Positions 1 to 64,000 of a stretch of DNA of 64,000 nt are shown piece after piece. Source of the stretch: Nocardioides sp. SYSU D00065 (GTDB taxonomy: Bacteria > Actinomycetota > Actinomycetes > Propionibacteriales > Nocardioidaceae); the NCBI RefSeq assembly GCF_017916425.1, contig NZ_JAFMSX010000002.1, forward strand, positions 614,413-678,412, in the 5' to 3' direction. Below the pieces are notes generated by a model. The model was not told the DNA's origin and searched no databases. It worked only from the letters and a program-made list of their open reading frames with translations. The position numbers and the translations under genes are program-made. Numbering within the stretch: position 1 is the stretch's first letter; each line of letters begins with the position of its first letter.

Positions 1-1221
1 TCGGGCGCGAGCCCCGACGAGTGCGTCGAGCAGATCGACATCGGCGGCCCCTCGATGGTGCGTGCCGCCGCCAAGAACCACCCGAGCGTCGCCATCGTCA
101 CCTCGCCCGCGTCGTACGACGACGTGCTGGCCGCCGTCGCGGCCGGGGGGTTCACCCTCGCCGAGCGGCAGCGCCTGGCCGCCGAGGCGTTCGTGCACAC
201 CGCGACCTACGACGTCCACGTCGCCTCCTGGATGGGCAACGTCCTGACCGACACCAGCGAGGGCTCCGGCTTCCCGGCCTGGATCGGCGCCACCTGGGAC
301 AAGCAGGCGGTGCTCCGCTACGGCGAGAACCCCCACCAGGGCGCCGCGCTGTACGCCAACGGCTTCCTGCCCGAGGGCCCCGGCCTGGCTCAGGCCACGC
401 AGCACCACGGCAAGGAGATGTCCTACAACAACTACGTCGACGCCGACGCGGCGCGCCGGGCGGCGTACGACTTCGACGAGCCGGCGGTGGCGATCATCAA
501 GCACGCCAACCCGTGCGGCATCGCGGTGGGGGACGACGTCGCCGCCGCGCACCGCAAGGCCCACGAGTGCGACCCGGTCAGCGCGTTCGGAGGCGTGATC
601 GCCACGAACGTGCCCGTCTCGGTGGCGATGGCCGAGCAGGTCGCCGAGATCTTCACCGAGGTGATCGTCGCCCCCGGCTACGAGGACGGTGCGATCGAGG
701 CGCTGCGCGCCAAGAAGAACATCCGCGTCCTGGAGTGCCCGCCGCTGGCGCGCGGGGGTGCCGAGACGCGGTCGATCTCCGGCGGCCTGCTCCTGCAGCA
801 GCGCGACGTCCTCTCCGCGGAGGGCGACGACCCGGCCACGTGGACCCTCGCCACCGGCGCCGCCGCCTCGCCCGAGGTCCTGGCCGACCTCGCCTTCGCC
901 TGGCGCGCCTGCCGCGCGGTGAAGTCCAACGCGATCCTGCTGGCCGCCGACGGCGCCTCCGTCGGCGTCGGCATGGGCCAGGTCAACCGCGTCGACTCCT
1001 GCCGGCTCGCGGTGGAACGGGCGGGGGAGCGGGCGGCCAGCGCCGTCGCGGCCTCGGACGCGTTCTTCCCGTTCGCGGACGGTCCGCAGATCCTCATCGA
1101 CGCCGGCGTGCGGGCGATCGTGCAGCCGGGCGGCTCCGTGCGCGACGCCGAGGTCGTCGCCGCGTGCGAGGCGGCGGGCGTGACGATGTACCTCACCGGC
1201 ACGCGGCACTTCTTCCACTGA
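1..1221 (+). CDS. purH: Bifunctional AICAR transformylase / IMP cyclohydrolase, 3' part
   Basis: The gene enters from the left edge; 406 codons are present of the roughly 520 usual in the family, so the N-terminal cyclohydrolase (MGS-like) domain is mostly missing from view. The visible part is the AICAR formyltransferase domain, which makes the last two steps of purine synthesis to IMP. Recognisable family blocks are [18 protein letters not shown] at the edge, [21 protein letters not shown], the catalytic Lys-His block [36 protein letters not shown] and the terminal TGTRHFFH. It ends with TGA immediately before repeat array A. The identification is firm. Confidence 0.97.
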
Positions 1222-1259
1222 TCGCGGGCGGCTGGCGGGGGTACGCCGGTCGTACGTTC

Positions 1260-1808
1260 AGCGGTGGCCCAGCCACATGCGGGCGCTGCGTGATGTGGCT
1301 GGCGCACCGCTGGGGCGGGCGACCCCGCGCGCGTCGTACGCCGAGCGGTGGCCCAGCCACATCCCGGCGCTGCGTGAGGTGGCTGGCGCACCGCCGGTGC
1401 AGGCGACACCCCTGCACTCGTACGCCGAGCGGTGGCTCAGCCACATGCGGGCTCTGCGTGATGTGGCTGGCGCACCGCCGGCGCGTGGGTACCCCCGCTC
1501 GTACGCCCAGCGGTGCCCCAGCCACATCCGGCCTTCGCGCGATGTGGCTGGCGCACCGCCGACGCGGGCACACCCGCACGTCGTACGCCGAGCGGTGGCT
1601 CAGCCACATCCGGGCGCTGCGTGATGTGGCTGACAAACCGCCGGCGCGGGCGACACCCGCGCGTCGTACGCCGAGCGGTGGCTCAGCCACATCCGGGCGC
1701 TGCGTGAGGTGGCTGGCGCACCGCCGGCGCGGGCGACACCCGCGCGTGGTACGCCGAGCGGTGCCCCAGCCACATCCGGCCCCCGCGAGATGTGGCTGGC
1801 GCACCGCC
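1260..1808. repeat. Repeat array A: seven tandem 52-bp interrupted palindromes
   Basis: This fills most of the 620-bp gap between purH and folD. Units are 1260-1311, 1344-1395, 1428-1479, 1509-1560, 1591-1642, 1674-1725 and 1757-1808, starting 81-84 bp apart. Each reads AGCGGTG, 4 nt, AGCCACAT, a 14-nt loop, ATGTGGCT (AGGTGGCT in units 2 and 6), 4 nt, CACCGCT or CACCGCC; unit 5 has a decayed right end. The left arm AGCCACAT is invariant. The 29-32 nt linkers are alike and contain a second hairpin, for example GCGCGGG/CCCGCGC at 1644-1662 and 1727-1745, and GTGCAGG/CCTGCAC at 1397-1417. Unit spacing is not a multiple of three, so the stretch is not coding. I do not recognise the family. Confidence 0.93.
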
Positions 1809-1841
1809 GGCGCGTGGAGGCGTGGCCCTAGACTGCCCGGC

Positions 1842-2690
1842 GTGACGGCACAGACCCTCGACGGGGCAGCAACCCTGCGGACCATCAAGGCGGAGCTGGC
1901 GGAGCGCGTTGCCGCGCTTCGGGAGCAGGGGGTCACCCCCGGGCTCGGCACGGTGCTGGTCGGCGACGACCCCGGCTCGCACTGGTACGTCGGCGCCAAG
2001 CACAAGGACTGCGCGGAGATCGGCATCACCTCGATCCGGCGCGACCTGCCGGCCACGGCCGACCAGGCCGAGGTGGAGGCCGTCATCGACGAGCTCAACG
2101 CCGACGACGCCTGCACCGGCTTCATCGTGCAGCAGCCCACCGGCCTCGACGAGTTCGCGCTGCTCTCGCGCGTCGACCCCGACAAGGACGTCGACGGACT
2201 GCACCCCACCAACCTCGGCAAGCTGGTCCTCGGCGAGGCCGGGCCGCTGCCGTGCACCCCCGTCGGTGCCATCGAGCTGCTGCGCCGCCACGGCGTCCAG
2301 ATCGCCGGGGCGGAGGTCGTCGTCGTCGGCCGCGGCCTCACGGTCGGCCGGCCGCTCGGCCTGCTCCTGACGCGGCGCTCGGAGAACGCGACCGTCACGC
2401 TGTGCCACACCGGCACCGTCGATCTCGCTGCGCACGTGCGCAACGCCGACATCGTCGTGGCCGCGGCCGGGGTGCCGGGGATCATCACCGCCGACATGGT
2501 CAAGCCGGGCGCCGCGGTGCTCGACGTCGGCGTCTCCCGCGTCGACGGCAAGGTCACCGGCGACGTGCACCCCGACGTGTGGGACGTGGCGGGCTGGGTC
2601 TCGCCCAACCCCAAGGGCGTCGGCCCGATGACGCGCGCGATGCTGCTGACCAACATCGTCGAGATCGCCGAGAAGTCCGTCCGGTCCTGA
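1842..2690 (+). CDS. folD: Methylenetetrahydrofolate dehydrogenase / cyclohydrolase
   Basis: FolD interconverts 5,10-methylene-, methenyl- and 10-formyl-tetrahydrofolate with NADP and so supplies one-carbon units to the adjacent purH reaction. The 282-residue length is normal. The catalytic lysine block [14 protein letters not shown] lies near residues 47-60, followed by [22 protein letters not shown], the Rossmann segment [17 protein letters not shown] and the terminal [16 protein letters not shown]. The GTG start at 1842 is chosen because a TAGACT -10-like box (1829-1834) sits 7 nt upstream, suggesting a leaderless transcript, and because family homology begins there. The reading frame stays open upstream through repeat array A, but that extension is not protein-like. 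Confidence 0.95.
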
Positions 2691-2691
2691 G

Positions 2692-3057
2692 ATGACCGAG
2701 CCGGACCGCCCTGACCACATCGAGCCGCCCGAGTCGGTCGCGCCGACCTCGGCCGAGCCGGTGGACCCGGACGAGCCCCGGCGCTACCCGTCCACGATCG
2801 GCGGCACGTTCTACCTGCTCGTGCTCGGTGCCGTCGCGGTCGCGATGGTCCTCGTCGCCGTCGGCGAGTGGCGCCCAGGCATCCGGCTGATGGGCGGCTC
2901 GCTGATCTTCGCCGCCCTCCTGCGCCTGCTGCTGAGGAGTCGCGACGCAGGGATGCTGGCGGTGCGCCACAAGCTGCTCGACGCGGCCATCCTCATCGCG
3001 TTGGGCGGGTCGCTGGTGTTCCTCGCCGGCTCCATCCCGGACCAGCCAGGCCTGTGA
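2692..3057 (+). CDS. DUF3017 family small membrane protein
   Basis: A 121-residue protein starting one base after the folD stop, so almost certainly co-transcribed with it. Residues 1-35 are acidic and proline-rich, followed by three hydrophobic segments (about residues 39-60, 66-83 and 98-114) with the basic loop LLLRSRDAGMLAVRHK between the second and third. This size, topology and position behind folD are what I know of DUF3017 proteins in actinobacteria. No function is established and none is visible in the sequence. Confidence 0.8.
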   Translation: MTEPDRPDHIEPPESVAPTSAEPVDPDEPRRYPSTIGGTFYLLVLGAVAVAMVLVAVGEWRPGIRLMGGSLIFAALLRLLLRSRDAGMLAVRHKLLDAAILIALGGSLVFLAGSIPDQPGL

Positions 3058-3077
3058 CCGTCCCCTGAACGCAGGAA

Positions 3078-3125
3078 CGGTGCGTACGGCAGGACCGGGG
3101 CGTCCCGGACCCGCCGCACGCACCG
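3078..3125. terminator. Nested hairpin between converging genes
   Basis: CGGTGCGT (3078-3085) is complementary to ACGCACCG (3118-3125), and the enclosed sequence holds a second stem, CCGGG/CCCGG around GCGT. It lies between the 3' ends of the DUF3017 gene and mdh, the expected place for a bidirectional terminator. There is no clear T-run. Confidence 0.5.
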
Positions 3126-3146
3126 TCCGGTGCTGCGGAGCAGGGC

Positions 3147-4133
3147 TCAGATGAGCCCGAGCTCGGTGACGGCCTGACGCTCGTCGGCGAGCTCCGCGGT
3201 GGAGGCGTCGATGCGGGCGCGGGAGAAGTCGTCGATGTCCAGCCCCTCGACGATCGACCAGTCACCACCGGACGTGGTGACCGGGAACGACGACACGAGG
3301 CCCTCGGGCACGCCGTACTCCCCGCGGGACACGACCGCCATCGACACCCAGTCGTCCGGCGCCGAGCCGTAGAGCCAGTCGCGGGCGGCGTCGATGGTGG
3401 CGGACGCGGCCGAGGCGGCCGAGGACGAGCCGCGGGCGTCGATGATCGCGGCACCGCGCTTGGCGACGGTCGGGATGAACGTGTTCTCGAGCCAGTCCTG
3501 GTCGCCGACCAGCTCGGCGGCGTTCTGGCCGTTGACCTCCGCGTGGAACAGGTCGGGGTACTGCGTGGCCGAGTGGTTGCCCCAGATGGTCATCTTCTTG
3601 ATGTCGGTGACCTTGGCCCCGGTCTTGGTCGCGAGCTGCGAGATCGCGCGGTTGTGGTCGAGGCGGGTGAGCGCCGAGAACCGCTCGCGCGGGATGTCGG
3701 GGGCGTTGCTCATCGCGATGAGGGCGTTGGTGTTGGCCGGGTTGCCGGTCACGCCGATGCGCACGTCGTCGGCCGCGACCGCGTTGAGGGCCTTGCCCTG
3801 GGCGGTGAAGATGGCGCCGTTGGCGGAGAGCAGGTCCCCACGCTCCATGCCGGGGCCGCGGGGGCGGGCACCGACCAGCAGGGCCAGGTTGACCCCGTCG
3901 AAGATCTTCTCGGCGTCCGCGCCGATCTCGACGCCGGCGAGGCCGGGGAACGCGCAGTCGTCGAGCTCCATGACGACGCCCTCGAGCGCCTTGAGGGCGG
4001 GCTCGATCTCGAGCAGGCGCAGCTCGATGGGCCGGTCCGCGGTCAGCGCACCGCTGGCGAGGCGGAAGAGCAGGCTGTAGCCGATCTGGCCGGCGGCGCC
4101 GGTGACGGCGACCTTGAGCGGTTCGGAGGTCAC
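3147..4133 (-). CDS. mdh: Malate dehydrogenase
   Basis: NAD-dependent malate dehydrogenase of the TCA cycle, 328 residues, cytoplasmic. The Rossmann motif GAAGQIGY lies at residues 11-18. The substrate-loop arginines are in [14 protein letters not shown], followed by [22 protein letters not shown] and the catalytic histidine block [12 protein letters not shown]. The start is GTG (complement of 4131-4133), preceded at a good distance by GAGGAG. It is a single-gene unit, divergent from the lipoprotein gene at 4247. Confidence 0.95.
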
Positions 4134-4246
4134 GGTGGTACTCCTCGTGGGTGTGCGTGGATGAGCGTGAGGGGTGCAGCCTTGCTGACGCTAGCAGCGC
4201 CGGTTCCCGCGCCGGACCCGTGGTGGCGGCTGGCATGCTGGCGCCC

Positions 4247-4951
4247 ATGCCCCGAGCCGTACGTCGCCCCCGCGCGGGCGCCGGCGTCCTCGCCGCGCTG
4301 GCCCTCGGCGTCCCCGCGCTCGCCGGGTGCGCCGGCATCGGACAGCCTGCTCCCTACGACTCGGTCGGCATCAACGGCCTGGTCATCCCCACGCCCTCGC
4401 CGGACCCCGAGGACTTCGTCGGCGGCGTCGACAACCCGTGGCTGCCGCTCGAGCCGGGAGCGACCTGGTCCTACGAGGTGACCGACGAGGGCCGCGAGAT
4501 CGGCGCCGTCGAGACCGAGGTGCTCGAGGACCCCAGCGTGGTCGCCGGTCTGGGCGCCACGGTCGTCCGCACCACCACGCGCATCGGGCGGGACGCGGCC
4601 GAGGAGACCCGGTTCTACGCCCAGGACGAGGACGGCAACGTGTGGCTGGTGGGCGCCGACGGTGCCGTCGGCAGCTGGCGCGCGGGCGAGGACGGCGCCG
4701 AGGCGGGACTCGCCATGCCGGCCGACCCGCGCCTCGGCGACGGCTGGCTGGCGTACGCCGCTCCGGGCCTGCCGCGGGCGAGCACGACCGTCGAGGACCA
4801 GTCGCGGCAGATGGTGCAGACGCGGGAGGCGGGACGCAACGAGGCCGACACCGCGACGCGCAACGTGTACGAGTCGGGTGTCGGCCTCGTCAGCGTCGAG
4901 GACCTCGACGCCGGCTGGGTGGCCCGGCGGGTGAGCGGTCCCGCGGACTAG
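4247..4951 (+). CDS. Putative secreted lipoprotein, unknown function
   Basis: A 234-residue protein with a basic N-terminus, a hydrophobic stretch and the lipobox LAGC with the acylated cysteine at about residue 28. The mature part contains VDNPWLPLEPGATWSYEV followed by alternating strand-like segments rich in Glu, Thr and Val; this opening is shared by a group of secreted actinobacterial proteins of unknown role. ATG at 4247 is preferred over the in-frame ATG at 4235 because it gives the more compact signal peptide. The stop codon overlaps that of the converging aquaporin gene in the shared tetranucleotide CTAG at 4948-4951. Confidence 0.75.
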   Translation: MPRAVRRPRAGAGVLAALALGVPALAGCAGIGQPAPYDSVGINGLVIPTPSPDPEDFVGGVDNPWLPLEPGATWSYEVTDEGREIGAVETEVLEDPSVVAGLGATVVRTTTRIGRDAAEETRFYAQDEDGNVWLVGADGAVGSWRAGEDGAEAGLAMPADPRLGDGWLAYAAPGLPRASTTVEDQSRQMVQTREAGRNEADTATRNVYESGVGLVSVEDLDAGWVARRVSGPAD

Positions 4952-6060
4952 TCGGGGCGGCGCACCTGGGTGCGGCCGTCGTCGTCGCCGTCCGGGTTGC
5001 CCCAGTGGCCGGGAGCGCTCTGCTGTCCGGGCTGGGCGCCGGGGGCCGGCGGGGCACCCCACTGGCCGGGCTGAGCCGGCTGCGTCGGCGGCTGGTAGGG
5101 CTCGGGCTGGCCCCACTGGCCGGGCTGGGCGGGCGGACCCGCGGGCGGCGCGGCCTGGGGAGCGCCGTAGGCCGGGTCGGGCTGCTGCTGCGGCGCGGGC
5201 TGGCCCCACTGCTGCTGCGGGGGAGCGCCCCAGGCGGCACCGGGCTGGCCCCAGCCACCCTGCTGGCCCTGGTTCCACTGGGCCTCGTAGTTGCCCGGGA
5301 CGAACTGGTCCTTGCGGCCGCCGCCGAAGTTGAGGCCGGAGCCGGCGACGGGCGCGGCGCCCTGTCCGAAGAGGATCGGGTAGGTGAGGCCGGCGATCGC
5401 CGCGCCGAGGAGCGGCGCCAGGACGAAGAGCCAGAGCTGGACGATCGCGTCGGTGCCGGCGAAGACGCCGGGACCGATGGAGCGGGCCGGGTTGACCGAG
5501 GTGCCCGTGGCGCTCATCGAGGCGAAGTGGATCATCGCGAGGGCGAAGCCGATGGCTAGCGGGCCGAGCGCCACGTTGACCTCGTTGCGCTCGTCGGTCA
5601 CCGCGAGGATCACCCAGAGGAAGACGGCGGTGAGCAGGATCTCGAGCAGCAGCGCGGCCCACCAGGCGTAGCCGGTGCCCTGGTCGCCGAAGAAGTTCTG
5701 GGCCATGTTGCCCTCGGCGCTGAAGCCGTCGAAGCCGTGGTTGAGCCCGAACAACGCGGCGCCGGCGAGCAGGCCGCCGAGGAGCTGGGCGGCCATGTAG
5801 ATGCCGACCTGGTTCCACGGGAGGCGACCGCCGAGCACGGCGCCCAGCGTGACCGCGGGGTTGAAGTGGCCGCCGGAGATGCGCCCCACCGCGTAGGCCA
5901 TGACCACGACGGTCAAGCCGAAGGTCAGGCCGGTGGCGACGTAGTCGCCGCCGCTGCGCATGGCTGCCCCGCAGCCGAAGAACACGAGCACGAAGGTGCC
6001 CAGCGTCTCGGCGGTGAACTTCTGTCCGGTCGTCGGCGTGTCTGCGACGGTGTCAGTCAT
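4948..6060 (-). CDS. Aquaporin (MIP family) with long Gly/Pro/Gln-rich C-terminal tail
   Basis: Residues 15-230 form a six-helix MIP channel with both NPA boxes (SGGHFNPAVT near 62-71 and TSVNPARS near 187-194). By comparison with E. coli AqpZ the selectivity filter reads Phe47, His178, Thr187 and Arg193, which predicts a water channel rather than a glycerol facilitator. Residues about 231-370 are a disordered tail built from irregular WGQP, QQQ and PPAQPGQ segments, unusual for the family and presumably cytoplasmic. The ATG start at 6060 follows GGAGGACAGCC. The gene is divergent from icd. Confidence 0.92.
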   Translation of the reverse strand: MTDTVADTPTTGQKFTAETLGTFVLVFFGCGAAMRSGGDYVATGLTFGLTVVVMAYAVGRISGGHFNPAVTLGAVLGGRLPWNQVGIYMAAQLLGGLLAGAALFGLNHGFDGFSAEGNMAQNFFGDQGTGYAWWAALLLEILLTAVFLWVILAVTDERNEVNVALGPLAIGFALAMIHFASMSATGTSVNPARSIGPGVFAGTDAIVQLWLFVLAPLLGAAIAGLTYPILFGQGAAPVAGSGLNFGGGRKDQFVPGNYEAQWNQGQQGGWGQPGAAWGAPPQQQWGQPAPQQQPDPAYGAPQAAPPAGPPAQPGQWGQPEPYQPPTQPAQPGQWGAPPAPGAQPGQQSAPGHWGNPDGDDDGRTQVRRPD

Positions 6061-6115
6061 CGTGGCTGTCCTCCAGGTCGTGGGCCGGACCCCGCGTCGG
6101 CCACGCGCACTCTAG

Positions 6116-8461
<2,346 letters not shown>

Positions 8462-8481
8462 GCGCGAGCCGCGTCACAGAC

Positions 8482-8512
8482 GGAGCCCCCGGGGAATACC
8501 CCCGAAGGCTCC
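8482..8512 (+). terminator. Terminator after icd
   Basis: GGAGCC and GGCTCC enclose a second stem, CCGGGG/CCCCCG, with an AATA loop. It lies 20 bp after the icd stop and is followed by TGTCTTG. Confidence 0.75.
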
Positions 8513-8528
8513 TGTCTTGCGCCAGGTG

Positions 8529-9764
8529 ATGACGACGACTGCCGCCACCACCGACCTTCCCGCCGACGACCTCGACGTCCCCTCGGTGACCGCCCGCCAC
8601 TTCGGCCTGGCCGTCCTCGCCCTGGCGATGGGCGGCTTCGCCATCGGCACCGCCGAGTTCGTGACGATGGGGCTGCTGCCCCAGATCGCGGGAGGCGTCG
8701 ACGTCTCGATCCCCACCGGCGGCCACGTGATCTCGGCGTACGCGGTGGGCGTGGTCGTGGGCGCGCCCGTGCTCGCCTTCCTCGGGGCGCGGCTCCCGCG
8801 CCGGGCGATGCTCGTCGCGCTGATGGCCGCCTTCGCGGTCGGCAACGGGGTGAGCGCGCTGGCGACGTCGTACGAGCAGCTGATGGTCGCCCGATTCGCG
8901 GCCGGGCTGCCGCACGGGGCGTACTTCGGTGTGGCCTCGCTCGTCGCGGCGAGCCTGGCGCGGCCGTCGCGCAAGGGGCGAGCGGTCTCGCAGGTGATGC
9001 TCGGCCTGTCCGTGGCCAACGTGCTCGGCGTGCCGGCGGCGACCGTGCTGGGCCAGGAGCTGGGCTGGCGAGCGGCCTTCTGGGCCGTCAGCGTGCTCGC
9101 GCTGCTGACGCTCGCGCTGGTGACCTGGTTCGTGCCGTCGGTCGCGGGAGACGCCGGCGCGAGCGGACGGCGCGAGCTCTCCGCCTTCGCCGTGCCCCAG
9201 GTCTGGCTGACGCTGCTGGCCGGCGCCGTCGGCTTCGGCGGCATGTTCGCGGTCTACTCCTACATCGCCCCCGTGGTCACCGACGTGGCCGGGCTGGGCG
9301 AGCGATCGGTCCCGGTCTACCTGCTGGCCTTCGGGCTCGGCATGGTGGCCGGCACCTGGGTCGCGGGGATCATGGCCGACTGGTCGATCTTCCGCTCGCT
9401 GATCATCGGCGGCACGGGCATGGCCGCGACGATGCTGGCCTTCTGGGTCGCCGCCCCGCACGGGTGGGCCGCGCTGCCGATCGTCTTCCTCATCACCACC
9501 CTCGGCTCCGTGCTGGTGGTCAACCTGCAGCTGCGACTCATGGACGTGGCCGGTGACGCCCAGACCCTGGGTGCCGCGATGAACCACGCCTCGCTCAACG
9601 TCGCCAACGCCCTCGGCGCATGGCTCGGCGGCCTCGTCATCGCCGCCGGCTGGGGCCTGCGCGCACCGGCACTGGTCGGCCTCGCGCTGTCGCTGGGCGG
9701 GGTGGCGATCCTGCTGGTGTCGGCGCGACTGCACGTGCGTCAGCGCGACGCCGCCTCGGCCTGA
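8529..9764 (+). CDS. MFS transporter, DHA1/AraJ-like exporter
   Basis: A 411-residue protein with about twelve hydrophobic helices. The first helix carries the segment GGFAIGTAEFVTMGLLPQIA typical of AraJ/DHA1-type exporters. The loop between helices 2 and 3 reads LGARLPRRAML and helix 5 contains a PAATVLGQELGWR block. Such proteins export sugars, drugs or metabolites by proton antiport; the substrate cannot be inferred. ATG 8529 is taken over TTG 8517. It is isolated, between the icd terminator and the small ORF at 9907. Confidence 0.85.
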   Translation: MTTTAATTDLPADDLDVPSVTARHFGLAVLALAMGGFAIGTAEFVTMGLLPQIAGGVDVSIPTGGHVISAYAVGVVVGAPVLAFLGARLPRRAMLVALMAAFAVGNGVSALATSYEQLMVARFAAGLPHGAYFGVASLVAASLARPSRKGRAVSQVMLGLSVANVLGVPAATVLGQELGWRAAFWAVSVLALLTLALVTWFVPSVAGDAGASGRRELSAFAVPQVWLTLLAGAVGFGGMFAVYSYIAPVVTDVAGLGERSVPVYLLAFGLGMVAGTWVAGIMADWSIFRSLIIGGTGMAATMLAFWVAAPHGWAALPIVFLITTLGSVLVVNLQLRLMDVAGDAQTLGAAMNHASLNVANALGAWLGGLVIAAGWGLRAPALVGLALSLGGVAILLVSARLHVRQRDAASA

Positions 9765-9820
9765 CCCCCGCGGGACGCGCGGCGGGTGCACGCCTTTTCC
9801 GTGCATGTTGCGTGGAGTTA

Positions 9821-9899
9821 ACACAACCGGAACCCTTGTGTAGCCCTCCTTTGTAACGATCCAATTCGTGGGGTGGACCCGCCACCCGGAGAACGGAGG
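9821..9899 (+). promoter_or_regulatory. Lower-GC leader with two small hairpins before the 51-residue ORF
   Basis: This stretch is unusually AT-rich for the window (GGAGTTAACACAACC and TTTGTAACGATCC). It holds an inverted repeat ACACAA/TTGTGT at 9821-9841 and a perfect hairpin GGGTGG/CCACCC at 9871-9887 just before the GGAGGG ribosome site at 9895-9900. A promoter with a structured leader is plausible. Confidence 0.4.
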
Positions 9900-9906
9900 G
9901 ATCAAC

Positions 9907-10062
9907 ATGGACGAGAAGCTCTCGAAGGAGATCGAGCGCCGCCGGCAGCTGGCCGACCGCAACGTGGGTGCCGTCGTGAGCCTGCTGGAGCGACGCCAGG
10001 AGCTGCGCGGGATCTACCCGATGGCCGACCTGGTCGCCGACAACGTGGGCTGGGTAGTCTGA
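9907..10062 (+). CDS. Small protein of 51 residues, unknown
   Basis: Starts MDEKLSKEIERRRQLADRN and ends with ADNVGWVV. Residues 1-33 are highly charged and predicted helical or coiled-coil; the C-terminal third is more hydrophobic. No signal peptide is present. The evidence that it is real is a strong ribosome site (GGAGGG) 6 nt before ATG 9907, typical codon use, and a distinct lower-GC leader of its own. A longer reading from ATG 9868 would lack a ribosome site. I do not recognise a family; a regulatory or adaptor role is only a guess. Confidence 0.6.
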   Translation: MDEKLSKEIERRRQLADRNVGAVVSLLERRQELRGIYPMADLVADNVGWVV

Positions 10063-10129
10063 CCTCTCCCGCGCTGGTGCTCCCGTCCCCCGTCGAGTCG
10101 CGGGGCGTCGGCGGTGAGAGACTGATCGC

Positions 10130-11149
10130 ATGTCGACCACGCCCGCCTCGCGTCCGCGGGTCCTCTCCGGCATCCAGCCGACAGCGGACTCCTTCCACCT
10201 CGGGAACTTCCTCGGGGCGCTACGCCAGTGGGTCGCACTCCAGGAGGAGTTCGAGCCCTTCTACTTCATCGCGGACCTGCACTCCATCACCGTCGAGCAC
10301 GACCCTAAGCTCCTGCGCGAGCGCACGCTGGTGTCCGTCGCGCAGCTCCTCGCCGCCGGCGTCGACCCGGCCCGCGCGACGATCTTCGTGCAGAGCCAGG
10401 TGCCTGCGCACACCCAGGCCGGCTGGGTGCTGCAGTGCCTCACGGGGTTCGGCGAGGCACGTCGGATGACGCAGTTCAAGGACAAGTCCGCCAAGGGCGG
10501 CGAGGGCGCGTCCAGCGTCGGGCTGTTCACCTATCCCATCCTCCAGGCGGCCGACATCCTGCTCTACCGGCCGCAGTACGTCCCGGTGGGGGAGGACCAG
10601 CGCCAGCACCTCGAGCTGACCCGCGACCTGGCCGCGCGCTTCAACCACCGGTTCAAGAAGACCTTCCGCGCGCCCGAGCCGTACATCCTCGAGTCGACGG
10701 CGAAGATCTACGACCTGCAGATCCCCGAGAAGCAGATGTCGAAGTCCATCGGCGGGCAGGGCTGCGTGTGGGTCCTCGACGAGCCCACCGTGGTGACCAA
10801 AAAGTTCAGGTCCGCGGTGACCGACTCGGAGACCGAGATCCGCTTCGACCGGGAGACCAAGCCCGGCGTCAGCAACCTGCTCAGCATCCACTCGGCGCTG
10901 TCGGGGGAGAAGGTCGAGGAGCTGGTCGCCTCCTTCGAGGGTCGCGGCTACGGTGACCTCAAGTCCGAGGTCGCCGAGGTGGTCCTCGGCGTGCTGACCC
11001 CGATCCGCGAGCGCACGCGCGAGCTGCTCGCCGACCGCACCGAGCTGGAGCGGATCCTCGGTGAGGGCGCCGAACGCGCGGGCGCCGTGGCGGAGGCCAC
11101 CCTGCGCGACGTCTACGACCGCGTCGGCTTCCTGCCCGCGGGTCGCTAG
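10130..11149 (+). CDS. trpS: Tryptophan--tRNA ligase
   Basis: Class I aminoacyl-tRNA synthetase charging tRNA-Trp, 339 residues, cytoplasmic. The HIGH-like motif is in [18 protein letters not shown] (residues about 13-30) and the KMSKS loop is [11 protein letters not shown]. Other family blocks are [23 protein letters not shown] and [18 protein letters not shown]. It heads a short same-strand cluster with the 2'-5' RNA ligase-like gene 10 bp downstream and the YihY gene beyond, though the former may also have its own promoter. Confidence 0.96.
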
Positions 11150-11159
11150 GGTCGCTGAC

Positions 11160-11669
11160 GTGCCGACCATCGGAGTAGCCATCGCGATCCCCGAGCCGTG
11201 GGCGAGCGAGCTGCAGGACTACCGGACCTCGATCGGCGACACGACCGCGACGCACATCCCGACCCACATCACCCTCATCCCTCCCACGGAGGTGGACGAG
11301 GCCGAGCTCCCGGCCGTGATCGAGCACCTCGGCGCGGCCGCTGCGGGCGTCGAGCCGTTCGACATCCACCTGCGCGGCACCGGCACCTTCCGCCCGGTCT
11401 CGCCGGTCGTGTTCGTCATGCTCGCCGAGGGGATCTCGGCGTGCGAGGTCCTCGCCGACGCCGTACGCCGCGGGCCGCTCGCGGTGGACCTGCACTTCCC
11501 CTACCACCCGCACGTGACCATCGCCCACCACCTCGACGACGAGGCGCTCGACCGTGCCTACGAGGACCTGGCCACCTTCGAGTGCCGCTTCGCCGTCGAC
11601 GCGTTCAGCCTCTACGTCCACGACCAGCACGCCGGCTGGCAGCCCACGCACCACTACGCGCTGGGCTGA
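11160..11669 (+). CDS. 2'-5' RNA ligase / cyclic phosphodiesterase-like protein
   Basis: A 169-residue protein of the 2H phosphoesterase superfamily. The two His-x-Thr motifs are present as THITL (near residue 38) and HPHVTIAHH (near residue 118), at the right separation for the bilobal fold. The in vivo substrate of bacterial members is uncertain: they act in vitro on tRNA halves or cyclic phosphates. GTG 11160 is chosen because a TAGGGT -10-like box overlaps the trpS stop 7 nt upstream, suggesting a leaderless transcript. The next gene follows after 3 bp. Confidence 0.85.
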   Translation: MPTIGVAIAIPEPWASELQDYRTSIGDTTATHIPTHITLIPPTEVDEAELPAVIEHLGAAAAGVEPFDIHLRGTGTFRPVSPVVFVMLAEGISACEVLADAVRRGPLAVDLHFPYHPHVTIAHHLDDEALDRAYEDLATFECRFAVDAFSLYVHDQHAGWQPTHHYALG

Positions 11670-11672
11670 GCG

Positions 11673-12722
11673 ATGTCCCTCGTCACCGCAGCCAAGCAGC
11701 GCGTCGCGCGACTGCGCGCGCGCCGGCCCGTCGTCGACCACGTCGTGCGGATGGTCGAGCACTACAACCTCGTCAAGGGCAACGCCCTCGCCGCCGCGGT
11801 GACGTACTTCGCCTTCCTCTCCTTCTTCCCCATCCTCGCGCTGTCGTTCGCGGTCTTCGGACAGGTCGCCAAGGTCTACAGCGACGCGCAGGACACCCTC
11901 GTCGACGCGGCCAACTCGGTGCTGCCGGGACTCGTCGGCGGCGACAGCGGCGTCTCGCTCGAAACCCTGCAGGCCGCGGCGCCCGGCATCTTCAGCGTCG
12001 GCATCCTGCTCACCCTCTACTCCGGGCTGGGCTGGCTCTCGGGCATGCGCGAGGCGCTCGTGGCGGTCTTCGAGGAGCCGCCGCGCGAGCAGCCGAGCTT
12101 CGTGACGGGCAAGCTGCGCGACATCCTCGCCCTGATGACGCTCGGGTCGGTGCTGGTCGTGAGCGTCGCGGTCTCGGGTGTCGCGACCAAGCTGCTGACC
12201 CCGATCCTCGAGGCGCTGTCGCTCGGGATGGTCGCCGGGGTCGTGCTCGCGACGCTGGCGGTCGTGCTGGGGCTGGCGGCCAACGCGCTGCTGTTCTTCG
12301 CGTTCTTCCGCCTGCTCGCCGCGCCCGAGGTGCCGACCCGCTCGCTCTGGTCCGGCGCGCTGCTGGGGGCGGTGGCCTTCGAGGTCCTCAAGCAGCTGTC
12401 CACCCTCCTGCTCAAGTCCACCGCGAACTCCGCCGCGTTCCAGGCCTTCGGCATCGCGCTGATCCTGCTGGTCTGGATCAACTACTTCTCCCGCGTCGTG
12501 GTCTACTCCGCCGCCTGGGCCTACACCTCGCCCCAGGCCCGCGCCGAGCGCGACGCCCGGCGCGTCGCGGACCAGATGCCGGAGGGACCGCGGATCGACC
12601 TCGCCGCGGCAGCGGGTGTCGTACGCCCGCAGGTGACGGGCGCGTCCTCACCCAGGACGGCCTTCGCAGCCGGGGCTGCCTCGATGCTGGGCCTCGTCGC
12701 CCTGCTCCGCCGGCGACGCTGA
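11673..12722 (+). CDS. YihY/BrkB-type inner membrane protein
   Basis: A 349-residue integral membrane protein with about six helices. The diagnostic N-terminal region runs NLVKGNALAAAVTYFAFLSFFPILAL, with later blocks LYSGLGWLSGMREALVAVF and LVWINYFSRVVVYSAAWA. The family was once labelled ribonuclease BN, but that assignment belongs to another protein, and no function is firmly known. The C-terminus ends in a short hydrophobic segment and RRRR. It lies 3 bp after the RNA ligase-like gene and is followed by a hairpin terminator. Confidence 0.88.
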   Translation: MSLVTAAKQRVARLRARRPVVDHVVRMVEHYNLVKGNALAAAVTYFAFLSFFPILALSFAVFGQVAKVYSDAQDTLVDAANSVLPGLVGGDSGVSLETLQAAAPGIFSVGILLTLYSGLGWLSGMREALVAVFEEPPREQPSFVTGKLRDILALMTLGSVLVVSVAVSGVATKLLTPILEALSLGMVAGVVLATLAVVLGLAANALLFFAFFRLLAAPEVPTRSLWSGALLGAVAFEVLKQLSTLLLKSTANSAAFQAFGIALILLVWINYFSRVVVYSAAWAYTSPQARAERDARRVADQMPEGPRIDLAAAAGVVRPQVTGASSPRTAFAAGAASMLGLVALLRRRR

Positions 12723-12732
12723 CCGTCTGCGC

Positions 12733-12750
12733 TCCCCGCCCGAGCGGGGA
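12733..12750 (+). terminator. Short hairpin after the YihY gene
   Basis: TCCCCGC and GCGGGGA form a perfect 7-bp stem with a CCGA loop, 10 bp after the stop codon. Confidence 0.55.
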
Positions 12751-12779
12751 CTGGGCGGTGGCTGCTTGAGCGCTGGCCG

Positions 12780-13076
12780 AGCGGTGAGTGAGCCACATCC
12801 TGGGGCTTCTGGATGTGGGTGTGGCACCGCTGGTGGTGCGTGAGCGCCTCGTGCGGGGTGGGGCGGTGAGTGAGCCACATTCTGGGGCTTCTGGATGTGG
12901 GTGTGGCACCGCTGGTGGTGCGTGAGCGCCTCGTCCGGGTCGGGGCGGTGAGTGAGCCACATCTCGAGGCTCCGTCATGTGGGTGACGCACCGCCGGTGC
13001 TCACGCATCGAAACCGGACGGTCGGACGGTGACCCAGCGGCATCCCCAGCACTCGCGAGGTGGCTCAGGCACCGCT
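12780..13076. repeat. Repeat array B: four tandem 52-bp interrupted palindromes
   Basis: Units are 12780-12831, 12862-12913, 12944-12995 and a decayed 13025-13076, with starts 81-82 bp apart. The geometry is the same as array A (7-4-8-14-8-4-7). The array-specific right inner arm is ATGTGGGT and the 4-nt bulges differ (AGTG on the left, GTGG on the right in units 1 and 2). The loop is CCTGGGGCTTCTGG in unit 1. The linker between units 1-2 and 2-3 starts GGTGGTGCGTGAGCGCCTCG and is shared. The array fills the gap between the YihY gene and the nuclease remnant; 13077-13190 shows nothing else recognisable. Confidence 0.9.
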
Positions 13077-13190
13077 GCGTACGTCGGCACGCGAGCCGCG
13101 AACCGTCCACAGCCTCGATCACCTCGATCGCATCCACAGGCGCGGCCCGTACCGGCGACGGACGTGCGTCGTCGCGCGTCGAATGGGCCG

Positions 13191-14139
13191 ATGTCGACCG
13201 TCCCTGATGACCTGTTCCACCGACCCATCGCCCGCGCCGAGGCCCTGGCATCGGGCCTGACCCCACGAATGCTGGAGGGTGTGCGGTTTCGCCGTCTCCA
13301 TCACGGCGTCTACTGCGCCCGCGACCACCTCCTCACGTGGGAGGAGCGGTTGGAAGCCGCCCGTCTCGCCCTGCCGGACTCCGCGAGGACGACCGGAGCC
13401 ACGCGGCTGAGGCAGCTGGGTTTCGAGGTCGGTGCGCCACTTCCACTGCACTTCGTCGTCGAGGGCGACCTGCACCTGGCGCTGGACGGGGTGTTCCTGC
13501 ACCGCACGGTCAAGATGCCTCCGCACGACGACGAGGGCGTCTCTGCTGAAGCGGCCTACGTGGCGTTCTGCGCCGAGACGCGGACCATCGAAGCGATCAA
13601 GGTCGGGTGCGCGATGATGCATGCCGCGCAGCTCGACCCGTACCTGCTCGAGCGGATGCTCGACGAGGAGAAGTGGCGACGCGGCGTGCCGGAGACGGCG
13701 TACGTCCTGCCGTTCCTCGACGACCGGTGCAGGTCGATGCCCGAGGCGAAGCTCCTCGCGTACGTCGTCGCAGCAGGTCTGCCGGCCCCCGAAGTCAACC
13801 GCACGGTCGAGGTCGCGCCTGGCGTCGTGCTGACGCCGGACCAGTGGTACGGGCCTCACGAGGTGGCGATCGAGTACGAGGGCAGCCAGCACCAGGAGCA
13901 CCGCGGCCAGTACAACGCCGACATCGACCGGTACTCCCTGTATCGCCGGCACGGCGTCGCGTACGAGCTCGTTCGTCACCCGCGAACGGATGCGTTCCCC
14001 CAAGTCCACGGTTCGGCTGGTGCACGCCGCGCTCGTGGCGCGAGGCTACGACGGCCCAGAACCGGACTTCGGGTCCGGCTGGACGTCCCTGTTCCGGCCG
14101 CTCTCCGACGTCGTACGGCGGCGGTATCGCGCCGCGTGA
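13191..14139 (+). pseudogene. Vsr-like (DUF559-type) nuclease gene with N-terminal winged-helix-like region, frameshifted
   Basis: The reading from ATG 13191 gives an AbiEi-like N-terminal segment (LASGLTPRMLEG then VRFRRLHHGVYC) followed by a PD-(D/E)XK-type region: SMPEAKLLAYVVAAGL, VVLTPDQWYG, VAIEYEGSQHQEHRGQYNADIDR. Near position 13975 the protein-like frame switches to +1. There the sequence continues TRERMRSPKSTV and RGYDGPEPDFGSGW to TGA at 14137-14139, the ending I expect for this family. The original frame beyond this point has poor G/C at third positions and runs into repeat array C. A one-base insertion or two-base deletion, or a sequencing error, explains this. Such proteins occur in many copies in Nocardioides-like genomes; their role is unproven. 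It is bracketed by arrays B and C. Confidence 0.75.
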
Positions 14140-14147
14140 CCCAGGCC

Positions 14148-14442
14148 AGCGGTGCGTGAGCCACATCGAGCGGCTCCGGAATGTGGCTGGGACACCGCTA
14201 GGGGCAGCAGCGGGGCCGCGATCCGCGTCAGCGGTGCGTCAGCCACATCGGGCGGTCCTGGGACGTGGCTGGCTCACCGCCGGACCCAGCACCAAGGCCG
14301 CGATCCGCGTCAGCGGTGCGTCAGCCACATCGGGCGGTCCCGGAATGTGGCTGGCTCACCGCCGGGCCAGCACCAGGGCCGTGACAGGCTAGCGGTGCGT
14401 GAGCCACATCGGGCAGCCCTGGGATGTGGCTGGCTCACCGCT
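14148..14442. repeat. Repeat array C: four tandem 52-bp interrupted palindromes
   Basis: Units are 14148-14199, 14230-14281, 14312-14363 and 14391-14442, with starts 79-82 bp apart. All four keep the left arms AGCGGTG and AGCCACAT and the 7-4-8-14-8-4-7 geometry; right inner arms are ATGTGGCT or ACGTGGCT. Linkers between the first three units share GGCCGCGATCCGCGTC. The first unit starts 8 bp after the restored stop of the nuclease remnant, and the array ends 20 bp before the sdhB terminator. Confidence 0.92.
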
Positions 14443-14462
14443 CCAAGAGCCAGCACACGCAA

Positions 14463-14491
14463 CGAGGGCCGGGGGAGACCCCCGGCCCTCG
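14463..14491. terminator. Strong hairpin terminator of the sdh operon
   Basis: CGAGGGCCGGGGG and CCCCCGGCCCTCG form a perfect 13-bp stem with an AGA loop, 15 bp beyond the sdhB stop. No T-run is present, which is common in such GC-rich genomes. Confidence 0.8.
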
Positions 14492-14506
14492 TCGACGAGC
14501 AACAGA

Positions 14507-15250
14507 TCAGTGGCCGTGCCTGATGGCCGTGCGCAGGTCCTTGTTGAGCTGCGAGATCACGTCGAGCGGGATCTCCTTGGGGCAGGCGGCCGTGCAGGCG
14601 CCGATGTTGGTGCAGCCGCCGAAGCCCTCGTGGTCGTGCTGGGCGACCATGTTGACCACGCGCTCGTCGCGCTCGGGCTGGCCCTGGGGCAACAGCCCCA
14701 GGTGGGTGACCTTGGCGCCCATGAACAGCGAGGCCGACCCGTTGGGGCAGGCCGCGACGCAGGCGCCGCACTGGATGCAGGTCGCGACGTTGAAGGCCCG
14801 GTCGGCGTCCTCCTTGGGCACCGGCACGGAGTGCGCCTCGGGCGCCGAGCCGGTGTTGACGGAGATGTAGCCGCCGGCCTGGACGATCCGGTCCAGGGCG
14901 CCGCGGTCGACGACGAGGTCCTTGATGACCGGGAACGCGTCCGAGCGCCACGGCTCGATGGTGATGGTCTCGCCGTCCTTGAACGAGCGCATGTGCAGCT
15001 GGCAGGTCGTGGTGACCTCGGGCCCGTGCGCGTCGCCGTTGATCATCAGGCCGCAGGTGCCGCAGATGCCCTCGCGACAGTCGGAGTCGAAGGCGATCGG
15101 CTCCTCGCCCTTGTCGTTGAGCTGCTCGTTGAGCACGTCGAGCATCTCCAGGAACGACATGTCCGGCGAGACGTCGGCGACCTCGTAGGTGTGCATGGCG
15201 CCGGGGGTGTCCCGGTCGGGCTGCCGCCAGATCTTCAGGGTCAGGTTCAT
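14507..15250 (-). CDS. sdhB: Succinate dehydrogenase iron-sulfur subunit
   Basis: A 247-residue electron-transfer subunit of complex II. The [2Fe-2S] ferredoxin domain carries [16 protein letters not shown]. The C-terminal domain has two cysteine clusters, [12 protein letters not shown] and [12 protein letters not shown], for the remaining Fe-S centres. The second cluster type and the subunit sizes fit the Corynebacterium/Bacillus-like SdhCAB enzyme. ATG 15250 is chosen because the family N-terminus [10 protein letters not shown] begins there, just 2 bp after the sdhA stop. It is the last gene of sdhC-sdhA-sdhB. Confidence 0.95.
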
Positions 15251-15252
15251 GC

Positions 15253-17292
15253 TCACTTGTAGCTCCGCTGCTTCATCTCGATGGCGGTGTAGACCAGGTC
15301 TTCCTTGTGCAGGATCGGGCGCTCGTCCAGCCCGGCCCACTCCCACGCCGCGACGTAGGCGAACTCGTCGTCGTGGCGCATCGCCTCGCCGTCCTCGGTC
15401 TGCGACTCGGCGCGGAAGTGGCCGCCGCAGGACTCGCGCCGGTTGAGCGCGTCGATGCACATCAGCTCGCCGAGCTCGAAGAAGTCGGCCACGCGGCCGG
15501 CCTTCTCGAGCGACTGGTTGAGCGACTCGGAGCTGCCGAGCACCTTGACGTTGCGGTAGAAGTCGTCGCGCAGGCCGCGGATGAGGTCGATGGCCTTCTT
15601 GAGCCCGTCCTCGCTGCGCTCCATCCCGCAGTACTCCCACATGATGTTGCCGAGCTCGCGGTGGTAGGAGTCGACGCTGCGGGTGCCGTTCACGGTGAGG
15701 AAGTGCTCGATGCGCTCGCGGACGGACTGCTGCGCCTCCACGACGGCGGGGTGGTCCTCACCGATCGGCTCGAAGGGCCCGTCGGCGAGGTAGTCGCGGA
15801 TCGTGTGGGGCAGCACGAAGTACCCGTCGGCCAGGCCCTGCATCAGCGCCGAGGCCCCGAGCCGGTTGGCGCCGTGGTCGGAGAAGTTCGCCTCACCGGT
15901 CACGAACAGCCCCGGGATCGTGGACTGCAGGTCGTAGTCGACCCACAGGCCGCCCATGACGTAGTGCACGGCGGGGTAGATGCGCATCGGCACCGAGTAG
16001 GGGTCCTCCCCGGTGATCCGGGCGTACATGTCGAACAGGTTGCCGTACTTGTTGGCGACCGCCTCCAGGCCCAGACGCTCGATCGCGTCGGCGAAGTCGA
16101 GGTACACCCCGCGCCGTACGCCGTCGACCTCGGGCCCGACGCCGCGACCCTCGTCGCAGACGTTCTTCGCGGCCCGCGAGGCGATGTCGCGGGGGACCAG
16201 GTTGCCGAACGAGGGGTAGATCCGCTCCAGGTAGTAGTCGCGGTCCTCCTCCGGGATGTCGCGCGGGTCCTTGTCGCAGTCGGCCTGGTTCTTCGGCACC
16301 CAGATGCGACCGTCGTTGCGCAGCGACTCCGACATGAGGGTCAGCTTGGACTGGTGCGAGCCGGAGACCGGGATGCAGGTCGGGTGGATCTGCGTGTAGC
16401 AGGGGTTGGCCATGTAGGCGCCCTTGCGGTGCGCGCGCCACGCGGCGGTGACGTTGGAGCCCATCGCGTTGGTGGACAGGTAGAACACGTTGCCGTAGCC
16501 GCCGGAGGCGATGACGACGACGTCGGCGAGGTGGGTCTGGATCTCGCCGGTGACCATGTCGCGGGCGATGATGCCGCGCGCCTTGCCGTCGACGACGATC
16601 AGCTCGAGCATCTCGTGGCGCGCGTACATCGTGACGGTGCCGGCGGAGACCTGCCGCTCGAGCGCCTGGTAGGCGCCGATCAGCAGCTGCTGGCCGGTCT
16701 GGCCGCGGGCGTAGAAGGTGCGCGAGACCTGGACGCCGCCGAAGGAGCGGTTGTCGAGGAGACCGCCGTACTCGCGGGCGAAGGGCACGCCCTGGGCGAC
16801 GCACTGGTCGATGATGTTGGTGCTGACCTCGGCCAGGCGGTAGACGTTGGACTCGCGCGAGCGGTAGTCGCCGCCCTTGACGGTGTCGTAGAAGAGGCGG
16901 TGGACGGAGTCGCCGTCCTCCTTGTAGTTCTTGGCGGCGTTGATGCCGCCCTGCGCGGCGATCGAGTGCGCCCGGCGCGGGGAGTCCTGGTAGCAGAACG
17001 TCTTGACGTTGTAGCCGGCCTCGCCGAGCGTCGCGGCGGCCGAGGCGCCGGCGAGCCCGGTGCCGACCATGATGACGGAGAGCTTGCGCCGGTTGGCCGG
17101 GTTGACCAGTCGCGCCTCGAACTTGCGAGTCGACCAGCGCTCTGAGATCGGGCCGCCGGGGGCCTTGGAGTCGATGATCGGCTCGCCCGGCGTGTAGTAG
17201 CCGGCCGCGTCGTCGTGCTCGCCGTCGGCGATCCCGGAGGTGGGGGCCTCGGTGGAGGTGACGGTGTCGGTCGTGTCCATGTCGTGGCTCAC
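15253..17292 (-). CDS. sdhA: Succinate dehydrogenase flavoprotein subunit
   Basis: The catalytic subunit oxidising succinate to fumarate, 679 residues. The FAD dinucleotide fold is [19 protein letters not shown]. The covalent FAD histidine lies in [16 protein letters not shown]. The active-site region reads [10 protein letters not shown], and the FAD-binding C-terminal part has [23 protein letters not shown]. About 60 residues of acidic N-terminal extension precede the fold. GTG 17292 is preferred to ATG 17280 because AAGGGG (overlapping the sdhC stop) lies 10 nt before the GTG but 22 nt before the ATG. It is co-transcribed with sdhC (14-bp gap) and sdhB (2-bp gap). Confidence 0.94.
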
Positions 17293-17306
17293 GGTGTGGT
17301 GACCCC

Positions 17307-18035
17307 TTACTTGGTGATGATGCCGGCGAGGACGGCGAGCGGGACGAGGGAGTAGCCGCCGGCGATGACCACCGCGGTGATGAATCCGATGTTCTTGGCG
17401 CGCCGGCGCTTGGCCGCCGTGCCGGTCCAGCCGAGCGACTGGGCGGCGCTCCAGACGCCGTGGTGCAGGTGGAGGCCGAGGGCGACCATGGCGACGAGGT
17501 AGATGAGCGTCATCCACCAGACGTCGAAGGTGTCGACCAGCAGGTTGTAGGGGTCGTCGGTCGCGCCGCCCTGCGGGTTGACCTTGCCGATCGTGAAGTT
17601 GAGCAGGTGCCAGACGAGGAACACCAGGATGGTCAGGCCGCCCCAGCGCATCATCAGGCTCGCCTTGGACGCGCCGGTGTCCCGCTTCTTCACGTACTTC
17701 GTGGTGCGAGCGCGCGCGGCGCGGCGCCACAGCGCGATGCCCGTGACGACGTGCACGACGAGGGAGAGGATCAACCCGAGGCGCAGGATCCAGAGCGCGC
17801 CCTCGTGCGGCAGCAGCGGCTCGCCGAGCTCGCGCAGGTGGTGGGCGTACTCGTTGAACGCGTCGTGGCCGGCGAAGGCCTTGAGGTTGCCGTACATGTG
17901 CGCGAGCACGAAGCTCACGAACACGAAGCCGCTCACCGCCATGGCGAGCTTCAGCGCGACGGTGGTGCGCGCCGCCCGCGCGCCCTTCACCAGGGTGGGG
18001 CCGGACGGTCGAGAGGCGTTGAGTTGGGTTGCCAC
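17307..18035 (-). CDS. sdhC: Succinate dehydrogenase cytochrome b subunit
   Basis: A 242-residue membrane anchor with five hydrophobic helices, the single-subunit dihaem type that replaces separate SdhC and SdhD. Candidate haem-ligand histidines lie in [21 protein letters not shown] and LHLHHGVW. It passes electrons from SdhB to menaquinone. It starts with GTG at 18035 without a clear ribosome site and is the first gene of sdhCAB. The 246-bp region to the divergent mutA shows no riboswitch or clear operator. Confidence 0.92.
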
Positions 18036-18281
18036 CTGGTCACCGTATATCTCATCCTGCGGCTACCACGTGCCGAGGCGGTGTGAGGTTCGTCCGCGCG
18101 CACGCCATCCGGCTGCAGTGTGACCGACGCCACAGGCCGCCGAGGGGTGCGTGCCCCTCCGTCGTACGCCGCAGCGGCGGCCGTCGCCCGAGCCCAGCCG
18201 AGGTCGGCTGGCGATGCTGAGACCCATCCCATGGGCACGCCCCGGTGTCCCGCACGTGACGCTCGTCCTATCCTGCGCCGT

Positions 18282-20141
18282 ATGACCGACCCGGATGCCG
18301 GCCCCGACGGCGAGGCCGACGGCGCCCTCGAGGGCGGCCTCGACGAGCCCGCGGAGCTGCAGCCGGAGGAGGGCTCGCTGCGCCTCGTGGGACCGCGCGA
18401 CGCGTACGACGTCACCACGTGGGAGGCGGCGTCCGCCGCGGTGCTGCGCAAGGCACGCCGCCTCGGCGAGGACGCCCCGGACTCGGACGTCTGGTCGGCG
18501 CTGACGCGGACCAGCCTCGACGGCATCGGTGTCGCGCCCATCGGCCGGCCGGCCGACCTCGACGGGCTGCGCACCCGCGGACGACCGCAGCGCTCCGGCT
18601 CCTGGGACGTGCGCACGCAGGTCGAGGTCGTCGACGCGAGGGCGGCCAACGAGGCCGTGCTGCAGGACCTGGAGAACGGCGCCACCTCGGTCCTGCTGCA
18701 CCTCGACGGGCACGGCGCCCCCAACTGGGGAACCCTCCTCGACGGGGTGCTCCTCGACCTGGCCCCCGTCGTGCTCGACCGGCCCTCCACCGAGCAGCTC
18801 GAGTCGTTCGCGGACTTCCTCGACGGGATCGAGGGGGCGGTGCACCCGCACACCAACCTCTCCTTCGACCTCCAGACCCTGGAGATGCTGGTCTCGCGGG
18901 TCCGGGACGACGGCGCCTCCGCTCGCGACCTCGTCGCCCCTGTCGTACGGCGCGCCTCCCAGCTCGGCGTACGAGCGCTGGTGGTGGACGGCACGGCCCT
19001 GCACGACCGGGGCGCCAGCGACGCCCAGGAGCTCGGCTGGGCCGTCGCCACGGGCGTGGCCTACCTCCGCCTCCTGGCGCACGAGGGCTTCGACGTCGAG
19101 CCCGCGGCCCGGCTCATCGAGTTCCGGTTGGCCGCCACCGACGAGCAGTTCCCCACCATCGCCAAGCTGCGCGCCGCGCGCCGGCTCTGGGCGCGGGTCC
19201 TCGAGGCGAGCGGTGCCGAGGGCGGTGCCGAGGGCGGCGAGATGGCCCTGCACGTCGTCACCAGCCGGCCGATGACCAGCCGGCGCGACCCGTGGGTCAA
19301 CATGCTGCGGGGCACGGTCGCCGCGTTCGCGGCCGGCGTGGGTGGCGCCGACGCCATCACCGTGGTGCCGTTCGACGAACCGCTCGGTGCGCCGGACGCC
19401 TTCGGGCGCCGCATCGCCCGCAACACCTCGTCGCTGCTGATCGAGGAGTCGCACGTCGCCGCCGTCGCCGACCCGGCCGGCGGCGCGTACGCCGTCGAGA
19501 GGCTGACCGACGACCTCGCTGCGGCCGCCTGGGCCGAGCTCGGGCGGATCGAGGCCGACGGCGGCGCGCTCGCCGATGACGCCCGACAGGGCGTCAAGCA
19601 GCGGGTGCGGCAGGTGGCCGCCGTCCGCGACGCCCAGGTCGCCGACCGGTCGCGTCCGCTCACCGGCGTCTCGGAGTTCCCGCACCTGGCCGAGGCCCTG
19701 CCCGAGCGGGACCCGGGGATCCACCGCTACGTTCGCCACTACGGCTGGGCATACGAGGACATGCGCGCCGAGCCGGCCGCCCACCCGGTGTTCCTCGCCA
19801 CCATGGGCTCGGTCGCCGCGCACACCGCGCGCGCCACCTTCGCCGCGAACCTGTTCGCCGCCGGCGGGGTCTCGGTCGAGACCGTCGGCGCGACCGAGGG
19901 CGTCGCGGAGGTGACCGCCGCCTACGCCGGGCAGCGCGTGGTCTGCCTGGCCGGCACCGACGCGGCGTACGCCGAGTGGGGCGCCGACCTGGTCGCCGCG
20001 CTCCGGGCGGCAGGGGCGTCGTACGTCGTGCTGGCGGGCAGGCCGGGGGAGCGGACGGTCACCGACGTCGACGACTCGTGTGCCATGGGGGTCGACGCGC
20101 TCGGCTTCCTCGGCCGGATCCGAGAGGAGCTCGCGCGATGA
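18282..20141 (+). CDS. mutA: Methylmalonyl-CoA mutase small (beta) subunit
   Basis: The non-catalytic partner of MutB, 619 residues, in the expected range. It has the mutase fold ([44 protein letters not shown]) but its C-terminal B12-like domain lacks the cobalamin-binding D-x-H-x-x-G motif, as usual for this subunit. ATG 18282 is chosen because a TATCCT -10-like box lies 7 nt upstream. Open frame continues further upstream but is not protein-like. Its stop overlaps the mutB start by 4 nt (ATGA), implying translational coupling. Confidence 0.93.
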
Positions 20142-22312
20142 GCATCCCGGAGAACTTCGCTGAGGTCCCGCTGGAGTCCGGCGCGACCGGACGCGGTCGG
20201 ACCGGGCCGAGCGGCGAGCCGTGGGCCAGCCCCGAGGGCATTGACATCCTGCCGATCTACGGTCCCGAGCACCTCGAGGGACTCGACGGTCTCGACACGT
20301 GGCCCGGTCTCGCGCCGTTCCTGCGCGGCCCCTACCCGACGATGTACACCACCCAGCCGTGGACGATCCGGCAGTACGCCGGGTTCTCCACCGCCGAGGA
20401 GTCCAACGCCTTCTACCGCCGCAACCTCGCCGCGGGCCAGAAGGGGTTGAGCGTCGCCTTCGACCTCGCCACCCACCGCGGCTACGACTCCGACCACCCG
20501 CGCGTACGCGGCGACGTCGGCATGGCGGGCGTGGCGATCGACTCGATCTACGACACCCGCACCCTCTTCGACGGCATCCCCCTGGACGAGATGTCGGTGT
20601 CGATGACCATGAACGGCGCCGTTCTCCCGGTGCTCGCGCTCTACATCGCCGCGGCCGAGGAGCAGGGGGTGAAGCCGGAGCAGCTCGCCGGGACCATCCA
20701 GAACGACATCCTCAAGGAGTTCATGGTCCGCAACACCTACATCTACCCGCCGGCGCCGAGCATGCGGATCATCAGCGACATCTTCGCCTACACCTCGCAG
20801 CGGATGCCGCGCTTCAACTCGATCTCGATCTCCGGCTACCACATCCAGGAGGCCGGGGCGACGGCCGACCTGGAGCTGGCGTACACGCTGGCCGACGGCG
20901 TCGAGTACATCCGCGCCGGCCTCGGCACCGGCATGACGATCGACCAGTTCGCCCCGCGGCTGTCGTTCTTCTGGGCGATCGGGATGAACTTCTTCATGGA
21001 GGTCGCCAAGATGCGCGCCGCCCGGGCGCTGTGGGCGCGCCTCGTCGACGACTTCGAGCCGCAGAACCCCAAGTCGCGCTCGCTGCGCACGCACAGCCAG
21101 ACCTCGGGCTGGTCGCTGACCGCGCAGGACGTCTTCAACAACGTCGGGCGCACCTGCATCGAGGCGATGGCCGCCACCCAGGGCCACACCCAGTCGCTGC
21201 ACACCAACGCCCTCGACGAGGCGATCGCGCTGCCCACCGACTTCTCGGCGCGCATCGCCCGCAACACCCAGCTGCTGCTGCAGCAGGAGAGCGGCACCAC
21301 CGAGGTCATCGACCCGTGGGCCGGCTCCTACTACGTCGAGAAGCTCACCCACGACCTCGCGGAGCGGGCCTGGGCGCACATCCTCGAGGCCGAGCGCGCC
21401 GGCGGGATGGCTGCCGCGATCGAGCAGGGCATCCCCAAGATGCGCATCGAGGAGGCGGCCGCCCGCACCCAGGCGCGCATCGACTCGGGCGCCCAGAAGG
21501 TCATCGGCGTCAACACCTACCGCCTCGCCGCCGAGGACCGGCTCGACGTGCTGCGCGTCGACAACGACGACGTCTACCGCCAGCAGGTCGCCAAGCTCGA
21601 GCGGCTGCGCGCCGAGCGCGACGACGACGACGTACGCCGGGCGCTCGACGCGCTGACCGCGTCCGCCGAGCGCGGCCCGGTCGGCGGCGGCTCCCTGGAG
21701 GGCAACCTGCTGGCGCTGGCGGTCGACGCGGCGCGCGCCAAGGCCACGGTCGGGGAGATCTCGGATGCGCTGGAGAAGGTCTACGGCCGTCACCAGGCCT
21801 TGATCCGTACGATCAGCGGCGTGTACCGCGACGAGGCAGCCAAGGCCGGCGCGGACGGTGCCCCCAGCGGCGCCGTGGCCGCGGTCCTGGCCGCCACGGA
21901 GGAGTTCGAGGCCGAGGAGGGCCGCCGCCCCCGCATCCTCGTCGCCAAGATGGGCCAGGACGGCCACGACCGCGGGCAGAAGGTCGTCGTCACCGCCTTC
22001 GCCGACCTCGGCTTCGACGTCGACGTGGGGCCGCTGTTCTCGACGCCCGAGGAGGTCGCGCAGCAGGCGATCGACGCCGACGTGCACATCGTCGGCGTCT
22101 CCTCGCTCGCGGCCGGCCACCTGACGCTGCTGCCGGCGCTCAAGCAGGCGCTGGCCGACCAGGGCCGCCCGGACATCATGATCGTCATCGGCGGCGTGAT
22201 CCCGCCCGACGACGTGCCGGTGCTCGAGGAGATGGGCGCGGCCGCGGTGTTCCTGCCCGGCACGGTCATCGCCGAGTCCGCGCTCGACCTGCTGGCCCGG
22301 CTGCGCGCCTGA
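20138..22312 (+). CDS. mutB: Methylmalonyl-CoA mutase large (alpha) subunit
   Basis: Catalytic subunit interconverting (R)-methylmalonyl-CoA and succinyl-CoA with adenosylcobalamin, 724 residues. The N-terminal TIM-barrel part shows [23 protein letters not shown] and [20 protein letters not shown]. The C-terminal cobalamin domain has [13 protein letters not shown] near residues 605-617, with the histidine that replaces the lower axial ligand. It links propionate and branched-chain or odd-chain fatty acid breakdown to the TCA cycle, consistent with sdh next door. The 4-nt overlap with mutA and 1-bp gap to meaB indicate one operon. Confidence 0.97.
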
Positions 22313-22313
22313 C

Positions 22314-23324
22314 ATGGCGCGCCCGGTGCGAGAGGTCGACGTCGCCGCGCTGGTCGAGGGCATCCGCTCGGGCAGGCGCGCGGATGTCGCGCGCGCCATC
22401 ACCCTCGTGGAGTCCTCGCGGGCCGAGCACCGGGCCGCGGCGCGTGAGCTGCTCACCGCCCTGGCCGCCCAGGACCCTCCCACGGCGACCCGGGTGGGCA
22501 TCTCGGGCGTGCCCGGGGTGGGCAAGTCCACCTTCATCGAGAGCCTCGGCACTCGCCTCACCGCGGCCGGGCACCGGGTCGGTGTCCTCGCCGTGGACCC
22601 GTCCTCGGTGCGCACCGGCGGCTCCGTGCTCGGTGACAAGACCCGGATGGCCGCGCTGTCGGTCGACCCCCGGGCCTTCATCCGTCCCTCGCCCTCCGCC
22701 GGCACCCTCGGCGGCGTCGCACGCGCCACCACGCAGGCGATGCTGGTGCTGGAGGCGGCCGGCCACGACGTCGTGCTGGTCGAGACCGTCGGCGTCGGGC
22801 AGTCGGAGGTGACCGTCGCCGGCATGGTCGACACGTTCCTGTTCCTCACCCTCGCCCGCACCGGCGACCAGCTGCAGGGCATCAAGAAGGGCATCCTCGA
22901 GATCGCCGACGTGGTCGCGGTCAACAAGGCCGACGGCGACCACGAGGCCGACGCGCGGGTGGCCGCCCGCGAGCTCGCCGGTGCGCTGCGCCTGGTGCGT
23001 GGGCAGGCCGAGTGGGCGCCGCCGGTGGTGACCTGCTCGGCGCTGACGGGGGCCGGGATCGAGGAGGTGTGGCAGCGCGTCGGCGCTCACCGCGAGCACC
23101 TCGGCACCGACGGCCTGGCGCGCAAGCGGGCCGAGCAGCAGCTGGAGTTCACCTGGGCGCTGGTGCGCGACGAGCTCGCCCAGCGCCTGCGGTCCTCGCC
23201 CGGGGTCGCAGCCGTGCGCGACGACGTACGGCGGGCCGTGCTGGCCGGCGAGCTGCCGGCGCCACTGGCCGCGGACCGCCTGCTGGCGGCGTACGACCGT
23301 GAGGAGGCGGGCCGGCGCGCCTGA
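22314..23324 (+). CDS. meaB: Methylmalonyl-CoA mutase-associated GTPase
   Basis: G3E-family P-loop GTPase that protects and reloads methylmalonyl-CoA mutase with intact adenosylcobalamin, 336 residues. Walker A is GVPGVGKST near residue 63. It is followed by AVDPSSVRTGGSVLGDKTRM, the switch-like ETVGVGQSEVTVAGMVD, and the base-recognition motif NKADGD. It starts 1 bp after the mutB stop, so it belongs to the mutA-mutB-meaB operon. Confidence 0.95.
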   Translation: MARPVREVDVAALVEGIRSGRRADVARAITLVESSRAEHRAAARELLTALAAQDPPTATRVGISGVPGVGKSTFIESLGTRLTAAGHRVGVLAVDPSSVRTGGSVLGDKTRMAALSVDPRAFIRPSPSAGTLGGVARATTQAMLVLEAAGHDVVLVETVGVGQSEVTVAGMVDTFLFLTLARTGDQLQGIKKGILEIADVVAVNKADGDHEADARVAARELAGALRLVRGQAEWAPPVVTCSALTGAGIEEVWQRVGAHREHLGTDGLARKRAEQQLEFTWALVRDELAQRLRSSPGVAAVRDDVRRAVLAGELPAPLAADRLLAAYDREEAGRRA

Positions 23325-23402
23325 GGCCGCCGGCGTCCGTCACGTCAGGGTCGGATGAGATCCGCCGCGCCGTCATGGCCGAGCAACTACGCTGGGTGGG
23401 TT

Positions 23403-24590
23403 ATGCCTGCCCCAGTCCCCGCCACGTCCGTCATCGCCGAGGTCGTCGACAAGTACGCCGACGAGCTCGTCGCGCTCCGCCGCGACCTGCACGCCCATCC
23501 CGAGCTCAGCTGGAGCGAGCACCGCACCTCCGATGCCGTCGTGTCCGCGCTCGAGGGGGCCGGCTGGGCCATCACGCGGCCCGAGGGCGGCGGCGTGCTC
23601 GCCGAGATCGGTCACGGCGGACCGCTCGTGGCGCTCCGCGCCGACCTCGACGCGCTGCCGGTGGACGACCTGATCTCGGATCCGTGGCGCAGCACCGTCC
23701 CGGGCGTCGCCCACGCCTGCGGTCACGACGTCCACACCGCCGGCCTGGTCGGTGCGGGCCTGGCCCTCGCCGAGGTAGCCGTGCGCGGCCTGCTGCCGGG
23801 CCGGGTGCGGCTGCTGTTCCAGCCGGCCGAGGAGGTCATGCCCGGCGGGGCGCTCCACCTCATCTCGTCCGGTGCGCTCGAGGGCGTGAGTCACGTCTTC
23901 GGCCTGCACTGCGACCCCAGTCTCGACGTGGGCCGGATCGGACTGCGCGAGGGTCCGCTGACCGGTGCCGCCGACGCCCTGACCGTCCGGCTCATCGGCA
24001 AGGGCGGCCACACTTCACGTCCCCACCTCACCGAGGACCTCACCTTCGCCCTCGGCAAGGTCATCACCGAGCTGCCCGCCATCCTCAGTCGCCGCCTCGA
24101 CCCCCGCGCCGGGGTGAGCGTGGTGTGGGGCATGGTGCGCGCCGGGTCGGCCCACAACGTGATCCCGCACGGCGGTGTCGTCGCGGGCACGGTCCGCATG
24201 CTCGACGCCGTCGCCTGGGCGGACGCCGAGCACCTGATCCGCCAGCTGATCACCTCGATCGTCGCGCCCTACAGCGTGACCGCTGAGGTGACCTACCAGC
24301 GCGGCGTGCCGCCGGTGGTCAACCACCCGAGGTCCACCGCGCTGCTGGGCGACGCGCTGGAGCGGGTCCTCGGGCCCCAGGGTCACGTCTCGACCCTGCA
24401 GAGCCTCGGCGGGGAGGACTTCGGCTGGTACCTCGACTCGGTCCCCGGCGCGATGGCCCGTCTCGGGACGCGCACGCCCGGCGGTCCGACGTACGACCTG
24501 CACCAGGGCAACCTGCGCATCGACGAGGCCGCCACGCCCATCGCCGCCCGGGTGCTCGCCGAGGCAGCGGTCACGGCGCTCAGCGCCTGA
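23403..24590 (+). CDS. M20 family amidohydrolase
   Basis: A 395-residue zinc-dependent amidohydrolase of the M20D group (hippurate hydrolase, N-acyl amino acid or IAA-amino acid hydrolase type). The metal and catalytic blocks are RRDLHAHPELSWSEHRT, RADLDALPVDD, HACGHDVHTAG, FQPAEEVMPGG and GLHCDPSLDVG, with LGGEDFGWYL near the end. The substrate is unknown. The start is ATG 23403, with a TACGCT box 9 nt upstream. From memory, AmiA/AmiB-like proteins sit next to deoD in mycobacteria, so its presence in this region fits a conserved neighbourhood. It converges on the histidine kinase gene with 6 bp between stops. Confidence 0.88.
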   Translation: MPAPVPATSVIAEVVDKYADELVALRRDLHAHPELSWSEHRTSDAVVSALEGAGWAITRPEGGGVLAEIGHGGPLVALRADLDALPVDDLISDPWRSTVPGVAHACGHDVHTAGLVGAGLALAEVAVRGLLPGRVRLLFQPAEEVMPGGALHLISSGALEGVSHVFGLHCDPSLDVGRIGLREGPLTGAADALTVRLIGKGGHTSRPHLTEDLTFALGKVITELPAILSRRLDPRAGVSVVWGMVRAGSAHNVIPHGGVVAGTVRMLDAVAWADAEHLIRQLITSIVAPYSVTAEVTYQRGVPPVVNHPRSTALLGDALERVLGPQGHVSTLQSLGGEDFGWYLDSVPGAMARLGTRTPGGPTYDLHQGNLRIDEAATPIAARVLAEAAVTALSA

Positions 24591-24596
24591 GAACCG

Positions 24597-25802
24597 TCAC
24601 GGCGCGTCCGTCGCGTCGCGCTCCAGGCGACCGAGGGGCACGCCGAAGGTGAAGGTGCTGCCCTGCCCGAGGGTGGACTCGACCTGCAGCCGGCCGCCCA
24701 GGAGGTCGACCAGGGCGCGGCAGATCGCGAGGCCGAGCCCAACGCCGCGGTGCTCGCGCGCGGCGTGCGGGTCGACCTGGGTGAACGGCTCGAAGAGCGT
24801 GCTCAGGTGGTCGTCGGCGATGCCGATGCCTGTGTCGGCGACCGCGAACTCGACCCCCGTGCTGTCCTCGCAGCCGCCGGTGACCCGGTCGTCGGGGCGC
24901 TCGTCGGGCGCGATGGGGCGGGCGCGGACCCGGACCTCGACGCCGCCGCGCTCGGTGAACTTGAGGGCGTTCTGCACGAGGTTGGTGAGCACCTGGGTGA
25001 TCCGGCGCGCGTCCCCCACGGCCTTCGCCGGCACGGCCTCGTCGACGGCGAAGGACATCGTGAGGTCGCGGCTCGCGGCGAACGGGACGGCCCAGGCGGC
25101 GACGTCCTCCACGACCGAGCGCACCTCGAACGGTCGCGGGTGCACGACGTTCTGGTGCGCCTCCAGCCCGGAGTACTCCAGCAGGTCGTTGACCAGGTGC
25201 ATCAGCCGCTGGCTGGAGCGGTGCACCATGCGCACGTAGTGCTCCTGCTCTGGGCCCAGACCGGCGTCGAGGAGCAGGTCGGTGGCACCGACGAGGGCGG
25301 CCAGGGGGGTGCGGACCTCGTGGCTGACCGTGGCCAGGAACAGGGACTTGGCGGCGTTGGCCTCCTCCAGCTGGCGCACCATCTCCTTGGCCCGCGTGAC
25401 GTCCTCGGCGATGCCGTGCACGCCGACGACCTCGCCGCCGACGACGACCGGGATCATCGTGCACCGGATGTCGATGACCTCGCGGTCGGGGCGCAGCACC
25501 CGGGCCTCGCTCAGCTGCGGGACCCCCGTCAGGGCACGGTGGAAGGCGGCGTCGATGATGTGCAGGTCGTCGGGGTGGATGACCTGGGAGTAGTGCGACT
25601 GCCTCATCTGCTGCAGGCTCAGCCCGGTCATCGCCAGGGCCGGCTCGTTGGCGTCGGTGTAGTAGCCGCGCCGGTCCACCGAGTACGCCGCGTGGGGGTG
25701 GTGGATGAACATCGACGCGTAGCGCTCGCTGCTCTGGGCGAGGGCGCCCTCCCCGAGAGACGTGCTGGCCGAGTCCGCCGGACCGCCCTGCTCAGCTTCC
25801 AT
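24597..25802 (-). CDS. Soluble PAS-domain sensor histidine kinase, orphan
   Basis: A 401-residue protein without membrane segments. A PAS domain occupies about residues 25-135 and ends in a PAC-like VVGVHGIAEDVT. The dimerisation domain has His161 in ATVSHEVRTPLAAL. The ATPase domain has the N box NLVQNALKFTERG (Asn278), G1 VADTGIGI, the F box FEPFTQ and G2 GVGLGLAI. There is no receiver domain and no response regulator beside it, so its partner lies elsewhere. ATG 25802 is chosen because GGAGGGG lies 6 nt upstream. The signal sensed is unknown. Confidence 0.88.
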   Translation of the reverse strand: MEAEQGGPADSASTSLGEGALAQSSERYASMFIHHPHAAYSVDRRGYYTDANEPALAMTGLSLQQMRQSHYSQVIHPDDLHIIDAAFHRALTGVPQLSEARVLRPDREVIDIRCTMIPVVVGGEVVGVHGIAEDVTRAKEMVRQLEEANAAKSLFLATVSHEVRTPLAALVGATDLLLDAGLGPEQEHYVRMVHRSSQRLMHLVNDLLEYSGLEAHQNVVHPRPFEVRSVVEDVAAWAVPFAASRDLTMSFAVDEAVPAKAVGDARRITQVLTNLVQNALKFTERGGVEVRVRARPIAPDERPDDRVTGGCEDSTGVEFAVADTGIGIADDHLSTLFEPFTQVDPHAAREHRGVGLGLAICRALVDLLGGRLQVESTLGQGSTFTFGVPLGRLERDATDAP

Positions 25803-25895
25803 CAGTTGCCCCTCCGGGTGCGATCGCCGCGCTGCCCCGGCCGGCACCCTCCTGCCGACCGGTGGCCTCCCAGTACAGCACGAGCGAGCGCTCCT

Positions 25896-25923
25896 GAGGA
25901 CCCGACCGAGGCGTCGGGTCCTC
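25896..25923. repeat. Perfect hairpin upstream of the histidine kinase
   Basis: GAGGACCCGAC and GTCGGGTCCTC form an 11-bp stem with a CGAGGC loop. It sits in the 381-bp stretch 25803-26183 that holds no gene, 94 bp before the kinase start, and could be a leader structure, operator or terminator. Confidence 0.6.
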
Positions 25924-26045
25924 GGGGGGCTGGCGCTGCATCCGGCTGACGTGGGCGGACCTGCACCGCCCCGAGCGGGTAGTTCCCCGGATCCGCAACC
26001 TGCTCCGTACGCCTGCCGCCTGAGGGTTGTCCGGCTCTTCCTGAG

Positions 26046-26107
26046 GTTGTCGGCCCTTGCATGGGCCGACAACGTGAGGAATCCCCGGCCGGCCGGGGAT
26101 CCCTCAC
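26046..26107. repeat. Two abutting palindromes downstream of the nucleoside permease operon
   Basis: GTTGTCGGCCC (26046-26056) and GGGCCGACAAC (26063-26073) form a perfect 11-bp hairpin with a TTGCAT loop. Directly adjoining, 26074-26107 is a 34-bp near-perfect palindrome: GTGAGGAATCCCCGGCC followed by its reverse complement with one mismatch and no spacer. They lie 77-138 bp beyond the end of the last permease gene on the minus strand. Part may be its terminator; the loopless palindrome looks more like a protein-binding site. Confidence 0.6.
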
Positions 26108-26183
26108 GAACGACGCAACGCCCCCGAGTACCGGCGGTCAGCCGACGGCCCGGTTCTCGTAGGGCGTCGACAGCATGAGGGGC

Positions 26184-27488
26184 TCACTGCTGCTTGTAGG
26201 GCACCCCGTCGGCCGCCGGTGCGCGCGAGCGCCCGACCAGGCCCGCGACCGCGAAGAGGGTGACCACGTAGGGCAGCGCGAGCATGAACTGGCTGGGCAC
26301 GGGGGAGCCGATGGCCGAGAGCACGCCCTGCAGGTTGGTCGCGAAGCCGAACAGGAGCGCGGCGAGGGTGGCCCGGATGGGATCCCACTTGCCGAAGATC
26401 ACCGCAGCCAGCGCGATGTAGCCGGCGCCGTTGGTCAGCTCACGGTTGAACTGGCTGACCGAGACGAGCGTGTAGTAGGCGCCACCCATGCCCGCGATCG
26501 CGCCGGCCAGCAGGATCGTGCGGTAGCGGGTGCGGTTGACCTTGATGCCCACCGTGTCGGCGGCCTTCGGGTGCTCGCCGACGGCGCGGACGCGCAGGCC
26601 CCAGCGGGTGCGGTAGAGGGCGTACGCGACGAGCGCCACGACGAGGTAGAGCACGTAGACCAGCGCCGTCTGGCGGAAGAAGATCGGGCCGACGAGCGGA
26701 ATGTCGCCCAGGACCGGGATCGGCACCCGGTCGAAGCCCTCGGGGGCGTTGAGGGTCTGCGCGTTCGGGGTCAGCACCTGGCGGAACAGGAAGTTCGTCA
26801 GGCCGAGGACCAGCACGTTGAGCACGACGCCGACGATGACCTGGTCGACGAAGTAGGTGATCGCGAAGAGGCCGAGGATGAGCGCCACCAGTGCGCCGGC
26901 GATCGCCGCCGAGACGAGGCCGGCCCACGGGGAGCCGGTCGTCGAGGCGGTGATGGCGGCGGCGAAGGCGCCGAGGAGGAGCTGTCCCTCGATGGCGATG
27001 TTGACGACGCCCGCGCGTTCGCCGAGCACGCCGCCCAGCGCGCCGAAGACGAGCGGGATGGCGAGCGCGACCGCGCCGCCGAACAGGCTGACGACGCGGA
27101 TGCTGTTGTCCGCGGCGGCCCAGCTGAGGAAGCCGGTCATCCAGGCGATCGCGAACACGACCGGGATCCAGGTGGGCTGGCGCAGGTGGCCCAGCATGCG
27201 GCGTACGGCCTCCGCGGTGAGCGCGAGGCACGCGAGCACCATCACCCATCCCGTCGGTCCCGAGGGGACCACGATGTCGGGCAGCGCCACGAAGTCGGTG
27301 TCGGCCGCGAGCTGGAACGTGGTGTCGCCCGAGTGGCTCGAGAGCACCAGGATCAGGCCGAGCCCGAGGGTCAGCACCCCGAGCACGACGGGCAGCTTGC
27401 GGGCGCCGGCCGACCTGGTGGGCGCGACGGTGGCGTCGGGGGCCAGCCCGCCGCTCTCGGGCGTGGGCTGGTCGGTCAGGGTGCTCAC
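26184..27488 (-). CDS. BMP-type nucleoside ABC transporter, permease 2
   Basis: A 434-residue membrane protein of the BPD_transp_2 family with about ten helices. The diagnostic block GGVLGERAGVVNIAIEGQLLLGAF and the coupling region YRTRWGLRVRAVGEHPKAADTVGI are present, and the C-terminus ends in a short hydrophilic tail. It is paired with permease 1 and the double-cassette ATPase upstream, and should import nucleosides across the membrane. GTG 27488 overlaps the permease 1 stop in GTGA (27485-27488), so translation is coupled. It is the last gene of the operon. Confidence 0.9.
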   Translation of the reverse strand: MSTLTDQPTPESGGLAPDATVAPTRSAGARKLPVVLGVLTLGLGLILVLSSHSGDTTFQLAADTDFVALPDIVVPSGPTGWVMVLACLALTAEAVRRMLGHLRQPTWIPVVFAIAWMTGFLSWAAADNSIRVVSLFGGAVALAIPLVFGALGGVLGERAGVVNIAIEGQLLLGAFAAAITASTTGSPWAGLVSAAIAGALVALILGLFAITYFVDQVIVGVVLNVLVLGLTNFLFRQVLTPNAQTLNAPEGFDRVPIPVLGDIPLVGPIFFRQTALVYVLYLVVALVAYALYRTRWGLRVRAVGEHPKAADTVGIKVNRTRYRTILLAGAIAGMGGAYYTLVSVSQFNRELTNGAGYIALAAVIFGKWDPIRATLAALLFGFATNLQGVLSAIGSPVPSQFMLALPYVVTLFAVAGLVGRSRAPAADGVPYKQQ

Positions 27489-28750
27489 TTGGCCTCCTGG
27501 GCGGGGAGCCGGAAGATCGTGCGCACCAGGGCGGGCGCGGCGAGGAAGAGGACGATCAGCGACTGCACGACCAGCACCAGGTCGACGGAGATGTTCTCCG
27601 AGGCCTGCATGGTGAAGCCGCCGGCCTTGAAGGCGCCGAACAGGAGCCCCGCTGCGAGGATGCCGAGCGGGCGGGAGCGACCGAGCAGGGCGACGGTGAT
27701 GGCGTCGAAGCCGATGGAGGCGTCCAGGTCGAGCGAGACGCCGGTGGTCACGGTGCCCAGCACCTGGTTGACGCCGGCGAGGCCGAGCAGGGAGCCCGCG
27801 ATCATCATGACGACGGTGTAGGTCTTGCCGACGTTGATGCCGGAGGCGCGGGCGGCGTGGGGGTTCTCGCCTACGGCGCGGATGCGGTAGCCGAGGGTGG
27901 ACCGGTTGAGCAGCCACCACACGACGGCGACGGCCACCAGCGCCAGCACGAAGCCGAGGTGCAGGTTGAACCGGTCGCCCAGCACCTTGGGCAGGATCGC
28001 GGTGTCGTGCATCGGGGGCGACTTGGGGTTCACCGAGCCCGGCGTCTTGAGCAGGGCCTCCTTGGTGAGCGCCCAGAACAGCAGGTAGTAGGCGACGTAG
28101 TTGAGCATGATCGTGACGATCACCTCGTGCGCGCCGGTGCGCGCCTTGAGGAGCCCGGCGATGCCACCCCACAGGGCGCCGAACACCATGCCGACGATGA
28201 TCGCCAGCGGCAGGTGGACCGCCATCGGCAGGTCGAGTTGGAAGCCGACCCAGCCGGCGGCGCCGCCCGCGATGAGCATCTGGCCGCGGCCGCCGATGTT
28301 GAACAGCGCGGCGCGGAACGCCAGGCCCACGCCGAGCCCGCCCAGGATGAGGGGGCCGGCGTACTTCAGCGTCTCGGTCAGCGGCCGCCACTGCTGGGCC
28401 GGGTCGTCGACGAGGTTGTTGAAGATCGCGCCGCGGAACATCGCCGTGTAGGCGCCGGACACTGCGTCCCAGAGGGCGGTGAAGAAGTCGGAGGGGCGCG
28501 CGGTCACGTAGCCCACCGTCTCCCGCACGCCCTCGTCGGTGGCGGCGATCATCACCGAGCCGACGAGGACGGCGAGGAAGACGGCGAGCACGCCGGACAG
28601 GGCGTTGCCGGTCGCGATGTCGCGCAGCACCGAGCGCGACCGGTCGGGCTGCGCCGCGGCGGCGTCCTCGGCCGGGTCCACCTCGCGAGGTGCGGTCTGC
28701 TGGGTCCCGGGCTCCGGCTCGGCGGGCTGGGGCTTGTCGGTGTCACTCAC
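27485..28750 (-). CDS. BMP-type nucleoside ABC transporter, permease 1
   Basis: A 421-residue membrane protein of the same superfamily as permease 2. It has an N-terminal acidic tail of about 45 residues, then helices and the blocks LFNIGGRGQMLIAGGAAGWVG, LLKARTGAHEVIVTIMLNYVAYYL and STLGYRIRAVGENPHAARASGI. It forms the membrane channel as a heterodimer with permease 2. The GTG start at 28750 overlaps the ATPase stop by 4 nt. Confidence 0.9.
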   Translation of the reverse strand: MSDTDKPQPAEPEPGTQQTAPREVDPAEDAAAAQPDRSRSVLRDIATGNALSGVLAVFLAVLVGSVMIAATDEGVRETVGYVTARPSDFFTALWDAVSGAYTAMFRGAIFNNLVDDPAQQWRPLTETLKYAGPLILGGLGVGLAFRAALFNIGGRGQMLIAGGAAGWVGFQLDLPMAVHLPLAIIVGMVFGALWGGIAGLLKARTGAHEVIVTIMLNYVAYYLLFWALTKEALLKTPGSVNPKSPPMHDTAILPKVLGDRFNLHLGFVLALVAVAVVWWLLNRSTLGYRIRAVGENPHAARASGINVGKTYTVVMMIAGSLLGLAGVNQVLGTVTTGVSLDLDASIGFDAITVALLGRSRPLGILAAGLLFGAFKAGGFTMQASENISVDLVLVVQSLIVLFLAAPALVRTIFRLPAQEAK

Positions 28751-30270
28751 GCGACCACGTCCTTCAGGTCCTTCGGGCGTTCGCCGGTCATCATGAGGCC
28801 GAGCGTCTCGCGCGGGGTGTCCGCCGGGACGATCCCGACGACCCGGCCGCGGTAGAGCACCATGATCCGGTCGGCCAGCGCGACCACCTCGTCGAGCTCG
28901 GTGGAGACCACCAGGACCGGGATGCCGCTGTCGCGCGTCGCGACGATCTGCTTGTGGATGAACTCGATGGAGCCGACGTCGACGCCGCGGGTGGGCTGGG
29001 CCGCGACGAGCAGGCGCAGGTCGCGGGAGAGCTCACGCGCCACGACCACCTTCTGCTGGTTGCCGCCCGACAGGTTGGCGGCGAGCGAGTCGATGTCGCG
29101 CGCGCGTACGTCGTACTCGCGCAGCTTCTGCTCCGCGAAGGCGCGCAGCGCGCCGAGCCGCAGCGCCCCGCGAGCCACGAACGGCGACTTGAAGCTGCGG
29201 TTGAGCATGAGGTTCTCGGCGATGGTGAAGCCCGGCACGAGGCCGTCGACCTGGCGGTCCTCGGGGATGAACCCGACGCCAGCGTCGAGGATCTTGCGGG
29301 TCGAGCGCCCCACCAGCTCCACGCCGTCGAGGGAGATCGAGCCGTGCACGTCGTCCTGCAGGCCGAGGAGGGCCTCGGTGAGCTCGGTCTGGCCGTTGCC
29401 CTGCACCCCGGCCACGGCGAGCACCTCGCCGGCGCGGATCGTGAAGCTGATGCCGTCGACCTGCACGTGGCCCGCCGGGTCGATGACGCGCAGGTCGCGC
29501 ACGACGAGCGCGTCGTCGCCGAGGGCGGGCTCGTCCTTGTGCACGACGAGCTCGACGGGCCGACCCACCATCATCGAGGCGAGCTCGGCGTTGCTGGCCT
29601 GGGGATCGGCCTCGCCGACCACCTTGCCGTGGCGGATCACGGTGATCCGGTCCGCGACCTCGCGGACCTCGCGGAGCTTGTGGGTGATGAAGACGATGGC
29701 CTTCCCGGTCTCCCGGAGCTGGCGCATGATGTCCATCAGCTCGTCGGTCTCCTGGGGCGTGAGCACCGCGGTCGGCTCGTCGAACACGAGGAGCTCGGCG
29801 TCGCGCGAGAGCGCCTTGATGATCTCGACCCGCTGCTGCACGCCGACCGGGAGGTCCTCGACGATCGCGTCGGGGCTCACCTGGAAGCCGAAGCGCTCGG
29901 AGATCTCCGTGACCCGCGTGCGGGCAGCGTCGAGGTCGAGCGTGCCGGCGAAGCCGGTCGACTCGTTGCCGAGCATGACGTTCTCGGCGACGGTGAAGAC
30001 GGGGATCAGCATGAAGTGCTGGTGGACCATGCCGATGCCCGCGGCCATCGCATCGCCGGGGCCGGTGAAGTGCTGGACCTCGCCGTCGAGCTCGATCTCG
30101 CCCTCGTCGGCCTTGTAGAGGCCGTAGAGCACGTTCATCAGCGTCGACTTGCCCGCGCCGTTCTCGCCGAGGAGGCAGTGGATCTCGCCCGGCTCCACCG
30201 TGAGGGAGATCGAGTCGTTGGCCACCACGCTGCCGAAGCGCTTGGTAATGCCTCGCAGGACGAGTCTCAT
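28747..30270 (-). CDS. BMP-type nucleoside ABC transporter, double-cassette ATPase
   Basis: A 507-residue protein with two ABC cassettes. The first has an intact Walker A (GENGAGKST), the degenerate signature LPVGVQQRVEI and Walker B LLVFDEPTAVLTP. The second has a degenerate Walker A (GVQGNGQTEL) but the signature LSGGNQQKVVVARE. This asymmetry is normal for the rhamnose/nucleoside-type double ATPases. ATG 30270 matches where homology begins (MRLVLRGITKRFG). It is separated from the binding-protein gene upstream by a strong hairpin (30350-30379), so its level may be set by read-through. Confidence 0.93.
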   Translation of the reverse strand: MRLVLRGITKRFGSVVANDSISLTVEPGEIHCLLGENGAGKSTLMNVLYGLYKADEGEIELDGEVQHFTGPGDAMAAGIGMVHQHFMLIPVFTVAENVMLGNESTGFAGTLDLDAARTRVTEISERFGFQVSPDAIVEDLPVGVQQRVEIIKALSRDAELLVFDEPTAVLTPQETDELMDIMRQLRETGKAIVFITHKLREVREVADRITVIRHGKVVGEADPQASNAELASMMVGRPVELVVHKDEPALGDDALVVRDLRVIDPAGHVQVDGISFTIRAGEVLAVAGVQGNGQTELTEALLGLQDDVHGSISLDGVELVGRSTRKILDAGVGFIPEDRQVDGLVPGFTIAENLMLNRSFKSPFVARGALRLGALRAFAEQKLREYDVRARDIDSLAANLSGGNQQKVVVARELSRDLRLLVAAQPTRGVDVGSIEFIHKQIVATRDSGIPVLVVSTELDEVVALADRIMVLYRGRVVGIVPADTPRETLGLMMTGERPKDLKDVVA

Positions 30271-30349
30271 GGCATCGCATCCTAGGGGTCGGAACGGTCG
30301 GGAGGTCAGGCCCGGGGCCTGGTACGGCGGCAGCTGCACGGCACAGAAG

Positions 30350-30379
30350 AGGGAGGCCGACGCAACCGTCGGCCTCCCT
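30350..30379. terminator. Intra-operon terminator/attenuator after the binding-protein gene
   Basis: AGGGAGGCCGACG and CGTCGGCCTCCCT form a perfect 13-bp stem with a CAAC loop. On the minus strand it lies 21 bp after the bmp gene stop, is followed by CTCTTCTGTG, and precedes the ATPase gene. It probably lets the lipoprotein be made in excess over the ATPase and permeases. Confidence 0.8.
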
Positions 30380-30400
30380 CCGTGTGGAGCGTGCGGGTGA

Positions 30401-31513
30401 TCAGCCCAGGTAGGAGTTCACCTTGATCGAGCCGTCGATGATGCCGGCCTTGACGGTCTCGAGCTCGTCGGTGAGCTCGGGGTTGACCTTGTCCTCGAAG
30501 TTGTGGAACGGGGCGATGCCGACGCCGTCGTTCTCGAGGGTGCCGATGTAGGGCGCGAAGTCGAACTCGTCCTTGCCCGCGGCCAGGACGGCCTCGTAGG
30601 TGGAGACCTTCATGCCCTTGAGGATCGACGTCAGGACGTAGTCCTGGGTGTTCGGGTCGGTCTCGTAGAGGTCGGCGTCGACACCGACCATGGCGACGTC
30701 CTTGCCGGAGTCCTCGATCGCGGTGATCGCGCCCTGGTAGATCGGGCCACCGACGGGCAGGACGACGTCGACGTCCTGGTCGAGGATCTGCTTGGCCGTG
30801 CTGGTCGCGGCCTCGTTGGCCTCGAAGCCACCGGTGAACGAGCCGTTCTTGCCGTCCCAGCCGACGACCTCGATGTCCTTGCCCTTCTCCTCGGCGTAGT
30901 ACTCAGCGCCCTGCTTGAAGCCGTCCATGAAGATGGTGACGGTCGGGAAGGGCATGCCGCCGAAGGTGCCGACCTTGCCGGTCTTGGTGTAGTCGGCAGC
31001 GGCGTAGCCGGCCAGGAACGCGGCCTGCGCGGTGTCGTAGAGCAGCGGCTTGATGTTCTCCTCGTCGGCCTTGCCGTCGAAGGTCTCGCCGTCCTCGCCG
31101 CCGTCGGCCGAGTCGTCGATGAGGACGTACTCGATCTCGGGGTTCGCGGCCGCCGACTCCTTGGTGGCAGCGGCCAGGGCGAAGCCGACGGTGACGATCA
31201 CGTCGCAGCCCTGACCGACGAGGCTCTCCAGGTTGGGGCCATAGTCGTTCTCGCTGTTGGACTCCACGGAGGTGAGCTCCGCGCCGAGCTCGTCGGCGGC
31301 CTGCTTGGCGCCCTCGTAGCCGAGCTGGTTGAACGACTTGTCGTCGAAACCGCCGGCGTCGGAGACGATGCACGGCTGGAAGTCGCTCGATGCGGCCTCA
31401 CCGCCGCTACCGCCGCCGCTCTCCTCCTCGGGCGCTTCGCCGCACGCAGCCAGGGTCGCGGCCGCGAGCAGCGCCACGAAGCCGCTCGAGACGACCTTCC
31501 TCGTCTTCAACAC
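30401..31513 (-). CDS. BMP family nucleoside-binding lipoprotein
   Basis: A 370-residue substrate-binding protein of the Bmp/PnrA family (PF02608). The signal peptide ends in the lipobox LAAC with Cys at about residue 24, followed by a Glu/Gly/Ser linker. The mature domain starts CIVSDAGGFDDKSFNQLGYEG, typical of nucleoside-binding PnrA-like proteins, and contains VVGWDGKNGSFTGGFEANE and VLPVGGPIYQGA. GTG 31513 has GGAGG 4 nt upstream; TTG 31510 is also possible. It is divergent from cdd-deoA, which supports a nucleoside substrate. Confidence 0.93.
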   Translation of the reverse strand: MLKTRKVVSSGFVALLAAATLAACGEAPEEESGGGSGGEAASSDFQPCIVSDAGGFDDKSFNQLGYEGAKQAADELGAELTSVESNSENDYGPNLESLVGQGCDVIVTVGFALAAATKESAAANPEIEYVLIDDSADGGEDGETFDGKADEENIKPLLYDTAQAAFLAGYAAADYTKTGKVGTFGGMPFPTVTIFMDGFKQGAEYYAEEKGKDIEVVGWDGKNGSFTGGFEANEAATSTAKQILDQDVDVVLPVGGPIYQGAITAIEDSGKDVAMVGVDADLYETDPNTQDYVLTSILKGMKVSTYEAVLAAGKDEFDFAPYIGTLENDGVGIAPFHNFEDKVNPELTDELETVKAGIIDGSIKVNSYLG

Positions 31514-31686
31514 AATGCCTCCAAGTTCGTGCACCCCGGGATGGGGTCAGCTTTCCGGCGTCATGATGCCTGCCCCCACGCCGCCCGTCACGCAGATCCG
31601 GCACAACGTCACCCGTTTGAGACCTAGGACTTCCGGCGACCCGCGCTGCTGTGCGCACGATCGCCGGCATGCGCCATAGTGGCCGC

Positions 31687-32142
31687 GTGGAGCAGAGGGA
31701 CTGGGACGAGCTGAGATCCGCCGCCGTCGAGGTGATGGGGCGTGCCTACGCCCCCTATTCGGGCTACCCCGTGGGCGCCGCCGCGCTGGTCGACGACGGC
31801 CGCCTCGTGGTCGGCTGCAACGTGGAGAACGCGGCGTACGGCGTGGTGCTGTGCGCCGAGTGCGGGCTGGTCTCCCAGCTGCACGCGAGCGGCGGCGGGC
31901 GGCTGACGCACTTCGTGTGCGTCAACGGCGCCGGCGAGGTGATCATGCCGTGCGGTCGCTGCCGCCAGCTCTTGTTCGAGCACGGCGGTCGCGACCTGCT
32001 GCTGTGGACGGTGTCCGGCGTCCGCCCGATGTCGGAGGTGCTGCCGGACGCGTTCGGTCCCGACGACCTGGCCGCCGTGGCGCCCACGCCCGACGCCTCC
32101 ACCAGCACCGCCACCGCCACCGCCACCGGAGGTGAGCGCTGA
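31687..32142 (+). CDS. cdd: Cytidine deaminase
   Basis: Zinc enzyme converting (deoxy)cytidine to (deoxy)uridine, 151 residues. Active-site blocks are CNVENAAYG, the catalytic CAECGLV and the zinc-binding PCGRCRQLLFEHG. A low-complexity Ser/Thr/Ala tail (TPDASTSTATATATGG) ends the protein. GTG 31687 is preferred to ATG 31669 because a CATAGT -10-like box lies 6 nt upstream of the GTG. The stop overlaps the deoA start (TGATG). Confidence 0.93.
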   Translation: MEQRDWDELRSAAVEVMGRAYAPYSGYPVGAAALVDDGRLVVGCNVENAAYGVVLCAECGLVSQLHASGGGRLTHFVCVNGAGEVIMPCGRCRQLLFEHGGRDLLLWTVSGVRPMSEVLPDAFGPDDLAAVAPTPDASTSTATATATGGER

Positions 32143-33422
32143 TGCCCGCCCACGACGCCGTCGAGGTGATCGTCGCCAAGCGCGACGGGCACGAGCTGAG
32201 CGACAGCCAGATCGACTGGGTGATCGACGCCTACACCCGCGGCGCGGTGGCCGACGAGCAGATGTCGGCCCTCGCCATGGCGATCCTCCTCAACGGCATG
32301 AACCGCACCGAGATCGCGCGCTGGACCGCCGCGATGATCGCGTCGGGCGAGCGGATGGACTTCTCCACGCTGTCGCGCCCGACCGCTGACAAGCACTCCA
32401 CGGGTGGCGTCGGCGACAAGATCACGCTCCCGCTGGCGCCCCTCGTGGCCGCCTGCGGCGTCGCGGTGCCGCAGCTGTCCGGTCGCGGGCTCGGCCACAC
32501 CGGTGGCACCCTCGACAAGCTCGAGTCGGTGCCGGGCTGGCGGGCGTCGCTGAGCAACGAGGAGATGTTCGCGATCCTCGAGGACGTCGGCGCGGTGATC
32601 TGCGCGGCCGGCGACGGCCTCGCCCCGGCCGACAAGAAGCTCTACGCGCTGCGCGACGTCACCGGCACGGTCGAGGCGATCCCGCTGATCGCCAGCTCGA
32701 TCATGAGCAAGAAGATCGCCGAGGGGACCGGCGCGCTGGTGCTGGACGTGAAGGTCGGCAGCGGCGCCTTCATGAAGGACCTGGCCACGGCCCGCGAGCT
32801 CGCCGAGACGATGGTCGCCCTCGGCACGGACGCAGGCGTCCGCACGGTCGCGCTGCTCACCGACATGGCCACGCCGCTCGGGCTGACCGCCGGCAACGCG
32901 ATCGAGGTGCAGGAGTCCGTCGAGGTGCTCGCCGGCGGCGGTCCGGCCGACGTCGTCGAGCTGACCCTCGCCCTGGCGCGCGAGATGCTGGCGGGCGCTG
33001 GTCGCGACGACGTCGACCCCGCCGACAGGCTCGCTGACGGCTCGGCCATGGACGCCTGGAAGGCGATGATCCGCGCTCAGGGCGGCGACCCGGACGCGCC
33101 CCTGCCGCAGGCGAAGGAGTCGCACGTCGTGGCCGCACCGACGAGCGGCACGCTGACGCGCCTCGACGCGATGGCGGTGGGGATGGCCGCGTGGCGTCTC
33201 GGTGCGGGCCGGGCCCGCAAGGAGGACCCGGTGCAGGCCGGGGCCGGCGTGGTCTGGCACGCCCGGCCCGGCGATCAGGTCACCGCGGGGGAGCCGCTGT
33301 TCACGCTGCTCACCGACGAGCCCGAGCGGTTCGAGCGGGCGCTGGCCTCGCTCGACGGCGGCTGGGAGATCGGCGACGGGCCGTTCGAGCCCACTCCGCT
33401 GGTGCTCGACCGAATCTCCTGA
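32142..33422 (+). CDS. deoA: Thymidine phosphorylase
   Basis: Phosphorolysis of thymidine and deoxyuridine to the base and 2-deoxyribose 1-phosphate, 426 residues. The family signature SGRGLGHTGGTLDKLESVPG is intact near residues 110-129. Other blocks are KHSTGGVGDKITL for phosphate binding, SSIMSKKIAEG and DVKVGSGAFMK. It is coupled to cdd by a 1-nt overlap, so deaminated deoxycytidine feeds straight into it. A hairpin follows at 33438-33461. Confidence 0.96.
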   Translation: MPAHDAVEVIVAKRDGHELSDSQIDWVIDAYTRGAVADEQMSALAMAILLNGMNRTEIARWTAAMIASGERMDFSTLSRPTADKHSTGGVGDKITLPLAPLVAACGVAVPQLSGRGLGHTGGTLDKLESVPGWRASLSNEEMFAILEDVGAVICAAGDGLAPADKKLYALRDVTGTVEAIPLIASSIMSKKIAEGTGALVLDVKVGSGAFMKDLATARELAETMVALGTDAGVRTVALLTDMATPLGLTAGNAIEVQESVEVLAGGGPADVVELTLALAREMLAGAGRDDVDPADRLADGSAMDAWKAMIRAQGGDPDAPLPQAKESHVVAAPTSGTLTRLDAMAVGMAAWRLGAGRARKEDPVQAGAGVVWHARPGDQVTAGEPLFTLLTDEPERFERALASLDGGWEIGDGPFEPTPLVLDRIS

Positions 33423-33437
33423 CGCTCCGATAACGCC

Positions 33438-33461
33438 CCTGACCGGGCACGCCCGGTCAGG
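33438..33461. terminator. Bidirectional terminator between deoA and the MaoC-like gene
   Basis: CCTGACCGGG and CCCGGTCAGG form a perfect 10-bp stem with a CACG loop. It overlaps the stop codon of the converging gene. Confidence 0.7.
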
Positions 33462-33909
33462 ACAGGAGCAGCACCACGTGCGCGGCCACGCACGCCGGCT
33501 TGTCGTACCCCTCGATCTCCACGGTGTGCTCGACGATCAGCTGCTTGCCCGTGGGCAGGTCGCGGACCTCGCCGAACCGCACGTGCGAGCGCAGCCGGCT
33601 GCCCACGGGCACCGGGCTGGGGAAGCGCACCTTCTCCAGCCCGTAGTTGAGCCGGGCGCCGGGCGTCTCGAGGCGGAACACCTCACTGGCGAAGTGGGGG
33701 AGCAGGCTGAGCGTCAGGAAGCCGTGCGCGATCGTGGTGCCGAACGGACCCGCCGCCGCGGCGTCGACGTCGACGTGGATCCACTGGTGGTCCAACGTGG
33801 CGTCCGCGAAGGCGTCGATCCGCGCCTGGTCGACGAGGAGCCACTCGCTGGTGCCGATGTCGGTCCCGGCGGCAGCGGCGACGTCGTCGAGCGAGGTGAA
33901 GGTGCGCAT
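33457..33909 (-). CDS. MaoC-like acyl dehydratase (hot-dog fold)
   Basis: A 150-residue hot-dog protein. The hydratase motif is present as FADATLDHQWIHVD, followed by GPFGTTIAHGFLTLSLLP, as in R-specific enoyl-CoA hydratases and NodN-like proteins. The physiological substrate is unknown; a beta-hydroxyacyl-CoA hydratase activity is likely but not certain. ATG 33909 (MRTFTSLDDV) is chosen; GTG 33915 would add two residues. It is a single gene divergent from add with 35 bp between starts, so the promoters must overlap. Confidence 0.85.
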   Translation of the reverse strand: MRTFTSLDDVAAAAGTDIGTSEWLLVDQARIDAFADATLDHQWIHVDVDAAAAGPFGTTIAHGFLTLSLLPHFASEVFRLETPGARLNYGLEKVRFPSPVPVGSRLRSHVRFGEVRDLPTGKQLIVEHTVEIEGYDKPACVAAHVVLLLS

Positions 33910-33944
33910 GGGCACGAAGATAGTCCGCCTGCTTGGATGAGCAG

Positions 33945-35036
33945 GTGACCGATCACAGCCGTCGACCCACCCGTGAGCAGGTGCACGCCGCCCCCAAGGT
34001 CCTGCTGCACGACCACCTCGACGGCGGCCTGCGGCCGCAGACGATCGTCGAGCTCGCCGCCGAGGCGGGGCACCGGCTGCCCGCCGACGATGCCGAGTCG
34101 CTGGGGCGCTGGTTCGCGGAGTCCGCGGACTCCGGCTCGCTGGTGCGCTACCTCGAGACCTTCGACCACACCGTCGCGGTCATGCAGAACGGACCCGCGA
34201 TCGCCCGCGTCGCCCGTGAGTGCGTGGAGGACCTCGCCGCCGACGGCGTCGTCTACGCCGAGGTGCGCTACGCGCCCGAGCAGCACGTGAGCGGCGGGAT
34301 GACGCTCGACGAGGTCGTCGCGGCGGTGCAGGAGGGCTTCGACGCCGCGATGGCCGCCAGCGGCGGCCGGATCGTCGTACGCCAGCTGCTCACCGCGATG
34401 CGGCACCAGGCCCGGTCGATGGAGATCGCCGAGCTGGCCATCGCCTGGCGCGACCGGGGGGTCGCCGGCTTCGACATCGCGGGCGCCGAGGCGGGCTTCC
34501 CGCCCACTCGGCACCTCGACGCCTTCGAGTACCTCCAGCGGGAGAACGCCCACTTCACCATCCATGCCGGCGAGGCCTTCGGGCTGCCGTCGATCTGGGA
34601 GGCGATCCAGTGGTGCGGCGCCGACCGGCTGGGCCACGGCGTGCGGATCATCGACGACATCACCGTCGCCGACGACGGCTCGGTCCAGCTGGGCCGGCTG
34701 GCGGCGTACGTCCGGGACAAGCGGATCCCGCTCGAGATGTGCCCGAGCTCCAACGTCCAGACCGGTGCCGCGGAGTCGTTCGCCACCCACCCGATCGGGC
34801 TGCTCACCGATCTCCGGTTCCGGGTGACCGTCAACACCGACAACCGGCTGATGAGCGGCACGTCGATGACCGAGGAGATGTACGGGCTGGTCGAGGCGTT
34901 CGGCTACTCGCTGGAGGACCTGCGCTGGTTCACCATCAACGCGATGAAGTCGGCGTTCCTGCCCTTCGACGAGCGGTTGGCGATCATCGAGCGGGTCGTC
35001 AAGCCCGGCTACGCCGAGCTGGCCGCGCAGGGCTAG
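33945..35036 (+). CDS. add: Adenosine deaminase
   Basis: Zinc-dependent deamination of (deoxy)adenosine to (deoxy)inosine, 363 residues in a TIM-barrel. The metal ligands are in [10 protein letters not shown] (HxH) and [10 protein letters not shown], the catalytic HGVRI block is DRLGHGVRI, and the last ligand region is [18 protein letters not shown] 33945 is chosen; a TTG at 33933 lies 6 nt after a TAGTCC box and is an alternative leaderless start adding four residues. The stop shares CTAG (35033-35036) with the converging kinase gene. Confidence 0.94.
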
Positions 35037-35638
35037 GGCCGGCGCGCCGAGGCCGTGAGCTCGGCGTAGGCCTGGTCGCCGGTCGCCCGGCGGCACCCCT
35101 GGCGCAGCGCGTGCGCGACGACCCGCTGCTGGTCGCGCATCAGCGCCCTTCCGCGGCGCAGCAGCACGAGCGGGGGCTTGCGGTGCTCGCGCAGGTCGCG
35201 GGTCAGGCGGCGCCAGAAGGTGATCAGCGGGTGCTGGGTGATGCAGTAGGCGGCGGCGAGCAGTCCCTCGTCGCGGCAGGCCTGGACGACCTCGGGCGCG
35301 AAGATGCCCTCGGCGACGAACCGGCTGCTCCCGCCGAGGTCGACCGTGCGCGACCCGCAGCGGCCGTTCTGTGCGATCTCGTAGACCGGGACCTCGCTGC
35401 GACCGGTGGCGCACAGCTCGCGGAGGGCGGCGAGCGCGTGGTCGCGGTGCCACGAGCCCGGGTCGTCCCAGTCGACCAGACCGGCGTTGGCGCCGTGGTC
35501 GATCCGCGGCAGGGTCGGGTCGTCGCCGTCCTTGTAGAAGTCGTCGAGGCGCAGGACGGGCAGCCCGAGCCGCTCGGCGAGCCGGGACTTCCCGGCCCCG
35601 CTGGGGCCGGCCAGGACGACCACCTGGGCTGTGCTCAT
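35033..35638 (-). CDS. Uridine kinase-like P-loop protein
   Basis: A 201-residue nucleoside kinase family protein. Walker A is [15 protein letters not shown] near residue 11. It is followed by [19 protein letters not shown] and the DWDDPGSW block that positions the nucleoside in uridine kinases; [14 protein letters not shown] is the Walker B-like region. Phosphorylation of uridine or a related nucleoside is likely given the neighbours. The C-terminal 60 residues are Arg-rich. ATG 35638; no partner gene on its strand. Confidence 0.8.
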
Positions 35639-35732
35639 GTGTTACGAACTCATTTCGTCGTTCGACCACGGAGGGTCGGGCTGGACATTAGTCTCGCGCA
35701 AACCCCGACCGACACCTCTGTGGGAGGCCCCC

Positions 35733-37406
35733 ATGAGTCTCGACGACTCGACCGCAGCGCCGGACGGCTCGCAGACCTCCGGAGGGTCTCGACGATCCTC
35801 GCGCACCGGCAGAGTGCCGCTGCTCGTGGGGCTCGCCCTGCTGCTCGTGATCGGCGTCGTCGGCTTCCTCGTGATCGGCGGCGGCGACGATACCGAGGCG
35901 GCGGACTGCGTCTCGGAGCAGGTCACTCTGACCACGGCTCCGGTGATGGAGAGCCTGGTCGCGCAGGCGGTCGAGGACGTCAACGCGGACGAGCCGTGCA
36001 TCGACATCGAGGTCTCCACCGGCACCGTGAAGGACGTGGTGGCGCTGCTGGGCGATCCCGACGCCGAGCTGCCCGAGATCTGGATCCCCGACAGCCCGAC
36101 GTGGAAGGGGCAGCTCACCGCGGCGGGCTGGACCGGCACGCCGGTCGCCGACGTGCTCGCGCAGACGCCCGTGGGCCTGATCGGCGGCCCGGCCGCTCAG
36201 GCCCCGGCGTCGTGGACCGACGTCCTCGACGGCGGCAGCCTGGCCATGGCCGACCCGAGCGCCGAGGGCGCGTCAGCGCTCGCCCTGCTGGCGCCCTACG
36301 CCGAGATGGGCCGCACCGGCGAGACGCCGGCCTCCATCGAGCAGAAGACCGTCCCCGTCGCGCAGACCTATGGCGAGCGTGCCGTCTCCGGCGGCGCCAC
36401 CGAGACCGACCTCTCGACCATCTCGGCGTCGAGCACCCAGCTGGTGCCCGCGACCGAGCAGGCCTACCTCCGGGCCCGCCGAAGCAACGACCAGCTGACC
36501 CTGGTGGCGCCCCGGACCGGCGTACCGATGCTCCAGTACCCGCTGGTCGACGTGAACCGCGGCAGCATGGACGTCATGGCCCAGGGCGGCGACCTCTCGG
36601 CGCGGGTGGCGCGCGCGCTGACCCGATGGTTCACCTCGGCCGCCGGTGCCCGGGCGATCGCCGCCGCCGAGCTGCGCGGTCCCGACGGCGCCCCGCTCGG
36701 CAGCGACATCGGGCTCGGTGACGCGCCGGTGCTGGACAGGGTGGCCCAGAAGACCACCGACGACGTCCTGCGCCAGTGGCGGGTGCTGTCGGTCCCCTCC
36801 AGCATCCTCGCGGTGGTCGACCTGTCCGGCTCGATGAAGACCGCCATCGGCGGCGTCACCCGCATCGAGCTCGCCGTCAACGCCTCCCAGGTCGCCCTCG
36901 AGGCCTTCCCCGCCCAGGCGCGCATCGGCGTCTGGGGCTTCTCCAAGAACCGTGGCGAGGACGGCGCCTCGTGGGCGGAGTACGCCGCGCTCGACCGCCT
37001 CGACGCCCCCGCCGGCGACGCCGGCACCCACGGCGACGTGGTCCGTGAGGAGGCCGCCGCCCTGGTGGGGCGCGTGCGTGGCGCCACCGGCCTCATGGAC
37101 ACCGCGCTGGCCGCCTACAAGCACGCCCAGGAGAAGTGGGACCCGGCGTGGTTCAACTCCGTGGTGATCTTCACCGACGGCGCGAGCGACGACTCCAGCT
37201 CGCTGTCGCTGGAGTCGCTGGTCAACCAGCTGAAGTCGATCCGCGACCCCGCCAAGCCGGTCAAGGTGATCATCATCGGCATCTCGGAGGACTCCGACAC
37301 CGGTGAGCTCGAGCAGATCGCCGCGGCGACCGGCGGGCAGAACTACCTGGTGAGGAACCCCAACGAGATCCTCGGCGTGCTCGCCCAGGCGCTGGTCAAC
37401 CGCTGA
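35733..37406 (+). CDS. Membrane-anchored substrate-binding and vWA domain protein
   Basis: A 557-residue protein with a short cytoplasmic N-terminus and one membrane helix (about residues 28-47). An extracytoplasmic type 2 solute-binding-like domain (about 55-340) is followed by a von Willebrand A domain. The vWA domain has an intact metal site: VDLSGSM with the following threonine regions, and FTDGAS. The ribosome site GGGAGG precedes ATG 35733. This architecture occurs in actinobacteria without a known transporter. No permease or ATPase gene lies beside it, so a binding or scaffold role outside the membrane is more likely than import. A strong hairpin terminator follows. Confidence 0.85.
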   Translation: MSLDDSTAAPDGSQTSGGSRRSSRTGRVPLLVGLALLLVIGVVGFLVIGGGDDTEAADCVSEQVTLTTAPVMESLVAQAVEDVNADEPCIDIEVSTGTVKDVVALLGDPDAELPEIWIPDSPTWKGQLTAAGWTGTPVADVLAQTPVGLIGGPAAQAPASWTDVLDGGSLAMADPSAEGASALALLAPYAEMGRTGETPASIEQKTVPVAQTYGERAVSGGATETDLSTISASSTQLVPATEQAYLRARRSNDQLTLVAPRTGVPMLQYPLVDVNRGSMDVMAQGGDLSARVARALTRWFTSAAGARAIAAAELRGPDGAPLGSDIGLGDAPVLDRVAQKTTDDVLRQWRVLSVPSSILAVVDLSGSMKTAIGGVTRIELAVNASQVALEAFPAQARIGVWGFSKNRGEDGASWAEYAALDRLDAPAGDAGTHGDVVREEAAALVGRVRGATGLMDTALAAYKHAQEKWDPAWFNSVVIFTDGASDDSSSLSLESLVNQLKSIRDPAKPVKVIIIGISEDSDTGELEQIAAATGGQNYLVRNPNEILGVLAQALVNR

Positions 37407-37416
37407 TCGAACGGAT

Positions 37417-37457
37417 CGTGGAGGATCCGGGTCACCAGGTGACTCGGATCCTCCACG
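37417..37457. terminator. Long hairpin terminator between converging genes
   Basis: CGTGGAGGATCCG (37417-37429) pairs perfectly with 37445-37457, and the inner GTCACC/GGTGAC extends the stem. It serves the vWA-protein gene and perhaps the converging aldehyde dehydrogenase operon. Confidence 0.8.
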
Positions 37458-37485
37458 GTCTCGGCGGACGGCTGTCAGGTCCGGG

Positions 37486-38352
37486 TCAGACCCCGATGGG
37501 GTGCCAGACGGTCTTGGTCTCCATGAACCGCGTCATCCGGTCCAGGTCAGGCTCGGCCAGCCAGTCGGTGTCGGGGGCGGGGCGGCGTACGCGCTTGAGG
37601 TTGTCGGCGGCCGACACCTCGAGCTGCGCGGCCAGGGCCGGGTCGGCCACGCCCGTGAGGTCGATGCCGTTGACGTCCATGTGCGAGGCCAGCCAGGGCG
37701 CGATCTCCGCCACGGAGCCGGTGAGCACGTTGACCACGCCGCCGGGCAGGTCGCTGGTCGCCATCACCTCGCCGAGCGTGATGGCCGTCAGCGGGTGCTG
37801 CTCGCTCGCGATCACCACGACCGTGTTGCCGGTGACGATGAGCGGCGCCACGACGCTGACCAGCCCCAGCAGCGGTCCACGGGGCGCGACGACGGCGATG
37901 ACGCCGCTCGGCTCCGGGGTGGAGAGGTTGAAGTACGGGCCGGCGACCGGGTTGGCGTTGCCGACGACCTGGGCGATCTTGTCGGCCCAGCCGGCGTACC
38001 ACACGAGCCGGTCGACAGCGGCGTCGACGTAGGCGCGGGCACGGCCGGGGGAGACGCCCTCGGCGGCGCGCAGCTCGGCCTCGAACTGCTCGCGACGGCC
38101 CTCCAGCACCTCGGCGATGCGGTAGACGACCTGTGCCCGGTTGTAGGCGGTGCGCCCCGACCAGCCGCCGAAGGCGGCGCGGGCGGCGACGACGGCGTCA
38201 CGCGCGTCCTTGCGCGAGGCCTGGGCGGCGTTGGCCAGCAGGCGGCCCTTCGCGTCGTTGACGACGTAGGAGCGCCCGGACTCCGAGCGGGGGAACTGCC
38301 CGCCGATGTAGAGCTTGTAGGTCTTGCGCACGTCGATGCGTGTCGATGCCAT
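37486..38352 (-). CDS. Truncated aldehyde dehydrogenase-like protein, catalytic half missing
   Basis: A 288-residue member of the ALDH fold that keeps the N-terminal NAD-binding part (YKLYIGGQFPRSESGRSY, YAGWADKIAQVVG, GVIAVVAPRGPLLGLVSVV, LPGGVVNVLTG). It lacks the half with the catalytic cysteine and the Glu of the ELGGK block, ending instead in LKRVRRPAPDTDWLAEPDLD. It follows a complete ALDH gene with a 1-nt overlap (TGATG). The pair resembles the two ALDH domains of ALDH16-type proteins, in which the second is non-catalytic, here as separate chains. A structural or regulatory subunit is a reasonable guess. Confidence 0.82.
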   Translation of the reverse strand: MASTRIDVRKTYKLYIGGQFPRSESGRSYVVNDAKGRLLANAAQASRKDARDAVVAARAAFGGWSGRTAYNRAQVVYRIAEVLEGRREQFEAELRAAEGVSPGRARAYVDAAVDRLVWYAGWADKIAQVVGNANPVAGPYFNLSTPEPSGVIAVVAPRGPLLGLVSVVAPLIVTGNTVVVIASEQHPLTAITLGEVMATSDLPGGVVNVLTGSVAEIAPWLASHMDVNGIDLTGVADPALAAQLEVSAADNLKRVRRPAPDTDWLAEPDLDRMTRFMETKTVWHPIGV

Positions 38353-39782
38353 CAGCTGTCCTCTCCCTTGAGGTACGCCTCGAGCCCGTGGCGGCCGCCC
38401 TCGCGGCCGTAGCCGGACTCCTTGTAGCCGCCGAAGGGCGAGGTCGGGTCGAACTTGTTGAACGTGTTGGCCCAGACCACGCCGGCGCGCAGGTGGTTTG
38501 CCATCGACAAGATCAGCGAGCCCTTGTCGGTCCAGACGCCGGCCGAGAGGCCGAAGGGGGTGTTGTTGGCCTTCTCGACCGCCTCCGACGGGGTGCGGAA
38601 CGTCAGCACCGACAGGACCGGGCCGAAGATCTCCTCGCGGGCGATCCGGTGGGCCTGGGTGACGCCGGTGAAGACGGTGGGGGCGAACCAGTAGCCGTGG
38701 GCGGGCAGCTCGCACGGCGCCGACCAGCGCTCGGCTCCCTCGGACTCGCCGACCTCCGACAGCTCGCGGATCTTGGCGAGCTGCTCGGCGGAGTTGATGG
38801 CCCCCACGTCGGTGTTCTTGTCGAGCGGGTCGCCCACCCGCAGGGTCGCCATGCGGCGCTTGAGGCGGGCCATCACCTCGTCGGCCACGGACTCCTGCAC
38901 GAGCAGCCGCGAGCCGGCGCAGCACACGTGGCCCTGGTTGAAGAAGATGCCGTTGACGATGCCCTCGACGGCCTGGTCGATCGGTGCGTCCTCGAAGACG
39001 ATGTTGGCGGCCTTGCCGCCCAGCTCGAGCGTCACCTTCTTGTCCGTCCCGGCGACCGCGCGCGCGATCGCCTTGCCGACCTCGGTCGAGCCGGTGAAGG
39101 CGACCTTGTCGACGTCCGGGTGAGACACGAGCGCCCGGCCGGTGTCACCGGCACCGGTGACGATGTTGACGACACCCGGCGGGAGATCGGCCTGCTGGCA
39201 GATCTCGGCGAACAGCAGGGCGGTCAGCGGAGTGGTCTCGGCCGGCTTGAGCACGACCGTGTTGCCGCACGCCAGCGCCGGGGCGATCTTCCAGGCCAGC
39301 ATCATCAGCGGGAAGTTCCACGGGATGACCTGGCCGGCGACACCGAGCGGGGTCGAGCCGTAGCCGGAGTACTTCAGCTTGTCGGCCCAGCCGGCGTAGT
39401 AGAAGAAGTGGGCCGCCAGGCTCGGCACGTCGACGTCGCGCGACTCACGGATGGGCTTGCCGTTGTCGATCGACTCCAGCACGGCCAGCTCGCGGCCGCG
39501 CTCCTGGATGATCCGGGCGATGCGGTAGAGGTACTTGGCCCGCTCGGCCCCGGACATGCGCGACCAGACGCGGGTGTAGGCGCGGCGGGCGGCCCGGACC
39601 GCGGCGTCGACGTCGGCGTCGCTGGCCTCGGCGACCTCGGCCAGCACCTCCTCGTTCGCCGGGTTGACGGTCTTGAACGCCGTGCCGGAGCCGTCGACGA
39701 ACTCGCCGTCGATGAACAGCCCGTAGGACGGCTTGATGTCGACGATCGCTCGCGACTCGGGTGCGGGTGCGTACTCGAACAT
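38352..39782 (-). CDS. Aldehyde dehydrogenase
   Basis: A 476-residue NAD(P)-dependent aldehyde dehydrogenase. The nucleotide-binding part has GVAGQVIPWNFPLMMLAWK and FTGSTEVGKAIA. The catalytic Glu is in VTLELGGKAANIVFEDA and the catalytic Cys in GIFFNQGHVCCAGSRLLVQ; the C-terminal TFNKFDPTSPFGGYKESG is normal. It lies 8 bp after deoC, which strongly suggests that it oxidises the acetaldehyde released by deoxyribose-phosphate cleavage. The half-length ALDH gene downstream is translationally coupled. Confidence 0.93.
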   Translation of the reverse strand: MFEYAPAPESRAIVDIKPSYGLFIDGEFVDGSGTAFKTVNPANEEVLAEVAEASDADVDAAVRAARRAYTRVWSRMSGAERAKYLYRIARIIQERGRELAVLESIDNGKPIRESRDVDVPSLAAHFFYYAGWADKLKYSGYGSTPLGVAGQVIPWNFPLMMLAWKIAPALACGNTVVLKPAETTPLTALLFAEICQQADLPPGVVNIVTGAGDTGRALVSHPDVDKVAFTGSTEVGKAIARAVAGTDKKVTLELGGKAANIVFEDAPIDQAVEGIVNGIFFNQGHVCCAGSRLLVQESVADEVMARLKRRMATLRVGDPLDKNTDVGAINSAEQLAKIRELSEVGESEGAERWSAPCELPAHGYWFAPTVFTGVTQAHRIAREEIFGPVLSVLTFRTPSEAVEKANNTPFGLSAGVWTDKGSLILSMANHLRAGVVWANTFNKFDPTSPFGGYKESGYGREGGRHGLEAYLKGEDS

Positions 39783-39790
39783 GGTGTGCC

Positions 39791-40783
39791 TCAGTCCAGC
39801 GTGAAGTAGTCGGGACCGGAGTAGCGACCGGTCGTCATCTTGGTGCGCTGCATGAGCAGGTCGTTGAGCAGGGTGGAGGCCCCGAAGCGGAACCAGTCGG
39901 GCGTCAACCAGTCGGCGCCGCAGGTCTCGTTGACCATCACCAGGTACTTGATGGCGTCCTTCGTGGTCCTGATCCCGCCGGCGGGCTTGACGCCCACCAT
40001 CTGTCCGGTCTGGTCGCGGAAGTCGCGGACCGCCTCCAGCATGACCAGGGTCACCGGCAGCGTGGCGGCCGGCTGCACCTTGCCCGTGGAGGTCTTGATG
40101 AAGTGGGCGCCGGCCATCATCGCCAGCCAGCTGGCGCGGCGTACGTTGTCGTAGGTCTGCAGCTCGCCGGTCTCGAAGATCACCTTGAGGTGCGCGCCCG
40201 TGCCGTCGGGGCGGTTGCAGGCCTCGCGGACCTGGGCGATCTCCTCGTAGACGTCGAGGTAGCGCCCGGAGAGGAACGCGCCCCGGTCGATGACCATGTC
40301 GATCTCGTCGGCGCCGGCCTCGACCGCGTCGCGCGTGTCGGCGAGCTTGATGTCCATCGCCGCGCGACCGCTGGGGAACGCGGTGGCGACGGCCGCCACG
40401 TGGACGCCGCTGTCGCCCAGCGTCTGCCGGGCGGTGGCGACCATGTCGGGGTAGACGCAGACGGCGGCGGTGGCCGGGCACGTCGGGTCGGCCGGGTCGG
40501 GTCGCATCGCCTTGGCGGCGAGTGCGCGCACCTTGCCGTGGGTGTCCTGGCCCTCGAGGGTCGTCAGGTCGACCATCCGGATGGCCAGGTCGATGGCGTA
40601 GGCCTTCGAGGTGGTCTTCACCGACCGCGTGGCGAGCCCGGCGGCGCGGGCCTCGGCGCCGACCTGGTCCACGCCGGGCAGTCCGTGGAGGAAACGGCGC
40701 AGGGAGGAGTCCGAGCGCACGACGTCGTCGAAGACCCCGGAGGTCGGGGCGGAGCTCTCCGTCGAGCTGGCAGTGGGCGTCAC
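39791..40783 (-). CDS. deoC: Deoxyribose-phosphate aldolase
   Basis: Cleaves 2-deoxyribose 5-phosphate to glyceraldehyde 3-phosphate and acetaldehyde, 330 residues, the long actinobacterial/proteobacterial form. The Schiff-base lysine is Lys230 in HFIKTSTGK, with supporting blocks DEIDMVIDRG, LKVIFETGEL and VGVKPAGGIRT. GTG 40783 is chosen because a TATGCT -10-like box (complement of 40790-40795) lies 6 nt upstream. It is the first gene of deoC-ALDH-ALDH. It completes the deoxynucleoside pathway begun by cdd, deoA and add about 7 kb away. Confidence 0.95.
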   Translation of the reverse strand: MTPTASSTESSAPTSGVFDDVVRSDSSLRRFLHGLPGVDQVGAEARAAGLATRSVKTTSKAYAIDLAIRMVDLTTLEGQDTHGKVRALAAKAMRPDPADPTCPATAAVCVYPDMVATARQTLGDSGVHVAAVATAFPSGRAAMDIKLADTRDAVEAGADEIDMVIDRGAFLSGRYLDVYEEIAQVREACNRPDGTGAHLKVIFETGELQTYDNVRRASWLAMMAGAHFIKTSTGKVQPAATLPVTLVMLEAVRDFRDQTGQMVGVKPAGGIRTTKDAIKYLVMVNETCGADWLTPDWFRFGASTLLNDLLMQRTKMTTGRYSGPDYFTLD

Positions 40784-40860
40784 CGACCCAGCATAGAGTT
40801 GGGTCGGACACGCCCGGCAATCAACGCCGGCGCGACTTCCCCCGACTCGACGAGGACGAC

Positions 40861-41457
40861 ATGGCAGGCCGGCAGGACGAGGTGGTCGAGCGTTTCCACG
40901 CCACGAGCGGACGGCTGACCGGCTGGCTCGCACTGCTGCTGGCGGCGGCCGTCCTCGTGGCCGGTCTCGCGTACCTCGACGAGGGATTCCCGCCGTGGGT
41001 CGCCGCGGCCGCGCTGCTCGCCGGCGTGGCGGCCTGGGCGGCGATGCTCCGGCCCGCGCTGTGGGTCACCGAGGAGCACCTGGTCATGCGCAACCTCGCC
41101 GAGACCGTCCACATCCGGCTCGCCGCGATCGAGGAGATGGCGGTACGCCAGGTGCTCGCGGTGCGCGCCGGGGACCGACGCTGGGTCTCCACGGTGATCG
41201 GACGCTCCTGGCGCAAGGCGATCGTGGCCCGGCCCGCGTCCGGTCCGACCACGCCGGCCGAGGGCATGTCCTACGCCGACTTCGCCGAGAACCGTCTCCA
41301 CGAACTCGTCGACACCGCGCGCAGGGCCGCGGGTGTGCGGCCGGGCTCGTCCGAGCAGCTGGCGCTGCCCGACGCCGTACGCCGTGAGCCGGCGTGGCTG
41401 CCCATCGTGCTGCTCGCGGTGGCCGCGCTCGTGTTCGCGGTGACGCTGTTCCTCTGA
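40861..41457 (+). CDS. PH-like domain membrane protein, unknown function
   Basis: A 198-residue protein with two hydrophobic helices near the N-terminus (about residues 21-40 and 45-65). A soluble domain follows that starts LWVTEEHLVMRNLAETVHIRLAAIEEM, the typical beginning of bacterial PH-like (bPH2/PF10756-type) domains. One C-terminal helix (LPIVLLAVAALVFAVTLFL) ends the protein. No enzymatic motif is visible. It is divergent from deoC (77 bp between starts). Confidence 0.7.
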   Translation: MAGRQDEVVERFHATSGRLTGWLALLLAAAVLVAGLAYLDEGFPPWVAAAALLAGVAAWAAMLRPALWVTEEHLVMRNLAETVHIRLAAIEEMAVRQVLAVRAGDRRWVSTVIGRSWRKAIVARPASGPTTPAEGMSYADFAENRLHELVDTARRAAGVRPGSSEQLALPDAVRREPAWLPIVLLAVAALVFAVTLFL

Positions 41458-41609
41458 GCGGTGCCCGCTGTGCCTCGGGCGGTGCCCGTGTGCTGGGCGG
41501 TGCAGGGGTGCGTCGGTGCCGGACCTCGCAGAGGCGAATCGGTTCCGTACCCGGCGCCCGGGCCGGCATACAGGCGTGGCCACCCCTCGAGGCGGGACCG
41601 CTCGACCGG

Positions 41610-42824
41610 TCAGCGGAGCTCGAACGCGCCGAGGTCGGCGCGACCTGCTGTCGGTCGGCGGACCGCCCGGGCCGGGGCGACGTACTCCCAGCGGGGTCGC
41701 CAGCGCCTCGGGACCCCGACCGCCCGGTCGACGGCGGGCGAGGACGGCCGGAGGCGGAAGTCCTCGGCGCCCGGGGCCACGAAGCCGCTGAGGTCCACGC
41801 GCCGGTCGCCGCGGCTGCGGAGGGCGCGGTCGCCCACCTCGCCCGGGCCGACGAACAGGTTGTTGCGCAGGTGGACGCTGCTGCCCTCGGCCGAGGCGAC
41901 GAACGTGCCCGACGTGCGGCGGTTGACGAAGGTGTTGTGGACGATCCACAGCGTGCAGGAGCGGTGGGTCAGGCCCTCGGCGCCGTATGCCACGAGCGCC
42001 GGGTTCTCCGAGCGGGGACCCTGCACGAGGACGTTGCCCGCGACCAGGGAGCGGCCGCCCTCGGGCAGGTCGATGGAGTAGCTCGCCGTGGAGTCGCCGT
42101 CGCTGATCCGGTTGGCGACGATCGTGTTGCGGGCGGCCCGGGACTTCAGCTCGTGCCCGGTGTCGGCGTCGGAGAGCCAGCTGCCGACCACGGTGAGCGA
42201 GCGGACGGCGCCGACGTAGAGGTTGTGCGAGTAGCCGTCGCCGGCGCCGTTGGCGAAGAACCGCGAGTCTCGGACGACGACGTCGCTGTCGGGGTCGGCT
42301 CCGGTGAGGATGCCGTTCTCGTTGTGGTGGAACCAGCTGCGCGTGACGGTGAGGTCGGTGCCCTCCTGGCGGATGCCGGCGCCGTTGCGGTCGGGGACCG
42401 CCGCACCGCTGAACTCGATCCGGTCCACCGTTGTGCGGTCGCCGGCGACGACCCAGATGGCCTTGCCCTGCGCATCCCGGCCGTCGGCGCGCAGGTGGGC
42501 GCGGCCGCCGTCGCCGCGCAGCGTCAGGTCGTCCTGCGTCCACGTGGCGACGTCGCCGGAGTAGGTCCCGGGGTCGATGAGCACGGTGTCGCCGTCGCGG
42601 GCGACGGCAGCGGCGGCGCTGGGCGTGGCCAGCTCCCGCTGCGGGCCGACCCGCCACGTCCGCGGCGCGCGGGCGTCGTACGCCGCTGCTGCGGGCGATC
42701 CACCGAGCGCGGGCGCACTCGGGTGCCGCGGCGTGAGCAGCTGCGGCGCGAGCAGCGCGAGTGCGAGGAGCACGGGGACGGGGAGCGCCGCCGTGGGGCG
42801 GCGAGCCGACCGCGGGCTGCGCAC
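41610..42824 (-). CDS. Secreted right-handed beta-helix protein
   Basis: A 404-residue protein with an N-terminal signal sequence (VPVLLALALLAPQLL). Repeated short strands follow in the pattern of a parallel beta-helix (TVDRIEFSGAAV, LTVTRSWFHHNENGILTG, VVVRDSRFFANGAG, LTVVGSWLSDADTG, NTIVANRISDGD, SVHLRNNLFVGPG). This fold is common in pectate lyases and carbohydrate-binding or -cleaving proteins; no catalytic site can be named. GTG 42824 lies 1 bp beyond the phosphosugar mutase stop, so it is probably co-transcribed with that gene. The 152 bp to the PH-domain gene hold only short GCGGTGC direct repeats. Confidence 0.78.
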   Translation of the reverse strand: MRSPRSARRPTAALPVPVLLALALLAPQLLTPRHPSAPALGGSPAAAAYDARAPRTWRVGPQRELATPSAAAAVARDGDTVLIDPGTYSGDVATWTQDDLTLRGDGGRAHLRADGRDAQGKAIWVVAGDRTTVDRIEFSGAAVPDRNGAGIRQEGTDLTVTRSWFHHNENGILTGADPDSDVVVRDSRFFANGAGDGYSHNLYVGAVRSLTVVGSWLSDADTGHELKSRAARNTIVANRISDGDSTASYSIDLPEGGRSLVAGNVLVQGPRSENPALVAYGAEGLTHRSCTLWIVHNTFVNRRTSGTFVASAEGSSVHLRNNLFVGPGEVGDRALRSRGDRRVDLSGFVAPGAEDFRLRPSSPAVDRAVGVPRRWRPRWEYVAPARAVRRPTAGRADLGAFELR

Positions 42825-42825
42825 G

Positions 42826-44487
42826 TCAGCCGCCGAAGGCCGCGGCGCGGAGATCGTCCTTGATCGCGTCGAGCCGGCGGGTCGCCGAGGTCCGCGCCGC
42901 GTCGACGCCTCCGTCGCCGGCCCCGCCCGGCGGGACGGGCACGACCACCTCGAGGTAGCACTTCACCTTGGGCTCGGTGCCGCTGGGACGCACGATCACG
43001 CGCGCGCCCTCCGCCAGCGAGTAGCGCAGCCCGTCCGTGGGCGGCAGTTGGGCCGAGCCCTCGGAGAGGTCCTCCACCCGGTGGACGGCGAGCCCGCCGA
43101 GGGTGGTCGGAGGCGCGGCGCGCAGCCGGTCCATGGTGGCCGGGATGTCGGCCAGGTCCTCGAAGCGCACCGACAGCTGGTCGGTGGCGTGGAGCCCGTG
43201 CTCGCGGGCGATGTCGTCGAGGACGTCGAGGAGCCCGCGACCCTCCGCCTTCGCCTGCGCGGCGAGCTCGCACACCAGCAGCAGCGCCGAGACGCCGTCC
43301 TTGTCCCGGACGTGCTCGGGGTCGCAGCAGTAGCCGAGTGCCTCCTCGTAGCCGAAGGCCAGGCCCTCCACCCGTCCGATCCACTTGAAGCCGGTGAGGG
43401 TCTCCTCGTGGGGCTGGCCGGCCGCTGCGGCGAGCTTGCCGAGCAGGCTCGAGGAGACGATCGAGTTCGCGTAGGTCCCCTCGCGGCCCCGGGCGAGGAG
43501 GTGGTGCGCGAGCAGAGCGCCGACCTCGTCGCCCCGGAGCATCCGCCAGCCGTCGGCGTCGGGCACCGCGACGGCGCAGCGGTCGGCGTCGGGGTCGTTG
43601 GCGACGACCAGGTCGGCGCCGGACTCCGCGGCGAGCGCCATCGCCAGGTCCATCGCGCCCGGCTCCTCGGGGTTGGGGAAGGAGACGGTCGGGAAGTCCG
43701 GGTCCGGGTGCTCCTGCTGCTCGACCACGTGCGGGGCGTCGAACCCGGCGGTCTCCAGCACCTGCGCCACGGTCGTGCCCCCGACGCCGTGCAGCGGCGT
43801 GTAGACGATGCGCAGGTCGCGGGGACCGTCCTGCGCCAGTCCAGCGACGGTGTCGAGGTAGCGGTCGACGATGTCCTCGCCCACCAGCGACCCGGCGTCG
43901 CCGCGGGGCAGGTCGGCGACCGGGCCGACGGCGGCGATCCGCGCGGCGATGTCGACGTCGGCGGGCGGCACGATCTGGCTGCCGTCGCCGAGGTAGACCT
44001 TGTAGCCGTTGTCCTGCGGCGGGTTGTGGCTGGCGGTGACCATCACGCCGGCCACGCAGCCGAGCTCGCGGATCGCGAAGGCGAGCAGCGGGGTGGGCAG
44101 CGTCCGTGGCATCACCAGCGCCTTGAAGCCGGCCCCGGTCATGATCTCGGCGGTGTCGCGGGCGAAGACGTCGGAGTCGTGGCGCGCGTCGAAGCCGATG
44201 ACCACGGAGCCGCCGGCGTGGCCGGTGTCGGTGAGGTACGCCGCGAGCCCGGCCGCCGCTCGCGTGACGACGACCCGGTTCATCCGGTTGGGGCCGGCGC
44301 CGAGCGCGCCGCGGAGACCGGCGGTCCCGAACTGCAGGGTGCCGGCGAACCGGTCGGCCAGGTCGGTCGGCTCGCCGCGCCCGGCGGCGGCCACCACGGC
44401 CTCGAGCTCGGCGCGCGTCCGGTCGTCCGGGTCCGCGGCCGCCCACGCGCGGGCCTGCTCGATCAGTTGGTCGATCTGTTCGCTCAT
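42826..44487 (-). CDS. Phosphosugar mutase (phosphoglucomutase/phosphomannomutase family)
   Basis: A 553-residue alpha-D-phosphohexomutase superfamily enzyme. The phosphoserine loop is VTASHNPPQDNGYKVY, the metal loop is DPDADRCAVAV, the sugar-binding loop is EEALGYCCDP, and the phosphate-binding loop is RPSGTEPKVKCYLEV. The long form matches mycobacterial PmmB. Family members can act on glucose-, mannose- or pentose-phosphates. With deoC, deoA and a nucleoside phosphorylase in the window and no deoB seen, a phosphopentomutase role is worth considering but unproven. It shares a strand with the beta-helix gene 1 bp downstream. Confidence 0.92.
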   Translation of the reverse strand: MSEQIDQLIEQARAWAAADPDDRTRAELEAVVAAAGRGEPTDLADRFAGTLQFGTAGLRGALGAGPNRMNRVVVTRAAAGLAAYLTDTGHAGGSVVIGFDARHDSDVFARDTAEIMTGAGFKALVMPRTLPTPLLAFAIRELGCVAGVMVTASHNPPQDNGYKVYLGDGSQIVPPADVDIAARIAAVGPVADLPRGDAGSLVGEDIVDRYLDTVAGLAQDGPRDLRIVYTPLHGVGGTTVAQVLETAGFDAPHVVEQQEHPDPDFPTVSFPNPEEPGAMDLAMALAAESGADLVVANDPDADRCAVAVPDADGWRMLRGDEVGALLAHHLLARGREGTYANSIVSSSLLGKLAAAAGQPHEETLTGFKWIGRVEGLAFGYEEALGYCCDPEHVRDKDGVSALLLVCELAAQAKAEGRGLLDVLDDIAREHGLHATDQLSVRFEDLADIPATMDRLRAAPPTTLGGLAVHRVEDLSEGSAQLPPTDGLRYSLAEGARVIVRPSGTEPKVKCYLEVVVPVPPGGAGDGGVDAARTSATRRLDAIKDDLRAAAFGG

Positions 44488-44511
44488 GTGCGCACCGTAG
44501 TCCGTGGGCCT

Positions 44512-44547
44512 GGCCGGTGCCGGTGGCCGGTGTCGGTGGCCGGTGTC
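44512..44547. repeat. Short tandem repeat, 13-bp unit, 2.7 copies
   Basis: GGCCGGTG recurs at 44512, 44525 and 44538 within a 13-bp unit GGCCGGTGCCGGT. It lies between the divergent phosphosugar mutase and VOC genes, just before the latter's start. Confidence 0.75.
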
Positions 44548-44558
44548 ACGCTCGGGGC

Positions 44559-44930
44559 ATGATCGATCACCTCGGCATCAACTGCACCGACCTGCCGCGC
44601 GCGGCGGCCTTCTACGACCGGGTCCTGGCCGTGCTGGGGCACCGTCGCCTGATGGACTTCGACGTGGCCATCGGCTACGGCTCCGAGGAGCCGGACTTCT
44701 GGATCGGCACCTTCGAGGGCGTCGGGCCCAACCGGGAGGTGCACGTCGCCTTCCGGGCGCCGGACGCCGCCACGGTGCGGGCCTGGCACGCGGAGGCCGT
44801 CGCCGCCGGCGCGGAGTCGCTGCACGAGCCGCGCCTGTGGCCGGAGTACCACCCCGGCTACTACGGCGCCTTCGTCCGCGACACCGAGGGCAACAACATC
44901 GAGGCCGTCTGCCACTCCGGCGACTCCTGA
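44559..44930 (+). CDS. VOC family (glyoxalase/bleomycin resistance-like) protein
   Basis: A 123-residue single-domain vicinal oxygen chelate protein. The first half begins MIDHLGINCTDLPRAAAFYDRVL with a metal-ligand His. REVHVAF carries a second His, and the C-terminal FVRDTEGNNIEAVCH carries the Glu ligand. The substrate cannot be told from the sequence; the family includes isomerases, dioxygenases and resistance proteins. ATG 44559 is where homology begins. The MOSC gene follows 57 bp later. Confidence 0.85.
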   Translation: MIDHLGINCTDLPRAAAFYDRVLAVLGHRRLMDFDVAIGYGSEEPDFWIGTFEGVGPNREVHVAFRAPDAATVRAWHAEAVAAGAESLHEPRLWPEYHPGYYGAFVRDTEGNNIEAVCHSGDS

Positions 44931-44987
44931 GGTCCGGTCGGGCCCGCTGGCTCTGCGCCCCTCCGGCAGCGGGGCTAGCGTGCAGCC

Positions 44988-45632
44988 GTGAGCGCCACCG
45001 TCCTGTCCGCCAACTCCGGCCCGCTGGCGCCCGTGGAGGGGCTGCGTCGTCCCAGCGGAATCCGCAAGCACCCGGTCGACCGGATCGAGGTCCGCGACCC
45101 GGGACCGAAGCGCAGCGGGCTGGGCAGCGGGGTGGTCGGCGACGCCATCTACAGCCGCAAGCACCACGGAGGCGCCACGCAGGCGGTCTACGCCGTCGCC
45201 CGTGAGGAGCTCGACTGGTGGGCGCGCGAGCTCGACCGCGACCTCGCGGACGGGATGTTCGGGGAGAACCTCACGACGATCGGCATCGACGTGGACGCCG
45301 CCGAGGTGGGCGAGCTCTGGGAGATCGGCAGCGCGCTGCTGGAGGTCTGCGGGCCGCGGGTCCCGTGCGCGACGTTCGCCAAGCACATGGGTGAGACGCG
45401 GTGGGTACGCCGCTTCGCCGAGCGCGGGCGTACCGGCGCCTACTTGGCCGTCCGGGAGCCGGGCGTGATCGAGCCCGGCGACGCCATCGAGGTCGTCCAC
45501 CGGCCGGGGCACGGACTGACCGTGCCGATGTACTTCCGGGCGTGGATGGGCGACCAGGGCCTGGCCGAGGTCTTCCTGCGGGCGCGGGTGCTGCCGCGCG
45601 CCGAGCACGACTGGCTGGAGTCGCGGCGCTGA
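44988..45632 (+). CDS. MOSC domain protein (YiiM-like)
   Basis: A 214-residue protein with the molybdenum cofactor sulfurase C-terminal domain. The conserved cysteine that binds Mo is in CGPRVPCATFAKHMG. Family blocks are GDAIYSRKHHGGATQAVYAVA and MFGENLTTIG. YiiM-like proteins reduce N-hydroxylated bases in some bacteria; that role here is inference. GTG 44988 has a TAGCGT box 6 nt upstream. A strong terminator hairpin follows at 45651. Confidence 0.88.
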   Translation: MSATVLSANSGPLAPVEGLRRPSGIRKHPVDRIEVRDPGPKRSGLGSGVVGDAIYSRKHHGGATQAVYAVAREELDWWARELDRDLADGMFGENLTTIGIDVDAAEVGELWEIGSALLEVCGPRVPCATFAKHMGETRWVRRFAERGRTGAYLAVREPGVIEPGDAIEVVHRPGHGLTVPMYFRAWMGDQGLAEVFLRARVLPRAEHDWLESRR

Positions 45633-45650
45633 GCGGGCCGCGCCGGACGA

Positions 45651-45682
45651 CCGGAGCCGGCGTCGAGGGACGCCGGCTCCGG
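45651..45682. terminator. Bidirectional terminator between the MOSC and haem oxygenase genes
   Basis: CCGGAGCCGGCGTC and GACGCCGGCTCCGG form a perfect 14-bp stem with a GAGG loop between two converging genes. Confidence 0.85.
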
Positions 45683-45686
45683 CGCG

Positions 45687-46361
45687 TCAGCGGAGGTAGC
45701 TCGGCAGGTCCCGGCCCAGCTCGGCGAAGACCGCCTGGTTGAGCTCGAACGCGACGCTGACCTCCGCCACGATCCGTGCCTGCTCCTCGACCGTCAGGTT
45801 CAGCGCGTCGAGCCGTGCCCGGTAGCCGTCCTTGTAGGGCTTCGGCTTGGGGATGAGCGGGAAGGCGTAGAACGCCGTGCCGCGGCCCTCGAGCTGGAGC
45901 TCGCGGTCGAGCACGCGGCCGATCACCTGTCCGCCGGAGAGGTCCCCGAGGTAGCGGGTGTAGTGGTGGGCGACGAAGAGGGGCGGCCACTCGCGCACCT
46001 CCAGGAGCCGCGCGACGTAGGCGTCGGTGGCTGGGCTGTGGAACACCTCCGGAGCGGGCGCACCGGCCGCCTGCGACCAGTGGGCGAGGTCGGACTCGAT
46101 CGCCGACAGACGGTCGAGCGCCGGATCGGCGACCGCGGCCACCGCGGGGTGGTCCCCGAGCTCGCGGCCGAGCAGCTCGAGCGTGCGGTAGACCTCGCGG
46201 AACCGCAGGAGGTAGTCGCGCACGGCGAGGGCGTTGACCCGAGCCGCGGTGAGCTCGGCCATGAAGGGGGAGCTCTCGGCCGCCGTGTGCGCCGCCTGCG
46301 AGCCCTCGCGCATCGCGATCGACAGCGGTGCCGTCGCTGGTGCTGGGTCGAGCAGTGTCAT
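45687..46361 (-). CDS. hmuO: Haem oxygenase
   Basis: Breaks haem to biliverdin, CO and ferrous iron, 224 residues. The proximal ligand is His25 in AMREGSQAAHTAAES, and the distal helix carries YTRYLGDLSGGQVIG, both standard for HmuO/HO-1-type enzymes. It lies at the 3' end of the haem-uptake gene cluster, as in corynebacteria, and releases iron from imported haem. AGGAAG lies at a suitable distance before ATG 46361. A strong hairpin (46400-46430) separates it from the htaA-type gene, so it depends on read-through or its own promoter. Confidence 0.94.
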   Translation of the reverse strand: MTLLDPAPATAPLSIAMREGSQAAHTAAESSPFMAELTAARVNALAVRDYLLRFREVYRTLELLGRELGDHPAVAAVADPALDRLSAIESDLAHWSQAAGAPAPEVFHSPATDAYVARLLEVREWPPLFVAHHYTRYLGDLSGGQVIGRVLDRELQLEGRGTAFYAFPLIPKPKPYKDGYRARLDALNLTVEEQARIVAEVSVAFELNQAVFAELGRDLPSYLR

Positions 46362-46399
46362 GTCGTGTGCTTCCTGTGTGAAGGGAGAGCGGCGTGGGC

Positions 46400-46430
46400 G
46401 GGCGTCCCCGCCAGGCCGGCGGGGACGCCC
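46400..46430 (-). terminator. Hairpin between the htaA-type gene and haem oxygenase
   Basis: GGGCGTCCCCGCC and GGCGGGGACGCCC form a perfect 13-bp stem with an AGGCC loop, 7 bp after the HtaA-protein stop and 38 bp before the hmuO start. Confidence 0.75.
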
Positions 46431-46437
46431 TGGGGGG

Positions 46438-48651
46438 TCACGCGACGCGGAACGTCCGCCTCGTCGTGACCGGGGCGACGTCGTCGTTGCCGGGGACGCG
46501 CACGACGAGCGTGTAGGCGCCCCGCGCGAGCCGCGGCAGCGTGAAGGTCACCTTGGCGCCCCGGATCCGGGCGGTGAGCGCCTCGACCTTGCGTCCCCGG
46601 GCGGTGCGCACCACGGCGGTGGTCTTGCCGCCGGCCAGCGCGCTGACGGCCACCACGGCCTTGCCGCGCTTGCCGGCCGTGGGCTTGGCCGCCCAGCGGA
46701 CCTTGGCCCGGCCGGCGACCCGGACGACGTTCACCCGGGTGGTGCCCGATGAGGCCTCGTGGTTGGCGTCGCCGCCGTACGTCGCCACGAGGGCGTGCTC
46801 GCCGGCGCCCAGGTCGCCGAGGGCGAGGGTGGCCGAGCCGGCCGCGACCGTGGCGGTGCCGAGCACCGTGCCGTCCTCCTTGAGCACCACGGTGCCGGTC
46901 GCGGCGGCAGGAAGGCCGACGCTCACGACGACGTCCTCGCCGGCGTCGGGGTCGCCAGCCGTCACCCTGACGGCGGGGACCGCCTTGGCCACGGTGACGG
47001 TGCGGCTCGCCTCGCCGGCCTCGGTGTCGCCGTCCCCGGAGTAGGTGGCCGTCAGCCGGTGCTGGCCCGCAGTGGGGCGGGCGAGGGTGAACGCGGCCTT
47101 GCCGTCGACGAGGGAGGCGCTGCCGACGACGGTGGTGCCGTCGGTGAGGGTGACGGTGCCGGTCGCCGGGGACCGGGACGAGGACGGCGACGGGGACGAG
47201 GACGGGGACGACACGGTCACGGTCACGGGCGCGTCGGCGCCGTAGGTCACGTTGGCCGCGGCGATCGACACCTCCGGGGTGGACCTGGCGAACGTGATCG
47301 GGGTGAAGGTCTCGTAGGCGGGCTGCACCGCCCCCGAGCCGAGGTAGGTGTAGATGCCGTAGGTGCCGGTGCTCGTCTTGGCGTCGACGACGGACTTGTC
47401 CACGGTGAGGGTGGCCGTGAACGTGCCGTCGGGCCGCAGCTCGACGGCACCTGCCGCGGGACCGCCGACGGCGGCCGCGTCAGCGGCGGAGACGGCCCAC
47501 TTCAGTCCGGCCCCGCCCGCGTTGACCCGCGACGACGCCGGCGCTCCGGCCGAGGGGCGCCAGTGGTCGGCGTAGCGGCCGAACGCGATGTAGGCGCCGG
47601 CCGGCCTGCCGGCCAGGGGAGGACGGGTGCCGGTGGCGAGGTCGGGGTCGAACCCGGCGCCCTCGACCGTCACCTGGTGCGCGCCACTGGGCAGAAGGGT
47701 CGTGTCGGAGACGGTGACGCGGGCCTGCCCCGGCTGCGAGTACGCCACGCTGAAGGGGCTGGCGACCTTCCGCGGGTCGGCGGAGCCGCCGCTGGAGTAC
47801 CAGTAGGAGGCGGTGCCGACGCCCTGCTGGAAGTCGACGAAGGAGGACGGGAAGGAACCCCAGCTCATGCCGGTGCGGACCTGGGGGGTGGAGGTGGCGC
47901 CGTCGTAGACGACCTCGCGGTAGGCCGGAGTCGCGGTCAGGCCGCTGTCGGTGAGGTCCACGCCGGACACGTCGGCGAGCGTGACCTCGGTGTCCGGGAG
48001 CGGAGTCCACGTGGACTGGTCCGCTTGGTCCGAGCCGTACCCGCTGAGCGTCGCGGTGAGCTTGCCGGTGCCGTTGGTGAGGGTCAACCGGGGGTCGGAG
48101 ACGTAGAAGAACGACATCCCGGAGTAGTAGACGACCGTGAAGTCGCCGTCCCAGGCGAGGGTGCCGGTGTCGGTGACGGGGTCGACCGTGCCGGTGCCCT
48201 CGGTCAGCGAGAGCAGGTTCTCCGAGTTCACCGTGTGCGATGCGCCGCTGGTGAGCTGCCCGGCCGCGTTGGTGCGGGTGCCGAGCCAGGTGGTGGGGGC
48301 GTAGCTGCCGTCGCCCTGCTTGTCGAGGACGGTGACGTTGCCGGCGGTGTTCGTCCACCCCGCAGGCGCACCGTTGGCCCACGTCGCGCCTGCGTCGGTG
48401 CTTCTCAGGGTCTGGCCGCCGGCGCCCGGGTTGCCGAGCCTGCCGGCCGAGAGGAGGTTCCACGTGCCGGGCGCGAAGGCGCCGGAGAGGGACTCCTTGT
48501 TGATCTCCCAGCGGAGCTCGGCGTCGACGATCGTGGTGGTGGCCGCCTGTGCGGGGGCCGGGCCGGCGAGGACGGCTGTCGCCCCGGCCACCAGGGCCAG
48601 TGCGGCGACGCTGCCCGCCGAGCAACGTGCGCCGCTGTGCGCGTGCTTCAT
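46438..48651 (-). CDS. Secreted HtaA-domain haem-binding protein with Ig-like repeats
   Basis: A 737-residue secreted protein. The signal peptide ends around PAQAA (residue 36). An HtaA-type domain (about 40-215) contains LRWEINKESLSGAFAPGTWN and FTVVYYSGMSFFYVSDPRL. A middle domain (about 310-450) has VEGAGFDPDL, AYIAFGRYADHW and a FTPITF end, and is similar to the neighbouring protein at 49997-51253. A Ser/Pro linker and two Ig-like repeats (ATGTVTLTDGTTVVGSASL and ATGTVVLKEDGTVLGTATV) follow, then a basic C-terminal domain. No membrane helix or sortase motif is present, so it is probably released or held non-covalently. The start ATG 48651 has GGAAGGAAG upstream and overlaps the previous stop (ATGA). 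Confidence 0.87.
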   Translation of the reverse strand: MKHAHSGARCSAGSVAALALVAGATAVLAGPAPAQAATTTIVDAELRWEINKESLSGAFAPGTWNLLSAGRLGNPGAGGQTLRSTDAGATWANGAPAGWTNTAGNVTVLDKQGDGSYAPTTWLGTRTNAAGQLTSGASHTVNSENLLSLTEGTGTVDPVTDTGTLAWDGDFTVVYYSGMSFFYVSDPRLTLTNGTGKLTATLSGYGSDQADQSTWTPLPDTEVTLADVSGVDLTDSGLTATPAYREVVYDGATSTPQVRTGMSWGSFPSSFVDFQQGVGTASYWYSSGGSADPRKVASPFSVAYSQPGQARVTVSDTTLLPSGAHQVTVEGAGFDPDLATGTRPPLAGRPAGAYIAFGRYADHWRPSAGAPASSRVNAGGAGLKWAVSAADAAAVGGPAAGAVELRPDGTFTATLTVDKSVVDAKTSTGTYGIYTYLGSGAVQPAYETFTPITFARSTPEVSIAAANVTYGADAPVTVTVSSPSSSPSPSSSRSPATGTVTLTDGTTVVGSASLVDGKAAFTLARPTAGQHRLTATYSGDGDTEAGEASRTVTVAKAVPAVRVTAGDPDAGEDVVVSVGLPAAATGTVVLKEDGTVLGTATVAAGSATLALGDLGAGEHALVATYGGDANHEASSGTTRVNVVRVAGRAKVRWAAKPTAGKRGKAVVAVSALAGGKTTAVVRTARGRKVEALTARIRGAKVTFTLPRLARGAYTLVVRVPGNDDVAPVTTRRTFRVA

Positions 48652-50000
48652 CTTCTTCCTTCCAACGTGGTGCTGATCAGGGTGGTCGCGAGCGCTCCGA
48701 GCAGCAGCACGCAGCCGAGCAGCCACAGGGCGTGGCGCTCGGAGTCGGTGGCGGCAGCCGGGGCGGCCGAGGTGGACGAGGTGGACGAGGCCGCGACGAG
48801 CACCGGCTGTACGGCGGGCAGCGCCGGCGCGGCCGCCAGCGCCGCGGCGCTCGGCACCGACGCGTCCACGCCCGAGGGGACCGATGCAGGGTCGGTCACC
48901 GGCGGGCGACCGGTGGCGGCGGCGGGCGCTCGCGTGGGCGAGGTGGTCGGCGAGCTGGTCGGCGACGTCGGGTCCGAGGCGGTCGGCGAGGGGCTGGGCT
49001 GCCTGGTGGGTGCCGGCGTCGGGACCCTGGTGGGCCGCTTGGTCGGCTTCGTCGAGGCCGCGGCCGACGGTGTCGCGACGGGTACGCCGGACCAGCTCAC
49101 GCTCAGCGGCAGGGCCGGCTTGAACGCGTCGGTCGCCCCGCCCGTGGAGTACCAGTAGCCCGCGGTCCCGGCCGTGGCGAGGAAGTCCAGGAAGCTGCTC
49201 GGGAACGCTCCGCGGTACGGGCCGCCCGCCTGCGCCGCCTCGTCGGCAGGGGCCTGCCAGTCCACGCCGAGGTACGTGGGGGTGCTGACGAAGCCGTCGG
49301 CCGCCGCGAGGTCGACCTCGGCCACCGGAAGGTCGGCCAGCACGACGGGCGTCGGCGGGAGCGGGAGCCACTGCGACTGGTCGTCCATGTCGGAGGCGAA
49401 GCCCCCGGCGGTCGCCGTCAGCTGGGCCCGCTCCGGGGTGACGGTGAGCGTCGGATCGGTGACCGTGAAGTAGCTCATCCCTGAGTAGAAGAGGACGGTG
49501 AACGAGCCCGTCCACGAGATGGTCGCGAAGCCGGTGGCGGGATCCACCGTGCCGGTGCCGGCGCCGATCACCACCTGGTGGTTGCTGAACTGCCCGCTCG
49601 TCGGGCTCGAGATGGTGGCGCCCTGCGGTGTCGTGGACAGGCCCTCCCACGTGGCGAGCGCGTAGCCGCCGTCGGCCTGCTGCTTCTCGATGCGGACGTT
49701 GCCGTCCTCGGCCCGCCAGCTCGCCCGCGGCAGCGTCGTGCCGCCCCGGCCCGGGTCGGGCACGACACCGGCCGACATGAAGTTGTAGGTGCCGGGTGCG
49801 AAGGCGCGATTGTTCGTCTCGTTGTTGACGCCCCAGCGCAGGATCGCCCCGGAGACCGCGAACGGCTCCGTCCTCGTCGGAGCGGACCCCTGCGCCGGTC
49901 CCGCGAGGGCGGACGGGAGCAGCGCCGTCGCCAGCACAGCCACGCACCCGGCGAGCGCGGCGGCCGCGTGCAGGCGGCGCAGCCGCGCCGGCCCGGTCAC
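48648..50000 (-). CDS. Membrane-anchored HtaA-domain haem-binding protein
   Basis: A 450-residue surface protein. It has a signal peptide and one HtaA-type domain (LRWGVNNETNNRAFAPGTYN, FTVLFYSGMSYFTVTDPTL, SSFLDFLATAGTAGYWYSTGG). A long Pro/Thr/Ser spacer rich in SPT and TRP repeats crosses the wall. A C-terminal helix (LWLLGCVLLLGALATTLIS) with an EGRR tail acts as membrane anchor. It should capture haem and pass it to HmuT, as HtaA/HtaB do in Corynebacterium. GTG 50000 overlaps the upstream stop (GTGA) and its own stop overlaps the next start (ATGA), showing tight coupling. Confidence 0.87.
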   Translation of the reverse strand: MTGPARLRRLHAAAALAGCVAVLATALLPSALAGPAQGSAPTRTEPFAVSGAILRWGVNNETNNRAFAPGTYNFMSAGVVPDPGRGGTTLPRASWRAEDGNVRIEKQQADGGYALATWEGLSTTPQGATISSPTSGQFSNHQVVIGAGTGTVDPATGFATISWTGSFTVLFYSGMSYFTVTDPTLTVTPERAQLTATAGGFASDMDDQSQWLPLPPTPVVLADLPVAEVDLAAADGFVSTPTYLGVDWQAPADEAAQAGGPYRGAFPSSFLDFLATAGTAGYWYSTGGATDAFKPALPLSVSWSGVPVATPSAAASTKPTKRPTRVPTPAPTRQPSPSPTASDPTSPTSSPTTSPTRAPAAATGRPPVTDPASVPSGVDASVPSAAALAAAPALPAVQPVLVAASSTSSTSAAPAAATDSERHALWLLGCVLLLGALATTLISTTLEGRR

Positions 50001-51253
50001 GCGACCGCTCCGGTCGTGCGGGCCGGGCGGGCGACCCGACGGCGCAGTCGTACGCCCAGCAGCGCCAGCGCGGCGACGAGCGCGAGCGCCGACCCCCCGA
50101 CGAACGCCCAGGCGGCGATGTCGCGATCGCCGCTGCTCCCGACCGGCCCGCTGCCGGGCGCGAGGGTGCCCGAGGCTTGCCCCCGGACCGGAAACCGCTC
50201 GCTGGGACGGGCGCCCGAGGCCGCTCCCACCAGCCGCAGCTCGTGCGTGCCCGTGCTGAGGTCCGCGGGCAGCGCCATGACGCCGGCGACGTCGCCGGCC
50301 GTGCCGGCGACGAGCGGTCCGAGTGCCACCGCTCCGTCGTCGAGCAGCGCCAGGACTTGCTCCCCGGGCTGGAAGCCGCGGCCGGTGAAGGCCAGCGCCT
50401 GGCCGGCGCGTGCGGTGGCCCGCTCGGTGGCGACCCGGGGGCGGCCGCTCAGGCGGGTGGTCACGGTACCCGCCGCCCCGGTGCCGACGGCTGCGCCGCC
50501 GCCCGGTGCTTCGCTGGGTCCTCGACTCGGTACGCCGCCGGGATCGGACGTCGCTGCGCCGCCATCGGTGGATGCGCCGACACCGGCGCCGGTGTCGTCG
50601 CTCCCGGAGTCCGCCGGGCTGCCCGGCTCGTCGGCGTCCAGCTCGCGGAACCGCACGGGGGTGAACGTCTCGTTGCGGGCGTTCTCGACCCCGTGCGCCC
50701 CGAACGTGATGACTCCGCAGGTGACCTGTCGGCAGTCCACGTCGACCGCCTCGCCGTTGCGGTCGAGTGCCCGGAAGGTGGGTCCCGGCACGGCCAGCGA
50801 GACACGGAAGGCGCCAGCGGGCGACATCACGGCCTGTGCCTCGCCGGCGGTGGAGCTGCCGGGGAAGGCCACGAAGCGCAGGTAGCCGGCGTTGTCCTCG
50901 CTCTCGGAGTCGGGCACGTAGCGGTAGTCGCGACCGGTGACGCCGCCGCGGGAGGGGCGCCACCCGCCGCCGGCGGGGTCACGCACCCAGCCGAAGGCGA
51001 CGTAGACGCCTCCGAAGCCGCCTCGGACGGACTGGAAGCCGGAGCCGCTCAGGGTGAGGATGGTCGGCCGGCCGGAGTCGGCCAGCGACGTGCCGCGGTC
51101 GGTCACGACGCTGATCCGAGCGTCCGCCCGGGCGGGCGCGGCGGGAATGAGCACGGCGCTCGCGGCCAGCAGGACCACCAGCACCCCGGCGAGCCGGCAG
51201 GGGGACGCGGTCCGCGTGCCTGCGCTACGGATCGGAGCGGTACGGGTCAGCAC
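49997..51253 (-). CDS. Haem-operon surface protein with signal peptide and C-terminal anchor
   Basis: A 418-residue protein with signal peptide (VLVVLLAASAVLIPAAPARA). An Ig-like or neocarzinostatin-like domain follows (RISVVTDRGTSLADSGRPTILTLSGSGFQ, GVYVAFGWVRDP, CGVITFGAHGVENARNETFTPVRF), then a Gly/Ser/Asp linker, a second beta-rich domain and a C-terminal helix (AFVGGSALALVAALALLGV) with a basic tail. The first domain is clearly related to the middle domain of the 737-residue HtaA protein in the same operon. It lacks an HtaA domain. The position suggests a HtaC-like accessory for haem relay, but its function is inferred. GTG 51253 overlaps the hmuV stop by 7 nt. Confidence 0.8.
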   Translation of the reverse strand: MLTRTAPIRSAGTRTASPCRLAGVLVVLLAASAVLIPAAPARADARISVVTDRGTSLADSGRPTILTLSGSGFQSVRGGFGGVYVAFGWVRDPAGGGWRPSRGGVTGRDYRYVPDSESEDNAGYLRFVAFPGSSTAGEAQAVMSPAGAFRVSLAVPGPTFRALDRNGEAVDVDCRQVTCGVITFGAHGVENARNETFTPVRFRELDADEPGSPADSGSDDTGAGVGASTDGGAATSDPGGVPSRGPSEAPGGGAAVGTGAAGTVTTRLSGRPRVATERATARAGQALAFTGRGFQPGEQVLALLDDGAVALGPLVAGTAGDVAGVMALPADLSTGTHELRLVGAASGARPSERFPVRGQASGTLAPGSGPVGSSGDRDIAAWAFVGGSALALVAALALLGVRLRRRVARPARTTGAVA

Positions 51254-52095
51254 GTGTCCTCCCGGGGACGGTCGGCGCGGGCGACGTCGTCGACGTCGTC
51301 GGCGTCGGCGGCGGTGCCGCGCTCGGCCAGGACGATCGGGTCGCCGGTGCGCGGGTGGGCCACCACCTCGACGCGGTGGCGGTAGACGCGGGTCAGCAGC
51401 GCGGCATCCAACACCTCGGTGGGCGTGCCGCTGGCAGCGACGTTTCCCTCCTCGAGCAGGACCAGCCGGTCGGCATGGGCTCCGGCGAGGGTGAGGTCGT
51501 GGAGCACCACGAGGACCGCGGCGCCGGCGCGCGCCTGCTGGCGGGCCGTGCCGAGGACGGTCTCCTGGTGCCCGATGTCGAGGGCGGCGGTCGGCTCGTC
51601 GAGCAGCAGGATCCCGGTCTGCTGGGCCAGCACCCGGGCGAAGGACGCGCGAGCCTTCTCCCCGCCGGACAGCGACCCGAAGGATCGGTCCGCCAGGTGG
51701 TCGACCGCGGTGGTCTGCATGGCGGCGGCGACCTCGAGGTCGTCGAGGTCCTCCTCGGGTCGACCGCGCCAGGGGGCGCGCCCCATGCTCACGACCTCGC
51801 GGACGGGGAAGGGGAAGGAGATCTGCTGCTCCTGGGGGAGCACGGCGCGCTCCCGGGCGAGGGCCTGCAGCCGCCACTCGCGCACCGGTCTGCCCAGCAC
51901 CGACACGGTGCCGGAGTCGGGGGAGAGGTCGCCGGCCACGACGGCGAGGAGCGTGGACTTGCCCGTGCCGTTGGGGCCGACGAGGGCCAGCACCTCGCCT
52001 GCGTGCACGTCGAGGTCGACGTCGTGGAGGACGCGGCGGCCGCCGAGGGCGAGCGAGACGCCGCGCACCGAGGCGACCGGCGCGGGCGCGCTCAT
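51247..52095 (-). CDS. hmuV: Haem ABC transporter ATP-binding protein
   Basis: A 282-residue FecE-type ATPase for haem import. Walker A is GPNGTGKST near residue 40. The Q-loop region reads VLPQEQQISFPFPVREVVSMGR, the signature is LSGGEKARASFARVLAQ, Walker B is GILLLDEPTAALDIGHQE, and the H-loop is VLHDLTLAGAHADR. The PFPV block is typical of HmuV proteins. The C-terminal 35 residues are acidic and rich in Asp/Ala. The start overlaps the hmuU stop (ATGA). Confidence 0.93.
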   Translation of the reverse strand: MSAPAPVASVRGVSLALGGRRVLHDVDLDVHAGEVLALVGPNGTGKSTLLAVVAGDLSPDSGTVSVLGRPVREWRLQALARERAVLPQEQQISFPFPVREVVSMGRAPWRGRPEEDLDDLEVAAAMQTTAVDHLADRSFGSLSGGEKARASFARVLAQQTGILLLDEPTAALDIGHQETVLGTARQQARAGAAVLVVLHDLTLAGAHADRLVLLEEGNVAASGTPTEVLDAALLTRVYRHRVEVVAHPRTGDPIVLAERGTAADADDVDDVARADRPREDTC

Positions 52096-53216
52096 GCCCA
52101 GCCCCCCGACGTACGCCGGGTGCGCCAGAGCAGCCAGAAGAAGAACGGGCCGCCGACGAGCGAGGTGAGCATCCCCAGGGGCAGGTCGGCGTAGGCGACG
52201 AGCGTGCGTGCGGCCAGGTCGGCGACGACGAGCACCAGGCTGCCGGCGAGGAGGCAGGCGGGCAGCACGAGGCGGTGCCCCGGGCCGGTCACCATGCGCA
52301 CCAGGTGTGGGACGACCAGCCCGACGAAGGCGACGATGCCGCAGAAGCAGACCGCGGCCGCGGTGAGGAGCGCGACGACCACGATGAGCCCGACGCGGAG
52401 CCGCTCCACGTGCACCCCGAGGTGGCGGGCGGGCCGCTCGCCGAGCGCGAGGAGGTCGAGGCTGCGGGCGCTGAGGAGTGCGAGCACCACGCCGGCCACG
52501 ACGAGGGGAGCCACCACCGCGACGTAGGGCCAGCGGCTCCCGTTGAGGCTGCCGAGCTGCCAGAAGACGATCTGCTCGCGTGCCTGGGTGTCGCCGAGGA
52601 ACATCAGCAGGGCCAGCAGGGCGCCGGCCACGGCGTTGACCGCGATGCCGGTGAGCACCAGCGTGACCACCTCGGTACGGCCGCCGGAGCGCGCGAGGGC
52701 GTAGACGAGCAGCGTGGTGAGCAGTCCGCCCGCGAATGCGGCGACGGCGACGGTCCAGCCCCCGGCGAAGGTCAGGCCGAAGACGATGACGCCCGCGGCG
52801 CCCACCGCGGCGCCGGAGGAGACCCCGACGATGCTGGGCTCGGCGAGGGGGTTGCCGAAGACGCCCTGCATGAGGGCGCCGGCAACGGCCAGGGCCGCCC
52901 CGACGAGCGCGGCCATGGCCACGCGCGGGAAGCGCACCGACCACAAGGTGGCGTCGCCGCGCGGGTGGCTGGGCAGCGGGAGCCAGTCGAGGCCGAGCCG
53001 GTGCAGGAGCGAGCCGGCCACCTCCTGGGCCGGGACGGGAAGCTGTCCCGAGCCGGCGGACACCAGGAGGGCCGCCGCCAGCGCCCCTCCCAGCAGCGCG
53101 AAGAGGCCGGTCATCCCGAGCGGGCGCCGCCAGTCGCGTGGGCGGCGCCCGGCTGCCGAGGAGGTAGGGACGCGCGACGCAGGCAGCGACGTGCGCGGCA
53201 GGACCGGCGCCGTCAC
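52092..53216 (-). CDS. hmuU: Haem ABC transporter permease
   Basis: A 374-residue FecCD-family permease with about ten membrane helices. Family blocks are RFPRVAMAALVGAALAVAGALMQGVFGNPLAEPSIVGVSSGAAVGA, QLGSLNGSRWP, FVGLVVPHLVRM and the end DLPLGMLTSLVGGPFFFWLL. It works as a homodimer with HmuV. GTG 53216 overlaps the hmuT stop by 4 nt (GTGA). Confidence 0.93.
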   Translation of the reverse strand: MTAPVLPRTSLPASRVPTSSAAGRRPRDWRRPLGMTGLFALLGGALAAALLVSAGSGQLPVPAQEVAGSLLHRLGLDWLPLPSHPRGDATLWSVRFPRVAMAALVGAALAVAGALMQGVFGNPLAEPSIVGVSSGAAVGAAGVIVFGLTFAGGWTVAVAAFAGGLLTTLLVYALARSGGRTEVVTLVLTGIAVNAVAGALLALLMFLGDTQAREQIVFWQLGSLNGSRWPYVAVVAPLVVAGVVLALLSARSLDLLALGERPARHLGVHVERLRVGLIVVVALLTAAAVCFCGIVAFVGLVVPHLVRMVTGPGHRLVLPACLLAGSLVLVVADLAARTLVAYADLPLGMLTSLVGGPFFFWLLWRTRRTSGGWA

Positions 53217-54349
53217 AGCGCGTCCGGGGCGTAGAGCGCGACGGCGAGCGCGTTGAGGACCTCGGCCGTGCTGGGACCGAAGCTGAGGATGCGGTCGTCG
53301 TCCATCGCGACGATGCGCTCGTGCTCGCCGGCCGGGGTCTGACCCAGGGCCGGGAAGCGCTCCAGCAGGCCGTCGACGCCGCCCACGGACTCCAGGCCCT
53401 TGCTCATCATCAGCACGACGTCGGGCTGGGCGGCGACGAGTCCCTCGTCGGTCAGCGGCCGCATGCCCTTCCAGCCGATCTCCTTGCTGACGTCGTAGCC
53501 GCCGACGGCCTCGATGAGGGAGTCGGCGCCGGAGTCCTGGCCGAACATGTAGTAGACACCCGAGCTGCCGCGCACGTAGAGGAACACGGTGCGCAACCGG
53601 CCGGTGACGTCCTCGGGGGCGACCCGGCTGATGGCCTCCTGCATCGCCTCCGCCTCGGCGGTGATGCGCCGGCCCAGTCGCCTTCCGGCGGCCGGCACGC
53701 CCAGGGCATCGGCGACCTCGCTGGTCAGGGCGGCGAGGTTGTCGAGGCTGCGCCGCGAGTCGGTGACCACGACGGGGATGCCGGCGTCGCGGAGCTGGAG
53801 GACCGCGTCCCACGGACCGAGCGAGGTGTCGGTGAGCACGACGGTGGGGTCGAGGGCCAGGATCGCCTCGGCGTTGAGCTCGTGGCCGTTGCTGGTCACC
53901 AGCGGCCGGTCGGCGATGGCCTCGAACTGCGACGAGGTGTCCCGGCCGACCACCCGGTCGCCGAGCCCGAGCTCGAAGACGGTCTGCGAGAGCGTGCCGT
54001 GGATGTCGAGCGCCAGGATGCGCGAGGCGTCCTCGACGGTGACCTCGGTGCCTTGGGCGTCGGTGACGGTCACGGGCAGGCGCGGCTCCGGGACCTTGGC
54101 GACGGGCTCGAGGTCGGGCTCCGGCAGGGCGATGTCGACGACCCCGTCCCATGCGCGCGGATCGGCGAGCGGCTCCACCTCGGAGAGGGAAGGGACGTGC
54201 CCGGCCGCCGCCCGTGCCGACGACGACGGCGAGGTGATGGGTGAGCAGCCGCCGCCGAGCAGGGAGAGCGCGAGGACGATGCCGGCGATGCGGGCCGTGC
54301 GGCCCGCAGCGCGGCGCGGGCCGGTCGGCGGTTGGGGAGCGGGAGTCAT
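53213..54349 (-). CDS. hmuT: Haem-binding lipoprotein of the ABC importer
   Basis: A 378-residue periplasmic-type binding protein (FhuD/BtuF-like fold) with lipobox LGGGC (Cys35). The first lobe contains LALDIHGTLSQTVFELGLGDRVVG. Haem ligands in corynebacterial HmuT are one His and one Tyr; here the likely residues are the His in TSNGHELNAE and a Tyr in SGVYYMFG. It is the first gene of hmuTUV plus surface-protein genes. Two DtxR/IdeR-type boxes lie 8-46 bp upstream of ATG 54349, so the operon should be repressed by iron. Confidence 0.93.
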   Translation of the reverse strand: MTPAPQPPTGPRRAAGRTARIAGIVLALSLLGGGCSPITSPSSSARAAAGHVPSLSEVEPLADPRAWDGVVDIALPEPDLEPVAKVPEPRLPVTVTDAQGTEVTVEDASRILALDIHGTLSQTVFELGLGDRVVGRDTSSQFEAIADRPLVTSNGHELNAEAILALDPTVVLTDTSLGPWDAVLQLRDAGIPVVVTDSRRSLDNLAALTSEVADALGVPAAGRRLGRRITAEAEAMQEAISRVAPEDVTGRLRTVFLYVRGSSGVYYMFGQDSGADSLIEAVGGYDVSKEIGWKGMRPLTDEGLVAAQPDVVLMMSKGLESVGGVDGLLERFPALGQTPAGEHERIVAMDDDRILSFGPSTAEVLNALAVALYAPDAL

Positions 54350-54356
54350 GATGCCC

Positions 54357-54375
54357 TTTGGTTAGCCTTACCTAA
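54357..54375. promoter_or_regulatory. DtxR/IdeR iron box 1
   Basis: The reverse strand reads TTAGGTAAGGCTAACCAAA, matching the 19-bp DtxR/IdeR consensus (TTAGGTTAGGCTAACCTAA, from memory) at 17 of 19 positions. It begins 8 bp upstream of the hmuT start. Confidence 0.85.
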
Positions 54376-54376
54376 G

Positions 54377-54395
54377 TGAGGTGAGGCTAGCCTTA
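54377..54395. promoter_or_regulatory. DtxR/IdeR iron box 2
   Basis: TGAGGTGAGGCTAGCCTTA matches the same consensus at 15 of 19 positions. The centre lies 20 bp from that of box 1, about two helical turns, which would allow cooperative dimer binding on the hmuT promoter. Confidence 0.7.
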
Positions 54396-54450
54396 GTTCC
54401 TAGCACTCGGCAATCGTCCCGGTGCTCGGACCTCCGACGCCCGAACGCAC

Positions 54451-54486
54451 GAGTGGCCGCGGACCCGGGCGGGTCCACGGCCACTC
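54451..54486. terminator. Hairpin terminator after tpx
   Basis: GAGTGGCCG and CGGCCACTC enclose an inner stem GGACCC/GGGTCC with a GGGC loop, 16 bp after the tpx stop on the minus strand. Confidence 0.75.
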
Positions 54487-54502
54487 ACGATGGCGGGAGC
54501 AG

Positions 54503-55000
54503 TCAGCCGAGGGCGGCCACCGCAGCGTCGTAGTCGGGCTCCTGGCCGATCGCGTCGGTCAGCTGGGTGTGGAGCACGGTGCGGTCCGCGTCGAGGACGA
54601 CGACCGCTCGGGCCAGGAGCCCGGCCCACTTGCCGTCGGCCATGGCGACGCCGTAGTCCTGGCCGAACGTGGACCGGAAGGCCGAGCCGACGAGCACGTC
54701 GTCGATGCCCTCGGCTCCGCAGAAGCGGGCCTGCGCGAGCGGCAGGTCGACCGAGACGTTGACGACGGCGGTGTCCTGCAGTCCGGCCGCCAGCTCGTTG
54801 AACCGGCGCACGCTCGCCTGGCACACGCCGGTGTCGATGCTCGGGAAGATGTTGAGGACCACGCGCCTGCCGGCCACGTCGGCCTCGGTCAGGGACTGGA
54901 AGGTCGTGTCGACCAGCTCGAAGCCGGGGGCCTGCGAGCCGACCGCCGGCAGCTCGCCGACGGTGTTGACGGTGCTGTCACCGAGTTGTGTGGTTGCCAT
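54503..55000 (-). CDS. tpx: Thiol peroxidase
   Basis: An atypical 2-Cys peroxiredoxin that reduces hydrogen and lipid peroxides using thioredoxin, 165 residues. The peroxidatic cysteine is Cys60 in FPSIDTGVCQASVRRFN and the resolving one Cys94 in QARFCGAEG, matching E. coli Tpx. ATG 55000 is the natural start (MATTQLGDSTVNTVGELPAVG). It stands alone upstream of the haem operon, where protection against haem-derived peroxide stress would make sense. No iron box precedes it. Confidence 0.94.
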   Translation of the reverse strand: MATTQLGDSTVNTVGELPAVGSQAPGFELVDTTFQSLTEADVAGRRVVLNIFPSIDTGVCQASVRRFNELAAGLQDTAVVNVSVDLPLAQARFCGAEGIDDVLVGSAFRSTFGQDYGVAMADGKWAGLLARAVVVLDADRTVLHTQLTDAIGQEPDYDAAVAALG

Positions 55001-55096
55001 GGCCCATTCCTACCGCACACCCCGATGCCGCCCGACGGCGCCGGCCCCGGTCGTCGCTCGGCAGCCGCGGTCCCGGGCGCGGCCTAGAGTGCGGGA

Positions 55097-56407
55097 ATGG
55101 CACCCGACCAGCGCACGGACGTGATCATCGAGGTGCTGCGCGACGCGTTCGCGCCGCTCATGCGGGCGGACCCGGCCGCCTTCCGGACCAAGTACCGCAA
55201 GATGGCGCGCGACCCGCTGGCGTTCTACCGCGGGACGGCGTGCCTGTTCTACTGCGACGTCACCGGCGAGGACGAGGGCTGGGCCGACCACGGTGCCGAG
55301 CGCATCTGGATCCACGGCGACCTCCACGTGGAGAACTTCGGCACCTACCTCAACTCCGACGGCCGGCTGATCTTCGACGTCAACGACTTCGACGAGGCCT
55401 ACATCGGCCGCTTCACCTGGGACCTCCAGCGCTTCGCCGCGAGCCTGGCGCTGCTCGGCTGGCAGAAGGCGCTGCCGGAGGACGCCATCCGCAAGCTCAT
55501 CGGCCGCTACGTGCGCTCGTACCTTGCGCAGGTCAACCACTACACCGGCACCGAGGACGACGAGGACTTCGAGATCCGGCTCGACACCGCGCACGGACCG
55601 GTGCTCACCGCGCTGGAGACGGCGCGGCAGATGCGCCGCGCCGACCTGCTCGACCGGGTCACCGTCATGCAGCGCGGCACCCGCGCCTTCGTCGAGGACG
55701 CCACCACCCGGCGCCTGTCGCGCGACGAGCGCTCGCGCGTGGTCGCCGCCTTCGGGGACTACCTCGACACCATCCCGGAGTCCAAGCGGTTCGACCGCGG
55801 GCTCTTCTACGAGCTGCGCGACGTCGTCGGCAAGTCCGGCTTCGGCATCGGCAGCGCCGGGCTGCCGGCGTACAACGTCCTGGTCGAGGGCTACAGCCAG
55901 GCCCTCGACAACGACGTGGTGCTGAGCATGAAGCAGGCCAACGTCCCGGCCCTGAGCCGCTTCGTCGACACCAGCGAGGTGGACGCCTACTTCGAGCACG
56001 AGGGGCACCGCACGGTCGTGAGCCAGCGGGCCCTGCAGGTGCACACCGACCCGCTGCTGGGTCACACCAGCATCGACGGGGTCGGGTACGTCGTCTCCGA
56101 GGTCTCGCCCTACGAGGTCGACCTGGACTGGAGCGAGATCAACGAGCCCGAGGAGATGCGCGCCGTCGTCGACCTGCTGGGACGGGCGACCGCGAAGATC
56201 CACTGCGCCTCCGACGAGGACAGCCAGCAGGACCTGGTGGACTTCCAGGTCGAGCACGCGATCCGGCGCTCCCTGGAGGGCAGGCGCAACGACCTCGTCT
56301 CGTGGCTGTGCGACTGGGGGATCGCCTACGCGGTCCGCGTCCGCAAGGACCACGCGTTGTTCGTCGACGCCTTCCGCGAGGGCCGGGTGGGCATCGCCGC
56401 GACCTGA
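55097..56407 (+). CDS. DUF2252 family protein (kinase-like fold)
   Basis: A 436-residue protein. The block IWIHGDLHVENFGTY and the following FDVNDFDEAYIGRFTWDLQRFAAS resemble the catalytic loop and metal-binding aspartates of aminoglycoside phosphotransferase-like kinases, which is how DUF2252 is usually viewed. The substrate is unknown. ATG 55097 has a TAGAGT -10-like box 6 nt upstream, suggesting a leaderless transcript. It converges on the aldo-keto reductase gene with 44 bp between stops. Confidence 0.88.
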   Translation: MAPDQRTDVIIEVLRDAFAPLMRADPAAFRTKYRKMARDPLAFYRGTACLFYCDVTGEDEGWADHGAERIWIHGDLHVENFGTYLNSDGRLIFDVNDFDEAYIGRFTWDLQRFAASLALLGWQKALPEDAIRKLIGRYVRSYLAQVNHYTGTEDDEDFEIRLDTAHGPVLTALETARQMRRADLLDRVTVMQRGTRAFVEDATTRRLSRDERSRVVAAFGDYLDTIPESKRFDRGLFYELRDVVGKSGFGIGSAGLPAYNVLVEGYSQALDNDVVLSMKQANVPALSRFVDTSEVDAYFEHEGHRTVVSQRALQVHTDPLLGHTSIDGVGYVVSEVSPYEVDLDWSEINEPEEMRAVVDLLGRATAKIHCASDEDSQQDLVDFQVEHAIRRSLEGRRNDLVSWLCDWGIAYAVRVRKDHALFVDAFREGRVGIAAT

Positions 56408-56451
56408 CCTCCGCGACCTGGCCCCCGCGGGGTGTGTCTTCCGTAGGCGGC

Positions 56452-57462
<1,011 letters not shown>

Positions 57463-57477
57463 GTCTCCACCTTTCGC

Positions 57478-57500
57478 CTTCGAGCGCGCTCCAAGTCAAG
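57478..57500. promoter_or_regulatory. Likely MerR-type operator in front of the aldo/keto reductase
   Basis: On the minus strand it begins CTTGACTTGGAGCGCGCTCG: a TTGACT -35-like hexamer overlapping the palindrome GAGCGCGCTC. A nearly identical element precedes the merR gene at 57901-57923. It overlaps the merR stop codon. Confidence 0.75.
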
Positions 57501-57885
57501 CCCCCGCGGCGGACTCCGCCGGTGCGACCGAGCTCTCGTACATCGCGATCTTGTGGTCGATGGCGCGCAGGTGCGCGGTGACCTCGCTCAGCTGCCGCTC
57601 GACGACCTCGCGATGGGCCAGCAGCAGGTCGAGGCGCTCGGCCTCGTTGCCCTCGCCCTGGCGCACCAGCGCGGCGTAGCGGCGTACGTCGCGGATCGGC
57701 ATCCCGGTCGCGCGCAGCCGGGTGACCATCTGGATCCAGGCGAGGTCGCGCTCGGTGTAGCGGCGGTGCCCGGACGACGCGCGCTCGACCGAGCCGAGCA
57801 GCAGCCCGTCGCGTTCGTAGTAGCGCAGGGTGTGGGCGGTGAGCCCGGTCTGCTCGGCTGCCTCGGCGATGCTCAGGCTGGTCAC
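57496..57885 (-). CDS. MerR family transcriptional regulator
   Basis: A 129-residue regulator. The N-terminal winged helix is SIAEAAEQTGLTAHTLRYYERDGLL with the second wing RRYTERDLAWIQMVTRLRATGMPI. A C-terminal coiled coil (LLLAHREVVERQLSEVTAHLRAIDHKI) provides dimerisation. There are no metal-binding cysteines, so it is not a metal sensor of the MerR/SoxR type; an organic or carbonyl signal is more likely. GTG 57885 is chosen because the alternative upstream ATG (57912) falls inside its own operator. It is predicted to regulate itself and the reductase downstream. Confidence 0.88.
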   Translation of the reverse strand: MTSLSIAEAAEQTGLTAHTLRYYERDGLLLGSVERASSGHRRYTERDLAWIQMVTRLRATGMPIRDVRRYAALVRQGEGNEAERLDLLLAHREVVERQLSEVTAHLRAIDHKIAMYESSVAPAESAAGA

Positions 57886-57900
57886 CCGACCAGTCTCCGA

Positions 57901-57923
57901 CTTCGAGTGCACTCCACGTCAAG
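57901..57923. promoter_or_regulatory. Likely MerR-type operator in front of the merR gene
   Basis: On the minus strand it begins CTTGACGTGGAGTGCACTCG: a TTGACG hexamer overlapping the palindrome GAGTGCACTC. It differs at only three positions from the element at 57478-57500. Confidence 0.75.
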
Positions 57924-57984
57924 GCCTTGCCGCCGGCTGCGGGACCGGCGGACCGGCGGGAGAGCGGGACCGGAGACGGGAGCG

Positions 57985-58782
57985 TCAGTCCCCGAGCGCG
58001 GGGCGGTGGAACTGCGCGGTGGCGTACGGTCCGCCGACGAACTGCGCCTCCGCCTCGTCCTGCGGCCCGGGCTCGATGCGGTCCGCGAACCGCTCGGCGT
58101 CGTCCTGCGGCTCGTAGCCCAGGCGCCGGCCCGGCTCGAGGTCCCACCAGGCGCGGGTGTTGGCGCTGATGCCGTACAGCACGGCGTACCCCGGCGCCGG
58201 GGCCGTGAGCGCGGCCTCGACCATGCGGACCCCGTCGTCGTGCGAGAGCCACGTCGACAGGTTGCGCACGCTCGTGGGCTCCTCCAGGAAGGATCCGATC
58301 CGGCAGGAGACGGCGTCGATGCCGTGCCGGTCGGCGAACAGCCGCATCAGGGCCTCGGCGGCCACCTTGGCCACGCCGTAGTACGTGTCGGGACGGGGAA
58401 GGGCGTGCTCGGTGAGCTCGCCGTCGGCCCGCGGGGTGCGCCCGACGGCGTGGTTGGACGAGGCGTAGACCAGGCGCGGCACGTCGTGGGCGACCATCGC
58501 GTCGAGCAGTGCCGCGGTCGTCACCACGTGCGAGGTGAGCTCCTCGGGCAGCGACCGCTCCTCCGGTACGCCGGCGAGGTGCACGACCGCGTCGAGCCGC
58601 TCCTCGGCGAACACCGCGGCGACGGCGTCGGCGTCGGCGCAGTCGGCCTCGTGCCAGGCGAACGTCGTGCCCTCCGGCGGCGGGACGAGGTCGAGCCCGA
58701 CGACCTCGTGGCCGTGCTCGGCCAGCCCGACGGTGACCACCCGGCCCAGGCTGCCGGCGGCTCCCGCGACTAGTACGCGCAC
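57985..58782 (-). CDS. NAD-dependent epimerase/dehydratase family protein (uronate dehydrogenase-like)
   Basis: A 265-residue short-chain extended dehydrogenase. The NAD-binding motif is VLVAGAAGSLGRVV at the N-terminus; the active-site Tyr and Lys are in TYYGVAKVAAE, with the block VYASSNHAVGRTP before it. The SSNH segment resembles uronate dehydrogenases, but the substrate is not proven. GTG 58782 is chosen because family homology starts there. It lies 11 bp after the nucleoside phosphorylase stop on the same strand, so it is probably co-transcribed. Confidence 0.82.
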   Translation of the reverse strand: MRVLVAGAAGSLGRVVTVGLAEHGHEVVGLDLVPPPEGTTFAWHEADCADADAVAAVFAEERLDAVVHLAGVPEERSLPEELTSHVVTTAALLDAMVAHDVPRLVYASSNHAVGRTPRADGELTEHALPRPDTYYGVAKVAAEALMRLFADRHGIDAVSCRIGSFLEEPTSVRNLSTWLSHDDGVRMVEAALTAPAPGYAVLYGISANTRAWWDLEPGRRLGYEPQDDAERFADRIEPGPQDEAEAQFVGGPYATAQFHRPALGD

Positions 58783-58793
58783 CGGTGCCGCCC

Positions 58794-59606
58794 TCAGATC
58801 CGGGCGACGACCTGGCTGAGCAGACCGCCCATCCGGCTGGCAGCGGCACGACCCGCCTCGAGGACCTCCTCGTGGTTGAGCGGCTCGCCGCTCAGGCCGG
58901 CGGCGAGGTTGGTGACCAGGCTGATGCCCAGCACCTCCATGCCCGCCTCCCGTGCGGCGATCGCCTCGAGAGTGGTGCTCATGCCCACGAGGTGGCCGCC
59001 CATGCTGCCCGCCATCCGGACCTCGGCGGGCGTCTCGTAGTGCGGCCCGGGGAACTGGACGTAGACGCCCTCGTCGAGGGTGCCGTCCACCTCCTTGCAC
59101 ATCGCGCGCAGGCGGGGGCTGTAGAGGTCGGTCAGGTCGACGAAGTTCGCGCCGACGATGGGACTCGTGCCGGTGAGGTTGATGTGGTCGGAGATCAGCA
59201 CCGGCTGGCCGGGCTGCCAGCCCTCCTTGAGGCCGCCGCACCCGTTGGTCAGCACGATCGCCGAGCAGCCGGCGGCAGCGGCGGTACGCACCGGGTGGAC
59301 GACGGCGGCGACGCCCTTGCCCTCGTAGTAGTGCGTGCGGGAGAGGAAGACGAGCAGGTTCTTGTCACCGCTGCGGATCGACCGGATCTTGCCGCTGTGA
59401 CCCGCGACGGCCGCCGCGGAGAAGCCGGGCAGGTCGGTGGTGTCGATCTCCGCGGTGGCCTCGCCGAGGGCGTCGACGGCCGGCAGCCAGCCCGAGCCCA
59501 GCACCAGGGCGATGTCGTGGCGCTCGACGCCGGTCAGCTCGGCGAGCGTGGCCGCGGCGGAGGCGGCCGCTTCGTAGGGGGTGGGGACTTGGGCTGCGTG
59601 CGTCAC
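58794..59606 (-). CDS. punA: Purine-nucleoside phosphorylase, trimeric type
   Basis: Phosphorolysis of (deoxy)inosine and (deoxy)guanosine, 270 residues. Family blocks are VLGSGWLP, AGHSGKIRS, RTHYYEGKG, VLTNGCGGL, SDHINLTGTSP, FPGPHYETPAEVRM and MSTTLEAIAAREAG with LVTNLAAGLSG. These mark the low-molecular-mass trimeric enzyme rather than hexameric DeoD. GTG 59606 (MTHAAQVPTPYEAA) is the likely start. It processes the inosine made by Add. The 171-bp gap to the next gene contains nothing recognisable. Confidence 0.94.
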   Translation of the reverse strand: MTHAAQVPTPYEAAASAAATLAELTGVERHDIALVLGSGWLPAVDALGEATAEIDTTDLPGFSAAAVAGHSGKIRSIRSGDKNLLVFLSRTHYYEGKGVAAVVHPVRTAAAAGCSAIVLTNGCGGLKEGWQPGQPVLISDHINLTGTSPIVGANFVDLTDLYSPRLRAMCKEVDGTLDEGVYVQFPGPHYETPAEVRMAGSMGGHLVGMSTTLEAIAAREAGMEVLGISLVTNLAAGLSGEPLNHEEVLEAGRAAASRMGGLLSQVVARI

Positions 59607-59777
59607 GCGGCGAACTCTAGACCGAGGCGAGGCTCGGTACGACGCCCGCCGCTGCCCCTGCGCAACGGCGGACGCCGTCACACGTCCAACGCGCGAGTGG
59701 CGCGGAGGTCACTCGCGCGGCGCTCACCCGATCGACGGCTCTCGTCAGAAGCCGGTCAGGAGCGGGTCAGCGGCCGG

Positions 59778-60230
59778 TCACAGGCCGGTGGAGCGGCAGG
59801 GGCGGCGCCGCAGGGCGGCGACGTAGTCCTCCGGCGCTCCGGCGGCGTCGGCGGCGTCGGCGAGCACGCCGAGGTAGGACGCGGACGGCAGCCCGCCCTC
59901 GTAGGCGTCGAGGACGTAGGCCCACACCACCAGCTCGCCGCTCATCGTGGAGACCCGCACCTTGGTCTTGCGGTACAGGCCGGTGTCCGCGGCCTCCCAC
60001 CCGTCGAGGGCGCGCTCGTCCTCGGGGGTGACGTCGTAGACGGCGACGAAGACCTGCTCGAAGGGGTCCTGGACGATGGTGGAGAGGGCGCCGTCCCAGC
60101 CGTGCTCCTCGCCGCCGAAGGTCAGCCGCCAGCCCGTCAGCCAGCCGGTGGACTGCAGGATCGAGTGCGGGCAGCGCTCGCTCATCCGGGCGGGATCGAG
60201 GTTCGTCCCGTAGGCGGCGTAGAGCGTCAC
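59778..60230 (-). CDS. Gamma-glutamylcyclotransferase-like protein
   Basis: A 150-residue single-domain protein. The N-terminal substrate-binding motif YAAYGTNLDPARM corresponds to the YGSNL motif of the GGCT fold, and TPEDERALDGWEAADTGLYRK contains the usual catalytic-side acidic residue. Enzymatic activity is uncertain. A mycobacterial homologue next to lpdA (Rv3304, from memory) supports the same pairing. GTG 60230 has a TATCCT box 7 nt upstream. It is divergent from lpd with 67 bp between starts, so the two promoters lie back to back. Confidence 0.78.
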   Translation of the reverse strand: MTLYAAYGTNLDPARMSERCPHSILQSTGWLTGWRLTFGGEEHGWDGALSTIVQDPFEQVFVAVYDVTPEDERALDGWEAADTGLYRKTKVRVSTMSGELVVWAYVLDAYEGGLPSASYLGVLADAADAAGAPEDYVAALRRRPCRSTGL

Positions 60231-60297
60231 GGGCCACAGGATACTGAGCCCGGACCTCGGGTGTTCTGCGTAGACGGCGGACAACTAGGCTGGCGCC

Positions 60298-61698
60298 GTG
60301 ACCGACACCCATTTCGACACCCTCGTCCTCGGCGCCGGCCCCGGTGGCTACGTCGCCGCGATCCGCGCAGCCCAGCTCGGCCAGAAGGTGGCCGTGGTGG
60401 AGGACAAGTACTGGGGAGGGGTGTGCCTCAACGTGGGCTGCATCCCCTCCAAGGCGCTGCTCAAGAACGCCGAGCTGGCGCACACGCTCCAGCACGAGAA
60501 GGCGAAGTTCGGCATCGAGGGCGAGGTGACGATGGCCTTCGGCGCGACCCACAAGCGCAGCCGCGACGTGAGCGCCGGCATCGTCAAGGGCGTCCACTAC
60601 CTGATGAAGAAGAACAAGATCACCGAGATCGACGGCTGGGGCACGCTGCAGGGCCGCAACGACATCGACGTCGCCAAGGACGGGCAGACGACCCGCTACA
60701 CGTTCGACAACCTGGTCATCGCCTCCGGTGCGACGGTGCGCCTGGTGCCGGGCGTCGAGCTCAGCGAGAACGTCGTCACCTACGAGGAGCAGATCCTCAG
60801 CGACCAGCTGCCGGGCTCGATCGTCATCGGCGGCTCCGGTGCGATCGGCGTCGAGTTCGCCTACGTCATGGCCAACTTCGGCGTCGACGTGACGATCGTG
60901 GAGTTCCTCGACCGGATGGTCCCCACCGAGGACGCCGACATCTCCAAGGAGCTGCTCAAGCACTACAAGAAGCTCGGCGTGAAGGTGCTGACCTCGACCG
61001 CGGTCAAGAAGGTCGCGGACACCGGGTCGGGTGTCCGGGTCACCGTCGCCCCCGCCGGCGGTGGCGACGAGCAGGTGCTCGAGGCAGACAAGTTCCTCGC
61101 CGCCTTCGGCTTCGCCCCGCGGGTCACCGGCTTCGGCCTGGAGAACGTCGGCGTCAACGTCACTGAGCGCGGCGCCATCGAGGTCGACGAGTACTGCCGC
61201 ACCAACGTGCCCAACGTGTACGCCATCGGCGACTGCACCGGCAAGATGATGCTCGCCCACGTCGCCGAGGCGATGGGCATCGTGGCCGCCGAGACCATCA
61301 ACGGCGCGGAGACGATGCCGGTCGAGTACGACTTCGTGCCCCGCGCGACGTACTGCATGCCGCAGATCGGCTCCTTCGGCTACACCGAGGCGCAGGCCAG
61401 GGAGCTCGGCTACGACGTGAAGACCGCGACGTTCCCGTTCACCGCCAACGGCAAGGCGATGGGACTGGGCGAGGCCGTCGGCTTCGTCAAGGTGGTCGCC
61501 GACGCCGAGCACAACGAGATCATCGGCACCCACATGATCGGTCCGGACGTGACCGAGCTGCTGCCGGTGATGACGCTGGCGCAGAAGTGGGACCTGACCG
61601 CCGACGAGGTGGCCCGCAACGTGTTCGCCCACCCGACCCTGGGTGAGGCGGTCAAGGAGGCCGTCCACGGGATCGCCGGCCACATGATCAACCTCTGA
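60298..61698 (+). CDS. lpd: Dihydrolipoyl dehydrogenase
   Basis: E3 component of 2-oxoacid dehydrogenase complexes, 466 residues. FAD motif [20 protein letters not shown], redox-active disulfide [19 protein letters not shown] motif [21 protein letters not shown], the second FAD motif [17 protein letters not shown] and the catalytic His-Glu block [14 protein letters not shown] are all intact. GTG 60298 has TAGGCT 6 nt upstream. Its stop overlaps the next gene's start (TGATG), so the two flavoproteins are coupled. Confidence 0.95.
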
Positions 61699-63089
61699 TG
61701 ACCGACCACATCGTCATCATCGGCGGCGGGCCCGGCGGCTACGAGGCCGCGCACGTCGCCGCCCAGCTCGGCGCCCAGGTGACCGTCGTCGACACCGACG
61801 GTGTCGGGGGCTCCGCTGTCCTCACCGACTGCGTGCCGAGCAAGACGCTGATCGCGACCGCCGAGCTGATGACGGAGATGTCCTCCGCGAGCGAGCTCGG
61901 GGTCAACTTCAGCGACAACGAGGGCGACGCCGCCACCTCCATCGCGGTGGACCTCGCCCGGGTCAACGCCCGCGTCAAGCAGCTGGCCGCCGACCAGTCG
62001 GTGGACATCGCCGCCCGTCTCGACCGCGACGGCGTACGCCTGGTGACCGGCCGCGGCCGGCTCGGACCGGACCTCACGGTCGTCGCGACCACCGCCGACG
62101 GCGAGGAGACGCTGCAGGCCGACGCCATCATCGTGGCCACCGGCGCCGCGCCGCGCACGCTGCCGAGCGCCCGGCCCGACGGGGAGCGCATCCTCACCTG
62201 GGAGCAGGTCTACGACCTCACCGAGGTGCCCGAGAAGCTCATCGTGGTGGGCTCGGGGGTCACCGGCGCGGAGTTCGCCAGCGCCTACCTCTCCCTCGGC
62301 ATCGACGTGACGCTGGTCAGCAGCCGCGACCGGGTCCTGCCCGGGGAGGACGCCGACGCCTCGGCGGTCCTCGAGGACGTCCTGACCCGCCGCGGGATGC
62401 ACGTGCTGAGCCGCTCGCGGATGCAGTCGGTGACCCGGGACGGCGACACGGTGACGGTGACCTTGACGGACGGCCGCACGGTCACCGGCAGCCACTGCAT
62501 CCTCGCGCTGGGCTCGATCCCCAACACCGCCGACCTCGGCCTCGAGGAGGCGGGGGTGGCGACCGACGACGGCGGCTTCATCATGGTCGACCGGGTCTCG
62601 CGCACCTCCGCCCGCGGGATCTACGCGGCGGGTGACTGCACCGGGGTGCTCATGCTGGCCTCGGTCGCGGCGATGCAGGGGCGGATCGCGATGTGGCACT
62701 TCCTCGGCGACGCGGTGGCGCCGCTCGACCTCAAGAAGGTCTCGTCCAACGTCTTCACCTCGCCGGAGATCGCCACCGTCGGCTGGTCGCAGCAGGCCGT
62801 CGACGCCGGGGAGATGACCGCCGAGGTGGTCACGCTGCCGCTGGCCGGCAACGCCCGCGCCAAGATGCAGGGCGTGCGCGACGGCTTCGTGAAGCTGTTC
62901 TGCCGCCCGGGCACCGGCATCGTCGTGGGAGGAGTGGTGGTGGGACCGCGTGCCTCCGAGCTCATCCACCCTGTCTCCGTCGCGGTCGCCGAGTCACTGA
63001 CGGCCGACCAGCTGGCGCACGCGTTCACCGTGTACCCGTCGATGAGCGGCTCGATCGCCGAGGCGGCTCGCCGGTTGCACGGGGTCTGA
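61698..63089 (+). CDS. NAD(P)H-quinone dehydrogenase, LpdA-like flavoprotein
   Basis: A 463-residue pyridine nucleotide-disulfide oxidoreductase. It has the FAD motif IVIIGGGPGGYEAAHVAAQLGA, but the redox site reads GVGGSAVLTDCVPSKTLIA with only one of the two cysteines. This matches mycobacterial LpdA (Rv3303c), which acts as a quinone reductase and not as a lipoamide dehydrogenase. The terminal TVYPSMSGSIAEAARRL lacks the lpd-type HPTLGE. It is coupled to lpd by 1-nt overlap. The last 65 bp overlap the converging nei gene. Confidence 0.9.
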   Translation: MTDHIVIIGGGPGGYEAAHVAAQLGAQVTVVDTDGVGGSAVLTDCVPSKTLIATAELMTEMSSASELGVNFSDNEGDAATSIAVDLARVNARVKQLAADQSVDIAARLDRDGVRLVTGRGRLGPDLTVVATTADGEETLQADAIIVATGAAPRTLPSARPDGERILTWEQVYDLTEVPEKLIVVGSGVTGAEFASAYLSLGIDVTLVSSRDRVLPGEDADASAVLEDVLTRRGMHVLSRSRMQSVTRDGDTVTVTLTDGRTVTGSHCILALGSIPNTADLGLEEAGVATDDGGFIMVDRVSRTSARGIYAAGDCTGVLMLASVAAMQGRIAMWHFLGDAVAPLDLKKVSSNVFTSPEIATVGWSQQAVDAGEMTAEVVTLPLAGNARAKMQGVRDGFVKLFCRPGTGIVVGGVVVGPRASELIHPVSVAVAESLTADQLAHAFTVYPSMSGSIAEAARRLHGV

Positions 63090-63921
63090 GACCCGTCCGG
63101 GCCTCCGGGCCGGGTCCCGGCTGGCAGGTGCGGCACCACCACGTGCGGCGGTTGGCCGGATCGCCGGGCACCTCGGCGCTCACGCTCACCGGACCGCCGC
63201 AGCGTCGGCAGCCCTGCCGCTGTCGGCCGGTCACCCAGTGGTCGTCGCCCTTGGCCGACGACCCCGTGGTGACCTGGTAGGCGCCCTCGACCGTCGCCGA
63301 GTGGCGCAGCATGGTCGCGGCGCGCTCGACCAGGCGGGCGATGTCGACCTCGCCGATCGGCGTCCACGGGCTCACGCCGGTGAGGAACGCCAGCTCGTTG
63401 ACCCAGAGGTTGCCCAGCCCGGCCAGCGAGCGCTGGTCGAGCAGGGCGGTGACCAGCGGGGTCCGGGGGTCGGTGCCGAGGCGGCGCACCGCCTCCGCCG
63501 CGTCCCAGTCGTCGCGCAGCGGATCGGGTCCGAGGTGGCCGACGACGTCGCTCTCGCGGTCGGTGGGCACCAGGACCAGGTCGTGCAGGCGGATGCCGTG
63601 CACGGTCCGTGCGTCATCGAGACCCAGGACGAGGCGCACGTGCGGCTGCACCTTCGCCGGCAGCCGCTTGCCCGGCGCCAGCGTCGACCACGAGCCGTCC
63701 ATGCGCAGGTGGCTGTGCAGCGTCGCGGCGGGGGAGTCGCCCGTCGCGGAGAAGCGGGTGAGCAGGTGCTTGCCGTGGGTGTCGTGCCCCACGATCCGGC
63801 GCCCGGAGAGGTCGCGGGTCGCCAGGGTGGGCGTGCGGAAGTCGGAGCGCACGACCGTACGCCCAGCGACCTGCCGGTCCAGCCGGCGAGCGAGGCGCCA
63901 GACGCTGTCTCCCTCGGGCAC
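63025..63921 (-). CDS. nei: Fpg/Nei family DNA glycosylase (Nei2-like endonuclease VIII)
   Basis: Base-excision repair glycosylase/AP lyase for oxidised bases, 298 residues. After Met removal the catalytic Pro-Glu pair is PEGDSVWRLARRL. HGKHLLTRF contains the conserved Lys, the helix-two-turn-helix is LAGLGNLWVNELAF, and a zinc finger is built by CRRCGG and WWCRTCQ. The 30 residues after the zinc finger are Arg/Pro-rich and overlap the 3' end of the LpdA-like gene by 65 bp. GTG 63921 gives the required N-terminal proline. Confidence 0.92.
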   Translation of the reverse strand: MPEGDSVWRLARRLDRQVAGRTVVRSDFRTPTLATRDLSGRRIVGHDTHGKHLLTRFSATGDSPAATLHSHLRMDGSWSTLAPGKRLPAKVQPHVRLVLGLDDARTVHGIRLHDLVLVPTDRESDVVGHLGPDPLRDDWDAAEAVRRLGTDPRTPLVTALLDQRSLAGLGNLWVNELAFLTGVSPWTPIGEVDIARLVERAATMLRHSATVEGAYQVTTGSSAKGDDHWVTGRQRQGCRRCGGPVSVSAEVPGDPANRRTWWCRTCQPGPGPEARTGLRPRATGEPPRRSSRSSTGTR

Positions 63922-63942
63922 GGCTCCAGTGTCACAGGCGCA

Positions 63943-63980
63943 CCCTGACCGGCCCACCCTGACAGGTCTGCCCTGACCGG
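63943..63980. repeat. Three direct repeats at 14-bp spacing upstream of nei
   Basis: CCCTGACCGG, CCCTGACAGG and CCCTGACCGG begin at 63943, 63957 and 63971, 22-59 bp upstream of the nei start. They could be a regulator site or a simple local duplication. Confidence 0.6.
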
Positions 63981-64000
63981 CTCAGCGTCCCCGCTGGGCG

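Follow-up and report, generated by a model that had tools for sequence, protein, structure and literature searches.

Helically phased arrays of a 52-bp inverted unit at gene 3' ends in Nocardioides sp. SYSU D00065, likely sites for a putative DNA-binding protein

For decades short palindromic repeats have been known between genes, and their roles are unclear. In phased cooperative operator arrays, such as LacR loops and BldC repeats, the sites lie on one helical face and the bound proteins are in contact; the R box of integron attC sites reads RYYYAAC/GTTRRRY. REP elements are described in PMC3733652 as palindromes of 20-40 bp with a GTAG or CGTC tetranucleotide at one end. Binding of gyrase, IHF or Pol I is a further REP feature. 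Constant-size tandem repeats of 52 nt form many short noncoding arrays per genome in Bacillus and other Firmicutes (Subirana and Messeguer 2021, PMC8161180); the authors, whose search required at least four repeats, found only two sizes (20-21 and 52 nt), recorded the 52-nt kind in Firmicutes alone, and propose that a protein polymerises on the DNA. Nothing on the group studied here was found in one passage of PMC12306157.

We describe here a family of inverted units in Nocardioides sp. SYSU D00065. The stretches fetched from this genome hold 34 intergenic arrays comprising at least 152 units, a minimum since one or more degenerate units (L113 at 2948) escaped the scan. Three arrays lie in the window, i.e., the 64,000-nucleotide stretch of contig NZ_JAFMSX010000002.1 that was analysed, and they and their neighbours are as follows.

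55..1221, plus strand: ORF taken to be purH (AICARFT/IMPCHase), whose 3' end adjoins array 1 across a 38-bp gap
1260..1808: array 1, seven 52-bp units between purH and folD (1260-1311, 1344-1395, 1428-1479, 1509-1560, 1591-1642, 1674-1725, 1757-1808; spacings 84, 84, 81, 82, 83, 83)
1312..1343: example linker, 32 bp between 52-bp units of array 1
1842..2690, plus strand: ORF presumed by recognition to be folD, starting 33 bp past array 1, with an orthologue in 22 of 22 relatives
11673..12722, plus strand: membrane protein gene, presumably YhjD-like by recognition, upstream of array 2
12780..13076: array 2, four units (12780-12831, 12862-12913, 12944-12995 and a degenerate 13025-13076; spacings 82, 82, 81)
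13191..14159, plus strand: fast-evolving ORF between arrays 2 and 3
14148..14442: array 3, four units between convergent genes (14148-14199, 14230-14281, 14312-14363, 14391-14442; spacings 82, 82, 79)
14507..15256, minus strand: ORF that we take by recognition to be sdhB, converging on array 3

One of the 62 flanking proteins that were scanned has a Pfam PF01808 match, and we take this protein, by recognition, to be the product of the purH ORF. An earlier note on this DNA had described fifteen units of exactly 52 bp in the window, and all fifteen were found in place: the full pattern matches 14 of them with at most three mismatches (none in 100 shuffles), the inner motif matches all 15 (shuffle mean 0.05), the left inner arm AGCCACAT is invariant in 14, and loops and linkers are indeed array-specific. 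The note's statement that the internal 4x4 bulge is never complementary does not hold, since only 3 of the 15 units lack any possible Watson-Crick pair and 12 have one to three. Its outer arm AGCGGTG has to be shortened; the first base varies, mostly between A and G, which leaves GCGGTG as the constant box. Rfam gave no match above the gathering score in the window.

Each unit consists of two half-sites of about 20 bp in inverted orientation, GCGGTG-N4-AG-(5-base word)-TYC, flanking a spacer of about 10 bp, or about 20 bp in some species. The strict size that the earlier note proposed holds in the window, and the 4-8-14-8-4 plan is kept by 150 of the 152 own-genome units, but units elsewhere measure 53 or about 61-64 bp. 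In some species the unit centre is one helical turn longer: the inner gap is 24-25 in most species, 33-35 in 11 of 11 units of one genome (G043) and 35 in 20 of 22 units of another (G098). A single inner word, with single-base variants, occurs in all 34 own arrays despite their differing loops and linkers, and it is the same in every exact 50-bp GCGGTG..CACCGC span both of the window (3 arrays) and of 400 kb of own DNA drawn at regular steps (4 arrays). The arm sequence is kept while loops, spacers, copy number and most of the linker sequence diverge; in relatives this conservation is biased by the fact that most arrays there were found through the arm sequence. Four to seven units stand in 28 of the 34 own arrays and two units in 33 of 46 arrays of named relatives, which supports the array-wise amplification in place suggested earlier.

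Unit spacing proved to be the most telling feature of the arrays. Almost all spacings (259 of 262) fall into four classes, whose windows together take up 23 of the 36 bp from 59 to 95. The class means are 61.67, 72.16, 82.27 and 92.00 bp (SD 0.64-1.07), i.e., 6, 7, 8 and 9 times 10.22-10.31 bp, or about 10.28 bp per turn; only three spacings (77, 77 and 88) are out of phase. When each array contributes a single value to each class, there are 43 spacings that do not belong to the 82 class; 37 of them deviate by at most 1.5 bp from a whole number of 10.4-bp turns counted from 82.3 (29% expected, p 9e-15), and the mean cosine of the phase was reached by none of 100,000 uniform draws. Units 6 to 9 turns apart present equivalent points on the same side of the helix. 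The classes could come partly from shared descent. Among the 20 own loci that have a counterpart in a relative, 8 show another spacing class there, shifted by about 10 or 20 bp, close to whole turns. The linkers cluster near 10, 20, 30 and 40 bp. A clean reading in which linker sequence is free had to be dropped: GTAC is enriched, occurring in a linker of 17 of the 33 own arrays with at least two units, and the linker of relatives has a conserved dyad, so the linkers are not free. The earlier note made no mention of unit spacing.

Arrays in the own clade are located at the 3' ends of genes, and most lie in convergent gaps. In the own genome 22 are convergent, 12 tandem and none divergent (n = 34), a convergent excess that rests on the fetched set, because an unselected own sample holds 4 tandem and 3 convergent arrays; among 88 arrays of relatives, 59 are convergent, 24 tandem and none divergent, and 5 are unclassed or overlap a called gene. 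A rule that arrays are never divergent fails outside the own clade: 9 of the 68 array groups from lineages that use other words lie between divergent genes, which speaks against a pure 3'-end role. For 20 of the 34 own arrays a relative has an array beside the same gene among the 88 sampled, with both flanking genes shared in 14, and these counts show that many arrays stay at orthologous gaps. For the window loci, relatives have arrays with the same two flanking genes as array 2, and the ORF at 13191..14159 has arrays on both sides in several of them. Of 30 relatives examined, 27 of which had been picked as array-bearing, 21 have a family unit no more than 330 bp from the sdhB stop; 3 of these 21 have other words and were detected by the outer boxes alone.

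Such placement at 3' ends, often convergent, would suit transcribed RNA hairpins, i.e., 3' untranslated stems that stop transcription from either side or protect the ends of mRNAs, and three units are predicted to fold into stable RNAs (-28 to -37 kcal/mol). The arms also change jointly between lineages and arrays: different lineages, and some arrays, carry different 5-base words, yet the two halves of a unit match. Over 63 arrays, at loci chosen by palindromic pattern or model, word agreement is 4.84 of 5, vs 4.03 when shuffled over all and 4.50 when shuffled within genomes; this figure repeats, without an inner-match filter, an earlier one of 4.63 vs 3.30 (101 arrays), for which the scanner had kept only units with some inner match. 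Symmetric change of this kind is what a hairpin would also produce. The RNA and cruciform options of the earlier note thus have some support from the joint arm changes and the stable folds. Within the AGCCACAT set, however, the changes do not behave as pairing predicts. With one unit per array (119 arrays), the left arm had changed 29 times and the right arm 48 times; both had changed in 4 cases (2.85 expected) and the change was compensated in 2 (1.98 expected), so that no compensation above expectation was seen; the pair counts omit two own units of other measured length. Nor was there an excess of G-T (G-U in RNA), with 7 of 69 single-arm changes vs 11.5 if random, the commonest outcomes being C-C and G-G, and covariation in the window set was not above shuffles. 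Where the earlier note looked for both covariation and a size constraint, the size rule stands and covariation within this set does not. Spacing in helical turns of double-stranded DNA has no reason in RNA, and a stem needs no word common to 34 arrays. Moreover, another hairpin precedes the array at 19 of the 39 gene ends with at least 25 bp before it, so termination need not fall to the arrays. At sdhB, a GC-rich hairpin separate from the units (about 14463-14491) stands between the stop and array 3. At array-free gene ends, a hairpin is found within 100 nt at 22 of 30 convergent and 35 of 87 tandem ends. We regard the RNA explanation as unlikely.

The same pairing data bear on folded DNA, i.e., cruciform or single-strand hairpin sites of the attC kind, read by a recombinase or nuclease. 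A two-arm hairpin with an internal region and a symmetrically changing word would fit, as would the N4 pairing in the own genome, which is rarer than chance (0.65 of 4 vs 1.73 expected; 34 arrays, one unit per array; 0 of 5000 shuffles). Relatives, however, do not keep the N4 mismatch (1.61 vs 1.41 in 46 arrays), the loop length jumps by one helical turn, and the single-arm changes to C-C and G-G are tolerated. The attC R box differs too, the outer box here being GCGGTG/CACCGC and no GTTRRRY box being found. This is, to us, the least probable of the explanations, and a very improbable one.

If the units were instead REP/BIME-like mobile palindromes, selfish, moved by a transposase and surviving only at harmless gene ends, then their phasing would be a by-product of copying. 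Like the GTAG and CGTC families, as described in PMC3733652, the units are clustered intergenic palindromes in high copy number, biased to 3' ends and lying mainly in convergent or co-directional gaps. The gap upstream of folD, with seven units here, has a unit in only 1 of 22 relatives (G012), single and degenerate. On the other side, the units (52 bp, elsewhere 53 or about 61-64) exceed the 20-40 bp of REPs, and GTAG directly adjoins none and CGTC four of the 152. The Y1 transposase (RAYT, PF01797) of GTAG-type REPs was absent from all 21 genomes searched, the own genome and 20 array-bearing relatives, while the control was positive in 5 of 14 genomes. Many array positions are kept across species, and the arms are shared but loops and linkers are not, indicating that the units are not recent copies. 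Whole-turn spacing and a frame constant across genera further distinguish them from REPs. Array 1 had no phage or plasmid match at blastn sensitivity, and the exact full pattern matched no viral contig. We consider mobility distinctly improbable, less so than folded DNA.

The earlier note had named absence elsewhere as telling against its reading, but the pattern is not confined to this genome: it matches 59 of 196 genus genomes, own included, and variant units occur across Nocardioidaceae. Beyond the family, one match each was found in 4 of 395 other genomes of the phylum sample, vs one each in 10 for the reversed control.

The spacing phase, the uncompensated arm changes and the kept arms favour double-stranded DNA read by a protein over folded RNA, and among the options of the earlier note it is the defined protein site that the phasing, the uncompensated changes and the common word support. 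Judged from sequence, the arrays are likely double-stranded sites for a putative sequence-specific protein that would coat gene 3' ends and form a boundary between transcription units, a reading we hold with moderate confidence. One dimer would bind each unit, and adjacent dimers may touch on one DNA face, copy number thereby setting the strength. One surface would read the constant box GCGGTG and another the 5-base word, which is swappable, and word changes may track changes of the protein or of a paralogue. The bound array might act as a transcriptional or topological fence, chiefly between converging genes. The spacing rule alone predicts a geometry in which every unit faces one side of the DNA, and the orthologous loci, which share the frame and differ in word, copy number and spacing class, amount to a natural experiment. 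As for the binder, the 62 flanking genes scanned of the 67 beside own arrays (five omitted) include no family with more than two members. The ORF at 13191..14159 was rejected for this role; it matches only itself in an own-genome search and has only a weak AbiEi_3_N match below the cut-off (E 0.19).

Compared with known systems, CRISPR arrays, with near-identical repeats and unrelated spacers, differ from these, in which linkers are alike within an array and the in-unit loops vary. Phased operators share same-face sites that permit protein-protein contact, but the present arrays occupy dozens of gene-end loci rather than promoters and consist of inverted 20-bp half-sites with a swappable word. 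The Firmicute 52-nt repeats are alike in their constant period, variable sequence and short species-specific signals, often with the reverse in the same repeat, to which the inverted GCGGTG and AG-word boxes correspond here. An inverted repeat is present in 14 of the 27 consensus repeats of Table 1 of PMC8161180 (p<0.05 by shuffling; 1.4 expected), and in 11 when the test covers 16 of the 27 printed consensus repeats. Their period of 52 +/- 1 nt is not that of our arrays (61-62, 72, 82 and 92), which further differ in having four periods on a helical lattice, a unit frame constant across genera and commonly only two units; 52 nt is nevertheless close to five turns, one step below 62 in the 62-72-82-92 series. 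Tentatively, and as a possibility rather than an expectation, a Nocardioidaceae protein family with one constant and one swappable DNA-reading surface may fence gene 3' ends on a 10.28-bp half-site lattice, the Bacillus repeats being its five-turn Firmicute counterpart on the same principle. If so, the arrays would point to a new chromosome-boundary protein and offer a possible explanation of the constant-size tandem repeats of Bacillus.

The earlier note had placed 15 inverted-repeat units, each 52 bp long, in three arrays of the window, and all were found at those positions, with none in the shuffle control:

1260..1808, array 1, upstream of folD
12780..13076, array 2
14148..14442, array 3, beside sdhB

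Each unit consists of two half-sites, GCGGTG-N4-AG-(five-base word)-TYC, around a centre, the main word of this genome being AGCCACAT. The claim that the 4x4 internal region is never complementary did not survive, as only 3 of the 15 units lack a possible pair there and 12 have one to three. Searching the genome (3.87 Mb, eight contigs) for the exact half-pattern gave 97 matches in forward and 96 in reverse orientation, and the reversed half-pattern, used as control, gave none. From the window and 30 stretches fetched around pattern matches, covering 90 of the 97 forward and 92 of the 96 reverse matches so that a few arrays are missing, we obtained 34 arrays and 152 units, a minimum since the scanner overlooked at least one degenerate unit. 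Arrays hold four to seven units in 28 of the 34, two to three in five and a single unit in one. Other unit types were checked at regular steps in 400 kb of contig C1. All exact 50-bp GCGGTG..CACCGC spans (four arrays in this sample, three in the window) carry the AGCCACAT word, and six other spans in the sample, 52-54 or 62 bp long, are without the AG of the frame.

The centre-to-centre spacing of the units is discontinuous: 259 of 262 spacings, pooled from own arrays and from relatives with the same or other words, fall in four classes with means of 61.67, 72.16, 82.27 and 92.00 bp (SD 0.64-1.07), i.e., 6, 7, 8 and 9 times 10.22-10.31, the exceptions being 77, 77 and 88. Please note that 23 of the 36 bp in question fall inside the class windows, and that the weight therefore lies on the narrow SDs and on a second test, to which each array contributed one value per class. 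There the period fits best at 10.25 bp, or at 10.05 bp if only the 43 values not in the 82 class are taken, and 37 of these 43 values lie within 1.5 bp of whole 10.4-bp turns from 82.3 (p = 9e-15). Orthologous loci change class at 8 of the 20 own loci having a counterpart in a relative, for example:

L104, spacing 61-62 in this genome, 83 in relatives
L125, 92 in this genome, 82 in relatives
L124 and L112, 82 in this genome, 72 in relatives

At another locus, L114, one relative has an out-of-phase spacing of 88. Unit length is 52-53 bp in most species and about 61-64 bp in three relatives (G043, G098, G181), where the extra length equals one turn and is located in the unit centre. No reason is known to us why RNA hairpins should obey whole-turn steps.

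Counting one unit per array in the 119 arrays with the AGCCACAT word, we found 29 left-arm and 48 right-arm changes; both arms were changed in 4 (2.85 expected), and changes were compensated in 2 (1.98 expected). A G-T pair was produced by 7 of 69 single-arm changes, against 11.5 if random, the commonest results being C-C and G-G, and covariation in the window alignment did not rise above shuffles. Within the AGCCACAT set, each half is therefore kept as sequence and not as half of a stem, with the caution on arm conservation that most arrays of relatives were located through the arms.

Other lineages keep the outer box GCGGTG and have different inner words (CAACC, CCACC, CGTCC, CGACC and others); the searches that detected them used patterns or models in which this box is fixed. 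The sdhB locus was found through the gene rather than the motif: units lie behind it in 21 of 30 relatives (27 chosen as array-bearing, three as without matches), in some with the words ACATG, GCAGG or GGGGA. One relative, G165, has the AGCCACAT word elsewhere in its genome. Left and right words agree at 4.84 of 5 positions (63 arrays), compared with 4.03 for shuffling across the whole set and 4.50 for shuffling within genomes, values as high being reached by 0 and 1 of 3000 shuffles. Such agreement would follow from a dimer that reads both halves and also from a stem; we prefer the dimer because of the spacing lattice, the absence of wobble and the single word in own arrays. Nocardioides without the GCGGTG-unit family at the sdhB 3' end have other long inverted repeats there, e.g., CCGAGTCGGCGCCAGAT... 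and CGGGACGTTTCTGCCC..., possibly parallel families:

L351, L352, L355 and L357, other inverted repeats downstream of sdhB

With gene calls from a simple purpose-made codon model, 22 of the 34 own arrays lie between convergent genes, 12 between tandem genes and none between divergent genes (convergent excess p = 7e-5, divergent shortage p = 4e-5, against array-free window gaps of at least 60 bp). In 464 kb of unselected own DNA, three convergent and four tandem gaps bear an array and no divergent gap does; array-free gaps of at least 60 bp number 15, 87 and 57, in the same order. Relatives with the same word give 59, 24 and 0 (n = 88, the remaining 5 being unclassed or in overlap with a called gene; the named set and the same-genus genome G019 overlap in part); other-word lineages give 27, 23 and 9, with 9 unclassed or in such overlap (68 groups, possibly including some chance matches of a loose scanner). 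A separate hairpin precedes the array at 19 of the 39 gene ends that are 25 bp or more away from it; the array-free controls have one within 100 nt at 22 of 30 ends of convergent genes and at 35 of 87 ends of tandem genes. One relative, G195, differs from the own clade in that divergent genes flank five of its 16 array groups, which occupy four gaps:

L289, L291, L294 and L297, divergent array gaps of G195

These may reflect regulatory use there, and the role of arrays may thus be broader than gene 3' ends.

Among 88 sampled arrays of relatives, an array lies beside the same gene for 20 of the 34 own arrays, with both flanking genes shared in 14 and protein identities of about 55-98%. Two-unit arrays make up 33 of 46 in named relatives. 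Array 1 seems to have expanded at its present site, since a unit upstream of folD is present in only one of 22 relatives (G012), where it is single and degenerate. In the main length classes, neither consensus nor dyad is seen among own linkers; the 33-bp linkers of relatives do show them, with a dyad like CGTGTCG..CGACACG. GTAC occurs at 16.1 per kb in own linkers versus 1.9 in other intergenic DNA, about nine times commoner, and in linkers of 17 of 33 own arrays, for example:

1312-1343, own linker

In relatives, GTAC lies mostly near the linker centre, inside the dyad. An ORF at 13191-14159 sits between two arrays here and in several relatives (L031, L035, L049, L059, L152); it is fast-evolving (55-69% identity to relatives, where sdhB has 84-91%) and has a sub-threshold AbiEi_3_N match only.

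Alongside the observed geometry, phasing, arm conservation, position and orthology of the arrays, we infer that one protein dimer would bind each unit, with neighbouring dimers in contact on one DNA face. As a guess, the bound array could act as a boundary at gene ends.

The covariance model and search of relatives proposed earlier bore out a wider family, with 59 of 196 genus genomes matching, the own one included. Exact matches among named genomes come from 41 stretches, all Nocardioides. The generic pattern is found in 78 of 341 family genomes (5 of 26 genera), with at least two matches in 61 of the 78, and the reversed control matches 18 genomes, never more than once each; in a phylum sample of 396 genomes, the own genome alone has more than one. 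No description of the unit family was found in the literature searched, which covers few subscription papers. REP features for comparison were taken from portions of PMC3733652 and PMC1525189. The closest system in the literature covered is that of the Bacillus repeats (PMC8161180); the portions of that paper covered here hold no analysis of inverted repeats in the consensus, and 14 of the 27 consensus sequences in its Table 1 contain an inverted repeat (p < 0.05 by shuffling).
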